Source of the DNA: Candidatus Magasanikbacteria bacterium GW2011_GWA2_56_11
GTDB taxonomy: Bacteria; Patescibacteriota; Patescibacteriia; Magasanikbacterales; UBA922
Direction of reading: 5' to 3'
Assembly (NCBI GenBank): GCA_001004885.1
Contig: LCRX01000013.1
Location: 47,993 to 98,754, forward strand
Length of the DNA stretch: 50,762 nt
Shown here: positions 1 to 50,762 of the stretch, one piece after another
Layout of the letters: every line of letters starts with the position of its first letter
How positions within the stretch are numbered: position 1 is the first letter of the stretch
Translations under genes and position numbers: made by a program
Notes under the pieces: model-generated
The model's input: the letters and a program-made list of their open reading frames with translations, nothing else
Databases searched by the model: none
What the model was told of the DNA's origin: nothing

Positions 1-14
1 CAGCCAGGAATAAG

Positions 15-2471
15 TTGTCCAGCTTGGGAGTGGATTATGGCGTCCGCGTGGAACAAGAGTTGGAACGGCAGAAGAAAGTGAATTTGTTTGAGGAACAGGA
101 GAAAACAAATACCCGGGTATTTGCCGGGGATATTTTGGTGGCCGTTGGTCCGGAATACCTGAAGCGGATAGCGGAAAGACTCCTGACGCACTCCGAGGCG
201 GAAGTAAAAGGGGACATCCGGAATCTGCTCGTGGACACCGGCCGGTCAATAGGAAGGGGAAGGGTGTGGCGTAATGTCGGATTTTCCAACCGAGAGGACT
301 TCGAGGGTTGGTGCGCAAACGATAGACAGGTAGACCTCATGTACGCATCTTTGTACCATCATTTTTTGAGTGCCGTCGAACAGGCTATGGCGGCCGATCC
401 GGAATTACTGGCGGCCGAGAGCGGACGATCGGGTATAAAAGGAAAACTTAAACGGATATTGAAGAGCGGCGGGACAGGTCTGGCGGCGGCCGGAGTAACT
501 GCTTTATTGGTTGGCACCGGACCCGTTACCTTGCCACTGGTGGCCGCTGTCGGTGTGGCGGCTTCCCGTCTGGTGCGGGAGAAGCAGGCTCGTCTTGACC
601 GGAAACAAAAATTGGCCGGCGAGAACCGGAGCTGGAGGACAGACCGGGCGCAGGTGGCCGCTCTGGAGCGGGCACTCGGGGCGGTGCGCAAGGATATTGA
701 TCGCGAGGGAGACGAAATTTTGGCTGCCCATGCTGCCGGCACATTTACTTTATTGCTGGAAAAAAATGGCGGGCAGCGCCCGGTTACAAGAGGGTATGAA
801 ATCCAGGCCGAGGCCCTAAAACAGGTGGCCAAGATGGCCCAGGCCCGCGCTGACCAGGGCGGGGACTGGGAGGAGGAGGTGGCGGCGAAAGGCAAACTGG
901 CCGAGTATGCTTTGGCGGCCCTGGACGCGCGGCATAGCCACCGGCGGGAAAATGACGTGTTGCGCGAGCGGACTGTCGACGCGGCCGAGGATTTGTCGGC
1001 CTGGCAGGAGATTTGGCGCGAGGTGCGCGCGGGCCGGATTCATGACTTGGGTTTGGATAGTACCAAATTGACTGTCCGCCGAGTCGGCATTGCCCTCGAA
1101 ACGGTGGCTGGTGCCACGACCGCGGCTGTTGTTGGTATTCCGAGTTCCCTCGGCGCTTTGCATAGCTGGGTGCAGCGGCTTATCGCCCGCAGTTCTTTGG
1201 GCTTCATGCAGGGCGCGGTGCGGGGAGATTTGCGCGGTCGCGGCCAACAGCGCGAACAGGCCTGGCGGCATATTTTTCGCGAGATGGCCGGCGACTTCAC
1301 GGCCGTGCGCGCCGGTTTGCGTCGTTTCCAGTCCGGATGGAAAGGCGTAACCGTGGAGCAAGCCGTACCGGCTTACCGGATTAGGATTTTGGAAGACCTA
1401 ATGGCCTATGATAAAGAACACCCCAACGATCGGATTTTTGATTTCGCGCTGCGTCCTGGATTCAAGAAGGAGATAGAGGAAACATTGCGCGAATTAAAAG
1501 GAGAACTGGTACTCGACGCCTTGGTACACGCGGACGAAACTTTGGACAAGAAGCTCCTAACCGAAAGAAAGTTACGCGCCCAAAGACAGCAGGGCAAACT
1601 GGAGGCAGCCAAGGGCAAACTATTTGAAAAAAATTATCTTCGGGATGAGGCCTTGAATGCCGGCCTCAAACGCGGCGCTTTCGTCGCCGCGCTCGGCGCG
1701 GTTTACGAGGGGGTGCGGGGTTGGTTCGGCGGGGGGGCGGGCGGCGGCCGCACCGCGACGGCCAGCCAGGAGCAAGCCGGCGCCGAGCAGGAGGAACCGG
1801 CGGTGGCTGGGAGCGGCAGAGCAGAGGAACCGGCACAGATGGCCGAACCGCCGGGCGAGCCGCCGGCAGACAGAGTCGAAGCTAAGGCGCCGGAACTGCC
1901 GCCAGAGCCGCCGCCGGCAGCCCCGGATACTGCCGCGCCGCCGGCCAGTGAGGCGGACGTGCCAGTGTTATCACCTGAATTGGGTAAAATTTGGGATCGT
2001 GAAGTGCTGAATATTGCCCAGAAATTGAATGACTATCTACAGGGGGTGCGTTTTTATGGCAATGCCGGCACTGGGGCTAAGCTTGACATTGATCTCGACA
2101 AAATAATGAGGTTGCTGGCAGAGGCTGTAAGGAACGCCAAGTTTTCTCCAGAAGCCCTTGAACTTATCGTTAAGGATATTAAAAACGGGGAGAATATTCC
2201 CAAGGAATTATTGGAGTCGTTTACTCCTGGCGAGAGGATCATTATCCATAATGTCCACAATGAACTGTATTATACCGAGGAGGGGAGCTCGATGGTAAAG
2301 ATTTCCCACGGCGGACAAGACTTTCTTTACTATAATCAGAACATGCGGTTCAAGATAGTTGAGGGCGGTTTGTTTCGGCAAATTTTTGATCCGGAGACAG
2401 GAGCCTGGTCGTTCTATGAACGGGCCCAGATAATCGGCCAGGGTGAAGGAATAGAGCCGATTATTCGGTAG
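15..2471 (+). CDS. Large membrane-associated protein of unknown function, 5' end at or beyond the window edge
   Basis: I do not recognise this protein. The frame is open to the left edge, so the TTG at 15 is only the first possible start and the real one may lie upstream. From that TTG it has 818 codons. Residues 1-140 are charged and look alpha-helical. Residues about 152-187 form a Gly/Ala/Val-rich hydrophobic stretch that could span the membrane, and weaker hydrophobic stretches occur near 350-385 and 555-575. Residues about 580-655 are an Ala/Pro/Glu-rich linker of the kind that separates surface domains. The last ~160 residues form a separate acidic domain. A terminator follows 20 bp after the stop. 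Codon use matches the native (non-segment) genes. A role at the envelope is inferred from composition only. Confidence 0.75.
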   Translation: MSSLGVDYGVRVEQELERQKKVNLFEEQEKTNTRVFAGDILVAVGPEYLKRIAERLLTHSEAEVKGDIRNLLVDTGRSIGRGRVWRNVGFSNREDFEGWCANDRQVDLMYASLYHHFLSAVEQAMAADPELLAAESGRSGIKGKLKRILKSGGTGLAAAGVTALLVGTGPVTLPLVAAVGVAASRLVREKQARLDRKQKLAGENRSWRTDRAQVAALERALGAVRKDIDREGDEILAAHAAGTFTLLLEKNGGQRPVTRGYEIQAEALKQVAKMAQARADQGGDWEEEVAAKGKLAEYALAALDARHSHRRENDVLRERTVDAAEDLSAWQEIWREVRAGRIHDLGLDSTKLTVRRVGIALETVAGATTAAVVGIPSSLGALHSWVQRLIARSSLGFMQGAVRGDLRGRGQQREQAWRHIFREMAGDFTAVRAGLRRFQSGWKGVTVEQAVPAYRIRILEDLMAYDKEHPNDRIFDFALRPGFKKEIEETLRELKGELVLDALVHADETLDKKLLTERKLRAQRQQGKLEAAKGKLFEKNYLRDEALNAGLKRGAFVAALGAVYEGVRGWFGGGAGGGRTATASQEQAGAEQEEPAVAGSGRAEEPAQMAEPPGEPPADRVEAKAPELPPEPPPAAPDTAAPPASEADVPVLSPELGKIWDREVLNIAQKLNDYLQGVRFYGNAGTGAKLDIDLDKIMRLLAEAVRNAKFSPEALELIVKDIKNGENIPKELLESFTPGERIIIHNVHNELYYTEEGSSMVKISHGGQDFLYYNQNMRFKIVEGGLFRQIFDPETGAWSFYERAQIIGQGEGIEPIIR

Positions 2472-2491
2472 AGGAACTGTTAAAGTAGCTC

Positions 2492-2523
2492 AAAAATGGC
2501 TTAAATAAGCCATTTTTGTTTTT
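2492..2523 (+). terminator. Rho-independent terminator after the first gene
   Basis: The arms AAAAATGGCTTA and TAAGCCATTTTT form a hairpin followed by GTTTTTTT. A closely related stem (AAAATGGCT/AGCCATTTT) lies at 16622-16649, next to the promoter of the other G+C-rich segment. Confidence 0.85.
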
Positions 2524-2537
2524 TTACCCCCGCAGGA

Positions 2538-2566
2538 TTGACAAAATGGTTGACCTGTGATATTAT
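2538..2566 (+). promoter_or_regulatory. Sigma-70-type promoter of G+C-rich segment I
   Basis: TTGACA (2538-2543), a 17-bp spacer and TATTAT (2561-2566) make a near-consensus promoter. It is the only strong one before the gene at 2809, which gives a leader of about 235 nt. The -35 region reads TTGACAAAATGG, exactly as in the promoter of segment II (16604-16609, minus strand). Confidence 0.8.
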
Positions 2567-2572
2567 TCCTCG

Positions 2573-2808
2573 TTAAATTTGTCCGTAGTGTGCCTAACAA
2601 TAATATCAGAGTTGGGCCTTTTTATGAGCTTTCAAGCGGTTTTGTCCTTTTGAAATCTCATAATCCACACCTATAGCTCTTTACATTAGAGAATGGTAGA
2701 GTCAAAAATAGGGATTGTGTAGGGAATTCTGGAGCTCCGAAATCGGGCGTTAGAATTCCCTACACGTCTCAGAGGGGTGTTTTTGTCGGAGCAACAAGGG
2801 AGTTGACA
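2573..2808 (+). promoter_or_regulatory. Structured 5' leader of the first G+C-rich gene
   Basis: This A+T-rich stretch holds no gene. It contains a 27-nt block (2676-2702) starting GCTCTTTACA whose ends can pair (GCTCT with AGAGT). It also holds a perfect 14-bp inverted repeat, GTGTAGGGAATTCT at 2717-2730 and its complement at 2752-2765, with a 21-nt loop. A block of the same length and 19 of 27 matching bases, followed by another long hairpin, precedes the cysteine-rich gene of segment II. The hairpin has no T-run, so it is not a simple terminator. It could be an RNA leader structure or an operator. Confidence 0.55.
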
Positions 2809-3744
2809 ATGAGCTGGAAGAGAAACGGGATCATCGGCGCCAGCGTCCTGACGCTGGGAGGTTTGGGTGCTAAAACCTGGTATGACCTGGACACCCAGGC
2901 CGAGCTCCAGGAGGGACTCGAGACCCAGGCCACGGACGTGGCGGATCACCAGAGGCGGATCGTCTGGGCCGAGCAACGCCTTGGTACACATGACCAGGCG
3001 ATCGGGACGTTGGGCGCTCGGACCGCCACCGTCGAGGCCAACGTCGCCAACCTTCAGGCGGACGTCAACGGCGCGTGCTGCCGCAAGGACGGCACGTGCG
3101 CGTACGGTACGACCGCGGAGGCGGATTGTCAGAGGTGGGCGGCGGACCCCAAGGAGAAGGACGCCGGTTGGCGGTACGTGCGCGGAGCCAAGGAGCTCGC
3201 GCACAAGCACGAATCTATCTGGTTCGATTCGTGCTGCGCGGCTCCGGCGGCTGACGAGACCTACTGGGATCGTCGAACCTGCGTCCGGGCTACGCCCGAG
3301 AATACCACGCAATGGGTGGAAAGTAACGAGTTGTACGAGGAGAAATTTCGCCGCGTCGGCGAGGCCCAGGCCGAGTGCACGGACAAGGACCGGCCCGAGT
3401 TCCGTCCAGGATACATTCGCCTTCAGGGACAGGTTCTCAGAATCAACACCGCCATCAAGAACCTGGACGACCTGCGCAAGCAGGTGGCCGGGAACCAGCG
3501 GAAGATCTGGGCACTCGAGAAGAAGAAGGTGGAGGATCAGGCTGAGCTCGACGATCTCAAGAAGAAGCTCGCGGAGGCCCAGACGGCCCTCGCCGGACTC
3601 ACCTCCCAGGTGAACGCCTTGGCCAGCCGGCCAACAGAGGCGTTCATCCTCACCGTCCGGAGCGACATGGTGCTCCAGAAGGGAAGGGTCTCGGCCGGAA
3701 GCTCCGGCGAACCAGCTGGCCCGACGTCCGTCGGCCAGCGCTGA
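2809..3744 (+). CDS. Membrane-anchored coiled-coil protein with a Cys-rich module
   Basis: The start is the ATG at 2809, six bases after a strong Shine-Dalgarno (AGGGAG, 2797-2802), rather than the TTG at 2803. Residues about 8-24 are hydrophobic (GIIGASVLTLGGLGAK) and would anchor the protein or act as a signal. Residues 30-90 and about 210-290 are heptad-like coiled coil rich in Q, E, K and L. Between them is a cysteine module with CCRKDGTCAYGTTAEADC, resembling the GACC-x-DG-x-C repeat seen in secreted proteins of several Gram-negative phyla. Codons are almost all G/C-ending, unlike the flanking genes, and the Shine-Dalgarno is also atypical for the window, so transfer is likely. Function is unknown; an extracytoplasmic structural or adhesive role is inferred. 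Confidence 0.75.
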   Translation: MSWKRNGIIGASVLTLGGLGAKTWYDLDTQAELQEGLETQATDVADHQRRIVWAEQRLGTHDQAIGTLGARTATVEANVANLQADVNGACCRKDGTCAYGTTAEADCQRWAADPKEKDAGWRYVRGAKELAHKHESIWFDSCCAAPAADETYWDRRTCVRATPENTTQWVESNELYEEKFRRVGEAQAECTDKDRPEFRPGYIRLQGQVLRINTAIKNLDDLRKQVAGNQRKIWALEKKKVEDQAELDDLKKKLAEAQTALAGLTSQVNALASRPTEAFILTVRSDMVLQKGRVSAGSSGEPAGPTSVGQR

Positions 3745-4190
3745 CCCTACCATTTCCAGGTTCGGTCGCCGTGTGCCCAGTGTACGCGGCGGCCGGCCTC
3801 ATCTACGGCGCTCCTCCCACGAGTCGAGCGCCTTCCCAGAATGTACGTAATATATGCGTCCAGCCTGGGGAGTCGGGAAAGAATGGGTCCTTTACGCATC
3901 GTAACGGAGAGAATGGGATCTTTACAAAAGAGCTAAAATTTGCTATAGTAACCAGTTTTAAAAGAAGGTGAATTTGTATTGATTGAGTGGGAAAAAATTT
4001 TTCCGCTCATGGATACAAATTTGGATTTTGCTCTTTACAGCCTAGTTCTACCAGGGGACGGATTGCTGCGGCAGGATTCAGGGGGGTAGGTTACTCCTTT
4101 GACTCCTGTCGCACTGTTACGTCCTCCGCGAGGACGTCATTAGCGCAGGGCGACACCGGTCCATTTTACCTTTTGTAGAGGAGATGATCC
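3745..4190 (+). other. 446-bp intergenic region with promoter and hairpins
   Basis: No convincing gene is present; two short open frames (about 3771-3971 and 3987-4178) lack coding signals. The left part is G+C-rich tail sequence. From about 3840 it becomes A+T-rich and carries a promoter (3921-3949). A long imperfect stem-loop follows (ATTTGTAT at 3973-3980 pairing with ATACAAAT at 4014-4021, with further pairing around GGAAAAA/TTTTTCC). A small hairpin (ACGTCCT, loop CCGCG, AGGACGT, 4119-4137) lies 53 bp before the next start. GCTCTTTACA recurs at 4030-4039. Confidence 0.5.
3921..3949 (+). promoter_or_regulatory. Promoter upstream of the beta-barrel-like gene
   Basis: TTTACA (3921-3926), a 17-bp spacer and TATAGT (3944-3949) preceded by TGC form an extended -10 type promoter. 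It predicts a leader of about 235 nt before the start at 4191, similar in length to that of the preceding gene. Confidence 0.65.
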
Positions 4191-4907
4191 ATGAAGACCA
4201 GCGTTCTTCTGGCGGCGTTGTTCGTTGTGTTCGGTGCGGAGCGTGCTGACGGCCAGGACAAGGTCGACGGGAAGATCAAGTGCCGCCCCAATGACATGGG
4301 CGGCCAAGACTGCGACATACCTGTCTCGCCGGGAGGTCGCGTGGAGCTCTACTACACGCGTCCGATCGCGATCGAGGCGCCGAAGGTCGACGTGGCGGAC
4401 CGCTTCCGCCTCGGCATCCGCGCCATCCCCGCCGGGTGGGTCCGCCTGCCCGGCGTGAACGGGCAGACGATCGAGACGATCAACGGCTACTCCTTCGGGG
4501 GCAGCCTCGTGGTCCAGCTGCCGCGGCTGATGGCGGATTGGCTCGGCCTCGAGCTCGAGTTCGGGTCGCTCGGCCTCAAGTTCTTTGAGGAGGAGGGCGA
4601 GTCGCTCCTTGCCGCGGGCACCTTCGATGCCGGTCTCGCGTTCCACGTCTGGGACCTGGACTTCATCCTGGGCTACCACTACCTGGTGGCCGGGATCCAG
4701 GACCGGACCCTCGCCCAGGCGCACCAGGGCCTACTCCGCCTCGGCTGGTGGATGCACCAGCGCTGGCGGATCGACGCGGACGTCCTCTACGGCTGGACCA
4801 CGGTGGTCCGGGACCGGAAGGACTTTCCGACCAACGTGGTCACGCGCGAGCACATCGAGGGGTTCCCCATCGAGCTCCGCCTCGGCCTGACGTTCGTCGC
4901 CTGGTAA
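4191..4907 (+). CDS. Secreted protein resembling a small outer-membrane beta-barrel
   Basis: The ATG follows GAGGAG with good spacing. The product is 238 aa with a signal peptide of about 22 residues (MKTSVLLAALFVVFGAERADGQ, cleavage near AxG-Q). The mature part contains alternating polar/hydrophobic strands rich in Tyr, Trp and Leu (for example near residues 140-180 and 190-215) and ends in ...LGLTFVAW. A terminal aromatic residue is the hallmark of Bam-inserted barrels in Gram-negative bacteria. Codons are G/C-ending throughout, as in the other segment I genes. Patescibacteria are generally thought to lack an outer membrane, so either the gene is a recent acquisition or the fold is used differently. 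No specific family was recognised; the barrel call rests on strand pattern and terminus only. Confidence 0.65.
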   Translation: MKTSVLLAALFVVFGAERADGQDKVDGKIKCRPNDMGGQDCDIPVSPGGRVELYYTRPIAIEAPKVDVADRFRLGIRAIPAGWVRLPGVNGQTIETINGYSFGGSLVVQLPRLMADWLGLELEFGSLGLKFFEEEGESLLAAGTFDAGLAFHVWDLDFILGYHYLVAGIQDRTLAQAHQGLLRLGWWMHQRWRIDADVLYGWTTVVRDRKDFPTNVVTREHIEGFPIELRLGLTFVAW

Positions 4908-5268
4908 ACCGCGGAGAGACAACTCCGCCCCGACAACGGGTAAAACAAATCGGTGGAGGCACAATGAGAGACGACTGCTACTGCAAAAGTCTCCGCCTTC
5001 CACCCGATAGTCTGGAATAATCATTCGAGGCTAGCGGGTGGGAAACCACAAGGGATCTTTACAAATTACAGGAGAGATATTTAACCTCTGCGGCAGAACT
5101 GTGGAATCGAGAGCAGCCGTACACTGCTTTGGCTTCCACAGTTCTGCGTCCGGCGGCATTCGCCAAAGGACAAGGCGTGGCGGTCCCCATCGGGGGGCCG
5201 ATCTGCCGGCGGCAGGCGCCGTCGGTGTTTCCGGGCCCCTTGGGGCCGCAACTAGCGTGGAGGTTTCC
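4908..5268 (+). other. 361-bp intergenic region with two large stem-loops
   Basis: No gene is seen. The first stem-loop pairs ATCGGTGGAGGC (4949-4960) with GCCTTCCACCCGAT (4995-5008), with GAGAC/GTCTC inside. The second is a perfect 14-bp pair, GCAGAACTGTGGAA (5093-5106) with its complement (5134-5147). GGGATCTTTACAAA at 5052-5065 repeats the sequence at the -35 of the preceding promoter (3915-3928), but no clear -10 follows it. GGAGG at 5259-5263 is the Shine-Dalgarno of the next gene. Confidence 0.45.
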
Positions 5269-6982
5269 GTGAAGAACAGTTTGCTGCCTCTGTGGGCGGC
5301 GGTGTGCATGTGCGGCGCTGGATGCGTCGCGTGGCAGCCCCTCGACGAGGAGGGGGCGGTCGTCAGCGGGCCGATCAAGCCCGCGGGTGACCAGTGTGAG
5401 GTCGACTCGCAGTGCCAGCCGAGCGGCAACCCGTGCATGGTCTCGGCGTGCGTCGACAACGTCTGCGCGACCGTGGCCGCGCCGGCCGACACGGCCTGCG
5501 ACGACGCGGACGCCTGCACGGCGGGCGACGTGTGTGTCGGTGGTACCTGCCACGGCACGGCCATCACCTGCGACGACGCGGACGAGTGCACCGACGACAC
5601 GTGCGACCCGGCCACGGGGTGCAAGTTCACGGCCAACACGGTGCCGTGCGATGACGCGGACGCGTGCACGGCGGGCGACACCTGCAAGGACGGCGCGTGC
5701 GTGCCGGGAACGGTCCTTTACGTCGGGTGCTGCACGGCCGATGTCCAGTGCGGGGCTCTTGGCTTCGCGTGGGGCTACAACGTGCCCTGCGCGACGACCC
5801 CGGAGTGCCCGCAGGACATGCAGTGCGTCTCGGGCCAGTGCGTGCCGGCCTTCTACGACGCCGGCTGCACCGTGGACCCGGAGGACACGCCGGCCGACTT
5901 CCTGTCCGGCAAGACCGGCCGGTGCACCACGTGCCGCGACGAGGACGCCAACGGCGTGTGCCTCGCGGTCGAGTTCTTCTGCGCGGAGGGGTTCGACGAC
6001 GACCGGGATCTGCTGGTCGACTGCGACGACCCCGACTGCGCGCTCGACCCCGTCTGCCTGCCCACCTGCACCCCCAACTGCGCGGGCCTCGCGTGCGGCC
6101 CGAACGGCTGCGGCGGAAGCTGCGGCCAATCCGGCCTGCGCGCCGGAGTGCGCCGTCGCGGCCGACTGCGACGACGCGGACGCCTGCACGGCCGACACCT
6201 GCCTCGCCGGCAACTGCCAGAACACGCTCATCGCCGGCTGCAAGGCCTGCGCCGTCGCGACCGACTGCGACGACGCCGACCCCTGCACCACCGACATCTG
6301 CATGGATGGCATGTGCTCGGCGCCGGTTGCGGTCCCCGCCTGCTGCAACAGCAACACCGACTGCGTCGGTGGGACAGTGTGCGTGAACAACACCTGCCAG
6401 GCGCCGACCTGCACGCCGGATTGCACCGGCAAGCAGTGCGGCGACGACGGGTGCGGCGGATCGTGCGGTACGTGCCCGGCCGGTCAGACGTGCACCGCGG
6501 CGGGCCAGTGTGTGCTGGAGATCCCCGAGTGCGCGGTCAACGCGGACTGCCCGCTCAACAACGTCTGCATCGGCGGCAAGTGCTTCCAGGCCGATGGCCA
6601 GCATGACACGGACGGGGATTGTTACTGTGGCGTCGGGAACGCCACCTGCACGGGCTCGATCAACCCGAAGTGCAGCAGCGTTCTGCCGGGAGACTGCGAC
6701 CCGAGCCCCAGTGGCGGGGACGTGTGGTCGCTGTGCCAGGCGGCCGACGGCGCGGTGTACATCGTTACCGCTCCGAACACGTGCCTGACCGGCGGTGTGC
6801 AGATCGGGACCACCGATGGCTCGATCCTCAACAACCCCTCCATGCACGACAAGGTCGGCGACGGCTTCAACAACGACTGCGACGGGCAGACCGATGAGGG
6901 TGGCACCGATCAGTGCCCCTTCGAGTTCCAGGGGACCGCGGGCATCTTCAAGGTGACCTGCGGGTTCTGGTCCAGCCTCTAG
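5269..6982 (+). pseudogene. Cys-rich lipoprotein with MopE-like C-terminus, frameshifted
   Basis: The GTG at 5269 follows TGGAGG by five bases. The N-terminus (KNSLLPLWAAVCMCGAGC) looks like a lipoprotein signal. It is followed by repeated CDDADACTxGDxC and CDPATGCKFTxN units typical of myxobacterial and related secreted proteins. Near 6110-6140 the reading frame changes: the protein runs to GPNGCGGSCG in one frame and resumes as NPACAPECAVAADC in the next. In its second copy of the same motif (SCGTCPAGQTCTAAGQC) the protein has about 15-20 further residues, so bases are probably missing as well as out of frame. The C-terminus carries DGFNNDCDGQTDEG, a MopE-type putative metal-binding motif. 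Base composition is extremely G+C-rich. It may be a true pseudogene or an assembly error. Confidence 0.75.
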
Positions 6983-7081
6983 CAGATGCCGTCTCTCCTG
7001 CCCCTAGTGGCAACCGCTCCCGCGTGAGTCCCCCGGCTTCGGCCGAGGATACCTCCCGGTAGCGGCTGCTCCCACCCTATA

Positions 7082-7116
7082 CCCCCGCTTGAACATATCG
7101 TACGATCAAGCGGGGG
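7082..7116 (+). other. G+C-rich hairpin after segment I
   Basis: CCCCCGCTTGA (7082-7092) and TCAAGCGGGGG (7106-7116) pair perfectly over 11 bp, with no T-run. Segment II ends in an equivalent 11-bp hairpin (13745-13780), also about 45 bp before a standard terminator. Confidence 0.6.
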
Positions 7117-7158
7117 AAACACACAGTGATAATCTTCCCCAAGGTTGCAACTGCGTGG

Positions 7159-7188
7159 CCCCGTACCAGACGGTACGGGGTTTGTTTT
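7159..7188 (+). terminator. Rho-independent terminator closing segment I
   Basis: CCCCGTACC, loop AGAC, GGTACGGGG and then TTTGTTTT. The stem resembles the native terminator at 31994-32026 (CCCCAGTAC/GTACTGGGG), which suggests it belongs to the host rather than to the G+C-rich genes. Confidence 0.85.
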
Positions 7189-7226
7189 AAAGAAAGAAAT
7201 CCGGTGCGCCCTGACCGGTAATCTGC

Positions 7227-7232
7227 TATACT
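7227..7232 (+). promoter_or_regulatory. -10 hexamer just before the Wzy-like gene
   Basis: TATACT lies four bases before the ATG at 7237, so transcription would begin at about 7239. The message is then nearly leaderless, perhaps starting translation at the second ATG (7249). No good -35 was found. Confidence 0.5.
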
Positions 7233-7236
7233 AGCA

Positions 7237-8709
7237 ATGGCCAAAAGTATGCCTAGCGCCTATCGCCATACCCTGGTTTTATCCGGCCTGCTTCTTCTTG
7301 CCGGCACTGCCGCCATCCTGTGGCAGGGCGTTCTTTTTGCCGCCGTCATTGCGCTGGCAGGTTTTTTGTGGCTCTTGTCGCACCGTCTCGATCTGGGCTG
7401 GTACGTGCTGGTATTTTTGGCTCCCATGATGCACTGGACTATCCGGCTCGACCACTACCCGTATCTTTTCCGTGGTTTTCCCTCGCTCTTGCAAGTATAC
7501 GCCCCGGTCGTGGAATTCTGGACCGTGGGGCTGATTATCGCCTGGATGATAGCCAAACTGCGCGCCTGGCGCCAAAAGGGGACGGTGCATATTGCCGCGC
7601 CGGGTTGGCGCTGGTACGGATTGTTCGTCCTAAGCGCCGCAGTATCGCTCTTCTCGCTCGGCCCCGGCTTTTCGAGCGGTGTGTGGTATATTGGCCGTTT
7701 TTTAATATTCGTTTATGCCGGGTACGTGGTGCTGGGCGCCGATATAATTGAGAACAAAAAAATTCTGGAGCGCAGTCTGGTGGCGTTCGCCGCCTCTGGC
7801 GCCGTGGCCGCTATAATGGGAGTGGCCTCGCTCGTCTGCGGCGCCTGGCGCGACGTCTACGGCATCGTGCGCGTAACGCCGTTTGCCCTTGGCGGCTGGG
7901 CGCCGTTCGGCGACCAGCATATTTTTTTGGCCGAGGCCATACTCGCCACCCTGCCCTCCGCCGGGTACCTGTGGCATCTGCGCTACCGCGATAAAGACTC
8001 TCGCCAGTGGCTAAGCGCGCTCATCGCCGTCATGATCGCTGTCGCTCTGCTTACGTTGTCGCGCGCCGGCTGGATAGCGCTGGCAGTCGAAGCGGCAGTA
8101 GCGGCGCATTTTGCCGGGGGCAAAAAAATGTGGCGCTATTACCTGGGCCGGGTGTGGCCGCTTGCGCTGGCCGTTCTGCCGATTTTGTTTTATTTTGTTT
8201 ACTTTCTTTCCGGCAGCGACATCGTGCGCGGTTCCAATGCCACGCGCTGGAGCCTGACCCAAATTTCCTGGATGTATTTTCAAGAGCACCCCTTGATCGG
8301 CACCGGCATCGGGTCGTTCGTGCCGTTGGTTGCCGATACCTGGTATTTCACACTGGAGTTCGGCGATCCGGTAGACGCGCACGGTATTGTCCAGAAGATA
8401 GGCACCGAGCAGGGAATACTCGGTCTGGTCACTTTTGCGCTCTTTGTTTGGCTTTTACTCCGGCGCGTTTACCTCCGGGCGACCGATTTGAGCTACGACG
8501 ATTCGGCCCGCGCCGCCGCCGTCTTCGGACTCGCGCTAATGTGCGGGTCTCTCACTTTTCAGCTGTTCAATACCCAGTATTATTCGAGCGTTATGTGGGT
8601 CCCTTTGGCTCTGGCCCTCGCGGCTCAGTCTGTTCACCGCCGCGACACGCGGGTTGTCGGCTTTTTGGCGCCACCCCTGGCCCGTGCCCGGTTAGTCGCG
8701 GATGTGTAG
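7237..8709 (+). CDS. O-antigen polymerase/ligase-like membrane protein (Wzy/WaaL type)
   Basis: This 490-aa protein has about ten to twelve hydrophobic segments spread over its length. It carries the Wzy_C signature region near residues 345-420: HPLIGTGIGSFVP, then a periplasmic-type loop with DAHGIVQKIGTEQGILG, then a final hydrophobic helix. Family members join or polymerise lipid-linked glycans on the outer face of the cytoplasmic membrane. There is no Shine-Dalgarno; the second ATG at 7249 is an alternative start. It heads a run of genes (GT, methyltransferase, secreted GHL15-like protein) spaced by a few bases or overlapping, so a surface-glycan operon is likely. Whether it polymerises or ligates cannot be told from sequence. 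Confidence 0.85.
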   Translation: MAKSMPSAYRHTLVLSGLLLLAGTAAILWQGVLFAAVIALAGFLWLLSHRLDLGWYVLVFLAPMMHWTIRLDHYPYLFRGFPSLLQVYAPVVEFWTVGLIIAWMIAKLRAWRQKGTVHIAAPGWRWYGLFVLSAAVSLFSLGPGFSSGVWYIGRFLIFVYAGYVVLGADIIENKKILERSLVAFAASGAVAAIMGVASLVCGAWRDVYGIVRVTPFALGGWAPFGDQHIFLAEAILATLPSAGYLWHLRYRDKDSRQWLSALIAVMIAVALLTLSRAGWIALAVEAAVAAHFAGGKKMWRYYLGRVWPLALAVLPILFYFVYFLSGSDIVRGSNATRWSLTQISWMYFQEHPLIGTGIGSFVPLVADTWYFTLEFGDPVDAHGIVQKIGTEQGILGLVTFALFVWLLLRRVYLRATDLSYDDSARAAAVFGLALMCGSLTFQLFNTQYYSSVMWVPLALALAAQSVHRRDTRVVGFLAPPLARARLVADV

Positions 8710-8712
8710 CCT

Positions 8713-9668
8713 ATGCCGCCCATTAAACTGGCCCATATTATTCCTACTTTCGATTCCGGCGGCGCCGAGCGCCTGGTATTGGAGTACGCCCGCCGGCTGC
8801 CGGAGCGCGGATACGAGGTCCATGTCGTGAGCGTCGCGGCCGGCGGCAGCCTGGGGCCGTCTATAGCAGCGACGCGGCCGGGTACTGGTGGACGCGGCGT
8901 CATCGCCGCGCCCGCTGGGTGGCGACCATGCACAATGTGGAGGCGTATCGGCCGTGGCATTACCGCGCGCTGTGGCGGCAGATGTTGCCCCGCTCCGACG
9001 CTGTCGTGGCCGTGTCGGGCGCGGTGCGCGAATACGCGCTTGGCCATCTGCGGGCCCCGGACAAGACTACGTTTACCATTTTGAACGGCATCGACACCGG
9101 GCGCTGGCTGGCGGTTCCTGCCGCTGGTTTGTTTTCCCAGGGTACCGTGCGTATCGCCACAATCGGGCGCCTGCACCGGCAAAAAGGCCACGGCGACGCG
9201 CTCGACGCTCTCTCCGGCCTGAAACATCTGCCCTGGGAATACCATCTGTTCGGAGAGGGCGACGAGCGCGGGCCGCTCCAGGCTTTGGCCGGCAAACTAG
9301 GCATTGCCGAGCGGGTCCGCTGGCACGGCGTGAGCCTGGATTTGCCCGCCCAGATCGCTGCCATGGACATAGTCGTGCAGCCGTCGCTCTGGGAGGGCTT
9401 AAGCCTGACTGTCATGGAAGCCATGGCCGCCGGCCGCTGCGTGGTCGCGAGCGAGGCCGCCGGCCGGGAACTCATCAACCCGGGCGTCGACGGCTGGATA
9501 GTGCCCACGCACCAGCCAGAGGCCTTGCGGGAGCGGCTGGCCGCCATTTTTTCCGCGCCGGACAAGGCCAAAGCGGCCGCGGTCCAGGCCCGGCAGAGTG
9601 CCCGGTCGCGTTTTGGCATGGACAGGCACCTCAACCAGCTGGACAGCCTTTATCGCTCGCTGTTATGA
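8713..9668 (+). pseudogene. GT4-family glycosyltransferase with out-of-frame internal loss
   Basis: The N-terminus is a typical GT-B start (IKLAHIIPTFDSGGAERLV). After ...VVSVAAGGSLG (about 8850) the frame breaks. A second frame then reads AVYSSDAAGYWWTRRHRR and continues into VATMHNVEAYRPWHYR, the NGID hinge, GRLHRQKGHGDALDA, and the GT4 C-domain EGLSLTVMEAMAAGR. Compared with full-length GT4 enzymes, roughly 40-45 residues of the N-terminal Rossmann domain, including the usual PDIVHTH strand, are missing at the junction. The catalytic C-domain is intact. It lies three bases after the Wzy-like gene. It is either a pseudogene or an assembly deletion; the function as read would be lost. Confidence 0.8.
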
Positions 9669-10315
9669 AACAGAGATTTTTATCGCCGGCTTACCGCGTT
9701 TCGGGCTGGAACCGGCGGCGCAAGTGGCAATTGTTTTTGCAATATTTTTCGCCGACGCCGCGCACAACCGTGCTCGATGTCGGCGCGAGCGACGCCGAAT
9801 ACAGTCCGACGGACAATTTTTTGGAAAAAAACTATCCTTATCCGCGGGCCATCACCGCTCTGGTCAAAGGGGAAACAGACCGGCTTGGCCGCCGCTATCC
9901 GGAGATAACAGCCGTCAGTTACGCGGGCGGCGCCTGGCCGTTCGCGGACAAAGCCTTCGACATCTGCTGGTCGAACGCCGTTCTCGAACACGTCGGCGGC
10001 CGGGCCGAGCAGACAGCATTTTTGCGCGAGGCCGCGCGTACGGCCCGGCAGGCGTTTATTACTACGCCCAACCGGTTTTTTCCGATCGAAGTGCACACGC
10101 GCCTGCCCCTGCTCCACATTATATTGCCCCGGCCGTGGTTTGATGGTATGCTGAGGCTTCTCGGCCGCGGGTGGGCGGCCGGGGACTACATGCATTTGCT
10201 TTCGCGTCGCGACCTGATCCGGTGTCTGGAGGCGGCCGGCATTAGGCGCTACCGGATAATAAAAAACAAAATTTTTTTCTGGACGTTGGATTTTGTGGTC
10301 ATTATTTATGAATAA
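9665..10315 (+). CDS. SAM-dependent class I methyltransferase
   Basis: The ATG overlaps the stop of the preceding GT gene (ATGA), a translational-coupling arrangement. The product is 216 aa. Motif I is VLDVGASDAEYS (about residues 32-43), and the post-motif segment WPFADKAFDICWSNAVLEHV matches the methyltransferase_11 pattern. ITTPNRFFPIEVHTRLPLLH is typical of the family acting with glycosyltransferases. It probably methylates a sugar or glycan intermediate made by the surrounding genes, but the acceptor is unknown. The last bases overlap the next gene by eight nucleotides. Confidence 0.8.
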   Translation: MKQRFLSPAYRVSGWNRRRKWQLFLQYFSPTPRTTVLDVGASDAEYSPTDNFLEKNYPYPRAITALVKGETDRLGRRYPEITAVSYAGGAWPFADKAFDICWSNAVLEHVGGRAEQTAFLREAARTARQAFITTPNRFFPIEVHTRLPLLHIILPRPWFDGMLRLLGRGWAAGDYMHLLSRRDLIRCLEAAGIRRYRIIKNKIFFWTLDFVVIIYE

Positions 10316-12205
10316 GACAATTCTGGCCGCCGTAGTCTGCGTCTTGGTGTCTGCTTTGGCCTTTCCGTCCCCGGCCGCGTCGGCGCTGCCGGATTCTTTT
10401 CCGCGCAAGGCGAACTATTATCTCGAGTGGCACCTCACGCCCCGAGAGGCCGACGAGCTGGCGCGCTGGGATCTGGTAATTTTGGACATGGAAAATCAGG
10501 TGTCCAATCCCGATCTCATCCGGCGTCTGCGGGCCAAGAACCCGGATATTATTGTGCTGGCGTATATTACGCCCCAGGAGATACTCCAAAACGCCGCCGC
10601 CTCGGCGAGCGTTCTGCGCCGGCAGCTCTCTGCCGGAATAGCTCCGGAGTGGTATCTCACGGACAGCCGCGGCGCGCGTCTCAGCTTTTGGCCCGGCACG
10701 CACATGCTCAATATCACAAGCCAGGCGCCGCTCGCGGGCGGACGCAATTTTCAGGATTATCTGGCCGCTTTTGTGAGCGGCACCGTGCTCGGCAGCGGCC
10801 TGTGGGACGGCGTGTTTTATGACAATGCCTGGGAAGGCCTGCGCTTTACTCTGCCCGGCGGCGATGTGGACACGGACCGCGACGGCATGCCCGACAGCCC
10901 CGGCAGCATCGACAAAATTTGGCAAAACGGGTTGCGCGCTCTGTATGAAAAAACGCGCCAGAGGGCCGGGAGCGCCGATATAATTTTGGGCAACGGCTGG
11001 ACCGATGCCTATGCCCGGGAGCTCAACGGCATGATGATCGAAAGTTTTTCCGCGGCCGATTGGGCGCCGAACATGAACCGTTACCGGAAGAATTTTGAGA
11101 GCAGTATCCAGCCGCGGGTAAACATCATTAACGCGAACACCGGCAACCAGGGCGCGCCGACAGACCACCGGGCAGTGCGTTTCGGTTTGGGCAGCGCTCT
11201 GCTCGAGGACGGATTTTTTTCTTTTGACTACGGCAACGAACGGCACGGCCAGCTGTGGTGGTACGACGAGTACAGCGTCAACCTGGGTTCTCCGGTCGGC
11301 GGCGCGCTCTCGGCAGAGGGGCGGAAGGCGTACTCTCCGGGCGTCTGGCGCCGCGATTTTGAACACGGACTGGCTGTTATCAACAGCACGGGCGAAACTA
11401 AAACGGTCGAACTGTTCGGCGAGTACGAAAAAATTCGCGGGGTTCAGGACGCCAAAGTGAATGACGGCAGCATCGTCTCGGAAACCGCTGTCGCCAACTA
11501 CGACGGCCTGGTGCTCCTAAAAACTTTTGCCTCGCTCGACGATGTGGTGTTTACCAACGGCGACTTTGCCCGGTTTTTTCGGCCGACCGGAGAGAGGGTG
11601 CGCAACGGTTTTTTTGCGTTTGAAGAAAGTATCCGTATTCGGCCGGGTACGCCGGCGGCTTGCGGCTGGCGATCGGCGATCTTTTGTTCGGCGACGGAAT
11701 CCCGGAAATTTATGTGGCGCCCGAAAGCGGCTATGCTTTGCCGATTAAAATTTACAATCGCCACGGACGGCAGATGCGGCAGGATTGGTATCCTTTCGGC
11801 GCGCCGTACCGGGGCGGCTACACGCTCGCTGTCGGCCAAACCGGCGCCGGCGGCGAAGAGCGGCTGCTTATCGGCGCCGGTCCTCCGCGGTCAGCCGCAG
11901 TTTCGGTGTATGACCAAGAGTTATCGCTCGTCGCCGAATGGCCGGCTTTTTCCGCGAGCTTCCGGGGCGCTCTTTCGGTCGCGAGCGGCGACCTGGACGG
12001 CGACGGCCGCGACGAGATCGTAGTCGGCGCCGGTCCGGGCGGCGCGCCGACGATAAAAGTTTTTGACGAAACCGGCCGGGCTTTGTTCGACCCGTTCACT
12101 GCCTATACCTCGCTCGCCAATCCGGGAGTCGAGGTGAGGGTGAGCGACGTGGATTTCGACGGCCGGATGGATATTATCGGGTTGTCGCGGGATACTGGAT
12201 TGTAA
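10308..12205 (+). pseudogene. Secreted putative glycoside hydrolase (GHL15-like) with FG-GAP repeats, one-base frameshift
   Basis: The ATG at 10308 begins a signal peptide (MNKTILAAVVCVLVSALAFP, cleavage near ASA). Residues about 30-370 resemble the hypothetical glycosyl hydrolase 15 (GHL15) fold: NYYLEWHLTPREADELARWD, VLAYITPQEIL, GLWDGVFYDNAWEG and a later DYGNERHGQLWWYDEY. The frame breaks near 11620-11640 in an A-run (GAAGAAAG). One added A would restore a continuous protein running into GGLRLAIGDLLFGDGIPEIYV, then FG-GAP/VCBS units including GDLDGDGRDEIVVGAGPGG and DVDFDGRMDIIG. The break is a single-base loss in a homopolymer, so sequencing error is a strong alternative to real decay. 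It is the last gene of the operon. Confidence 0.75.
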
Positions 12206-12208
12206 TCC

Positions 12209-12261
12209 CTAGAGCTTATCTCAAAATTGAGCCGGAAGTTATTTTTGGGAGTAGGCTCTAG
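12209..12261. repeat. Short copy of hairpin-leader family 2
   Basis: The ends CTAGAGC and GCTCTAG are inverted repeats. On the minus strand the body matches the left half of the element at 29684-29848 (CCTACTCCCAAAAATAACTT and then CCGGCTCAATTTTG). It lies four bases after the stop at 12205, between convergent genes. Confidence 0.75.
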
Positions 12262-12289
12262 ATATAATTTTGTTTCTCTAAATAAAATC

Positions 12290-12343
12290 GAGCGCCAAAG
12301 AGCGCTCTTTCCAAATATCCCGGCTTGAGGCCGGGATGTTTTT
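12290..12343 (+). terminator. Tandem hairpins ending the 7.2-12.2 kb operon
   Basis: GAGCGC and GCGCTC (about 12290-12307) form a first hairpin followed by TTT. ATCCCGGC (12317-12324) and GCCGGGAT (12330-12337) form the second, followed by GTTTTT. The second also overlaps the stop of the convergent GT gene. Confidence 0.75.
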
Positions 12344-13520
12344 AGGTAAGAGCTTCGCAGCGCTCGGCTTTGGCCGCGGCCGCTGGAGTGCCATAGACGT
12401 CAATTATTTGCGCGAGCACGGTTTCCCAGCTGTATTGCTCCTGCACCAGGCGGTAATTGCGCTCGGCGATTTGCGCCTTGGCGTCGTCGGGCAGGTCTAT
12501 GTAATGCAGGAGCGCGTCCGCGAGAGCGGAGGAGTTGTTCGGCTCGAAAAGCAAGCTGCCGTCTTGCACCAGCTGGTAGTGTTCGGCAATGTTGGAGGCC
12601 AACACTGCTTTTCGGTAGCTCATTCCCTCGAGCACGGTAATCGGCAGCCCCTCGATGAGCGATGGCTGCGCCAGGAGCAGGGCGTGGCGGTAGAGAGTAC
12701 CCAAGATCGGCCCGGACTGAAAATCGGTGAAGACAATATCATTGCACGGACTCGCCTGGCGGTGGAGTTCGCGCACATATTCGTCGGTAAACACCGAACC
12801 GCCGACAATAACGAGTTTGAGACGCGCTACGGCCGGGTGGTCGCTGTTAGTCTGCTTGAGCCGGCGGAAAGCTTCGATGAGAACATGCACGGCTTTGCAG
12901 GGAATAAGCCTGCCGACCGTGAGAATATATTCACCGGGGAAAAGCCCGAACTGATCGAGGTGCTCCCGGGCCGCCGGCGCGGCGCCGTGGACAGTGGGAA
13001 CTCCGCTCGGGATATAGTTGGTTTCCCGGCCAAATTCGTTGCGGCAATAGCTTTGCAGGGTCGGCGAAATCGTGATGGTGGCGTGAGCGAACAAACAGGC
13101 GGCCCATTCGCCCAGGCGCAGCACCAGCCGCGCGAAACGGTTCCATTTTTGGTGGTAGCGGTCTATCGAGTGAAACGTCGTTACCACTTTGGTCCGGGGC
13201 GAGAAAAGCCGCGGCAGCCACGACCAGAGCGCCGGTCCGACGCCGTGGTAGTGGATGACGTCAAAACGGCCGCCAAGCGCGTGCAGGCTGGCGAGCAGGG
13301 TGTGGCTGATGGTATCGAGGTGTTTGGTGGCAATCGACGGCAGATAGACAGCGCGCACTCCGGCCACTGAATCGGCCGACGTTTTTGTGTACCAGCGGCG
13401 GCTGTAAACCGTTACCGCCTGCCCGGATTCAACCAGGCGCACCGCAAGGTCGTGTACGTGGCGCTCTACCCCGCCGTAACTGGCGGGGATGCCCTTTTGG
13501 CCGATCATGGCGATTTTCAT
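12342..13520 (-). CDS. GT4-family glycosyltransferase
   Basis: The protein is 392 aa and appears complete. The N-terminus MIGQKGIPASYGGVERHVHD is characteristic of the DUF1972-containing rhamnosyl/glucosyltransferase-like group of GT4 enzymes. HYHGVGPALWSWLPR and the hinge PSGVP follow. The C-domain has ILTVGRLIPCKAVHVLIEAF and SLIEGLPITVLEGMSYRKAV, with Glu-x7-Glu spacing for nucleotide-sugar binding. There is no membrane segment; such enzymes act at the cytoplasmic face on lipid-linked acceptors. It has its own consensus promoter about 110 bp upstream and no Shine-Dalgarno. Donor sugar unknown. Confidence 0.85.
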   Translation of the reverse strand: MKIAMIGQKGIPASYGGVERHVHDLAVRLVESGQAVTVYSRRWYTKTSADSVAGVRAVYLPSIATKHLDTISHTLLASLHALGGRFDVIHYHGVGPALWSWLPRLFSPRTKVVTTFHSIDRYHQKWNRFARLVLRLGEWAACLFAHATITISPTLQSYCRNEFGRETNYIPSGVPTVHGAAPAAREHLDQFGLFPGEYILTVGRLIPCKAVHVLIEAFRRLKQTNSDHPAVARLKLVIVGGSVFTDEYVRELHRQASPCNDIVFTDFQSGPILGTLYRHALLLAQPSLIEGLPITVLEGMSYRKAVLASNIAEHYQLVQDGSLLFEPNNSSALADALLHYIDLPDDAKAQIAERNYRLVQEQYSWETVLAQIIDVYGTPAAAAKAERCEALT

Positions 13521-13627
13521 AGTAGGGAAAAGGGGACTAGATACAGACAGGCTTTTGACTTATATAAGTATTGTCTCATCCGTTAGAGCCGTCGGCAACC
13601 GGTTGTCAAGTGAGTTAAAAACAGGTA

Positions 13628-13656
13628 ATTATAGCAGAAAAAAACTCGGCTGTCAA
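13628..13656 (-). promoter_or_regulatory. Consensus promoter of the minus-strand GT gene
   Basis: On the minus strand TTGACA (13656-13651), a 17-bp spacer and TATAAT (13633-13628) match the sigma-70 consensus exactly. The leader to the start at 13520 is about 100 nt. Confidence 0.85.
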
Positions 13657-13670
13657 TAGGCTTCGGCCAC

Positions 13671-13700
13671 AAAAAAATCGCTGTTCGAAGCGATTTTTTT
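13671..13700. terminator. Bidirectional terminator between segment II and the GT gene
   Basis: AAAAAAATCGCT, loop GTTCGA, AGCGATTTTTTT. The T-runs on both strands let it work either way; it most likely ends the minus-strand cysteine-rich gene. Confidence 0.85.
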
Positions 13701-13744
13701 GTTTGCTTTGGGTACAACCTTAAGTTAAGCCCAAAGTGGAGTTG

Positions 13745-13780
13745 GGCGGCGAGAGACCAGGGAAGGGTACTCTCGCCGCC
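13745..13780 (-). other. G+C-rich hairpin after the segment II gene
   Basis: GGCGGCGAGAG (13745-13755) pairs with CTCTCGCCGCC (13770-13780); there is no T-run. It mirrors the hairpin at 7082-7116 in arm length, loop size and distance to the next terminator. Confidence 0.6.
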
Positions 13781-13800
13781 TGTGGTGAGGTGGATATCCG

Positions 13801-16380
13801 TCACTTGACCAGGGTTACGGCCTTGGCCGTGGCCTTGAGGAGCGGCAACCCCGGGGCGTTCACCCGGAGGTACCGCGCCGACAGGCACAACTGCGCGCTG
13901 CTGCCGGTCGTGGAACAACTGTCCCCCGACCCGCACCCGCCGTACCAGGAGCCGATCGGCTCCCAGTCTTTGGGGGCGGCAAGCGCCGCATACAGGTTGA
14001 GGGTGTTTTCCCCTCCCTGCACCTGGACGGTGACCGTAACCTTCGCGAGGTCCATCGCCTGTCCGAGGTCGACGACGACCTCAGTGCTTCCCGGCGTGGC
14101 CGGGAAGCCCGTGGCCGAGACGACCGGCCCGGGGCAGGTACCGCCGCAGATCAGCTCCTCCGGCGTGCCAAGGCACGCCCCCTCGCTGCAGACATCTCCG
14201 GTCGTGCACCACTCCCCGTCGTCGCAGGGCGCGGTGTTGGGGGTGAACTTACACCCCGTGGCCGGATCGCACGAGTCGTTGGTGCAGGGGTTGCCGTCAT
14301 CGCAGACGATCGACACCCCGCCGCAGTTGCCCGCGGCGCACTTGTCGGTGCTCGTGCACGCGTTGCTGTCGTCGCACGCGGCCCCGTTGGCTTTCGCCGG
14401 ATCCGAGCAGAGCCCGGACTGGGGGTCGCACACGCCAACGGCGTGGCACTGGTCGAGGGCGGTGCAGAGCACCGGATCCCCGCCCAGGCACGCGCCCTGG
14501 TGGCACTGGTCCACCTGGGTGCACGCGTTTGCGTCGTTGCAGAGGGTCCCTTCCGGCTTCTCCGGGTGGGAGCACGCGCCCGTTTTCGGGTCGCAGGCTC
14601 CGGCCTCGTGGCACTGGTCGGGAGCGGCACAGATGGCCGCTTTCCCGCCGGCGCACACGCCCCCGAGGCACATGTCCCCGAGAGTGCAGGCGTTCCCATC
14701 GTCGCAGGGGGTGGAGGGGGGCAGGGCCACGGACTGGCACTTGGTGCCAAGACAGACGTCGACGGTACAGTAGTTGCCGTCGTCGCACTGCGCGTCCGCG
14801 GTGCAGCAGCTCGCGGGCGGTTCGCCCGGCACGCACCCCTTGACCATGTCGCAGGTCTCGAGGCCGTTGCACGGCTTGCCGTCGTCGCACTGGAGGGATG
14901 ATTTACCGGCCGCGCAGGCCCCGTCGTCGCACGCGTCGTTCACGGTGCAGACGTTGTTGTCGGAGCAGGGCGCGGTGTTGGAGGTGAAGATACACCCCTT
15001 GGCCGGATCGCACGCGTCATCGGTGCAGGCATTGCCGTCGTCGCACGACATCTGCTCGCCGGCACAGGCGCCGGACAGGCATTGGTCGTACGCCGTACAG
15101 GCATCGCCATCGTCGCAGTCGGTGCCATCGGCCACTGAGGCCGGATAGCACTGGCCCGACGCCGGGTCGCACGCGGCCGCCGCGCAGGGACCATCGTTCG
15201 CCGTGTTGCAGGCGATGACGGTGGCGGGGTCGGCCACGCACTGGCCGGACACGCAGACGAGCGTGCCGTTGCAGAGGTCCTCGTCCTCGTACTTGACGCA
15301 GTCGGCTTCCAACTGGCAGTCGCACCAGTTGGCGCCGGCGCAGATGCCGGCCGCGCACGTGTCGTTTTCCGTACACGCGTCGCCGTCATCGCACGAGAGC
15401 GAGTTGAAGTCGTTGACGCACCCGGTGCCGGGCACGCAGAGGTCGTCGGTGCACGGGTTGTCGTCGCCACAGGCGGCGGGTTCGCTGTAGATCCAGCAGC
15501 CCGCGTTGTCCTGCTCGCACGCGAGGAGGTTGCCCTCCAGGGTGCAGGCGATTTCGCCCCCGGTGCACTCGTCCTCGCAGCCCGCGTCGGGCAGCGAGTC
15601 CTCGGTCTCGGGGCCGTTGTCCGGCTCCGTGGCCTCGGCGTCCTCGCCGTCGTCAGCGTCTTCGATGCCAGTATCGTCAGTATCGGAGCCCTCGTCGGGC
15701 GGCGGGTCGGCGGTGTCGGCGTCAGGCGTGGGCGGTGGGGTGGTCTCGGCATCATCCGAGTCCCAGGTGTCTCCGGCGTCCGCCGCATCGAGGGGCGGAG
15801 CGCAGCCGGGAACCGTGGTCCACCACGACTGCGCGACCTTCGGGTTACACTCGAGGCACGGGTCGTACCCGTGTTTTTCCCCCGACTTGTACCCGTTGGA
15901 CTCGATGAGGCAGTACGCGGGGTTGACCGCGTACCGGCACTCGTCGGCCTCGCACCAGTCGTCCGTGGCGTCCACACCGTCGCTGCAGGTGTAGGCGCCG
16001 GCCTCGTCGCCGGAGCGGAAGTGGTAGCAACCATCTTCCGTGAGCTCGCAAACCAGGATTCTCTCCTGGTTCACGCACTTCATCTGCCCCGAGACGCACT
16101 GGTTGTCGCAGTCCGCGTCGGCGCCGTTGTCCGGCTCCGCCGCGGCCTCCTGCCCCTCGTCCATCGAGAAGACATCCTGCTGCCCCTCCGCCTCGTCCGC
16201 CTCGTCGGCGCCGCCGTTGTCCGGCTCCTCGCCCTCGGCCTGCGTCTCTCCGGAGTCGTATCTCCGGATGTCGTCCCCCTTCCCCGAGAGGAAGTGGGGG
16301 TTGAGCAGACTGTCGCAGCCGCAGGAGAGGAACGCGAGGAACGCGAAAGAAGCAAAGAAAGCAGTGCTGCGGGTAGCCAT
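13801..16380 (-). CDS. 859-aa Cys-rich repeat lipoprotein
   Basis: The ATG at 16380 follows AAGGAG. The N-terminus (STAFFASFAFLAFLSCGC) looks like a lipoprotein signal ending at a Cys near residue 20-22. Residues about 35-110 and 200-270 are strongly acidic, low-complexity Asp/Glu/Pro linkers. From about residue 290 to 745 there are roughly a dozen cysteine units of the type CDDGNxCTxxDxC followed by CDPATGCxFTxNT. These are typical of secreted proteins of Myxococcota and related phyla. The last ~110 residues (VVVDLGQAMDLAKVTVTVQV onwards, with NLYAALAAPKDWEPIGSWYG) look like a beta-sandwich, possibly galactose-binding-like. Codons are almost entirely G/C-ending. It is homologous in style to the gene at 5269 and is probably a surface-exposed adhesive or structural protein; function not known. 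Confidence 0.85.
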   Translation of the reverse strand: MATRSTAFFASFAFLAFLSCGCDSLLNPHFLSGKGDDIRRYDSGETQAEGEEPDNGGADEADEAEGQQDVFSMDEGQEAAAEPDNGADADCDNQCVSGQMKCVNQERILVCELTEDGCYHFRSGDEAGAYTCSDGVDATDDWCEADECRYAVNPAYCLIESNGYKSGEKHGYDPCLECNPKVAQSWWTTVPGCAPPLDAADAGDTWDSDDAETTPPPTPDADTADPPPDEGSDTDDTGIEDADDGEDAEATEPDNGPETEDSLPDAGCEDECTGGEIACTLEGNLLACEQDNAGCWIYSEPAACGDDNPCTDDLCVPGTGCVNDFNSLSCDDGDACTENDTCAAGICAGANWCDCQLEADCVKYEDEDLCNGTLVCVSGQCVADPATVIACNTANDGPCAAAACDPASGQCYPASVADGTDCDDGDACTAYDQCLSGACAGEQMSCDDGNACTDDACDPAKGCIFTSNTAPCSDNNVCTVNDACDDGACAAGKSSLQCDDGKPCNGLETCDMVKGCVPGEPPASCCTADAQCDDGNYCTVDVCLGTKCQSVALPPSTPCDDGNACTLGDMCLGGVCAGGKAAICAAPDQCHEAGACDPKTGACSHPEKPEGTLCNDANACTQVDQCHQGACLGGDPVLCTALDQCHAVGVCDPQSGLCSDPAKANGAACDDSNACTSTDKCAAGNCGGVSIVCDDGNPCTNDSCDPATGCKFTPNTAPCDDGEWCTTGDVCSEGACLGTPEELICGGTCPGPVVSATGFPATPGSTEVVVDLGQAMDLAKVTVTVQVQGGENTLNLYAALAAPKDWEPIGSWYGGCGSGDSCSTTGSSAQLCLSARYLRVNAPGLPLLKATAKAVTLVK

Positions 16381-16580
16381 CGCTTTATCTCCTTGTGGTC
16401 CAGATTCTAACTACGGTCAATTGTGAAAACTTAACCTTAGCGGCTCATCTTCGTACCGCTTCCCCGAAACCGGCCAGAGCCGTTTCCCGGGAAGCGATAC
16501 TGAAAATGTCCGCTCTATCCACCTCAGTTGTAAAGAGCAATGTCTATACTATAGCGATTTTTTTGAGTATAGAACAGCCA
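16381..16580 (-). promoter_or_regulatory. Structured leader of the segment II gene
   Basis: The leader contains the GCTCTTTACA block (minus strand 16538-16512), 27 nt with ends that can pair (GCTCT with AGAGC). A long hairpin follows at 16457-16496 (CGCTTCCCGGGAAAC pairing with GTTTCGGGGAAGCG). The same order of block and hairpin occurs before the first segment I gene. The leader ends in AAGGAGATAAAGCG before the ATG. Confidence 0.5.
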
Positions 16581-16609
16581 ATTATAGCAAAAATAAGCCA
16601 TTTTGTCAA
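16581..16609 (-). promoter_or_regulatory. Consensus promoter of segment II
   Basis: On the minus strand TTGACA (16609-16604), 17 bp and TATAAT (16586-16581) form a perfect consensus. The sequence TTGACAAAATGG at its -35 is shared with the segment I promoter. Confidence 0.85.
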
Positions 16610-16621
16610 GGGAAAAAAGCA

Positions 16622-16649
16622 AAAAAATGGCTAAATAGAGCCATTTTTT
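16622..16649. terminator. Bidirectional terminator between the DUF11-like gene and segment II
   Basis: AAAAAATGGCT and AGCCATTTTTT with loop AAATAG, T-rich on both strands. On the minus strand it ends the gene at 16678-18543 just before the segment II promoter. Confidence 0.8.
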
Positions 16650-16677
16650 CGTTAGCTATCCACTGCCCGCGACCTTC

Positions 16678-18543
16678 CTATTCCGTCAATACCCCTTTTT
16701 GCCGCGCCCGCGCATCGTTTGGCAGGCCGGTATTGAGTGGCGCGGCGCTGGCTGATACCGTATTTGAAATATAACTGTCTTCTCCTAAAACAGATATTTG
16801 CTCCAGAAGCGGCGGAGTTTGTCCCCGGTGTTCCTCGCCGGGAGTAAAGCCCAGCTCGAAATATACGCCCACGCTCTCGTGGGCAGAGATAGCCGGCAGC
16901 GACCAGCTGACAGCGCGGGTGCTCGGATTGTACGTGGCGTCGCTGCCGCGGCTGACGCTGCTTTTGCCGGTCCAGACAATGTGCGCCGGGAGCACGGCCC
17001 GGAAGGCGAGGTTTTGCACCCGGCTCGTGGTGTTGGCAATTTTGATCAGTGCCCAATACTTGGTTTGTTTGCCGACTACCGGAGGGAGCGGTCCGCGTCC
17101 CAGCTGGTCGCCTTCGGCCGTGTAATAGCGCGCGTCAGCCTCGAGCAAAAGCACGGTTCCCACTGCCAGGCCGGGCAAGAGTCCTTCCGCTTGAATAGTT
17201 TTGGCTCCGGGCGCGGCCGGCCGGGCGCTGGCCCGGACCGCGGGCAGCAACACCAGGTCGCTGCCGCCCTGGGGGACGGATCGTATTGGAATTTGCAGCA
17301 CTAGGCTGCGCGCTTCTCCGGGGTTCAGCTGCCCCCAGTCCGGGTGCTGGCGCGCTCCGACCGTGAAGACGCCGCCGGAATAGGCGCCCAAATTTAGGGC
17401 CGAGAGCCGGGCGGTGTCCACCAGCGCCGCTGGCATGGAGACAGACAGCGACAAATCCGAAAGCGGCAGATCGCCATTGTTTTCTACTGTTATCGCGAGC
17501 GCGGCGGTATGTCCGGGAACTATTTTGGTCCGGCCGTCGCCCCAGGCTCCGTTCACCGACAGCCGCGGGTGGCTCACTTTGAGGCGGCGTCCGACTTTCA
17601 CTTGGGAGAAGACGTGCTGCTGCAGTTTGAACTGCGGCGTAAAGGCCAATTCCAGCTCTGTAACAGCGGCCGCGAGCGACGAATCCAGCCGCAGTGTGAG
17701 GCGCTCTTCCTGGCCGGGCAATAGCGGCGGCAAAAACCACGCGCCAGGCTCTATCCTGCCGGCGCTTGAGGACACGGCGGTCAGAGTGAAACCGTCTGCC
17801 TGGGGAAAGGGGACCAGAATAGAGGGCAGCGCCTGGTCGTAAGGGTTTCTAACAAGCAGGGTTATCGGTGATGATCCCAGCTCCAGGATAGTGTCGGGAA
17901 CCGTGAGTTCGGTTTCCAATACCGAGCCCCGGAGCGTGGTGATAACCGGCGAACGCTTCACTTCCCTCCAGGTTTTTCCGGCTTGCGCGTAGGTGAGGTA
18001 GGCGATTATCTGTTCTTCGGTATCCGGAGTGCCAAAAAAACGGCCGCGGATAATGGCTTCGCCGCCGGAGCGGGGCGTGAGATCCGGGAGGGAAAACGTT
18101 TCGGTGCTCGACGAGTAACGGTCCGAGGGCAGCGCCGACTCAACCATAAAACCGGCGGGAAAATGAACGCGCAATTCCGGGTCGGACAGCGACACGTCGC
18201 TGTCGTTGCGATAGCGGACAGTATAGCTAACATATTCGCCGCTCCTGATGCGGTCCGGACCGGCGGCATCTTTGACCGCCGGGTCGAGAGACAGGCTGAC
18301 GAGCGCGGTAACAGTCGGATCATACCATAGCCAGGCGGCGGTCATGGTCGCGAGTCCGAGCGCGAGAGACAGAAGCGTGAGATCGAAGATAAACAATTTT
18401 CGGGCATGGGCAAACCGCAGATGGTAGCGCTTTTTGTAGTGATGTTCGGCCGCCTGTATAGGCGAGAGAAGCAGGGCCAAGAACCAGCGGTGCGGAGCGT
18501 GAAAAAAATGATGGCGGTTAAAGTGTTGGGTAAAAAATTTCAT
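16678..18543 (-). CDS. DUF11-like membrane-anchored surface protein
   Basis: The protein is 621 aa. Residues 1-48 are basic and His-rich (cytoplasmic), followed by one transmembrane helix (about 50-72, FDLTLLSLALGLATMTAAWL). The rest is a long extracytoplasmic part built of beta-sandwich repeats: YVSYTVRYRNDSDVSLSDPE, AALAITVENNGDLPLSDLSL and YWALIKIANTTSRVQNLAFR. These resemble DUF11/CARDB-like domains common in Patescibacteria. It is preceded by hairpin-leader copy A. A 15-codon upstream open frame (18587-18540) ends in ATGA overlapping the start, which may couple translation. A cell-surface structural role is inferred. Confidence 0.8.
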   Translation of the reverse strand: MKFFTQHFNRHHFFHAPHRWFLALLLSPIQAAEHHYKKRYHLRFAHARKLFIFDLTLLSLALGLATMTAAWLWYDPTVTALVSLSLDPAVKDAAGPDRIRSGEYVSYTVRYRNDSDVSLSDPELRVHFPAGFMVESALPSDRYSSSTETFSLPDLTPRSGGEAIIRGRFFGTPDTEEQIIAYLTYAQAGKTWREVKRSPVITTLRGSVLETELTVPDTILELGSSPITLLVRNPYDQALPSILVPFPQADGFTLTAVSSSAGRIEPGAWFLPPLLPGQEERLTLRLDSSLAAAVTELELAFTPQFKLQQHVFSQVKVGRRLKVSHPRLSVNGAWGDGRTKIVPGHTAALAITVENNGDLPLSDLSLSVSMPAALVDTARLSALNLGAYSGGVFTVGARQHPDWGQLNPGEARSLVLQIPIRSVPQGGSDLVLLPAVRASARPAAPGAKTIQAEGLLPGLAVGTVLLLEADARYYTAEGDQLGRGPLPPVVGKQTKYWALIKIANTTSRVQNLAFRAVLPAHIVWTGKSSVSRGSDATYNPSTRAVSWSLPAISAHESVGVYFELGFTPGEEHRGQTPPLLEQISVLGEDSYISNTVSASAAPLNTGLPNDARARQKGVLTE

Positions 18544-18592
18544 AGGGCGGGAATCGTAGTCCGCATTTCTCCAATGTCGGCTGGCATTGATT

Positions 18593-18751
18593 GAATTGAT
18601 AGTGAGTTATTAGCAATTCTCTTTTCTAAGTTGAACCGAAACATATATACTGATTTTCGCGGCCCCAATGTCTGAGCCCACAAGAGCGAGTTTTGGTGCC
18701 GCGAAAATCAGTCTATGTTTGAGGCGAAAAGGGGAAACTCGCTGTGAGTTC
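18593..18751 (-). repeat. Hairpin-leader element, copy A
   Basis: Read on the minus strand the element starts GAACTCACAGCGAGTTTCCC and ends ...GCTAATAACTCACTATCAATTC, 50 bp before the ATG at 18543. Its core is a long stem (AACATAGACTGATTTTCGCG and its complement, slightly diverged here) around a 24-nt loop. The loop orientation is the same as in copies C and D. TATAAT (18757-18752) abuts its 5' end. Confidence 0.9.
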
Positions 18752-18757
18752 ATTATA
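18752..18757 (-). promoter_or_regulatory. -10 hexamer at the 5' end of leader copy A
   Basis: TATAAT on the minus strand directly abuts the element, so transcription would start a few bases inside it. The -35 is weak. Confidence 0.5.
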
Positions 18758-18784
18758 TGGTAAAAGCGCTTTCGCGTACAGGCG

Positions 18785-18810
18785 CAAAAAAAATCCCCGT
18801 TAGAGGGGAT
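18785..18810 (-). terminator. Terminator of the HTH gene
   Basis: On the minus strand ATCCCC, loop TCTAAC, GGGGAT is followed by TTTTTTTT, six bases after the stop of the gene at 18816. Confidence 0.85.
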
Positions 18811-18815
18811 AAAAT

Positions 18816-19307
18816 TTAATGGCGGCCGGCCGGGCCAGGCATAGCCGGCACTGTCGGCCGCGCAGTGGGGGCCTGGCTGTGGCCAGTTTCGGTGCGGTCA
18901 AAACCTGGCGGGACTTCGTTTGGTTTGTCGCTTCCGGCTGCTGCGTCCATAGCCCCGGGTTGGTTTTTGACCCCCGGAGTCTGTTTGTCATTTTTGATCG
19001 TTTTGGTGCTCGGCGAATACAGAGTATTGGAAATTTTCCAGCGGTCAATGAACTGGCCGATGCCGTGCTGGTTGGATTTGTTTCGGACCGTGGTTTTGCG
19101 CTGGGACCATTTGACCAGGCTCTCGAAGTTGATTTTGTACCGGCCGGCCACCACCACGTAAGTAACATCCTGGTCCCGGATAGCGCGCCGGATAGTCTGC
19201 GGGTTGACGCCGAACAAGCGCGCCGCTTCCGAAATCGAGACGCGTATTACTTCTTTGGCGTCTCCTTTTTTAAGATCCTTTTTTTCTTGAATCGGCAGCG
19301 TAGGCAT
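18816..19307 (-). CDS. Small DNA-binding protein with an excisionase/MerR-type helix-turn-helix
   Basis: The protein is 163 aa. Residues about 22-70 (RVSISEAARLFGVNPQTIRR and then AIRDQDVTYVVVAGRYKINF) are a winged helix-turn-helix of the excisionase/MerR-like HTH_17 type: an AARLFGVNPQTIRRAI recognition helix, followed by the usual strand that in family members reads out a residue pair. The remaining ~90 residues are polar, Pro/Thr/Lys-rich and probably disordered. It has its own terminator and a consensus promoter. A copy of the ATTTGTATA motif overlaps its predicted transcription start, and two longer palindromes lie further upstream. Autorepression and control of the divergent sigma-factor gene are inferred from that layout. 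Confidence 0.8.
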   Translation of the reverse strand: MPTLPIQEKKDLKKGDAKEVIRVSISEAARLFGVNPQTIRRAIRDQDVTYVVVAGRYKINFESLVKWSQRKTTVRNKSNQHGIGQFIDRWKISNTLYSPSTKTIKNDKQTPGVKNQPGAMDAAAGSDKPNEVPPGFDRTETGHSQAPTARPTVPAMPGPAGRH

Positions 19308-19374
19308 ACTTAAACCGGGATTTGTTATGCGTCTTGAGCCGGGAAACTACTATTATTAAAACCGGTTTTTTTCA

Positions 19375-19390
19375 ATTTGTATAGACAAAT
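19375..19390. promoter_or_regulatory. Operator-like half-palindrome overlapping the HTH promoter
   Basis: ATTTGTATAGACAAAT shares ATTTGTATA with the two full palindromes at 19461-19486 and 19518-19543. Confidence 0.5.
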
Positions 19391-19417
19391 ATTAACAAAT
19401 TGATGAGGGTTTGTCAA
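19389..19417 (-). promoter_or_regulatory. Promoter of the HTH gene
   Basis: On the minus strand TTGACA (19417-19412), 17 bp and TAATAT (19394-19389). The predicted start lies within ATTTGTATAGACAAAT (19375-19390), placing a possible operator on the promoter. Confidence 0.8.
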
Positions 19418-19460
19418 TAATTCATCCAATTTTGGGGTTTAATTTAGTTTTTTGCTTCTT

Positions 19461-19486
19461 ATTTGTATAGACCAGTCTATACAAAT
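19461..19486. promoter_or_regulatory. 26-bp operator-like palindrome
   Basis: The form is ATTTGTATA-N8-TATACAAAT. Here the arms are perfect over 12 bp (ATTTGTATAGAC and GTCTATACAAAT, two-base centre). The same spacing is found in the centre of the 64-bp palindrome 57 bp away. Confidence 0.65.
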
Positions 19487-19498
19487 TGGATAGCAAGC

Positions 19499-19562
19499 GC
19501 CAGCCCTATCAGACTATATTTGTATACAATATTGTATACAAATATAGTCTGATAGGGCTGGC
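19499..19562. repeat. Perfect 64-bp palindrome
   Basis: The left half begins GCCAGCCCTATCAGACTATA and the right half is its exact complement with no spacer. Pairing continues outward (CAAGC/GCTTG) after a two-base bulge. The centre (19518-19543) is ATTTGTATA-N8-TATACAAAT. The palindrome lies between the HTH gene and the sigma-factor gene. Confidence 0.9.
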
Positions 19563-19711
19563 TTGTCGTTTGTTGCCCGCATGGCGACCAAACGCGCATT
19601 GATAGTTAATGCCTTTGTTGTTTTGGCACCGCTTACGCCTATGCCGCCATCCACATACCCTTTGCGCGGCACCCCCTTTTATGGTATAGTTTTTCCTACC
19701 TTTGGCGGGTG

Positions 19712-19717
19712 TATACT
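19712..19717 (+). promoter_or_regulatory. Candidate -10 of the sigma-factor gene
   Basis: TATACT, with a poor -35, would start transcription near 19724. This favours translation from the ATG at 19767 over the in-frame ATG at 19719. Confidence 0.4.
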
Positions 19718-19766
19718 AATGAATGTTCCGGGGTGTAACACTTTTTTATTACCGCCGTCTTCATAT

Positions 19767-20327
19767 ATGCCAACCGCTGCCGTGGAAAAAAAACTCGTGT
19801 ACCGGGTAACAAAAGAACACGACCCAGTGGCGTACGGCGAATTGTACGATAGATACGTTGAAAAGATCTATCGGTTTATCTTCTTTAAAGTTTCCACCAA
19901 AGAGGAGGCGGAAGACCTCGCGAGCGAGGTGTTTCTCAAGACCTGGCATTATCTGACCGGCAAGGACGGCCGGGACGTTTCCAGTTTCAGCGGCTTGATC
20001 TACCGCGTCGCGCGTACCTGCATCATTGATTTCTACCGTGAAAGGAGCCGGCGCGCCGAGCATCCTCTGGATTTGGCCGAGGCCTACGGAGCGGACGAGA
20101 AGCGTTATCATCTGGTGGCGGTAGAGCAGGAGACGCTACACATTCTCAAGATCCTTAAAAAAATGAAACAGGAATACCAGGAAGTTTTGATTTTTAAATA
20201 TTTGGAAGATCTCTCGGTCAGAGAGATCGGCGAGATTTTGGGCAAGTCCGCCGTTAATGTTCGCGTAACCTTGCATCGGGCTCTTAAAATCGCCAAACAG
20301 CTTTTGGACAAAGAAGGACATCTATGA
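19767..20327 (+). CDS. ECF-family RNA polymerase sigma factor
   Basis: Starting at the ATG at 19767 the protein is 186 aa, the usual ECF length; the frame is open further upstream but those residues are not sigma-like. Region 2 is YGELYDRYVEKIYRFIFFKV and then EEAEDLASEVFLKTW. The linker is followed by region 4, EYQEVLIFKYLEDLSVREIG and then EILGKSAVNVRVTLHRALKI, a clear helix-turn-helix. It directs RNA polymerase to alternative promoters. The stop overlaps the ATG of the next gene (ATGA), so sigma and anti-sigma are co-translated. The upstream region carries the palindromic operators described here, so HTH control is plausible. Targets are unknown; the neighbouring S-layer gene is a candidate. 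Confidence 0.9.
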   Translation: MPTAAVEKKLVYRVTKEHDPVAYGELYDRYVEKIYRFIFFKVSTKEEAEDLASEVFLKTWHYLTGKDGRDVSSFSGLIYRVARTCIIDFYRERSRRAEHPLDLAEAYGADEKRYHLVAVEQETLHILKILKKMKQEYQEVLIFKYLEDLSVREIGEILGKSAVNVRVTLHRALKIAKQLLDKEGHL

Positions 20328-21637
20328 AAGAGGTAGTGAAACAACTTAGACAGCTGCGGTCGGCAGAAGGCCTGATAAATCCGGACCAGACGTGGGCGAA
20401 ACAAAACCGCGAGCGCCTGCTAACCCAGATTGGCAATACGGTCGCCGCCCCTTCAGAGCCTACTTTGCGCGAACGGACGCGCGAGTTCGTTTTTATGTTC
20501 CGGTCGGCCCGTATCATCCGCCTTTTTCGGCCTACCTTAACAGCCTTTTTGGTCGCCCTCGTGGCTACCGGAGGCTGGATCGCCAGTGTCAGCGCTTCCT
20601 TCAACAGCGTGCCGGGCGACCGCTTGTGGGCAGTTAAGCGGGCCGCGCAAAAGACAGAGGTGGCCGTCAAGAGTATCGGGGCTTCAGAAGGGGAGAAGGC
20701 CGAGCTCCACCTTAAGCTCGCCAAGAGTCGGGCCGACGATATTAAAAAGGCCGTCGTAGAAAAACTGCCGACTTCAGCCGCCAGTACTGCCGCCGACACG
20801 GCCAAAACAGTCAAAGACGTGGCGGCAGCGGCTCGTGATTTGGCGCAGGCTGTCCAGTCTGCCTCGGTCGCGACGAGCGAGCAGGTAAAAACTGTGGCTA
20901 AGGCTAACCCCCAGGAGGCCGTTGCCCTGGTGAAAGATGTTACCCAAAACACGGGTGAGATCGTCAAAACCCTTAAGCAGACCGCGGTCGAGTCCGGCAC
21001 CACGGCGCCGGCAGTAACGCGGCAGATGATAGAGACGGTTGAGTCTGTCAATAATAGCGCTATCTCGACAATGGAGACTGTGGTGGGAGAGAGCAAGGCC
21101 GTTACCGGCACTGAGGGCGCGGCTGTCAGGCAGATTATCTCAGGAAAGCTTACCGAAATGGCTGAAACCGCCAAGGACATGAAGCAGAATGTGGATACAG
21201 TCAAAGAAGTTATCGCCGATGCCGGCGCGCTCAAACCATCGGCGGCCACCAGCACCATGGGGGTCAAAACAGACGTCAAGAACGCGAGCACTACGCCGGC
21301 TGGCGGCTATTCGTTGAAGCCCGAGATTATGCCGGTATCTACCACGTCGGGCATGCCATATGCCACCTCCACGGCTGTTCAGAGTCCGTCCGCCAGCACC
21401 ACCGCCATTTTGATAAGCAAGGTTAAAGAAGCGGAGCAAAAGACGGCCGTTATCGAGGAGTCGGTCGGGGAAATTCAAAAAATTATTGACGACGGCAATT
21501 TACGCGAGGCGCTGAGCAAGTTGAAAGGACTAAACGAAAGCGCCGGAACCGCCGAGAAGTTTATTATCGAGACCAGGACACAGGCGAATATGACAGCCGA
21601 GACCAGGCTGCCGGCGCCAGACCCGGGTCTGAAGTAA
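20324..21637 (+). CDS. DUF5667-type membrane protein, probable anti-sigma factor
   Basis: The protein is 437 aa. Residues 1-60 are a charged cytoplasmic segment that would hold the sigma factor. A single transmembrane helix follows (about 67-86, LTAFLVALVATGGWIASVSA). Immediately outside is SVPGDRLWAVKRAAQKTEVA, the signature of DUF5667 proteins of Patescibacteria and Actinobacteria. The rest (about 120-437) is a long Ala/Thr/Lys/Glu-rich helical region with many VKxV/AKxV repeats, likely extended or coiled. It overlaps the sigma gene by four bases. The pairing with an ECF sigma and the topology support an anti-sigma role; this is known for such gene pairs but not shown here. Confidence 0.8.
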   Translation: MKEVVKQLRQLRSAEGLINPDQTWAKQNRERLLTQIGNTVAAPSEPTLRERTREFVFMFRSARIIRLFRPTLTAFLVALVATGGWIASVSASFNSVPGDRLWAVKRAAQKTEVAVKSIGASEGEKAELHLKLAKSRADDIKKAVVEKLPTSAASTAADTAKTVKDVAAAARDLAQAVQSASVATSEQVKTVAKANPQEAVALVKDVTQNTGEIVKTLKQTAVESGTTAPAVTRQMIETVESVNNSAISTMETVVGESKAVTGTEGAAVRQIISGKLTEMAETAKDMKQNVDTVKEVIADAGALKPSAATSTMGVKTDVKNASTTPAGGYSLKPEIMPVSTTSGMPYATSTAVQSPSASTTAILISKVKEAEQKTAVIEESVGEIQKIIDDGNLREALSKLKGLNESAGTAEKFIIETRTQANMTAETRLPAPDPGLK

Positions 21638-21660
21638 AAAGGTTCTGGCAGTCGACGTTT

Positions 21661-21931
21661 GGTCTACTGTCCGGCCGTTGCCCTCTGTGATTCACGGGGG
21701 GCGGCAGCCATACAGTATAGGGCACCCATCCGGCTTGTCCTGGATGGAGTAGCGTTTCGGGCTTGTGCCGCCCGGCGCTAAACCCGACGCAGTCGGGACA
21801 CTGTCTAGCCGAAAGGTCGATCCAGGAGGAGGCGCAAGCCTTGTACCCTGGAGTTGGACAGTCTTACAAACCGCTTATTTGATTGATTCCGACTCAGTCG
21901 GGACGCTTTCAAATAAGCAGAAAGCTAATTT
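21661..21931 (+). ncRNA. Highly structured leader RNA candidate before the S-layer-like gene
   Basis: Successive helices can be drawn by eye: GCCG/CGGC (21674-21677 with 21702-21705, enclosing CCC/GGG pairs), CCATCC/GGATGG (21726-21731, 21742-21747), TAGCG/CGCTA (21750-21754, 21776-21780) enclosing CGGGC/GCCCG, and CCCGAC-GCA-GTCGGG (21783-21797). ACTGTC/GACAGT (21800-21805, 21857-21862) encloses TCCAG/CTGGA and AGGC-GCAA-GCCT, a GNRA loop. Last is a 10-bp helix GCTTATTTGA/TCAAATAAGC (21873-21882, 21909-21918) enclosing CCGAC-TCA-GTCGG. The final helix ends 13 bases before the ATG. It matches no RNA family I know. It could be a riboswitch-like leader, an mRNA stabiliser or a separate small RNA. 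Confidence 0.55.
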
Positions 21932-24900
21932 ATGCACGATTTGAAGAAATTCGGTAAAAAGCTCTTCACCGTGTCTGTGGTCGCCATGACCATGGTATGG
22001 AGCGTCGGTCTTTCGGCTCTCGTACCGGCTGGCGTAGCCGCTGCCACGTGTCCCGAGCTCGAGGCCGGAGATCTCTTTAAGGTCAAGGGCAACTCGGCGG
22101 TTTATCTTATCGATGCCGACATGAACCGCCGGTATTTCCCGAATTCAGAGGTCTACAACACTTGGTACAAAGATTTCTCTGGCGTAGTAACGATCGACCC
22201 GACCTGTACCGATGCTTATCCCAGCGCGGGCGGCGTCAACTATCGTCCGGGTTCTCGTCTCGTAAAGACGGCGGTATCCCCGAGCGTCTTCGCGGTCGGC
22301 GCGAACAACATGAAACAGAAACTGGCGAGCGAAGAGGTCGCCAAAGCCCTCTACGGCGCGAACTGGGCCAAACTTGTCCGCGATCTTCCGGACGTGTTTG
22401 ACGCCAACTACAAAGTTGGCGCAGTGCTCGACACGGCCAAACTTCACGACGGCATGCTCGTCAAAAAAGAAGGCGAGACCGCTGTTTACTCTGTCTCGGG
22501 CGGCAAGCTCCTGAAGGTAGACGGCGAGCTTTCGTCTCAGGTTAAGGGCGATGTCCGCACGGTCTCGGCCGCAGTATTCGGCACAGCCACGGCTGACGCC
22601 GCGACTGTTACCCCGGCCAAACTGGTCGAGAATCCGGCTCAGGTTGGTACCAGCGGTACCACCCCGACCACTCCGACCACCCCGACCACTCCGGCTACCG
22701 GCGCCTTGAAAGTTACTCTTGCGTCCGACAGCCCGGTAAGCACCTACGCGTTGGCCAACGCCGCTCGCGTACCGTTTGCCAAAGTCGTCTTCAAGAACAC
22801 CGGCACGGAAAAAGTTACCATTGACTCCTTCAAAGTAGTCCGTGGCGGCGCTCCGGCCGTCAATGCCGATTTTTCGACTGTTAACGTGGTCGATGCCAGC
22901 GGCAATCTCTTGAACGACGCCGGCAAGAGTCTCAATTCGGACAATCTCGCCACCTTTACCGAGGACATCGTCCTCAACGGCGGCGAAGAGAAAGTCTATA
23001 CCTTGGTAGGTGACATGGCCGCCGCGGCGGCGATGACGACGGGTAACGTGCCGACTCTCGGCGTCCACTCGCTCGAAACCACCGCTACGGTAGAAGGAAC
23101 TTTACCCCTCTTTGGGCACTCGGTGACTACCAATGACAACGTTACCCTCGGCACGGTTACTCTCGCCGAAGGTTCTACGGTCGGTACTGTTACCAAACAG
23201 ATCGGTTCCAACGATGTCAACCTGGCCAACCTCAAGATTTCGGTAGCGACCGAAGACTTCCAGGTACAGCGGGTCGTCATGTACAACGGTGGTACCGTGT
23301 CTGACACCGATATCGAGAATTACGAACTCAAATACAACAACAATGTCGTCGCCAAAGGCACGATGAAGGGTAAGTACCTTACCTTTGATTTGGCCGCCTG
23401 CACGACCGACTGCAAGATCGAAAAAGGCAATGACAAGACCTTTGCCGTATTTGCCGACATTAGCGGCGGTTCTGGCCGCGATATTCAGCTCTACGTGCAA
23501 AAGCAGGTTCATGTCCTGGCCAAGGATCTCAAGAACAACCAGTACGTTACCCCGACCAACAACTTCGCTTCGGCTTCGCCGGACGTGAATGTTTCTCAGG
23601 GTAAGATCAACATCACGAAGACCGACGATGTCAAGAGCGGCGATGTGCCGGACAACGCCACGAATGTCGCTCTCGCCAGCTTTAACTTCAAAGTTCAGGG
23701 CGAGCCGATTGACGTGCGTACTCTGGTCTTCAAGATCACCCCGTCCGGTTCGACCCAGCCAGCCCACCTCGACAGCTTAGTCATCTACAATAAAGATGGC
23801 AAAGCCCTGATCGGCGGTGGGGACGGCGTGGGGGCCTCGGCGGCGACTGCCGGTTATGCCACCAGCACTGATTCGTTCACGCTTCAGCCTGGCGACAATA
23901 TCTTGACCGTCAAGGCCAAGATTACCAGCGATCCGGCTGCCAACGACACGATTCAGATCGGTATTGACATGAACTCGGTTAACTTCGATGCTCGCGGTGT
24001 CAACAGCGGTGAAACCATCACCCTGGGTACATACGCTACCCCGAACAACTCGGTGGTCAGCGGCAACACCATGACCGTTCGCGAAGGCGCGCTGCGCGTT
24101 ACCACCATGCCGACTCCGTCGGCCCGTAGCGTGGCCGCTGGTACGAACGGTGTCGAGTTGGCCCACGTCCTCCTGGACGCCGGCGGCTCTTCCGAGGATT
24201 TGAAAGTTACCCAGTTCAAGGTCAAAGATACGACCGGCGCTACCGCCAAGACTATTGACATCCAGAGCATCCGTCTCTATGTCGACAAGGATGGCGACAG
24301 CTACAACAGCGCCGGAACCGAGGAAGCGCTTACCGAAACCGTCAGCGGTTCGGATTCCACGGCCAACAATGATGAAACCTTTACCTTCAACCTGAGCGGC
24401 GCCGACCAATTCGTGATCAAGGCCGGCAAGAAACTCGTGGTTAAAGTAAAGGCTGAAATCGCGGGCGGAGCTACCGCCGGTTCGCACACCTTTGCGACCA
24501 ACGTAGCCAACGATATTTCCGCGGTCGGTGTTACCACCGGTTCCACGGTCAGCGAAACCATTGAAACCGGCGCGTCCGGCCAGGCCCTCACTATCGGCGC
24601 GGCCGGCGGTACGGTCGAGGTTTCTCTTGATCCGTCGAACCCCAGCGCCAAGCTCTTCGCGGCCGGTACGACCGGCGTGAAACTCGGCACCTTCAAGTTC
24701 CTTTCGACCACCACTGAGAACGTAGAGATCGACAAGATTCTCTTGACTCAGCGCGTAACGGCCACCGCGAGCTCCTCGTACAAGGATTACGATCTCCTGT
24801 ACTTGGTGGACGAGAGCGGTAAGACCGTCGGCTCGGTTGTTCCGACCAGCACGACCCCCCTTATCGACCTCGATTCCAAGGCGTTCGTCGTTGACATCAG

Positions 24901-25744
24901 CGACACGAACGGCGCCTTGCTCCATCTCATGGCCAACTTGTCGAGCATCGGTCCGTCGAACAATGTAACCGTGGGCGGTCACAACCTTGGCTTCAACATC
25001 GCCAACTTGGGCCATGTTACCGGCCTTGGCGCCCAGAGCGGCACCGGTTCGACCGAATACCTTAGCTCGTCAAGCGCTCCGAATGGCAACACTCACTACA
25101 TGTACCAGGGTGTTCCGACCATCAAGAAGTTGGCGTTGTCCTCCAACGTCCTCAACAATGGTTCGGTTGACCTGTACAAGTTCGAGGTGACAGCCAACAC
25201 GAGCGACATCTCGCTCATGAAGTTCACCTTCGACATCGCCACTTCCAGCTTCGTGGCTGGCAGCGGCAACGGTATCGGCAATGTCCAATTGGTGGATGTT
25301 ACCGAGAACCCGGAGGTTATCCTCAACTCCAGCGCCGTTCGTCCCGGTGAAAACGGCACGGTGAGCATATTGATTGACACCAATGGCGATTCCGTCGTTG
25401 ACGTCAACAACAACATCACCCACGTGGCCGGCACCGGCGGTCTTGAGGAAAGGACTGTCTCCCGAGTTTTGCCGCGCGTCTTCGTGTTGCGTGGTATCGC
25501 TACGGGCACCCAGTCCGGAGCCTCAGTCTCGACCCGTATGGCGGGCGACGCCGCGACCTTGAATGCCGTTGCTACGCTCATGACGAGCGCGGCTACGGTT
25601 GAAGCCGACACACTCAACGACGACTTCATCTGGTCGGATATGCATAACGGCGCTCACGCCTCGACAACTGCTGACTGGACCAACGGTTATCTGGTCAACG
25701 GTTTGAACTCGACGTCGAGCACGGCCGAGGTACTCTCCAAATAA
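21932..25744 (+). CDS. Giant secreted surface protein, probable S-layer protein
   Basis: The protein is 1270 aa with a signal peptide (about 1-37, basic start, hydrophobic VSVVAMTMVWSVGLSALVPA, cleavage after AAA). Residues 40-210 hold three related units of the type YLIDADMNRRYFPNSEVYNT followed by WYKDFSGVVTI, a module recurrent in large Patescibacteria surface proteins. A Thr/Pro linker (GTTPTTPTTPTTPATG, about 240-255) leads to repeated beta-sandwich domains of about 130-170 residues, with motifs such as NTGTEKVTIDSFKVVRGG, LLDAGGSSEDLKVTQFKVKD and LSTTTENVEIDKILLTQ. There is no C-terminal anchor. Codon choice is unusually uniform, as in a highly expressed gene, and the gene has a strong terminator and a structured leader. 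It likely forms the outer coat and could be glycosylated by the nearby loci. Confidence 0.85.
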   Translation: MHDLKKFGKKLFTVSVVAMTMVWSVGLSALVPAGVAAATCPELEAGDLFKVKGNSAVYLIDADMNRRYFPNSEVYNTWYKDFSGVVTIDPTCTDAYPSAGGVNYRPGSRLVKTAVSPSVFAVGANNMKQKLASEEVAKALYGANWAKLVRDLPDVFDANYKVGAVLDTAKLHDGMLVKKEGETAVYSVSGGKLLKVDGELSSQVKGDVRTVSAAVFGTATADAATVTPAKLVENPAQVGTSGTTPTTPTTPTTPATGALKVTLASDSPVSTYALANAARVPFAKVVFKNTGTEKVTIDSFKVVRGGAPAVNADFSTVNVVDASGNLLNDAGKSLNSDNLATFTEDIVLNGGEEKVYTLVGDMAAAAAMTTGNVPTLGVHSLETTATVEGTLPLFGHSVTTNDNVTLGTVTLAEGSTVGTVTKQIGSNDVNLANLKISVATEDFQVQRVVMYNGGTVSDTDIENYELKYNNNVVAKGTMKGKYLTFDLAACTTDCKIEKGNDKTFAVFADISGGSGRDIQLYVQKQVHVLAKDLKNNQYVTPTNNFASASPDVNVSQGKINITKTDDVKSGDVPDNATNVALASFNFKVQGEPIDVRTLVFKITPSGSTQPAHLDSLVIYNKDGKALIGGGDGVGASAATAGYATSTDSFTLQPGDNILTVKAKITSDPAANDTIQIGIDMNSVNFDARGVNSGETITLGTYATPNNSVVSGNTMTVREGALRVTTMPTPSARSVAAGTNGVELAHVLLDAGGSSEDLKVTQFKVKDTTGATAKTIDIQSIRLYVDKDGDSYNSAGTEEALTETVSGSDSTANNDETFTFNLSGADQFVIKAGKKLVVKVKAEIAGGATAGSHTFATNVANDISAVGVTTGSTVSETIETGASGQALTIGAAGGTVEVSLDPSNPSAKLFAAGTTGVKLGTFKFLSTTTENVEIDKILLTQRVTATASSSYKDYDLLYLVDESGKTVGSVVPTSTTPLIDLDSKAFVVDISDTNGALLHLMANLSSIGPSNNVTVGGHNLGFNIANLGHVTGLGAQSGTGSTEYLSSSSAPNGNTHYMYQGVPTIKKLALSSNVLNNGSVDLYKFEVTANTSDISLMKFTFDIATSSFVAGSGNGIGNVQLVDVTENPEVILNSSAVRPGENGTVSILIDTNGDSVVDVNNNITHVAGTGGLEERTVSRVLPRVFVLRGIATGTQSGASVSTRMAGDAATLNAVATLMTSAATVEADTLNDDFIWSDMHNGAHASTTADWTNGYLVNGLNSTSSTAEVLSK

Positions 25745-25780
25745 TCGCTCCGCGATTAGCTTGGGTTAGCACCAACGCGC

Positions 25781-25814
25781 AAAACTCTCCCCGCTTGGGG
25801 AGAGTTTTGTTTTT
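25781..25814 (+). terminator. Strong terminator of the S-layer-like gene
   Basis: AAAACTCTCCCC, loop GCTT, GGGGAGAGTTTT and then GTTTTT: a perfect 12-bp stem. Confidence 0.95.
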
Positions 25815-25821
25815 CTGTCTA

Positions 25822-25850
25822 TTGCCGGTAGCCGGAGCGCGTGTTATACT
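25822..25850 (+). promoter_or_regulatory. Promoter feeding leader copy B
   Basis: TTGCCG (25822-25827), 17 bp, TATACT (25845-25850). The predicted start is about six bases before the element. The same hexamers and spacing precede the family 2 leader at 29854-29882. Confidence 0.65.
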
Positions 25851-25862
25851 GGTACAATTATG

Positions 25863-26018
25863 AACTCACAGCGAGTTCCCCCCCCTTTCGCCTCAAACAG
25901 AGACTGATTTTCACGGCCCCAATGTCCTAGCCTATAAGAGCGAGTTTTGGTGCCGTAAAAATCAGTCTATGTTCCGGCTCAACTTAGGGTAGAATTGCTA
26001 ATAACTCACTACCAGTTC
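25863..26018 (+). repeat. Hairpin-leader element, copy B, with inverted loop
   Basis: The flanks match copies C and D (GAACTCACAGCGAGTT start, GCTAATAACTCACTACCAGTTC-like end), but the 24-nt loop is the reverse complement of theirs. In the stem a G:C pair of the other copies is A:T here (CGCGG/CCGCG versus CACGG/CCGTA). It ends 22 bp before the ATG at 26041. Confidence 0.9.
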
Positions 26019-26040
26019 TATGCTTTTCACTAGGACTATG

Positions 26041-26712
26041 ATGAAAAAATATTTGTTTTGGCCGGGAGTGGGGGTGATTGTGTTTGCCCTCGTGGTCCTG
26101 GCCGTGGTTTGGCGTCCGGGCGCTCCGGCCGCGCCGTATAGCGGCAAAGTTGATCCGTTTGCCGGTTTGGTTTATCCCTCCGGCCTCGACGCCGATACCC
26201 GGGCAGTAATGGAAGAAAAAGTCTCGAGCACCAAAGCCATGTACGAGCGAGATCCGGATATTTGGGAGACCTGGATCGCCATCGGCAACCTCAGGCAACT
26301 GTTGGGCGACCGCCGGGGCGCGATCGCCGCCTACGAACAGTCGCTCAAGCTGCAGGAGAACAATGTTTTGGGCAATCGCAATATGGCGGAAGTGTATGTT
26401 CAGCTCGGCGACTACGAAAAAGCGGCGCGTAATTTCGAGCTGGCGATCGGCAGCAACTTTGCCGACCCGGATCTTTACCTGAAATTGGCCTTGCTGTACG
26501 AACAGAAATTAAACCGGCCGGATTTGGCTGAGGTTACCTATCGTCAGGGTCTGAACTACGCGGCGCAAAATCGGGAATATTTATCCAGCCTGGCGGCCTT
26601 TTACAAACAGCAAGGCAAGTGGGAACAGTACCGCGAGTACGCCCGAGAGCTGGTGCAAGCCTACCCGGAGGACGGAAGTCTAAAGGAGGTCTACCGCGAC
26701 GCGCTTGAATAG
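26041..26712 (+). CDS. Membrane-anchored TPR protein
   Basis: Counting from the ATG at 26041 it is 223 aa (in-frame ATGs at 26038 and 26020 are alternatives). An N-terminal transmembrane helix (LFWPGVGVIVFALVVLAVVW) is followed by tetratricopeptide repeats, for example WETWIAIGNLRQLLGDRRGA and AIAAYEQSLKLQENNVLGNR, then VYVQLGDYEKAARNFELAI and AEVTYRQGLNYAAQNREYLS. TPR units hold protein partners. It lies just upstream of the O-antigen-ligase-like gene, whose own C-terminus also carries TPR-like helices, so a scaffold for glycan polymerisation or ligation at the membrane is inferred. Leader copy B directly precedes it. Confidence 0.8.
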   Translation: MKKYLFWPGVGVIVFALVVLAVVWRPGAPAAPYSGKVDPFAGLVYPSGLDADTRAVMEEKVSSTKAMYERDPDIWETWIAIGNLRQLLGDRRGAIAAYEQSLKLQENNVLGNRNMAEVYVQLGDYEKAARNFELAIGSNFADPDLYLKLALLYEQKLNRPDLAEVTYRQGLNYAAQNREYLSSLAAFYKQQGKWEQYREYARELVQAYPEDGSLKEVYRDALE

Positions 26713-26731
26713 CCGCCGGCTATCCCGTGTT

Positions 26732-28640
26732 ATGACTGCTTCCCGCATACTTGAAAAAATTATCCGCGGCGGCCTCCTGGCGAGTTTCTTCGTGCCGTTA
26801 GTGCTTTTTCCGACCAGCTTTATCTTTCCGTTCATAGTACCCAAAATCGTTATTTTCCGCAGCCTGGTGGCGATTTTGCTCGGTGCCTATGTCTTGCTCT
26901 TAATCGTCGCGTGGCAAAACTACCGTCCCCGCTTTACGCTGCTTTCGGCCGCCGTCGGCCTGTTTTTTTTGAGCTTCATCGCTTCGACATTTGCCGGGGT
27001 CGACTGGTATCACAGTTTCTGGGACAACCACGAACGCATGTTGGGGCTTTTCACCCTGGCCCACTATATTGCTTATTATCTCATCGCCACGCGGCAGCGG
27101 CCGCGTTTCCGGTACGCTCGGCAACCCGATCTACTATAGCGGTTATGGACTGTTCCTGTCGGCTTTAGGCTATTTGGCTCTCTGGAGTGAAAAGCGGCGC
27201 GGGTGGAAGATCTACGCGCTTTTGTCCGCCCTGCTGGGGGTGGTCGGGGTGTTTTTGGGCGAAACTCGGGGCACCATGCTGGGCTTGGCCGTGGGCGTCG
27301 TGGCACTCTTCACGACTTATGTTTTGGCGGCGCGGGACAACCGCCGCCTGCGCCGTTTTGTCGTGGGGCTCGGTGCCTCTGCCCTGCTCCTGGCCGGAAT
27401 ACTTTTCGTTTTCAGGCAAACCCCGGTGGTTCAGAAAGTGCCGGCCCTGTCGCGCTTGTTGAATACCAGTCTCACCGACGCCACTGCCGGCACCCGTTTC
27501 ATGGCCTGGTCGATTGCTGTCGAGGCCTGGCAGGACAAGCCAATTTTCGGCTGGGGACCGAATAATTATTTTTACGCTTTCAACGCTTATTACCGGCCGG
27601 AGTTTTTGCTCCAGGGCTGGCGCGAGACTTGGTTTGACAATGCCCACAATATTGTTATGAATACCCTGGCGGTACAGGGGATTGTCGGGGTCGGGGCCTA
27701 CCTGGCTTTGTTTGCCGCCGCTTTTTGGCTGCTGATCGCTGGTTATCACCGGGGCCGGTTTAATATCCACTGGCTCGCGGCCGGCGTCGCCTTTCTCTGT
27801 GGTCATTTTATTCATAATTTTTTCGTTTTTGAAAATCCGACATCGTATCTGTACTTTTTTTGGTTTTTGGCCTGGATTAACGCCCAAGCTTACCCGCCCG
27901 AACCGTTGGCAGTGGGCGTGTCCCGGCGTTTCCCGGCCGTAGCCGGGGTTGCGGTTTTTATCGCGGCGGCACTGGTAATATTTACCACCAATATAAACGT
28001 CGCCCGGGCGAACCGGGCCACTCTTACGGCCGTGAGCTTGCTTAGGGCCTACCCGGCCAAGGCTTTGGAGGCGTACGACAAAGCCCTGGCTTACGGTTCG
28101 CCGCATATAGACGACATTCGGGGAGATTTTTCCCGTTACGCGTCCGATTTTTTGATTTCCATCCGGGAAATAGACCGGCTGCCCGAGGGGCAGAGAATGG
28201 CAGCGGTCATAGACAGCGCGCTCAGTTCCAATCGGCAGCTGCACCCCCTGGATATCCGGGTCCACCTCCAGCAAATAGGCTGGCTGCAGTTTTTGGGCGT
28301 TACGCGCGGCGACGCGCAATTATTGTCCGAGGCAGAGAAAATAAGCTACGAAGCAATAGCGCTCTCGCCCCGGCGGCAGCAGTTAAAATACCAATTGGCT
28401 ACTCTCAAGCTCAATTTGCGTAAATTTTCCGAAGCGGAAGCCGTGATGCAAGAGGTAATAAACGACGAGCCCCGGGTAGGCGAAAGCTGGTGGCGCCTCG
28501 CGGTAATATATAAAGAAATCGGCCAGCCAGAGGCGGCCGAAGCGGTGATTAGAGAGGCGGAGGCCAAGGGCGTGGTCTTCGACCAGGGAAGCCGGGATAT
28601 TATCGAGTCGTCTTTAGGCCTGACCACTACGGCCCCTTAG
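26732..28640 (+). pseudogene. O-antigen ligase/polymerase-like membrane protein with TPR tail, out-of-frame internal loss
   Basis: The ATG at 26732 lies 20 bp after the TPR gene. The first frame encodes several membrane helices and reaches DWYHSFWDNHERMLGLFTLA and then HYIAYYLIAT near 27095. The second frame picks up at RGSGRVSGTLGNPIYYSGYG near 27110 and runs through the Wzy_C region (RFMAWSIAVEAWQDKPIFGW, DNAHNIVMNTLAVQGIVGVG) to a C-terminal TPR-like part (about the last 200 residues). Homologous proteins have about 40-45 residues between these two blocks that are absent here, so bases are missing as well as out of frame. It is either a broken gene or an assembly deletion. The 3' end overlaps the convergent GT gene by 27 bp. 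Confidence 0.8.
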
Positions 28641-29669
28641 CTCTTCATAGAGCGTTTCGGTTTTTTTGATCATCGCCGCGAGCGTATAGCCCGCGGCGGT
28701 TTTTTTGGCTGCCGCGGCGCAGCTCTCGCGCGGGACGCCGCTTTGCATCGCTTCGATAAGCGCGTAGGGCAAGCCCTCCTTTCGCGAGGGCAGGACCAGA
28801 AGATCAAAGGCCGGCATGAGCTCGGAAGCTCGCGGTACGGCTCCGAGAAAAAGGACGTTATTCTGCAAATTAAGCCGGCGCCGGAGCTCCCAAAGACGGG
28901 TTTTTTCCGGGCCGTCGCCAAGAATCAAGAAAACAGTGTCCGTTAATTCGCGGCTGCTCCGGCTTATGGCGTATAGCAGGGTGTCGAGACCCTTGGCCGG
29001 GTAAAGGTTGGCCACGCAGCCGACCCAAAACGGCCACCGGTGCAGTGTTTCCGGCCGGCCGCAGGCTAGCTTGGCGCGGGCCTGCCGACTGGTGAGAGCC
29101 GGTCGGCCGGTGGGGGCTATTCCGAGCGGGATGAGATGTAATTTGCTTTGGCCAGCGGGCGGAATAAGCGCCCGGCCGGTGGCCAAATCCGGCTCTGAGA
29201 GTACTATAAGGGCGTTTTTGTTTTTAGCCGCGGATCGCTCGACTGTCCGGTAGAGAGCGCGGCGGAGCGGACCTAGCGGTTCTAAAAAAACCCAGCCGTG
29301 GACCGTGTAGACTACCGCCGGCCGTGTCCGGAGCGCGAGCGCGGCCAGCGATCCGACCGCGCCGGCTTTGGAGCTGTTGAGGTGGACGATATCCGGCCGG
29401 AGTTCGCGGTAAAGCCGGCTGAGTTCGAGCACGGCAGCGGCGTCGTGAAAAGGAGAAATTCGGCGTACAAGATGGCGCTGGGGGTAGATTTTGACCGCCG
29501 GCGCCGCGGCCGCTAATTGTTTTGTGAGCTCCTGCGCAGTGCCCGGCTCGCCGATGGCTACGCTTACCTGATGGCGCCCGGCCAGGCTGGCGGCCAGGTC
29601 GCGGACATAAGTTTGGGCGCCGCCGAGGTCGCCTTGGGTGATGACGTAGAGGATGTTTAATCCCGGCAT
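28614..29669 (-). CDS. GT4-family glycosyltransferase with probable in-frame internal loss
   Basis: The protein is 351 aa. The N-domain is normal (NILYVITQGDLGGAQTYVRD, LRPDIVHLNSSKAGAVGSLA, YTVHGWVF). The C-domain begins well with VANLYPAKGLDTLLYAI, LGDGPEKTRLWELRRRL and LLVLPSRKEGLPYALIEAMQ. After SGVP one expects VVAT-VGG-PE and about 40 further residues. Instead it jumps to RESCAAAAKKTAAGYTLAAM, which corresponds to the final helix of such enzymes. The loss is in frame, about 40-45 codons, and removes part of the nucleotide-sugar pocket, so activity is doubtful. The gene is headed by hairpin-leader family 2 and has no Shine-Dalgarno. Confidence 0.75.
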   Translation of the reverse strand: MPGLNILYVITQGDLGGAQTYVRDLAASLAGRHQVSVAIGEPGTAQELTKQLAAAAPAVKIYPQRHLVRRISPFHDAAAVLELSRLYRELRPDIVHLNSSKAGAVGSLAALALRTRPAVVYTVHGWVFLEPLGPLRRALYRTVERSAAKNKNALIVLSEPDLATGRALIPPAGQSKLHLIPLGIAPTGRPALTSRQARAKLACGRPETLHRWPFWVGCVANLYPAKGLDTLLYAISRSSRELTDTVFLILGDGPEKTRLWELRRRLNLQNNVLFLGAVPRASELMPAFDLLVLPSRKEGLPYALIEAMQSGVPRESCAAAAKKTAAGYTLAAMIKKTETLYEELRGRSGQA

Positions 29670-29683
29670 ACAGGGTATGGCTA

Positions 29684-29848
29684 CTAGAACCTACTCCCAA
29701 AAATAACTTCCGGCTCAATTTTGGCCTGTTTCGGCTGCCAATTGTCCGGCTCTCGTCGCCATAGTACCACTAGCCTGCTCAACCCGGACAATTTTCGCTC
29801 GAAACAGGCACAAAATTGCCTCGGAATTATTTTTGGGAGTAGGTTCTG
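29684..29848 (-). repeat. Hairpin-leader element, family 2
   Basis: The outer arms are perfect over 21 bp (AGAACCTACTCCCAAAAATA..., 29686-29706 with 29827-29847). Pairing continues with small interruptions through CAATTTTG, GCCTGTTTCG and AATTGTCCGG to a loop near 29755-29788, so nearly the whole element folds on itself. On the minus strand it sits between a promoter (29854-29882) and the ATG at 29669, 15 bp away. Confidence 0.85.
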
Positions 29849-29853
29849 GTAAG

Positions 29854-29882
29854 AGTATACTATGGCGCGAGGCGCTCGGCAA
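29854..29882 (-). promoter_or_regulatory. Promoter feeding the family 2 leader
   Basis: On the minus strand TTGCCG (29882-29877), 17 bp, TATACT (29859-29854). Transcription would begin at the very edge of the element. Confidence 0.6.
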
Positions 29883-30037
29883 CTGGAATTTGGAGTTTTT
29901 AAACGCGCTTTTGGCAGTAATGGCTGCCGGCCCGGGCCGCGTCATACGGGTTTGCCGTTCTGTCCTCCGGCTTGGCCGTGTACGGCGCGGCTGCCGGGAT
30001 TTTTTTGTTGAGGAACAAGCCGGACTTATACACATGA
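29862..30037 (+). pseudogene. Possible remnant of a small membrane protein
   Basis: One frame reads NWNLEFLNALLAVMAA and a different frame then reads SYGFAVLSSGLAVYGAAAGI and FLLRNKPDLYT before a TGA at 30035. Together they look like a short two-helix membrane protein interrupted by a frameshift near 29925. No family is recognised and the region may be non-coding. Confidence 0.25.
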
Positions 30038-30109
30038 GTTTATATTATGAAAATCGGCCAGCTGTGCTATACTACTAACCGTTATTTGACCTGTCTATAC
30101 GGAACCGGT

Positions 30110-30604
30110 ATGCCAATAGCTTTTTTGAAAAAAAACAATCAGTCCAGTTTGGTAGTTATAATTTTGTTGTCGCTCTCCACGGTAACTTTTGCCGGCGTGT
30201 TTTTTTTGACAGTCTATTTTTTTGATTTTTGCCGCAGTTTGCCCGGACAGGGCCTTAGCGCCCTTCCGGCCGTAACTTTAGACAATAACCAGGAAAGCGG
30301 CGACGAACAGAAAGTTGAAGTAACCAGCGGCGATCCCAGTATTGCCCAGGTCGTCAAACAGGTGAGCAAACATTTGGCTTTGCCGGATGGCGAAGTGCTG
30401 GTAGCCACGGTGCTTGACCCCGAGACCTTTGGACGCGAGCATGCAGGCTTTTTTGTCTCCCCGAAGAAAGGGGACAAGGTCTTGGTTTACGCTGACCGGG
30501 TGATTCTTTACGATCCGGACCGCGATCGATTACTCGATATTATTCATGCCGCCCTACCTGGCCAGGCAGCCGGGGATAGGTCGGTGTCTACCACCTCGCC
30601 ATAG
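30110..30604 (+). CDS. Single-pass membrane protein of unknown function
   Basis: The ATG at 30110 gives 164 aa; the frame is open to 30047 but those residues are not convincing. After a short basic start there is a transmembrane helix (SLVVIILLSLSTVTFAGVFF). A polar linker (about 50-75) leads to a compact alpha/beta part with IAQVVKQVSKHLALPDGEVL, FFVSPKKGDKVLVYADRVIL and YDPDRDRLLDIIHA. A TATACT lies about 40 bp upstream (30068-30073). The gene is 18 bp before a secreted protein gene and probably co-transcribed with it. I do not recognise the family. Confidence 0.7.
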   Translation: MPIAFLKKNNQSSLVVIILLSLSTVTFAGVFFLTVYFFDFCRSLPGQGLSALPAVTLDNNQESGDEQKVEVTSGDPSIAQVVKQVSKHLALPDGEVLVATVLDPETFGREHAGFFVSPKKGDKVLVYADRVILYDPDRDRLLDIIHAALPGQAAGDRSVSTTSP

Positions 30605-30622
30605 GTTTAATTTACCCTGTTT

Positions 30623-31975
30623 ATGCGGAGAAAATTTTTAATCATACTGTCGGCCGCTTTTTTGCCCGCCGCGGTCTTGGCGGCGTACAACGACGTTACA
30701 ACTGACGGTACGTCGCAGATAGTCTACCCCGGCAATGGCGCCGCCTACACCATGGGGACGGATATGCAGGTAGAGTCGTTCTCTTTGAGCGACACCAACA
30801 TGAGTTTTGTCGTTGATAACATTTCCAAAATCGTCCTTACGTCTACTGACAAGAGTTCTTTCAGCGTCGGACATTCCGGCTGCGCGGTTACTTTTGATTG
30901 CGGACTCACTGCGTCTACTCTTACGGTGCAGTGCCCCGTCTACCAGACAGTTACCGTCGTGCCGTCCGGCACCTGCCAGAGCACCAATACGGGTGGCAAC
31001 GGCGGCAATGGCGGTGGTGGGGGCGGTGGCGGCGGTGCCGGCACCGTGTCCATGACGACTGTGGTAGCGCTCGAAGTTAACAAGTCCACGCCGGTGGCGG
31101 TGGGGGGCATCACGCACACCGCTACCGTTCTTTCGGCCACGGCAGACTTACTCAAGCTCAAAATCGAATCAGAGCCGATAACGGCTGATTTTGCCAAAAA
31201 TACAGCCAAGGACGTAGACACGAGTGGCGATAAAAAGACCGATTTGAGGGTTACTTACCTGGGGTTGGAAGCGGGCAAAGCCAAAGTCCAATTCACCAAG
31301 TTAGCGGCTGCCGAGCAGAAGGCGGTCGAAGAACCGTCCGCCCCGGTTACGGCGCCGGCAAAACCGGTCGCCTGCGGACTGGCCACTGACAAAGCCTACA
31401 AAAAATCTGGCAGTCCGGCGGTTTATTATGTCAGCGCGGAGTGCACCAAACGTCCTTTCAACAACTCGGCAGTATTTTTTTCCTACTTTCCCTCCTGGAA
31501 AGACGTTAAGTCTGTTAGCGCCAAAGATCTCGATGCCGTAGCGGCGGATAAGCTCGGCTTCATGCCCTGGGGGCCGAAATACGATCCCCAGTACGGCGCG
31601 GTGGCCAAAATTGTGTCCGACCCCAAGGTTTATCTCCTCCTGGGACAGGAAAAATACTGGATCACGAACGAACAAGTCTTCACGAAACTCGGTTACCAGT
31701 GGAGCTGGGTGGAAGATATCGATCCGCGGCTTCTCGATAAATACGCGACTGGCTCCGAGATATCGGATCTGAATCGCCATCCGAATTATACCCTGGTGAA
31801 GTACGCGCAGAGTCCCAAGGTGTACCGGCTGGAGCCGGATCCCAAGGACAGCCAAAAACAGGTAAAACGGCACATCAAGAACGAGGCCGCTTTCACACGG
31901 CTCAAGTACCGCTGGGACCGCGTGATTACCCTTAAGACCGCGGAAACTTATCCAGACGGAGCAGCCCTCGAATAA
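30623..31975 (+). CDS. Secreted surface protein sharing a module with the S-layer-like protein
   Basis: The protein is 450 aa with a signal peptide (RRKFLIILSAAFLPAAVLAA). Residues about 20-120 form a small beta domain with Cys pairs. A Gly/Asn-rich spacer (GGNGGNGGGGGGGGGAG, about 125-143) follows, then another beta domain. The C-terminal ~200 residues contain three related units (VYYVSAECTKRPFNNSAVFF, VYLLLGQEKYWITNEQVFTK, VYRLEPDPK and then RHIKNEAAFTRLKYRW). These match the VYLIDADMNRRYFPNSEVY-type units at the start of the 1270-aa protein. The shared module suggests a common anchoring or assembly role at the cell surface. The gene ends at a clear terminator. Confidence 0.75.
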   Translation: MRRKFLIILSAAFLPAAVLAAYNDVTTDGTSQIVYPGNGAAYTMGTDMQVESFSLSDTNMSFVVDNISKIVLTSTDKSSFSVGHSGCAVTFDCGLTASTLTVQCPVYQTVTVVPSGTCQSTNTGGNGGNGGGGGGGGGAGTVSMTTVVALEVNKSTPVAVGGITHTATVLSATADLLKLKIESEPITADFAKNTAKDVDTSGDKKTDLRVTYLGLEAGKAKVQFTKLAAAEQKAVEEPSAPVTAPAKPVACGLATDKAYKKSGSPAVYYVSAECTKRPFNNSAVFFSYFPSWKDVKSVSAKDLDAVAADKLGFMPWGPKYDPQYGAVAKIVSDPKVYLLLGQEKYWITNEQVFTKLGYQWSWVEDIDPRLLDKYATGSEISDLNRHPNYTLVKYAQSPKVYRLEPDPKDSQKQVKRHIKNEAAFTRLKYRWDRVITLKTAETYPDGAALE

Positions 31976-31993
31976 ATTCGGTTTTTGGAAAAA

Positions 31994-32026
31994 CCCCAGT
32001 ACCACGCCGTACTGGGGTTTTATTTT
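31994..32026 (+). terminator. Rho-independent terminator
   Basis: CCCCAGTAC, loop CACGCC, GTACTGGGG and then TTTTATTTT. Confidence 0.9.
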
Positions 32027-32053
32027 GACAAAAGAGCGGGAAATAGGTAGTAT
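32025..32053 (+). promoter_or_regulatory. Promoter of the glycan locus
   Basis: TTGACA (32025-32030), 17 bp, TAGTAT (32048-32053). The leader to the ATG at 32076 is about 16 nt and has no Shine-Dalgarno. Confidence 0.75.
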
Positions 32054-32075
32054 TAAGGGCACTTAGACTGCATTT

Positions 32076-33650
32076 ATGTCTCAGCCGTTACAAATTCTTG
32101 TTACCGGCGGCGCCGGGTTTATCGGTTCGCACCTGATAGATTTTTTGTTAAACCAGGGTCACCGGGTAATAGGGGTGGACAGCTTTTACAGCGGGCTCAA
32201 AGAAAACGTCGCGCCCAATCTTGACAATCCTCGTTTCCGGCTGATCAAACATGATATCCGCGAGCCTATCGCGGCGCGTTTGCCTAAACTTGACCGCATC
32301 TACAACCTGGCTTGTCCGGCTTCTCCGGTACAGTACCAGTTTGATCCGATTCTAACCCTCAACACCAGCGTGCTTGGCACGGAGCATATGCTCAAGCTGG
32401 CCCGCCGGCATGGCGCCAGGCTTTTGCAGGCCTCTACCTCCGAGGTTTACGGCGATCCTTTGGAACACCCGCAAAAAGAAACTTACTGGGGTAATGTTGA
32501 CCCGATCGGCAAACGGTCCTGCTACGACGAGGGCAAGCGGGCGGCCGAGACGCTGTGCAAAGATTACCGCGAACAGTACGGGGTCGACGCGCGGATCGTG
32601 CGCATTTTTAATACCTACGGTCCCCGCATGATGTTCAACGACGGCCGCGTATTGTCTAATTTTATCTTGCAGGCGCTTTTGGGCGAAGACATCACGGTGC
32701 ACGGCGACGGCAGCCAGACGCGCAGCTTCATGTACGTAGACGATCTTATTTCCGGTCTCACGAAGCGGATGGAAGTCGAAGCGGACGATTGGACTCCGGT
32801 TAATTTGGGCAACCCGGACGAACGGACGATCAAAGATCTGGCCGAGCTGGTAAAAGAGCGCGTCGGATCCGCCAGCCGGATTGTTTACATTAGCCATGAG
32901 GAGATGCAGAGCCGGATAGGCGACCCGAAGCAGCGCTGTCCTAATATAGCGCGCGCGCAATCTTTTCTTGGTTGGCGTCCGACGGTGAATTTTTTGGACG
33001 GACTCGACCGGACTATCGCCGATTTTCGGCGCCGTCTCGAACACCGGCCGCGGATCGCCGTGTTCTGCACCGATTATGCTTCGTCGAAGAGCCTGGGCCG
33101 CCAGGCGATCCATGAGATAGCCGGGAGGCTGCCCGGCTGGGAGTTTGACGTTATCACCAAAGGCCGCGTCGAGGGCCTAACGACACCCAGCCGCATAAAT
33201 GTTTTTTCCTCCGGCAACGGCGGTGGCTTGGGAACTTGGCTGTTTTCTCTCTCGGGCGCGGCCGCGGCGCGCCGCTTGCACCGGGAACACGATTACCGCG
33301 TAGTGTGGGCGATAACAGTCGGGCACGGGGCCTTGGCCGCGGCCATTTTTTCTTGGTTCACGCACGGCCGCGTGCCGTTTTTGCTTAGCGCCTACGAAGG
33401 TAACATTACTCAGGAAATGCTTGAGCGCGGCCGGCTTTTGGCTCCGGTGTACCGCTTCATTTTCCGCCACGCGCACCGGTGGCAAGTCGTCGGCCAGATG
33501 AGCGACCAGGTTCGCCAGTGGCTGGAGGACGAAAGGCACGTCCAGGCCGTAACTTTTGACGGCAACTGGGACCGGCTGGCCAAGAACACCAAGCAACTTA
33601 TCCAGGAGCTCGAGATTTTGTCTACGCGCGTGCACGCGCCGCCGTCGTAG
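32076..33650 (+). CDS. UDP-glucuronate decarboxylase fused to a GT4 N-domain-like part
   Basis: The protein is 524 aa. Residues 1-315 are a short-chain dehydrogenase/reductase of the UDP-xylose synthase type: GGAGFIGSHLIDFL binds NAD, STSEVYGDPLEHPQ and SCYDEGKR supply the Ser/Thr, Tyr and Lys, and NDGRVLSNFILQALLGEDIT and GDGSQTRSFMYVDDL are highly conserved in that family. The enzyme converts UDP-glucuronate to UDP-xylose (or the 4-keto form). From about residue 320, RPRIAVFCTDYASSKSLGRQ starts a GT4-like N-terminal domain similar to the next gene (PFLLSAYEGN versus PFLLTLQEGD). It ends in NWDRLAKNTKQLIQELEIL without the GT C-domain. It is either a true fusion with a binding domain or a truncated fusion of two genes. 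Confidence 0.8.
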   Translation: MSQPLQILVTGGAGFIGSHLIDFLLNQGHRVIGVDSFYSGLKENVAPNLDNPRFRLIKHDIREPIAARLPKLDRIYNLACPASPVQYQFDPILTLNTSVLGTEHMLKLARRHGARLLQASTSEVYGDPLEHPQKETYWGNVDPIGKRSCYDEGKRAAETLCKDYREQYGVDARIVRIFNTYGPRMMFNDGRVLSNFILQALLGEDITVHGDGSQTRSFMYVDDLISGLTKRMEVEADDWTPVNLGNPDERTIKDLAELVKERVGSASRIVYISHEEMQSRIGDPKQRCPNIARAQSFLGWRPTVNFLDGLDRTIADFRRRLEHRPRIAVFCTDYASSKSLGRQAIHEIAGRLPGWEFDVITKGRVEGLTTPSRINVFSSGNGGGLGTWLFSLSGAAAARRLHREHDYRVVWAITVGHGALAAAIFSWFTHGRVPFLLSAYEGNITQEMLERGRLLAPVYRFIFRHAHRWQVVGQMSDQVRQWLEDERHVQAVTFDGNWDRLAKNTKQLIQELEILSTRVHAPPS

Positions 33651-33671
33651 CCAATAAGGTTGACAGTTGCT

Positions 33672-34799
33672 ATGAGCCGACGACGCATTCTGGTTTTCGC
33701 ACCGGCTTATCTGCCTCTCCTGGGCGGCGCCGAGATTGCGTTACGCGAGATTATGAGGCGCCTGCCGGGTTATGAGTTTACGCTTATTACCGCCCGCCTT
33801 AGGCCCGACCTGCCGACAGAGGACAAAAGCGATCATATTTTGGTGCGGCGCGTAGGCAGCGGACGGCGCGGTGATTTGTGGCGGCTTGTAGTAAGCGGGC
33901 CTTCTCTGGCCTGCCAAATGGGGCCCTTCGACGCCGTCTGGGCGATGATGGCCAGCTATGGCGGGTTTGCCGCTCTGCGGTACATAAAAAAACGCGAGAC
34001 TCCGTTTTTGCTGACTCTGCAAGAGGGCGACAGCTTTGGACACATTTACCGGCATGTTTGGTGGTGCTGGCCGTATTTTTTGCGGATTTTCCGCCGGGCT
34101 CGGATCATCCAGGCCATTAGCGCGCACTTGGCGGCCTGGGCGCGGCGCCGGGCCGCGCAGGTGCCGGTCGAAGTAGTGCCGAACGGCGTCGATGCCCGGC
34201 TATTTTCACCCGGTACGGCGCCGGCCGTAAGGCAGCGCCACGGCATCCCCGAGGCCGCGCCGCTCGTGATAAGCGTTTCCCGTTTGGTGAAAAAAAACGG
34301 GGTGTCCGATCTCATCGAAGCCCTGGCTTACCTGCCGGCGGACTGCCATCTCATGCTGGTCGGTTCCGGAGCGCTTCGAACGGCGCTCGAGCGCCGCGCC
34401 CGCCGGCTCGGCCTGGCGGGCCGGGTGCATTTTGTCGGCCAAGTGCCATACGAAAAGCTGCCCGAATATCTGCGCGCCGCTACCGTATTTTGCCGGCTGA
34501 GCCGGTCCGAGGGGCTGGGCAATGCCTTCATCGAGGCGCTCTCCGCCGGCCTTCCGGTAGTTGGCACGGCCGTCGGCGGCATCCGGGATTTTTTGCAAGA
34601 CGGAGAAACAGGGCTCATGTGCGAGCGGGCGAACCCGCGCGCGGCCGCTCGGATGATAGCGCGGCTCCTCAATGACCCGGGCCTGGCGCGTGAGCTCGGC
34701 CGAAACGGGCGCGCTCTCGTCGAAAGTCATTACACCTGGGACACGGTCGCCATCCGGATGGATTCCATTTTTAGCCGTCTCACCGAGAAACACGTTTAA
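33672..34799 (+). CDS. GT4-family glycosyltransferase
   Basis: The ATG at 33672 is preferred to the TTG at 33660. The product is 375 aa and complete. The N-domain has ILVFAPAYLPLLGGAEIALR and PFLLTLQEGDSFGHIYRHVW, the LQEGD variant frequent in Patescibacteria. The hinge is VVPNGVDARLFSPG. The C-domain shows SRLVKKNGVSDLIEALAYLP, VGSGALRTALERRARRL, SRSEGLGNAFIEALSAGLPV (Glu-x7-Glu) and VGGIRDFLQDGETGL. It transfers a sugar, probably to a lipid-linked or surface glycan at the inner face of the membrane; donor and acceptor unknown. It follows the decarboxylase gene by 21 bp in an apparent operon. Confidence 0.85.
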   Translation: MSRRRILVFAPAYLPLLGGAEIALREIMRRLPGYEFTLITARLRPDLPTEDKSDHILVRRVGSGRRGDLWRLVVSGPSLACQMGPFDAVWAMMASYGGFAALRYIKKRETPFLLTLQEGDSFGHIYRHVWWCWPYFLRIFRRARIIQAISAHLAAWARRRAAQVPVEVVPNGVDARLFSPGTAPAVRQRHGIPEAAPLVISVSRLVKKNGVSDLIEALAYLPADCHLMLVGSGALRTALERRARRLGLAGRVHFVGQVPYEKLPEYLRAATVFCRLSRSEGLGNAFIEALSAGLPVVGTAVGGIRDFLQDGETGLMCERANPRAAARMIARLLNDPGLARELGRNGRALVESHYTWDTVAIRMDSIFSRLTEKHV

Positions 34800-34848
34800 G
34801 TATTTTTGGCGCCTTTAGCCGCCGCTTTTGCTTCTATTGACCGCCTCT

Positions 34849-35869
34849 ATGAAAGTTCTGCTTGCCACCGACATCTTTCCGCCAGTTTCGGGCGGACCGG
34901 CCACCTATTCGGTAACCCTGGCCCGTGAATTTACGGCGCAAAGCATAACGGTAACTATCGTGTCGCTCACGGTCGGCGCGGACGCTTCGCAAGTACCCTG
35001 TCCGGTTATAGCCGTCAAACCCGGGCCGAAAGTTTTGCGGTACCTGGCGTACTTCTGGTATTTGTGGCGCGCCGCCCGAGCGGCGGATGTCATCTACGCC
35101 ATGGGTCCGGTGAATGCCGGGCTGCCGGCCTGGGTAGTCAGCCGCCTGCGCCGCCGGCCTTTGGCGGTCAAGGTGGTCGGCGACTATGCCTGGGAACAGG
35201 GGACGCAGCGTTTCGGCGTGGCCGAAGATGTCGACGCTTTTCAAAGCGCAGGAAAAGGTGAAAGTAGTGTACAACGCCGTGGGCTTCAAAGAGGCGGTGC
35301 CGGTATCCAAACCGCCGGGAGAATTCTGGATTGTTTCCGTCGGCCGCCTGGTGCCCTGGAAAGGCATGGCAACGCTCATCCGCGTGGCCGGCAATCTCCG
35401 GTCGGAGTATCCGGGACTGCGCTTGAAAATTCTCGGCGACGGTCCGGAACTCAAAGCGCTCCAAAAGTCAGTTCAGGAACTTGGACTGGCCGGCATTGCC
35501 GACCTTAGGGGTAACGTGGCGCGCGACCAAACCCTGGGTTTTATCGCCGCGGCGGATCTTTTTATCCTCAACAGCGGTTACGAAGGACTGTCGCACACCC
35601 TGCTTGAGGTGGCGCACGCGGGCCGGCCGATTCTCGCGAGTAACAAGGGGGGGAATCCAGAAGTGGTTATTCCCGGCCAAACCGGCGAGCTCTTTCCGTT
35701 TGAGGACGGGGCGGCTATCGAAAAGATCACGCGCGAAGTCATAGCTGGCGTTCGCCAGCTATCAAGAGCGCTTTCCGGCCCGGAGCGCGAAGCGTTCTTT
35801 ACCAAGTTTTCGCTGCCGACTATGGTCGCCGAAACACGGTTACTGCTTGAACGGCTATGCCGACATTAA
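34849..35869 (+). pseudogene. GT4-family glycosyltransferase with out-of-frame internal loss
   Basis: From the ATG at 34849 the first frame reads a normal N-domain (MKVLLATDIFPPVSGGPATY, ADVIYAMGPVNAGLPAWVVS, VVGDYAWEQGTQRFGVAEDV and DAF) to about 35245. The second frame resumes at LFKAQEKVKVVYNAVGFKEA and continues through FWIVSVGRLVPWKGMATLIR, RGNVARDQTLGFIAAADLFI, GYEGLSHTLLEVAHAGRPIL and NPEVVIPGQTGELFP to the end. Homologues have about 40 residues (the helices before the hinge) between these blocks. The loss is therefore both a deletion and a frameshift, like those at 8850 and 27105. It overlaps the next gene by 13 bp. Confidence 0.8.
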
Positions 35870-36867
35870 TGTTCAGCCTCGATCGCAGCTTGTTGGACTC
35901 GCGCTCGCGGGCCGCTTTCCGGATGCGTCTTTATGGCGAAACTGACGAGCTGTTTATTGTCGTACCGGACTCTACCCGGCGAAGTCTCGATCTTGGCCCT
36001 CGTGTCCACGTTACCACTACCGGCGGCCGGACCAAACTGTGCCAGTTGTACGGTCTCGTGGCAGTCGGCGCTAAGCTGGCAGCGGAGATGGACGTCTCCA
36101 TCGTTACCGCGCAGGATCCTTTTTTTACCGGCTGGGCAGGCATGCGAGTGCGCCGACGCCTGCGGCCGCGCCGCGCGCTTACCCTCGAGGTACAGGTACA
36201 CGGTGATTTTTTCGGTTCCCGGTATTATCTGGCAAGCGGCCTTATGAACGCTGTCCGGTACGCGACGGCTCGTTACTGCGTGCTGCCGCGAGCCGACCGT
36301 ATCCGGGTGGCGGGCCAGCGTGTCCGGCAGAGTCTTCTCAGATTGGGGATACCAGATGAACGCCTCGCAGTGCGTCCGGTGCCGCTCGACCAGGAAAAAT
36401 TGCGGACGACCGTGGCCCGGAATCTCCGGCAGGAATACCCGGACGATGAGAAAATTTTCGTTTACGTCGGCAGACTCGAGCCGGTTAAAGGAGCGGACTG
36501 GCTCATAGATATTTTCAGCGAGTTGATCCGGACTCATAAAAAAAGATACCGGCTGATTGTTGTCGGGGACGGAAGTTGCCGGCGGCAATTGGAGCGCCGC
36601 GCCGCGCGGAAAAAATGTGCGGACGCGGTTATATTTTTGGGCCAGGCGGCCGACCCGTTTCCTTACATCAAAGGCGCCACCGCCGTGGTATTCCCGAGTC
36701 TGTCCGAAGGGTACGGTCTCGTGCCGCTCGAGGCCCGGGCTCTCTGCACTCCGGTTATCATGACGGACGTCGGCGTGGCCAACTATGAACTTGAACCCGG
36801 GCCCGAGGTGCGGATCGTCCCGGTGGGGGACCGGGCGGGTTTTAAACAGGCTATGCTTCGAATATAG
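35857..36867 (+). CDS. GT4-family glycosyltransferase
   Basis: The protein is 336 aa and overlaps the preceding GT gene. The N-domain (LMFSLDRSLLDSRSRAAFRM, VSIVTAQDPFFTGWAGMRVR, EVQVHGDFFGSRYYLASGL) and C-domain (IFVYVGRLEPVKGADWLIDI, VVGDGSCRRQLERRA, PSLSEGYGLVPLEARALCTP) are in order, with the Glu-x7-Glu pair. The end is slightly short, stopping soon after the region that contacts the donor (VRIVPVGDRAGFKQAMLRI). It is the last gene of the 32.0-36.9 kb run, and leader copy C starts four bases after its stop. Specificity unknown. Confidence 0.8.
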   Translation: MPTLMFSLDRSLLDSRSRAAFRMRLYGETDELFIVVPDSTRRSLDLGPRVHVTTTGGRTKLCQLYGLVAVGAKLAAEMDVSIVTAQDPFFTGWAGMRVRRRLRPRRALTLEVQVHGDFFGSRYYLASGLMNAVRYATARYCVLPRADRIRVAGQRVRQSLLRLGIPDERLAVRPVPLDQEKLRTTVARNLRQEYPDDEKIFVYVGRLEPVKGADWLIDIFSELIRTHKKRYRLIVVGDGSCRRQLERRAARKKCADAVIFLGQAADPFPYIKGATAVVFPSLSEGYGLVPLEARALCTPVIMTDVGVANYELEPGPEVRIVPVGDRAGFKQAMLRI

Positions 36868-36868
36868 T
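36863..36868 (+). promoter_or_regulatory. -10 hexamer at the 5' end of leader copy C
   Basis: TATAGT lies two bases before the element and inside the end of the preceding gene; the -35 is weak. Confidence 0.45.
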
Positions 36869-36870
36869 AC

Positions 36871-37026
36871 AAACTCACAGCGAGTTTCCCCCCTTTCGCC
36901 TCAAACATAGACTGATTTTCGCGGCCCCAAAACTCGCTCTTACAGGCTCAGACATTAGGGGCGCGAAAATCAGTCTATGTTTCGGCTCAACTTAGAGTAG
37001 AATTGCTAATAACTCACTGTCAGTTC
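36871..37026 (+). repeat. Hairpin-leader element, copy C
   Basis: It has the same flanks, stem (AACATAGACTGATTTTCGCG and its complement) and loop orientation as copies A and D. It ends eight bases before the ATG at 37035, heading a six-gene run. Confidence 0.9.
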
Positions 37027-37034
37027 CACCTATT

Positions 37035-38828
37035 ATGCGTTTGCTTATCGTTACGCAAATTGTCGACCGGACCGATCCTAACTTGGGGTTTTTTCACCGC
37101 TGGATCGAGAAACTGGCTGAAGGGTGCGAACAAGTGCACGTTGTTTGCCTGCGCCAGGGAGATTTTTCGTTTCCCGCCGACCGGGTGGCGGTTCATTCTC
37201 TGGGCAAGGAGAGCCGGGCTTGGCGTCTCTGGTATTTGGTAAAATTCTACCGGCATATTTTTTCTTTGCGCCGGGAGTACGATCATGTCTTCGTTCACAT
37301 GAACCCGGAGTACGTCATTTTGGGCGGGCTTTTTTGGCGCCTGTGGCGGAAAAAAGTAGTGCTGTGGTACGCGCACAAAGCCGTTAACTGGCGTTTGCGC
37401 CTGGCGGCCAAGCTGGTCACGGCTATCTTTACGGCTTCGCGCGAGAGCTGTCGCCTGGAGAACGCGCCGGTCTACGTAGTGGGCCATGGTATTGACGTCG
37501 GTCAGTTTTGTCCGCCCGGCGAGCCGGCGCCAGAGGGAGGCGTCCGGCTGTTGGCCGTCGGCCGCATCAGCCCTACCAAAGATCTCGAAACTATCATTCG
37601 GGCGGTGGCGCGGGTGCGCTCGCGCGAGCAAATCCCGGCGGTGTCGCTCGATATTATCGGCGCCCCTGTTACCGGAGCGGATTATGAATACCGGGCGGCG
37701 CTCGAAGAGTTGATCCGGATGGTGCGGGCTCAAGGATATATCCGCTGGCGCGGCCCACTGCCGCACGCGGCAGTGGCCCGGGAGTACGCCCGCCATCAGG
37801 CGCTTATCCACACCAGCCATACCGGGAGCGTGGACAAAGTGGTTTTGGAGGCTCTGGCTTCGGGCGTTTTGGTCATAACTTCAAGTCCTGTTTTCAGCGC
37901 CGCCGAAAAAGCCGGCTGCCTGATGCGTTTTTGCGAAAATGACGACGAGGATCTGGCCGCCGTGATTGAAAAAGCCCAAACCTCCGGTATGCTGGGACGC
38001 AGTTCTCTGCGGATTGATTATGTCCGCGAACACCATGATCTCGACAAATTAATCGGCCGAATTACAGACTTTTTTTCCCTGCCCGCGGAAACGGCCGAAC
38101 TCAACGCGGACTTGGTGGCGAAAAAATACAACTCGCTCGTCGGGGCCACTCTGCAGGGAGCTTACGAGGAGAACCGCTGGTTTCGGGATCCGATTCAACG
38201 GGCTGCTTACGACATGACCCGGCGGTCGGTCGAACGGCAGGCGCTCACCGTTCCTTTTACGCGCTATTTTGAGCTGGGTCCCGGACCAGGCACCTGGACC
38301 AAGCTGTTCGTGGCTCGCGAACCCGAAGCCAGCTTTACTCTGGTAGACATCTCGGAAGAGATGATCAGGGCGGCGCAGAGGGCGCTGCCGCCCGATGCGC
38401 GCGTTACCTGCCTGGTACGCGATTTTAGCGAGTTTGCGACTCCGCAGACTTATGACCTGTTTTTCAGCTCGCGGGCGTTTGAATATTTGCCCGACAAAGC
38501 GGCGGCGGTCAAAAAAATTATGGCGCTCTTGGCTCCGGGAGGACGGGGTTTCATTATCACCAAAACTCCCAAATACTGGCGTGACCGGCTGCGGGGCCGG
38601 AACCCCTCGGCTTTTCACCGGGGGCAGATAAGCCCGCGCCGTTTTCGCCGTCTTCTTCGGAAGTGCGGGGCGAGGGATGTCGCGCTCTATCCGGTTACCG
38701 TGAGCGTTCCCTGGTTTAACTCGCCGCGGCTTAATCTTTTTGTCTGCCGTCTCCTTTGCCGCTGGCGCCTTAATCCATTCAGCCAGGCAGTGGCGGAATC
38801 TTACGGAGTTAGATTCAAAAAACCATGA
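37035..38828 (+). CDS. Fusion of GT4 glycosyltransferase and class I methyltransferase
   Basis: The protein is 597 aa. Residues 1-345 are a GT4-like enzyme: LLIVTQIVDRTDPNLGFFHR, HMNPEYVILGG, the hinge VVGHGIDVGQFCPPG, AVGRISPTKDLETIIRAVAR, and TSHTGSVDKVVLEALASGVL where the Glu-x7-Glu pair is relaxed. After a linker, residues about 380-597 form a SAM-dependent methyltransferase: YFELGPGPGTWTKLF is motif I, ASFTLVDISEEMIRAAQRAL the second strand, YDLFFSSRAFEYLPDKAAAV the third. The fusion implies that transfer and methylation of a sugar happen on the same glycan, as in chain-terminating enzymes. Leader copy C precedes it directly. There is no Shine-Dalgarno. Confidence 0.85.
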   Translation: MRLLIVTQIVDRTDPNLGFFHRWIEKLAEGCEQVHVVCLRQGDFSFPADRVAVHSLGKESRAWRLWYLVKFYRHIFSLRREYDHVFVHMNPEYVILGGLFWRLWRKKVVLWYAHKAVNWRLRLAAKLVTAIFTASRESCRLENAPVYVVGHGIDVGQFCPPGEPAPEGGVRLLAVGRISPTKDLETIIRAVARVRSREQIPAVSLDIIGAPVTGADYEYRAALEELIRMVRAQGYIRWRGPLPHAAVAREYARHQALIHTSHTGSVDKVVLEALASGVLVITSSPVFSAAEKAGCLMRFCENDDEDLAAVIEKAQTSGMLGRSSLRIDYVREHHDLDKLIGRITDFFSLPAETAELNADLVAKKYNSLVGATLQGAYEENRWFRDPIQRAAYDMTRRSVERQALTVPFTRYFELGPGPGTWTKLFVAREPEASFTLVDISEEMIRAAQRALPPDARVTCLVRDFSEFATPQTYDLFFSSRAFEYLPDKAAAVKKIMALLAPGGRGFIITKTPKYWRDRLRGRNPSAFHRGQISPRRFRRLLRKCGARDVALYPVTVSVPWFNSPRLNLFVCRLLCRWRLNPFSQAVAESYGVRFKKP

Positions 38829-39424
38829 TCATTGAATTTTACGGACTGCCCGGTTCGGGCAAAACTACTGCCGCCCGGCGGCTCTGTGGGGCTACCGGCC
38901 GGCCGCTGATATCTATACAGACCCGCCGCGAGCTGCTGGCCCGGGCGGGCCGGTTTTTGCTGCGCCATCCGCGGTATTCGCTTATCGCCCTTGTCTACCT
39001 TATCCGCTATGCCGGCGGTTGGCGGCTGGGCTACTACAAGTTTATGAACTGTTATCTGCAGGCTAACGCTAAGTACGACAAGGCCGGCTCTTATCCTCAG
39101 GCCGTGATTGACCAGGGCCATTTCCAAAACGTCCTCGCCCTTTTTGACCGGCCGCTAAGCGCGGTAAAACTCAGCGCCTATTGCCGTTTATTGCCGCGCC
39201 CGGACAAACTGGTAGTATTCTCCGTACCGGCGGACGTGCGTTCCGTCCGCCTGGCCAAGCGCGGCCACCGCAGCCGGGATGAATTTGGGGAAGGACATCT
39301 GCAGGCCTGGCAAGAGGCGGCGGAAAAAAACGACGCCGCTTTTCGTTCCTTGCTGCCGCGGCTCAACATTCCTTATACTGTCGTAGCGACCGATGCCGAT
39401 CTCGAAAAAATTATCTCGATTTAG
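38825..39424 (+). CDS. P-loop kinase-like protein
   Basis: The ATG overlaps the preceding stop (ATGA). The protein is 199 aa with Walker A GLPGSGKTTAARRL at residues 7-20. AVIDQGHFQNVLALFDRPLS holds a DQG in place of the usual DEx of thymidylate-kinase-like enzymes. VFSVPADVRSVRLAKRGHRS resembles the LID region, and the C-terminus (LNIPYTVVATDADLEKIISI) is typical of nucleoside/sugar kinases associated with glycan loci. It may phosphorylate a sugar or a nucleoside, or act on a lipid carrier. The substrate is unknown. Confidence 0.7.
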   Translation: MIIEFYGLPGSGKTTAARRLCGATGRPLISIQTRRELLARAGRFLLRHPRYSLIALVYLIRYAGGWRLGYYKFMNCYLQANAKYDKAGSYPQAVIDQGHFQNVLALFDRPLSAVKLSAYCRLLPRPDKLVVFSVPADVRSVRLAKRGHRSRDEFGEGHLQAWQEAAEKNDAAFRSLLPRLNIPYTVVATDADLEKIISI

Positions 39425-39428
39425 ACTT

Positions 39429-41267
39429 ATGTGCGCCATCAACGGTTTCAATTTTGCCGCCCCCGATATTATCCGGCAGATGAATGCCCGGACGAACCAC
39501 CGGGGTCCTGATCAGACGAATGTGCTCGTGGAGGAGGGGATCTCCCTGGGGCATAACCGGCTGAGTATTATAGACTTGTCTGTGGCCGCCGGCATGCCCA
39601 TGGAGAGCCACGACGGGCGTTATGTCATCGTGTACAACGGAGAGCTGTACAATTATTTGGCGCTCAGGGACGAACTGGCCGCCGGTTATCCTTTTCGCAC
39701 GGCGAGCGACACCGAGGTCATCCTCGCCGCCTATGCGCGTTGGGGTGTCGGCGCCCTGGAGCGGTTTAACGGCATGTTTGCTTTCGCCGTCTGGGACCGG
39801 CAAAAAAAAGAATTGACCGTGGCGCGCGACCAGGCCGGAATCAAGCCGCTCTATTATTACTGGCAGGACGGCCGGTTTATCTTCTCTTCGGAAATTAAGG
39901 CCATACTTGAGCATCCGGCAGTGCCGCGCCGTTTGTCGGCTCCGGCGCTCAATCATTACCTTAGAGCGCTCTATGTCCCCGGCCCGCTCACCATGTTTTC
40001 CGGCATTAACAAGCTCCTGCCCGGGCAGACCGCGAGGTTAAAGGCCGGGGAGCTCACTATCGAACCGTATTGTGTTCCCTCGCCGGCACCCGCGCTCACC
40101 GGATCAAGCGGCCAGATGGCGGAGCTGGTGGCCCGCACTATTGATGAGGCGGTCAGACGCCAGCTCGTGTCCGACCGGCCGGTCGGAGTTTATCTTTCCG
40201 GGGGGATTGACTCCAGCGTGGTACTCGACGCTATGAGCCGGGAGCGCAGCCGCATCGACACTTTTTCGGTGGGGTATGACCTTTTGCCCGGCGAGAACGC
40301 GGACAAGTTCAATCAAGACTTTATCCAGGCCGGGCGGACTGCCCGCCATTACGGCACCAGGCATCATGAAGTGTTGGTCAGCCCCAAAGACGTGATTGAA
40401 TTGTTTGAAAAAACAGTGTGGCACATGGACGAACCGATTTCCAAACCCAATGCCATCGCGATGATGAAGCTGGCCCACTTTGTGAAGCCTACGGCCACGG
40501 TGGTGCTCGGCGGGGATGGCGGCGATGAGCTTTTTGGCGGCTACGACCGTTACCGCCTCAGCCGGTATGCCGATATCTACCAAAGGCTGGTGCCAGGTTT
40601 TGTGCGCCGACCGCTTAGACGCAGCGCTCTTTTACGCCAATTGGATACGCCGGCCGGCATTGATCGTTACGCGCTCTTTATGTTTCAAAAAGAGGCCGCG
40701 GTTGAGCGGGTGCTCAAGCCGCCCTATTTTAATGGCGGCGGCACGCATGATTTTTTTGGCCAGAGATTTTTGCCTCCCGGCCGCGCCCAGTCTTTTGGGG
40801 ACAGTTTTATGAGAGCCGACAGGCAAAGCTGGCTGGTGGACGACTCTTTGGCGCTCACCGACAAAATGACCATGTCGGGGGGTGTTGAAGCCCGGGTGCC
40901 GTTTCTCGATCGCGCGGTGGTGGAATTGGCGGATCGGATTCCGCTCAAGCGCAAAGTACACCTGGGCGAAGGAAAGGCGATTCTCAAAGCGGCGTACCGG
41001 CACCGCTTGCCCCCGGAGCTTTTTGGCGGCGTCAAGCGCGGTTGGTACGCCCCCGGAGCCAAGTGGCTCCGGCGCCAGGAGATTTACGAACTGGCGAGCG
41101 GCCTGCTGGCGCCGGAGTATAACCGGGAAACCGCCGACCTGTTTGCCTGGGGACGCCTCCGGCACGATTTGGCGGCTCACCGGCAAAAGCAGGGCTACCA
41201 CGCCACCATGCTTTACGCTGTCATGACTTTTCAGGCCTGGGCCAGGGCTTACCGGATTAATATATAA
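39429..41267 (+). CDS. asnB: Asparagine synthetase (glutamine-hydrolysing)
   Basis: The start is the ATG at 39429, because Cys-2 must be exposed as the N-terminal nucleophile (MCAINGF); the frame is open upstream to 39393. The protein is 612 aa. The glutaminase domain shows HRGPDQTN, LGHNRLSIIDLS and VYNGELYNY. The synthetase domain has the PP-loop SGGIDSSVVLDAM, GGDGGDELFGGYDRY and GGVEARVPFLDR. Family members make asparagine from aspartate, ATP and glutamine. Copies inside glycan clusters often amidate a sugar or amino-acid substituent instead, which fits its position here. It is complete and lies four bases after the kinase gene. Confidence 0.9.
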   Translation: MCAINGFNFAAPDIIRQMNARTNHRGPDQTNVLVEEGISLGHNRLSIIDLSVAAGMPMESHDGRYVIVYNGELYNYLALRDELAAGYPFRTASDTEVILAAYARWGVGALERFNGMFAFAVWDRQKKELTVARDQAGIKPLYYYWQDGRFIFSSEIKAILEHPAVPRRLSAPALNHYLRALYVPGPLTMFSGINKLLPGQTARLKAGELTIEPYCVPSPAPALTGSSGQMAELVARTIDEAVRRQLVSDRPVGVYLSGGIDSSVVLDAMSRERSRIDTFSVGYDLLPGENADKFNQDFIQAGRTARHYGTRHHEVLVSPKDVIELFEKTVWHMDEPISKPNAIAMMKLAHFVKPTATVVLGGDGGDELFGGYDRYRLSRYADIYQRLVPGFVRRPLRRSALLRQLDTPAGIDRYALFMFQKEAAVERVLKPPYFNGGGTHDFFGQRFLPPGRAQSFGDSFMRADRQSWLVDDSLALTDKMTMSGGVEARVPFLDRAVVELADRIPLKRKVHLGEGKAILKAAYRHRLPPELFGGVKRGWYAPGAKWLRRQEIYELASGLLAPEYNRETADLFAWGRLRHDLAAHRQKQGYHATMLYAVMTFQAWARAYRINI

Positions 41268-41272
41268 AGGGT

Positions 41273-42478
41273 ATGAAAAAACGAATCCTCGTGATTACTC
41301 CCAAATTTCCCTTTCTTGACCGGGGCGCTTGCCAGCAGGATCGGACAGAGGGGATTTTAAATTTGGTGCGCTACGGCTACGAAGTGCGCGTTATCACCAA
41401 GACGACGCCCAAGTATGAAGAAGCGGTGGCGCGGGTGGCGGCCGAGCATGGTATAGCTATTATTCCGGTGCCGTATAAATACGCCAAATATTTAACTTTC
41501 AAGCAGAGAGCGGCCCGGCGTTTTAGGCAGGTGTTTAACCCTCGATACTGGGACGGAGCGGCTTATGAGTATTTCGATCCGGAGATACAGGCGGCCCTCG
41601 CGCGCGAGCTCTCCGACCACCGCCCTGATCTTGTTTGGTTTGATTATACTTACCTGTGGCCGCTTTACCCCCAGATACGCCGGGCGGGCATCCCGATTAT
41701 TACCCGTTCCATTAATTTTGAACCGACGCATTTTCTCCAGGAGGAAGGCCGGAGTCCGTGGCATCTGCTTAAATTTTTGCCCAAGCTCGCTAGCGAGTGG
41801 CGAGCTATAAGGGGCAGCAACCTGCTTTTGGCCATTACTCCGTCTGAAGAGGGGATTTACCGTCGGCTCTGCGGCCGAACCCCGGTTATCACCCTGCCGC
41901 TGCGCGGCCTGCCCAAGTGCCTAAAAAAAGATCGTCCGACAGCCGATCGCCGACCTTTGAACGTCTTTTTCATGGGTTCGAGCTACAGCGTGCCGCACAA
42001 TCTCGGAGCGGCTGAATTTTTGGTCCGGGAGGTTATCCCCGAGGTGCTGAAACGCGCTCCGGGGGAGTTTCGTTTTGTTATTTTCGGCGCCAAGCTGCCG
42101 CCGGACATCGCTGACCACCTGCCGGAGCAGACCGAATATGGCGGCCTGATAGATCCCGAAGTTGGCCTGGCGGACATGGATATCGCGATAATCCCGTCTT
42201 TGTTCGGGGCCGGCATGCAGCAGAAAATTTTTGAACCGCTCTGCCGGGGAATTCCGACCGTGGCTTCGGCCCGCGGTCTGGCCGGCTATCCTTTTGATCC
42301 CGGGATCCATCTTTTGACGGCTGGCACCCGGGAGGAGTTTGCCGCGGCGGTGCTCAGACTGCGGGACCGTGATTTGCGCGCCCGCCTGTCGCTCGCGTCC
42401 CGGGAGCGGGCCCAGGAACTTTTTTCTCCGGCCGTCATTGACGGGATTATCCGGCAAGCCTTGACTGACTGTTTATGA
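41273..42478 (+). CDS. GT4-like glycosyltransferase
   Basis: The protein is 401 aa. The N-domain begins ILVITPKFPFLDRGACQQDR, with DLVWFDYTYLWPLYPQIRRA and ITRSINFEPTHFLQEE. The C-domain shows NVFFMGSSYSVPHNLGAAEF, LLTAGTREEFAAAVLRLRDR, and IIPSLFGAGMQQKIFEPLCR followed by GIPTVAS. This matches the Glyco_trans_1_4 group, which typically has GAGMQQKIFE-like sequence in place of the classical EGFG. It is full length, with the first ATG used. It overlaps the next gene by four bases (ATGA), so the GT genes of this run are translationally coupled. Donor and acceptor unknown. Confidence 0.85.
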   Translation: MKKRILVITPKFPFLDRGACQQDRTEGILNLVRYGYEVRVITKTTPKYEEAVARVAAEHGIAIIPVPYKYAKYLTFKQRAARRFRQVFNPRYWDGAAYEYFDPEIQAALARELSDHRPDLVWFDYTYLWPLYPQIRRAGIPIITRSINFEPTHFLQEEGRSPWHLLKFLPKLASEWRAIRGSNLLLAITPSEEGIYRRLCGRTPVITLPLRGLPKCLKKDRPTADRRPLNVFFMGSSYSVPHNLGAAEFLVREVIPEVLKRAPGEFRFVIFGAKLPPDIADHLPEQTEYGGLIDPEVGLADMDIAIIPSLFGAGMQQKIFEPLCRGIPTVASARGLAGYPFDPGIHLLTAGTREEFAAAVLRLRDRDLRARLSLASRERAQELFSPAVIDGIIRQALTDCL

Positions 42479-43632
42479 AGCTTATCTACGTGGCCAACGC
42501 CCGTCTGCCCACCGAAAAGGCGCACGGGCTCCAGATCGTGTCGATGTGTGAGGCTTTGGCTCGCTCCGGCGCGGACTTGACTTTGTTGAGTTTGGGTCCG
42601 GGCGACTCTGCCCAGGATATTTTTACTTATTATAACGTAGAGCCTCTGTTTGCCGTTGAGTACCTGGCAAAAACGCCGCAGCGGGTGAGCACACCGGCCG
42701 CTTTTCGCCTCCGGCAGCTGCGGTTTTCCTGGCAGGTATGGCGGCGCCTCTGGCCGGACCGCCGGAAAGCGGTCGTTCTCACGCGCGACGAGCTGACCGG
42801 CTGGGGGCTTAGCTGCCTGGGCGTCCGGGTTTTTTACGATATGCACGGCTTTCCGGAACATAAACGGTGGCTGTGGAAACTGGCGTTGCGCGCTTTGACC
42901 GGTATTGTTGTTACCAATCACTGGAAGAAAAGGCAGTGCCAGGAGCGCTTCCGCATTCCCGCAGAAAAGATGATGGTGGCGCCGAACGGCTACGATCCGC
43001 GCCTGTTTCCGGTCCCTGGCGCTGGCCCGGCCCGGGAAGATTTGCGCCGGGCGCTGGGTTTTCCCGCCGCTAAGAAAGTGGTGCTCTACACCGGAAATTT
43101 TTATGACTGGAAAGGCGTCCATACTCTGGGTAAGGCCGCCGCTTTGTTGCCCGAGACGGCTGTCTGGTTTGTCGGCGGGAGCGAAGAAGAGGCCGTCAAG
43201 TTTCGCGATCGTTATCGCGCGCTGCCGAATGTGCGGGTGCTCAGTTATCGGCCGCATGCCCAGATACCGCAATATTTACAGGCGGCAGACGTGCTGGTGC
43301 TGCCGAATTCGGCCCGCGCCGAGGATCCGCGCTTTGCCGTGTACTCCCAATTCGACACCTCGCCCATGAAGTTATTTGAGTATATGGGGAGCGGTACGCC
43401 CATAGTGGCCACGGATCTTCCCTCCGTACGTGAGATCATTGACGAGACTACGGCCGAGTTTTTCCCGCCCGATGATCCCGACAGGCTGGCTGCCGCCATC
43501 AAAGAGGTGCTCGAGAATGAAACCGCGGCCAAACTCCGGGCCGGCCGGGCCCGCGAGCGAGTGGCCCGCGAGTTCACCTGGGATAGGCGTTCCGGCCGGC
43601 TTTTGGAATTTATCCGCACCCGGATTCAGTAA
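42475..43632 (+). CDS. GT4-family glycosyltransferase
   Basis: The protein is 385 aa and starts within the stop of the previous gene. The N-domain carries LIYVANARLPTEKAHGLQIV, a common start in GT4 enzymes acting on cell-surface glycans, and FYDMHGFPEHKRWLW. The hinge is APNGYDPRLFPVPG. The C-domain has VLYTGNFYDWKGVHTLGKAA, DVLVLPNSARAEDPRFAVYS, and DTSPMKLFEYMGSGTPIVAT with a PMKLFEYM variant of the nucleotide-binding helix. It is complete. Function is assigned at family level only. Confidence 0.85.
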   Translation: MKLIYVANARLPTEKAHGLQIVSMCEALARSGADLTLLSLGPGDSAQDIFTYYNVEPLFAVEYLAKTPQRVSTPAAFRLRQLRFSWQVWRRLWPDRRKAVVLTRDELTGWGLSCLGVRVFYDMHGFPEHKRWLWKLALRALTGIVVTNHWKKRQCQERFRIPAEKMMVAPNGYDPRLFPVPGAGPAREDLRRALGFPAAKKVVLYTGNFYDWKGVHTLGKAAALLPETAVWFVGGSEEEAVKFRDRYRALPNVRVLSYRPHAQIPQYLQAADVLVLPNSARAEDPRFAVYSQFDTSPMKLFEYMGSGTPIVATDLPSVREIIDETTAEFFPPDDPDRLAAAIKEVLENETAAKLRAGRARERVAREFTWDRRSGRLLEFIRTRIQ

Positions 43633-43642
43633 TTGTGTTTTT

Positions 43643-44725
43643 ATGAAGATAGGCATTGTGCTGCATCCTTTTGGCGAGGAACATCCGGCCGGGTTGGCCC
43701 GGACCATATTGGAGCTGGCCAAAGGACTTATCAGTCTCAAGACTGAACACGAATTTATTATTTATGTTAAAGACAAACCGCGCTTGGCGCTCGACTTTCC
43801 GCCCGGAAACTGGCGTGTCCAGGCGCTCGGCGGAGGACGGCTGTGGCTCGAGAGGCTCTGCCGGGCAGAGAGGGCGGACGTGTATCTTTTTAATACTCCT
43901 GTCTTGCCGGTGGCAAAAAAACCTGGACCGGCCGTAGTGATCGCGCTCGATTTCGCCTATTGGCTCTTGCCGGCCCGCTCTTGGAGCGCGCGCTGGCGGC
44001 GTCTGGCTACTTACGGTTATCATTGGCTGTCGCTCAAGCGGGCGGACCGGGTGATAGCTATTTCGCAGGCTACCAAAGATGACTTGAAGCGCTTTTTCCA
44101 CGCGCGGCCGGAGCGCGTGGACGTAGTTTATTGCGGGTATCGCCGGATCAGCCGGATACCGGAAATACCAGTGGCCGCTCCGGAGCATTTTTTTCTTTTT
44201 GTCGGCGTCGTCAAGGAGCGCAAAAACGTGCGGCGCGTGGTGCGGGCTTTCGCCGCGGTAGCCGATAAACTGCCGGCGATGCAGCTGGTAATCGGCGGAC
44301 ACGCGGCCGGAGAATATGCGGAGAGTATCCGCCAATTTATCGAGGATAAGCGGCTCGAACACCGGGTAACATGGCTCGGTCATCTGAACGATGGGCAGCT
44401 TTCCTACCTGTACAAACGGGCTACCGCTTTGGTTTTCCCCTCCCTTATTGAGGGCTTCGGTTTTCCCGTGCTCGAGGCCATGGACGCCGGACTGCCGGTT
44501 ATTACTTCGCGCGGCTCCTCTTTGGGGGAAATAGCGCTCGACAGCGCCTGGCTGGTTGATCCGTTGGATGAAGGCGATATCGCCCGGGCGCTCTCGCGCC
44601 TCGCGAGCGATCCGGCCCTGCGGGAAAAACTGCGGGAGCGGGGATTGGCCCGGGCCAGTCAGTTTTCTTGGGAAAAAGCGGCGCGGGAAACCCTGGATAT
44701 TTTGGAGCGGGCCGGGGGAAAATAA
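43643..44725 (+). CDS. GT4-family glycosyltransferase
   Basis: The ATG at 43643 begins MKIGIVLHPFGEEHPAGLAR, the natural GT-B start; open frame upstream of it lies inside the preceding gene. The protein is 360 aa. AVVIALDFAYWLLPARSWSA and RVIAISQATKDDLKRFF belong to the N-domain. FLFVGVVKERKNVRRVVRAF, LGHLNDGQLSYLYKRATALV, FPSLIEGFGFPVLEAMDAGL with Glu-x7-Glu, and SRGSSLGEIALDSAWLVDP resemble the mannosyltransferase group of GT4. Last gene of the six-gene run headed by leader copy C. Confidence 0.85.
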   Translation: MKIGIVLHPFGEEHPAGLARTILELAKGLISLKTEHEFIIYVKDKPRLALDFPPGNWRVQALGGGRLWLERLCRAERADVYLFNTPVLPVAKKPGPAVVIALDFAYWLLPARSWSARWRRLATYGYHWLSLKRADRVIAISQATKDDLKRFFHARPERVDVVYCGYRRISRIPEIPVAAPEHFFLFVGVVKERKNVRRVVRAFAAVADKLPAMQLVIGGHAAGEYAESIRQFIEDKRLEHRVTWLGHLNDGQLSYLYKRATALVFPSLIEGFGFPVLEAMDAGLPVITSRGSSLGEIALDSAWLVDPLDEGDIARALSRLASDPALREKLRERGLARASQFSWEKAARETLDILERAGGK

Positions 44726-44729
44726 CTGC

Positions 44730-44758
44730 TTGCGAGCCGGCGCACGCTATGTTATTAT
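44730..44758 (+). promoter_or_regulatory. Promoter feeding leader copy D
   Basis: TTGCGA (44730-44735), 17 bp, TATTAT (44753-44758). Transcription would start about six bases before the element. Confidence 0.6.
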
Positions 44759-44770
44759 GGCTTCTATCAC

Positions 44771-44928
44771 GAACTCACAGCGAGTTTCCACCTTTTCGCC
44801 TCAAACATAGACTGATTTTCGCGGCACCAAAACTCGCTCTTACAGGCTCAGACATTGGCGCCGCGAAAATCAGTCTATGTTTCGGCTCGACTTAGAAAAG
44901 AGAATTGCTAATAACTCACTACCAGTTC
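44771..44928 (+). repeat. Hairpin-leader element, copy D
   Basis: The stem arms at 44804-44830 and 44855-44881 pair over 27 bp with one mismatch, around a 24-nt loop. The ends are GAACT and AGTTC. The element stops 21 bp before the ATG at 44950. Confidence 0.9.
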
Positions 44929-44949
44929 CACGACTTAACTTCCACCACT

Positions 44950-45987
44950 ATGGGTAAAAAGATTCTTCTTATCGGCGGCGCCGGTTTTATCGGCATCAAT
45001 GCCGCCCAAAGATTTCTGGAAGAAGGCCACGAGGTTACCATTTTGGATAATCTTTCCCGGCGGGGGACCGACCTTAATTTATCCTGGCTCCGGGCCGCCT
45101 ACCCGGACCGTTGGCGGTTTGTGCGCGGCGACATCCGTTTTGACCGCGAGTTGCTGGAGCAGGAGGTAGCCGGGCACGAGGCGATTTACCAGCTGGCGGC
45201 CCAGGTGGCGGTAACGACCTCGGTTGCCAATCCGAGAGAAGATTTTGAGATCAACGCGCTCGGCACGTTCAACGTCCTCGAGGCTGCCCGCTTGGCCGGG
45301 CATAAGCCGCTTATCGTATACTCGTCTACGAATAAAGTGTACGGCGATCTCGAGACGCTCGCTATCCGGGAAGACGAAAAACGCTACGCTTTAAGCGACT
45401 ATCCCGCCGGCATTTCCGAGAGCTATCCGCTGGATTTTCACTCTCCTTACGGCTGCAGCAAGGGCGCGGCCGATCAATACATGCATGATTACGCGCGGAT
45501 ATACGGCCTGCCGACCGTAGTGCTGCGCCAGTCATGCATTTACGGGCAGCACCAGTTCGGCATTGAAGACCAGGGTTGGGTAGCCTGGTTTATCATCGCC
45601 TTTCTTTCCCACCGCCCGGTTACGCTCTACGGAAACGGGAAGCAAGTGCGCGATATCCTGTTTGTAGATGATTTAACCCGTCTCTACAGCTTACTTTTTG
45701 TCAACCGCGAGCAGGCAGCCGGTAAGATATATAATGTCGGCGGCGGATCTGAAAATACCATCTCTCTGCTAGAGTTTCTCGGTCATCTCAGAGACGAGTA
45801 CGGCTTTGATATTACTTGCCGCGCCGCCGACCCCCGGCCCGGAGATCAGAAAGTGTTTGTTAGCGATAACTCGGCTTTGGAACGCGACCTCGGATGGAAA
45901 CCGGCGGTCGGTTCGTTGGCCGGGATTGAGAAAATCACCGCCTGGATCAGGGAAAATTTACCTCTCATTCAGTCGCTCTACACCTAA
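44950..45987 (+). CDS. NAD-dependent epimerase resembling CDP-paratose 2-epimerase
   Basis: The ATG at 44950 begins GKKILLIGGAGFIGINAAQR; open frame upstream lies in the leader. The protein is 345 aa. The extended SDR motifs are GGAGFIG for NAD binding, YSSTNKVYGD, and SPYGCSKGAADQY with the catalytic Tyr and Lys. RQSCIYGQHQFGIEDQGWVA followed by WFIIAFLSHRPVTLYGNGKQ is the signature of CDP-tyvelose/paratose 2-epimerases, which interconvert CDP-3,6-dideoxyhexoses in O-antigen synthesis. No CDP-sugar dehydratase is seen in the window, so the nucleotide could differ. Leader copy D precedes it and two genes follow in the same direction. Confidence 0.85.
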   Translation: MGKKILLIGGAGFIGINAAQRFLEEGHEVTILDNLSRRGTDLNLSWLRAAYPDRWRFVRGDIRFDRELLEQEVAGHEAIYQLAAQVAVTTSVANPREDFEINALGTFNVLEAARLAGHKPLIVYSSTNKVYGDLETLAIREDEKRYALSDYPAGISESYPLDFHSPYGCSKGAADQYMHDYARIYGLPTVVLRQSCIYGQHQFGIEDQGWVAWFIIAFLSHRPVTLYGNGKQVRDILFVDDLTRLYSLLFVNREQAAGKIYNVGGGSENTISLLEFLGHLRDEYGFDITCRAADPRPGDQKVFVSDNSALERDLGWKPAVGSLAGIEKITAWIRENLPLIQSLYT

Positions 45988-46025
45988 AACCGTTTAGTGG
46001 CTGCCGGCTTTGGCGGCGTCTCCTT

Positions 46026-47831
46026 ATGAAAGCGCGTATTTTCTGGGCGGTATTTTGCGGGCTTAACCTGCTCGTAGGCACCATATACGCGCTGCCGCAC
46101 GGTATACGTTTTTTCGAGTTGAAGGCCGCCGGAGAGCGGTATATCCCCCTCACGGGCGAGTCCCACTTCGACACGATGAATGTCCAGGGAGCGCGGTACC
46201 GCGAAATTCTCGACGGGCGCCTTATCTCCGGAGAGGTGGACACGGTTGAACATGCCGACGCTCCGTCTATTTGGCCGCTTTTGAGCGCCGCTGTCTTCGC
46301 TCCGTTTTTGTGGGGCACGAAATCGGTATTAGCCACGCTGGTTATAACCGATTTTGTTTTCCCCATGTTCATCTTTTCCGCCTTTTTTTTGTTGTTGAAC
46401 CGACTGACCCGGGCGCCTTTGGCCGCTCTGCTTGCGGCCTATATTTTTATGCTTTTTCCCGAGCTGGCAGTGTTATTCCCTCCGGGTTCGGTGAGCGAAT
46501 TAAAAACTTTGGTCCTGCAGTTTTTGCCCTTTCTTCCGGAGACTCCGGTGGTTCATTTGCTGTATCTAAGGCGCGAGGCTTTTATTCCGGGGGCTCCTTT
46601 TTTCATACTGACTTTGTACGGCCTGCACCGGGTTTTGACGACGCGGGAAAAGAAGTGGACTATCCTGGCGGGTGTATTTTTCGGCTCGCTATTCTACTTC
46701 TATTTGTATTATTGGATTTTTATCGGCATCACCCTGGGCACTTTGATTGTTGTTTCGGCTCTGCGAAGAGACGGTCGAACCTCGGCTCTGCTGTCTGTCG
46801 GACTGGTTGCCCTGGCGGTTTCCGTTCCGTTTTGGGTAAGCCACCAGCGTTTAGCAAATTTGCCGCAGTACGGAGAGCTTGCCGGCCGGGCCGGTATAGA
46901 GATCGGCCGGGCGGTCCGGCTTCACCTGTGGCCGACGTACCTGCTGTATGCCGGCATGGCCGCTCTGGCGCTCTGGCTGGGAGACAAACTCAAGCGGCAG
47001 TCTGAGTCCATACTGGTGGCAGCGGTTTTGGCGGCAGAAATCATCTCCTATAACATTCAGGTAATTACCGGCTTTAATATTCAGTCCGATCATTGGAGCG
47101 GGCGGGTCTTTGTCAGCGCGCAAAGTTTCGTTGTCGCGGCCCTGGCATGGTACGCCGTCCGCTATGCCCTCGAGCGTTACCCGGCGTGGGCCGTGCGGGC
47201 GCGGATGGCCGGCCTGGCGGTCCTGGTGGCAGGGGCGTCCTCTTTGAGTCTCCACGTCGTCCGGCATCATTTTCGGGTAGAGAGCGCTTCGGCCGCTATT
47301 TACACTGTGCCGTCTGAACTTATGGCGGCCTATGACTGGCTCAACCTCAATACCCCGGTTGATAGCGTAGTCTTGAGTCCGGCTCTTGAGACTAATATCG
47401 ATCTGGCGGTGTACACCCACAATAAGCTGTTTTTGGCCCGGGCGCAAAATACGATAGCGGGGGAAGAGGAAATTCTTGACCGGATGCACGCTGCCTACGC
47501 GCTGGGGGCTGTTAGCCCGGAGTATCTTAACGCTCTGCTCGGCACGGAGCGGGGGATAATGTATTTTTTTTCCGTTTCCTACGAAAGCCGCGCGCTTGAC
47601 CGGTATCTTCGGCCGGACCGTTACCCGGGATTGGCTTTGCCAGCCGCTGTCCGGAGCCGCGTTATTCAGGATTACTCCCAATACGCGCTGCCGGCCGTAA
47701 TGCCTTACCGGGTAGAGTACATATTTATCGGACCGCGTGAAAAAGAGATGGGTTTTTCCCGGCCGCGCCTGGCCGGTTACCCCAAGATATATGATGAGGG
47801 CGGAGTTGAAATTTATTTTTTTTCCGACTAG
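46026..47831 (+). CDS. Multi-pass membrane protein, possible GT-C-like enzyme
   Basis: The protein is 601 aa. It has an N-terminal membrane helix and an extracytoplasmic stretch with ESHFDTMNVQGARYREILDG, then about ten membrane helices between residues 85 and 430. A soluble C-terminal domain of about 160 residues follows (ELMAAYDWLNLNTPVDSVVL, VYTHNKLFLARAQNTIAGEE, YIFIGPREKEMGFSRPRLAG). The overall shape, many helices plus a soluble tail in a glycan locus, resembles GT-C enzymes and other uncharacterised Patescibacteria membrane proteins. I do not see a definite catalytic motif, so a sugar-transfer role using lipid-linked donors is a guess. It ends four bases before the next start. Confidence 0.7.
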   Translation: MKARIFWAVFCGLNLLVGTIYALPHGIRFFELKAAGERYIPLTGESHFDTMNVQGARYREILDGRLISGEVDTVEHADAPSIWPLLSAAVFAPFLWGTKSVLATLVITDFVFPMFIFSAFFLLLNRLTRAPLAALLAAYIFMLFPELAVLFPPGSVSELKTLVLQFLPFLPETPVVHLLYLRREAFIPGAPFFILTLYGLHRVLTTREKKWTILAGVFFGSLFYFYLYYWIFIGITLGTLIVVSALRRDGRTSALLSVGLVALAVSVPFWVSHQRLANLPQYGELAGRAGIEIGRAVRLHLWPTYLLYAGMAALALWLGDKLKRQSESILVAAVLAAEIISYNIQVITGFNIQSDHWSGRVFVSAQSFVVAALAWYAVRYALERYPAWAVRARMAGLAVLVAGASSLSLHVVRHHFRVESASAAIYTVPSELMAAYDWLNLNTPVDSVVLSPALETNIDLAVYTHNKLFLARAQNTIAGEEEILDRMHAAYALGAVSPEYLNALLGTERGIMYFFSVSYESRALDRYLRPDRYPGLALPAAVRSRVIQDYSQYALPAVMPYRVEYIFIGPREKEMGFSRPRLAGYPKIYDEGGVEIYFFSD

Positions 47832-47835
47832 TCCT

Positions 47836-48585
47836 GTGGGCACGTACAATGAGTACCAATATAAGGATTTTTTGCAGCGGGAGTCCGACCCGTATGCCCA
47901 GGCCAAGTACCGGGTGGTTTTGGAGTATTTGCGGGACCGGCCGGGAGCAACGATTTTAAATGCGGGCTGCGGATCGGGAGAACTTTCTTTTTTGCTCGCC
48001 GCCGCCGGGCACAGTGTGGTGGGGATCGACCCCGGAGCGGAATATATCGCGCTCGCGGCTGCCGGCGCGGCCGAGCGCGGCTGTCTCGGCCGCTGTTCCT
48101 TCCGGGTGAGCTCGATAGCCGAGTTTGCCGCCGGGAATAAATTTGACTGCGTAGTGGCGACCGACGTGCTTGAACACATTGAAAACGATGCCGCGGCTTT
48201 GGACCAGCTTCTTAATCTGTTGCGCCCTGGCGGCTCTCTGATCATTACGGTTCCGGCCTTGCCCGCGTTATTCGGGTACCACGACGAGCTTCTGGGCCAT
48301 TTTCGGCGTTACACGCGTTCCAGTTTGCGGGCCTTGCTCGACGCCAGGCCGGTACTTGAAGTAAAAAAAATCCGTTATTTTGGTTTTACGCTGTTGCCGG
48401 TCTGTTGGCTTTTCAGCCGTTATCTGCGCCGGCCGTACCCGGCGGCGTCGCTTTCCGGCCGGTCGGTTTCGGTGCGGCAGATCATTTTACGCCTTCTTTT
48501 GGCCTTTGATCGGACCGTCCCCATGCCTTTGGGCACCAGTTTAATCTCCCTGGCCGTAAAGACGGGCGAGAAAACGGCCGATTAA
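47836..48585 (+). CDS. SAM-dependent class I methyltransferase
   Basis: The best start is the GTG at 47836, four bases after the previous stop; the frame is open further upstream only inside that gene. The protein is 249 aa. Motif I is ILNAGCGSGELSFLLAAAGH, then VVGIDPGAEYIALAAAG, KFDCVVATDVLEHIENDAAA and LLRPGGSLIITVPALPALFG. HFRRYTRSSLRALLDARPVL is frequent in methyltransferases next to polyprenyl-phosphate GTs. The C-terminus contains two weak hydrophobic stretches. It probably modifies a lipid-linked or glycan intermediate. The substrate is not known. Confidence 0.8.
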   Translation: MGTYNEYQYKDFLQRESDPYAQAKYRVVLEYLRDRPGATILNAGCGSGELSFLLAAAGHSVVGIDPGAEYIALAAAGAAERGCLGRCSFRVSSIAEFAAGNKFDCVVATDVLEHIENDAAALDQLLNLLRPGGSLIITVPALPALFGYHDELLGHFRRYTRSSLRALLDARPVLEVKKIRYFGFTLLPVCWLFSRYLRRPYPAASLSGRSVSVRQIILRLLLAFDRTVPMPLGTSLISLAVKTGEKTAD

Positions 48586-48587
48586 AA

Positions 48588-48614
48588 TTGACAAGCAGGC
48601 CCGTTTGGTATACT
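48588..48614 (+). promoter_or_regulatory. Possible promoter before the GT2 gene
   Basis: TTGACA (48588-48593) and TATACT (48609-48614), the latter preceded by TGG. The spacer of 15 bp is short, but an extended -10 could compensate. Confidence 0.5.
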
Positions 48615-48657
48615 TTTCAATCGAGCTCGGTAAAGATTAGGCGCGTGTTTCGGTTCT

Positions 48658-49584
48658 ATGATTTCAATTGTTATCCCGGTTTACAACGAGGAAGGAAACG
48701 TCCTGCCGCTCCACGAAAAGCTAAAGGCGGTGCTGACCGCGCTTAACGAACCGTACGAAATCATTTTTATTGACGACGGCTCCACCGACCGCACTGTCGA
48801 GCGCCTGAAAACGCTCCGTCCGGTCAGAATTATCATTTTGACCATGGATTTTGGCCAAACCTCGGCCCTCGATGCCGGCCTCCACGAGGCCAAGGGGGAC
48901 ATTATCATCACCATGGACGGCGATTTACAGAACGATCCGGAGGATATCCCCCTTTTGGTCAGCACCATCCGCTCGGGTTACGATGTCGTTACGGGCTGGC
49001 GGCAGGACCGGCATGATACCGCCAACCGGCGAATTTTGTCCCGCCTGGCTAACTGGCTCACCGCTAAAATTACCGGACTCACAATTCATGATTCGGCCTG
49101 CGCTCTCAAGGCTTACCGCCGCGAGGTCATCGCCGATGTGCGTCTTTATGGCGAAATGCACGTTTTTTTGCCGGCCTTTCTCCATGGCCGGGGGGCGCGG
49201 GTGATAGAGATTCCGGTCCGCCATCACGCCCGCCATTCAGGCCTGTCGAAGCATTACTTTTTTAAAGCGGTCAAAAATTTGTTCGATCTCATGACCATCA
49301 AATTTTTGGTGCTCATGACCGGCCGGCCGTTGGTTTTTTTCGGCGGCACCGGATTGGCGGCGGTTTTTTTGGGCCTGGTGGCCGCCGCGGCCGCTCTGTA
49401 TCTCAAATTGGCCGGGCAGCGCAACTTCGGCCAGACCCCGCTTCCGATTCTGACGGTTTTTTTTATCCTGTCCGGAATGCTTTTTTTTATGATCGGCTTT
49501 TTGGCCGAGCTTATACTGCGGGTTTACTTTGAATCGAGCCGCCGTACTCCGTATTCGGTCCGGGAACGCATTCAAAAAGAATAA
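48658..49584 (+). CDS. GT2-family polyprenyl-phosphate glycosyltransferase
   Basis: The protein is 308 aa. Residues 1-230 are a GT-A domain: ISIVIPVYNEEGNVLPLHEK, IIFIDDGSTDRTVERL, MDFGQTSALDAGLHEAKGDI, and the metal-binding ITMDGDLQNDPEDIPLLV. LSRLANWLTAKITGLTIHDS, CALKAYRREVI and IPVRHHARHSGLSKH follow. Two transmembrane helices close the protein (about 235-255 and 268-292). This is the DPM1/ArnC/GtrB layout: the enzyme moves a sugar from a nucleotide donor to polyprenyl phosphate on the cytoplasmic face, to supply GT-C-type transferases such as the preceding membrane protein might be. It is complete. Confidence 0.9.
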   Translation: MISIVIPVYNEEGNVLPLHEKLKAVLTALNEPYEIIFIDDGSTDRTVERLKTLRPVRIIILTMDFGQTSALDAGLHEAKGDIIITMDGDLQNDPEDIPLLVSTIRSGYDVVTGWRQDRHDTANRRILSRLANWLTAKITGLTIHDSACALKAYRREVIADVRLYGEMHVFLPAFLHGRGARVIEIPVRHHARHSGLSKHYFFKAVKNLFDLMTIKFLVLMTGRPLVFFGGTGLAAVFLGLVAAAAALYLKLAGQRNFGQTPLPILTVFFILSGMLFFMIGFLAELILRVYFESSRRTPYSVRERIQKE

Positions 49585-49589
49585 TCTGT

Positions 49590-49982
49590 ATGCAAGCCGT
49601 TATTCTCGCCGCCGGGGAAGGAACGCGGATGCGTCCTTTAACGCTCACCACTCCGAAGCCGTTGGTTTCGATCGGCGGCCGGACATTGCTTGACCATATT
49701 GTGTCGGTTTTTCCCGATGAGATTGGAGAGATAATTCTGGTAGTCAGATATTTGGCCGACCAGATTAAGGCCTATTGCGGGACAGATTTCCACGGTCGAA
49801 AGGTAACCTACGCCGAAGGGTCGGCGCTCGGGAGCGCTTACAGTTTCCTGGCGGCGGCGCCCTTTATACGCGACGAGCGTTTCTTGTTCGCCAATGGAGA
49901 TGAATTTCCTGATCCGGAAGACATCAAGGCCTGTCTTGAATATGCCTCGTTTCTCGCAACTGAAAAGCTTGCAGTGGCATGA
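49590..49982 (+). CDS. Chimeric ORF: sugar-1-phosphate nucleotidyltransferase start joined to a DUF433 tail
   Basis: The first ~105 residues are a normal sugar-nucleotidyltransferase N-terminus: AVILAAGEGTRMRPLTLTTP, KPLVSIGGRTLLDHI and FLFANGDE. They should continue for at least another 120 residues. Instead, from about 49910, the protein reads PDPEDIKACLEYASFLATEK and stops. That tail matches the C-terminal helix of DUF433 antitoxin-like proteins, and the next gene encodes DUF5615, the usual partner of DUF433. The join is therefore between two unrelated genes in one frame. It is either an assembly chimera or an illegitimate recombination, and the nucleotidyltransferase as read would be inactive. 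Confidence 0.7.
   Translation: MQAVILAAGEGTRMRPLTLTTPKPLVSIGGRTLLDHIVSVFPDEIGEIILVVRYLADQIKAYCGTDFHGRKVTYAEGSALGSAYSFLAAAPFIRDERFLFANGDEFPDPEDIKACLEYASFLATEKLAVA
49910..49982 (+). pseudogene. 3' remnant of a DUF433 antitoxin-like gene
   Basis: EDIKACLEYASFL is the conserved final helix of DUF433. It lies directly before, and overlaps by ATGA, the DUF5615 gene, the expected order for this pair. The N-terminal ~55 residues are missing. Confidence 0.6.
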
Positions 49983-50329
49983 AGATCGTCCTTGATGAAA
50001 GCGTAAGCTACGGGCTTGTCGAAATCCTGCTTCGCGATGGCCATCAGATCGTTGCCATTGCGAATTCAGCAGCCTCCGGAAATGCCGACGAAGAAGTATT
50101 CACCCGCGCCTGTGACAGCGAATCCGTTCTTATCACCAGGGACTACCACCTTACCAATCCGCGGCGATATCCTTCGGAAAAGACGGGCGGCATCATCTTT
50201 ATCAGACACGGGAACCTGACCTCTGAAGAGGAGATTCTGCTGGTCACGAGATTCCTCTCGACTCAGCCCCACACGGAGCTCCGCGGCAGATTGGTGACCT
50301 TATGCAAAGATAGCGTGAGAATTCGCTGA
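49979..50329 (+). CDS. DUF5615 PIN-like protein
   Basis: The protein is 116 aa. MKIVLDESVSYGLVEILLRD gives the first acidic residue of a PIN-like fold, and NADEEVFTRACDSESVLITR and then DYHLTN give the others. GGIIFIRHGNLTSEEEILLV is the usual end strand and helix. DUF5615 proteins are paired with DUF433 and are predicted toxin-antitoxin components with a PIN-like nuclease fold. Here the DUF433 partner survives only as a tail fused to another gene. Codon choice is more even than in the glycan genes, consistent with different ancestry. Confidence 0.8.
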   Translation: MKIVLDESVSYGLVEILLRDGHQIVAIANSAASGNADEEVFTRACDSESVLITRDYHLTNPRRYPSEKTGGIIFIRHGNLTSEEEILLVTRFLSTQPHTELRGRLVTLCKDSVRIR

Positions 50330-50360
50330 GGATCATGCCGGGATGGGAGGCTGGAGCGGG

Positions 50361-50450
50361 CCTGATGTGATCATTGATATTCAGGACTTCGTCAAGGCAC
50401 ACACCGCGCCGTACAAGTATCCCCGTGACATTCAGGTCGCAAGGAGGAAC
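50361..50450 (+). pseudogene. C-terminal scrap of an AMP-dependent acyl-CoA ligase
   Basis: QDFVKAHTAPYKYPRDIQV corresponds to the conserved end of AMP-binding synthetases (the APYKYPR motif of the mobile C-domain). No upstream part of such a gene is present, and the frame runs on into unrelated residues. Confidence 0.55.
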
Positions 50451-50454
50451 GAGC

Positions 50455-50762
50455 ATGAAAATCATACAGTATGTCGACGTTGCCGCAACCCGGTTCGACA
50501 ACGACAAGGCAAAAGGAGTCGCCGGGCGTGTTGTGATCGGCAAGAATGACGGGGCTCATAATTTCTGCATGCGGGTCTTTGAGGTTTCCGCGGGCGGTCA
50601 TACGCCGAAGCATGCGCATGACTGGGAGCACGAAATATTCGTGCATGCGGGCGCGGGCGAGGTGTATAGCAAGGGTCAATGGAGCCCCGTCAAGGCCGGC
50701 AGCGTTACCTTCATCCCGGGTAATGAAGAGCATCAAATAAAGAATGCCGGCAAGGAGCCGCT
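50455..50762 (+). CDS. Small cupin-domain protein, cut by the window end
   Basis: The ATG at 50455 follows a strong AAGGAGG Shine-Dalgarno, unlike the native genes of the window. The visible 102 residues contain the two cupin motifs: GGHTPKHAHDWEHEIFVHAG with the metal-binding His, His and Glu, and FIPGNEEHQIKNAG with the second His. Only a few residues should be missing. Single-domain cupins of this type bind a metal and may be dioxygenases, isomerases or sensors; the substrate cannot be told. It belongs to the patchwork right end, and its ancestry is probably different from the glycan locus. Confidence 0.8.
   Translation, partial: MKIIQYVDVAATRFDNDKAKGVAGRVVIGKNDGAHNFCMRVFEVSAGGHTPKHAHDWEHEIFVHAGAGEVYSKGQWSPVKAGSVTFIPGNEEHQIKNAGKEP

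Follow-up and report, generated by a model that had tools for sequence, protein, structure and literature searches.

Recurrent loop inversion in a hairpin-bearing MITE family of Candidatus Magasanikbacteria, probably by template switching

In the window analysed here, the whole 50,762-nucleotide stretch of the Candidatus Magasanikbacteria contig, one of four copies of a short hairpin-bearing element has its loop inverted, and flipped loops recur in other copies of the same family elsewhere in the genome. The element, designated MITE-A, is a MITE of about 156 bp and not a leader-RNA family. The explanation we favour, with a probability of roughly three in four for the whole, is that MITE-A is a non-autonomous derivative of an IS5-family insertion sequence with an extra hairpin, and that the flips are best fitted by recurrent template switching at this hairpin ("minute inversion"), the replication step being one that we infer.

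The inverted loop of copy 2

MITE-A copy 2 (25862-26018, plus strand) lies before a TPR gene and carries the flipped loop (R), reading CC-AATGTCCTAGCCTATAAGAGCGAGTTTT-GG in the alignment, where copies 1 (18593-18751, minus strand), 3 (36871-37026, plus strand) and 4 (44771-44928, plus strand) have the normal loop (F) and read CC-AAAACTCGCTCTTACAGGCTCAGACATT-GG or a near variant. The copy 2 block CCAATGTCCTAGCCTATAAGAGCGAGTTTTGG thus stands opposite CCAAAACTCGCTCTTACAGGCTCAGACATTGG or near variants in the other window copies, and its reverse complement agrees with the common form at 29 of 32 positions, far beyond chance. Both flanks are in the usual orientation and the inversion is limited to the loop block, so that the alignment bears out the first-pass annotation, which had described the 24-nt loop as reverse-complemented relative to the other three copies, with outer flanks that are not inverted.

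All features of copy 2 are given on the plus strand unless stated otherwise. The inverted block, CCAA-loop-TTGG, extends at most over 25919-25950 and contains the 24-nt unpaired loop (25923-25946); it is enclosed by the left stem arm AACAGAGACTGATTTTCACGGC (25896-25917) and the right stem arm GCCGTAAAAATCAGTCTATGTT (25952-25973). The element ends in the left terminal inverted repeat GAACTCACAGCGAGTT (25862-25877) and the right one (26003-26018), which reads GAACTGGTAGTGAGTT on the minus strand, and is flanked by the 3-bp target duplication TAT (25859-25861 and 26019-26021). A -10-like box, TATACT (25845-25850), lies in host DNA, ending 11 bp before the left end and thus outside the flipped segment. 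A compensatory change in the stem had also been proposed; one G:C pair is indeed A:T in copy 2, but the same stem contains C·A and G·A mismatches. Where most copies have CG/CG, copy 2 has CA/TA, the neighbouring C:G having become C·A, and a further T:A pair is G·A (CAGAG/CTATG). These are two mismatches in the 21-bp stem, against a family range of 0-4 and a median of 1.

Elsewhere in the window, a perfect 32-bp inverted repeat whose arms have no loop between them was observed at 19499-19562, and Cys/Asp-rich repeats occur at 5497-6298 and 14274-15472 in large ORFs on opposite strands, their mutual similarity appearing as an inverted match.

MITE-A and its IS5-family relatives

MITE-A is short and non-coding and carries a near-perfect hairpin with arms of about 21 bp around a 24-nt loop; about 46 dispersed copies with the loop adjoin some 40 unrelated loci. 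A search of the genome (1.25 Mb, 23 contigs) gave about 40 copies, which pattern searches raised to this number, and the analysis drew on the stretches surrounding these matches. The ends are 16-bp terminal inverted repeats, GAACTSAYAGYGAGTT, with 42+47 matches genome-wide compared with 0+1 for the control. Exact 3-bp duplications flank 29 of 40 copies, whereas re-pairing the flanks between copies gave a mean of 3.6 and did not exceed 12 in any of 10000 trials. Terminal repeats and target duplications together with the dispersed copies identify a MITE in place of the "hairpin leader" of the first-pass annotation, and the Rfam covariance models gave no match to it. In addition, one locus (L056, G000:C9:6361-6680) holds a member of a second family, MITE-B, nested within MITE-A, and two MITE-A copies (L059 and L060) are truncated at almost the same site of the right arm (GCCGTAAAAAT).

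No MITE-A copy was found by DNA similarity in 58 relatives, though the terminal repeat is present in some, and the loop has no homologue in GTDB species genomes or viral contigs. The parent element was traced through genomes of the same family that have the same terminal repeat. In one of these (G027), an insertion sequence (L091:1702-2669) with the target duplication TTT/TTT has the same ends as MITE-A; its transposase is split over two frames and matches PF13340, PF13586 and NF033580 (IS5 family), scoring below the NCBIfam equivalog cut-off because of the frame split. The left end of MITE-A is also found in G042, G037, G060, G017, G420 and one Peregrinibacteria contig. A transposase of this type, including DDE_Tnp_1, was not detected in the own genome, the related autonomous elements having been found in other genomes; it may have been lost or may lie in a contig gap. 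As a separate observation, the relative G035 contains other MITEs of 215-300 bp (L073-L082) with the same terminal repeat and a different interior.

When placed in F orientation, the MITE-A loop can be aligned with the inner part of the IS left end, where the C-terminus of the transposase is encoded (combined shuffle p of 0.017, as opposed to 0.94 for R), and this alignment gives modest polarity. As F is also the majority form (41 versus 5 copies), it is probably the ancestral orientation and R the derived one. MITE-A resembles IS5-family insertion sequences of the NF033580 group and their MITEs in transposase family, shared terminal repeats and short target duplications, but differs from them in its terminal repeat, its hairpin insert and its apparently fixed distance from -10 boxes; no description of these three features was found in the literature searched.

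Recurrence of the flipped loop

Copy 2 is not unique, as flipped loops were identified in 5 of the approximately 46 genomic copies (C13:73855, which is copy 2, C7:33605, C2:21587, C14:73940 and C7:4357). Four loop haplotypes, at scattered positions of the tree, are represented among the five R copies, and variants seen in R loops are matched by F loops: L070 is L030 reversed, L040 is close to L036 reversed, and the loop of L068 is the main F loop reversed. In a tree built from the non-loop sequence, the R label requires five changes, and one origin appeared in 0% of bootstrap trees; constraining the R copies to a single clade comes at a cost of 30 log units (AU p of 0.04, which is marginal, and tree support is low). 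A single origin of all flipped copies is thereby disfavoured, and four independent flips are a fair estimate, although not a proof, with the counts resting on one draft assembly of 23 contigs. Some exchange between copies is indicated by L040, a mosaic whose left part resembles L039 and whose right part and loop resemble those of L069, and gene conversion could spread loops, so that independent flips could number fewer than four. The R copies carry further private mutations, and the flips consequently appear to be old.

An assembly artefact in a repeated element is scarcely credible: the assembly is a draft in 23 contigs and the copies are alike, but the flips occupy five loci with four different haplotypes, and exact 3-bp duplications are present at four of these loci.

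The unrelated palindromic family MITE-B, with about 15 full genomic copies that are mostly flanked by TA, is represented in the window by a copy with a normal loop (29687-29846, plus strand) and also occurs at 12222-12261. One of its 15 copies (L138) has a loop flipped relative to the arms, with loop scores of 3 versus 18 and arm scores of 73 versus 57.

Arm correction and the mechanism of inversion

Stem mismatches total 47 over the family and 73 when arms are re-paired between copies, a count as low as the former being obtained in 0 of 5000 shuffles, and left and right arm states covary within copies (p of 0.0006 at the CG site and 0.011 at the T/G site). These data support the earlier suggestion to the extent that stems are kept paired more often than expected by chance, whether by arm-to-arm copying or by selection. 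In 10 of 40 copies, a templated change from CCTCAAAC to CCGAAAC lengthens the stem; the two arms of L035 carry corresponding 2-nt insertions, and L067 has several compensated pairs. Under a template-switch model, stems should become longer, compensatory changes should be multiple and loops should be inverted in full (PMC8794818), and the stem extension, paired insertion, compensated pairs and inverted loops of MITE-A match these expected footprints.

The breakpoints provide a further indication. Four of the five R copies share with the commonest F form a C/T at the position bordering CCAA/TTGG, which wider breakpoints would have turned into A/G; in most flipped copies, the breakpoints therefore probably fall inside the 4 bp next to the loop (CCAA/TTGG). 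Such a location is easier to reconcile with template switching than with a crossover between long arms. The first-pass annotation had invoked recombination across the arms; their link to recurrent flipping stands, while the inner breakpoints favour template switching. A possible exception is L068, where the A/C stem asymmetry is what a G/T copy would show after being flipped at a distal breakpoint; arm recombination could also produce such a breakpoint.

Under the template-switching explanation, the hairpin arms would allow the replicating polymerase to switch to the complementary strand and then return. A jump spanning the loop would invert it, whereas a jump inside the arms would copy one arm onto the other and yield compensatory pairs and stem extension. 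The flip would then be a rare, probably neutral mutation and not a regulated switch. Selection on an RNA stem could contribute to the pairing, but it would leave the orientation of the loops unchanged.

Comparable events are known from the chloroplast trnH-psbA region, where recurrent flipping affects a loop of 25-27 bp enclosed by arms of 18 bp (PMC2903610). These minute inversions (PMC2903610; Kelchner and Wendel 1996, cited there) resemble those of MITE-A in loop length (about 25 nt), arm length (about 18 bp) and homoplasy, but MITE-A is a bacterial transposon family that offers dozens of parallel copies in one genome as replicates. Template switches in RNA hairpins, including those of bacterial rRNA, likewise leave inverted loops, compensatory pairs and stem extension (PMC8794818); the inverted rRNA loops are typically of 4 nt, with some of 7-8 nt, whereas those of MITE-A are of 24-28 nt and lie in a transposon.

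The strongest competitor, itself unlikely, is homologous recombination or gene conversion between oppositely aligned MITE copies, with the palindromic arms leading to an inverted loop. Both the mosaic L040 and the asymmetry of L068 would suit it, but it mostly needs crossovers or very short conversion tracts that end inside 4 bp, and on its own it leaves the stem extension and paired insertions unexplained.

Recombination between the arms of a single copy, site-specific or homologous, would make the loop a phase-variation switch for the downstream genes, as had been proposed for the glycan genes that the window copies precede. The inverted arms of about 21 bp and the presence of one serine and three tyrosine recombinases in the genome are compatible with this idea, but it is highly improbable: the -10 box at 25845-25850 lies outside the flipped 25919-25950, the breakpoints within 4 bp speak against it (the C/T mismatch beside CCAA being unflipped in four of the five R copies), MITE-A adjoins many unrelated genes, the F and R forms give one and the same central hairpin on folding, the R loops have private mutations, and MITE-B, with unrelated arms, flips as well. 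A dedicated invertase was likewise rejected, since no shared recombinase site is visible between the arms of MITE-A and MITE-B. Invertons and phase-variable promoters are similar to MITE-A in that both orientations of a DNA segment flanked by inverted repeats are found; however, the MITE-A segment has no promoter, no dedicated invertase was identified for it, its breakpoints are short, and its flips are seemingly old and fixed.

It is just as improbable that MITE-A is a structured leader RNA acting in cis, with selected stem pairing and loop orientation as a functional variant. Both forms give much more stable folds than shuffled sequences (z of -5 and -8), and the element sits between promoter and gene, with the right-hand gene co-directional in 35 of 40 cases by a simple ORF rule; however, a DNA-level palindrome is expected to give a hairpin anyway, the downstream genes are unrelated, and the terminal repeats, the target duplications, the missing Rfam match and the absence from 58 relatives all argue against it.

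Insertion next to promoters

A TATAAT-like box (at least 5 of 6 matches to TATAAT, 4-20 bp upstream) precedes the left end of 25 of 43 MITE-A copies, and in 22 of these it lies at 10-13 bp, where 1.2 are expected from the flanking sequence; such a box adjoins the right end in 6 of 40 copies. In the relatives, seven of eight IS-type left ends have a box at 8-13 bp; the left end of G420 also has one, at 12 bp, and the Peregrinibacteria copy has none. It seems somewhat more probable than the reverse that active promoters are recognised by this IS5-family lineage and its MITEs, perhaps through the open complex, with insertion at a fixed distance of about 10-13 bp past the -10 box (near +5) and mostly in one orientation. 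MITE-A would thereby come to sit between promoter and gene, its left end mostly toward the promoter. The narrow spacing and the inclusion of the IS make target choice likelier than selection alone. If this is true, the captured promoter is antisense to the transposase in the IS, and the MITE gives dozens of genes a hairpin 5' UTR. A literature search for promoter-targeting IS of this kind, or for MITEs in Patescibacteria, found nothing relevant, which is not proof of novelty.

Implications

Inverted loops and seemingly compensatory changes are not necessarily signs of RNA function or phase variation, and the fixed spacing from -10 boxes points to a promoter-targeting transposase. With dozens of copies of one hairpin in a single genome, the MITE-A family is a natural replicate experiment on bacterial hairpin mutagenesis, which shows directly how often loop inversion and arm correction occur and where their breakpoints lie.
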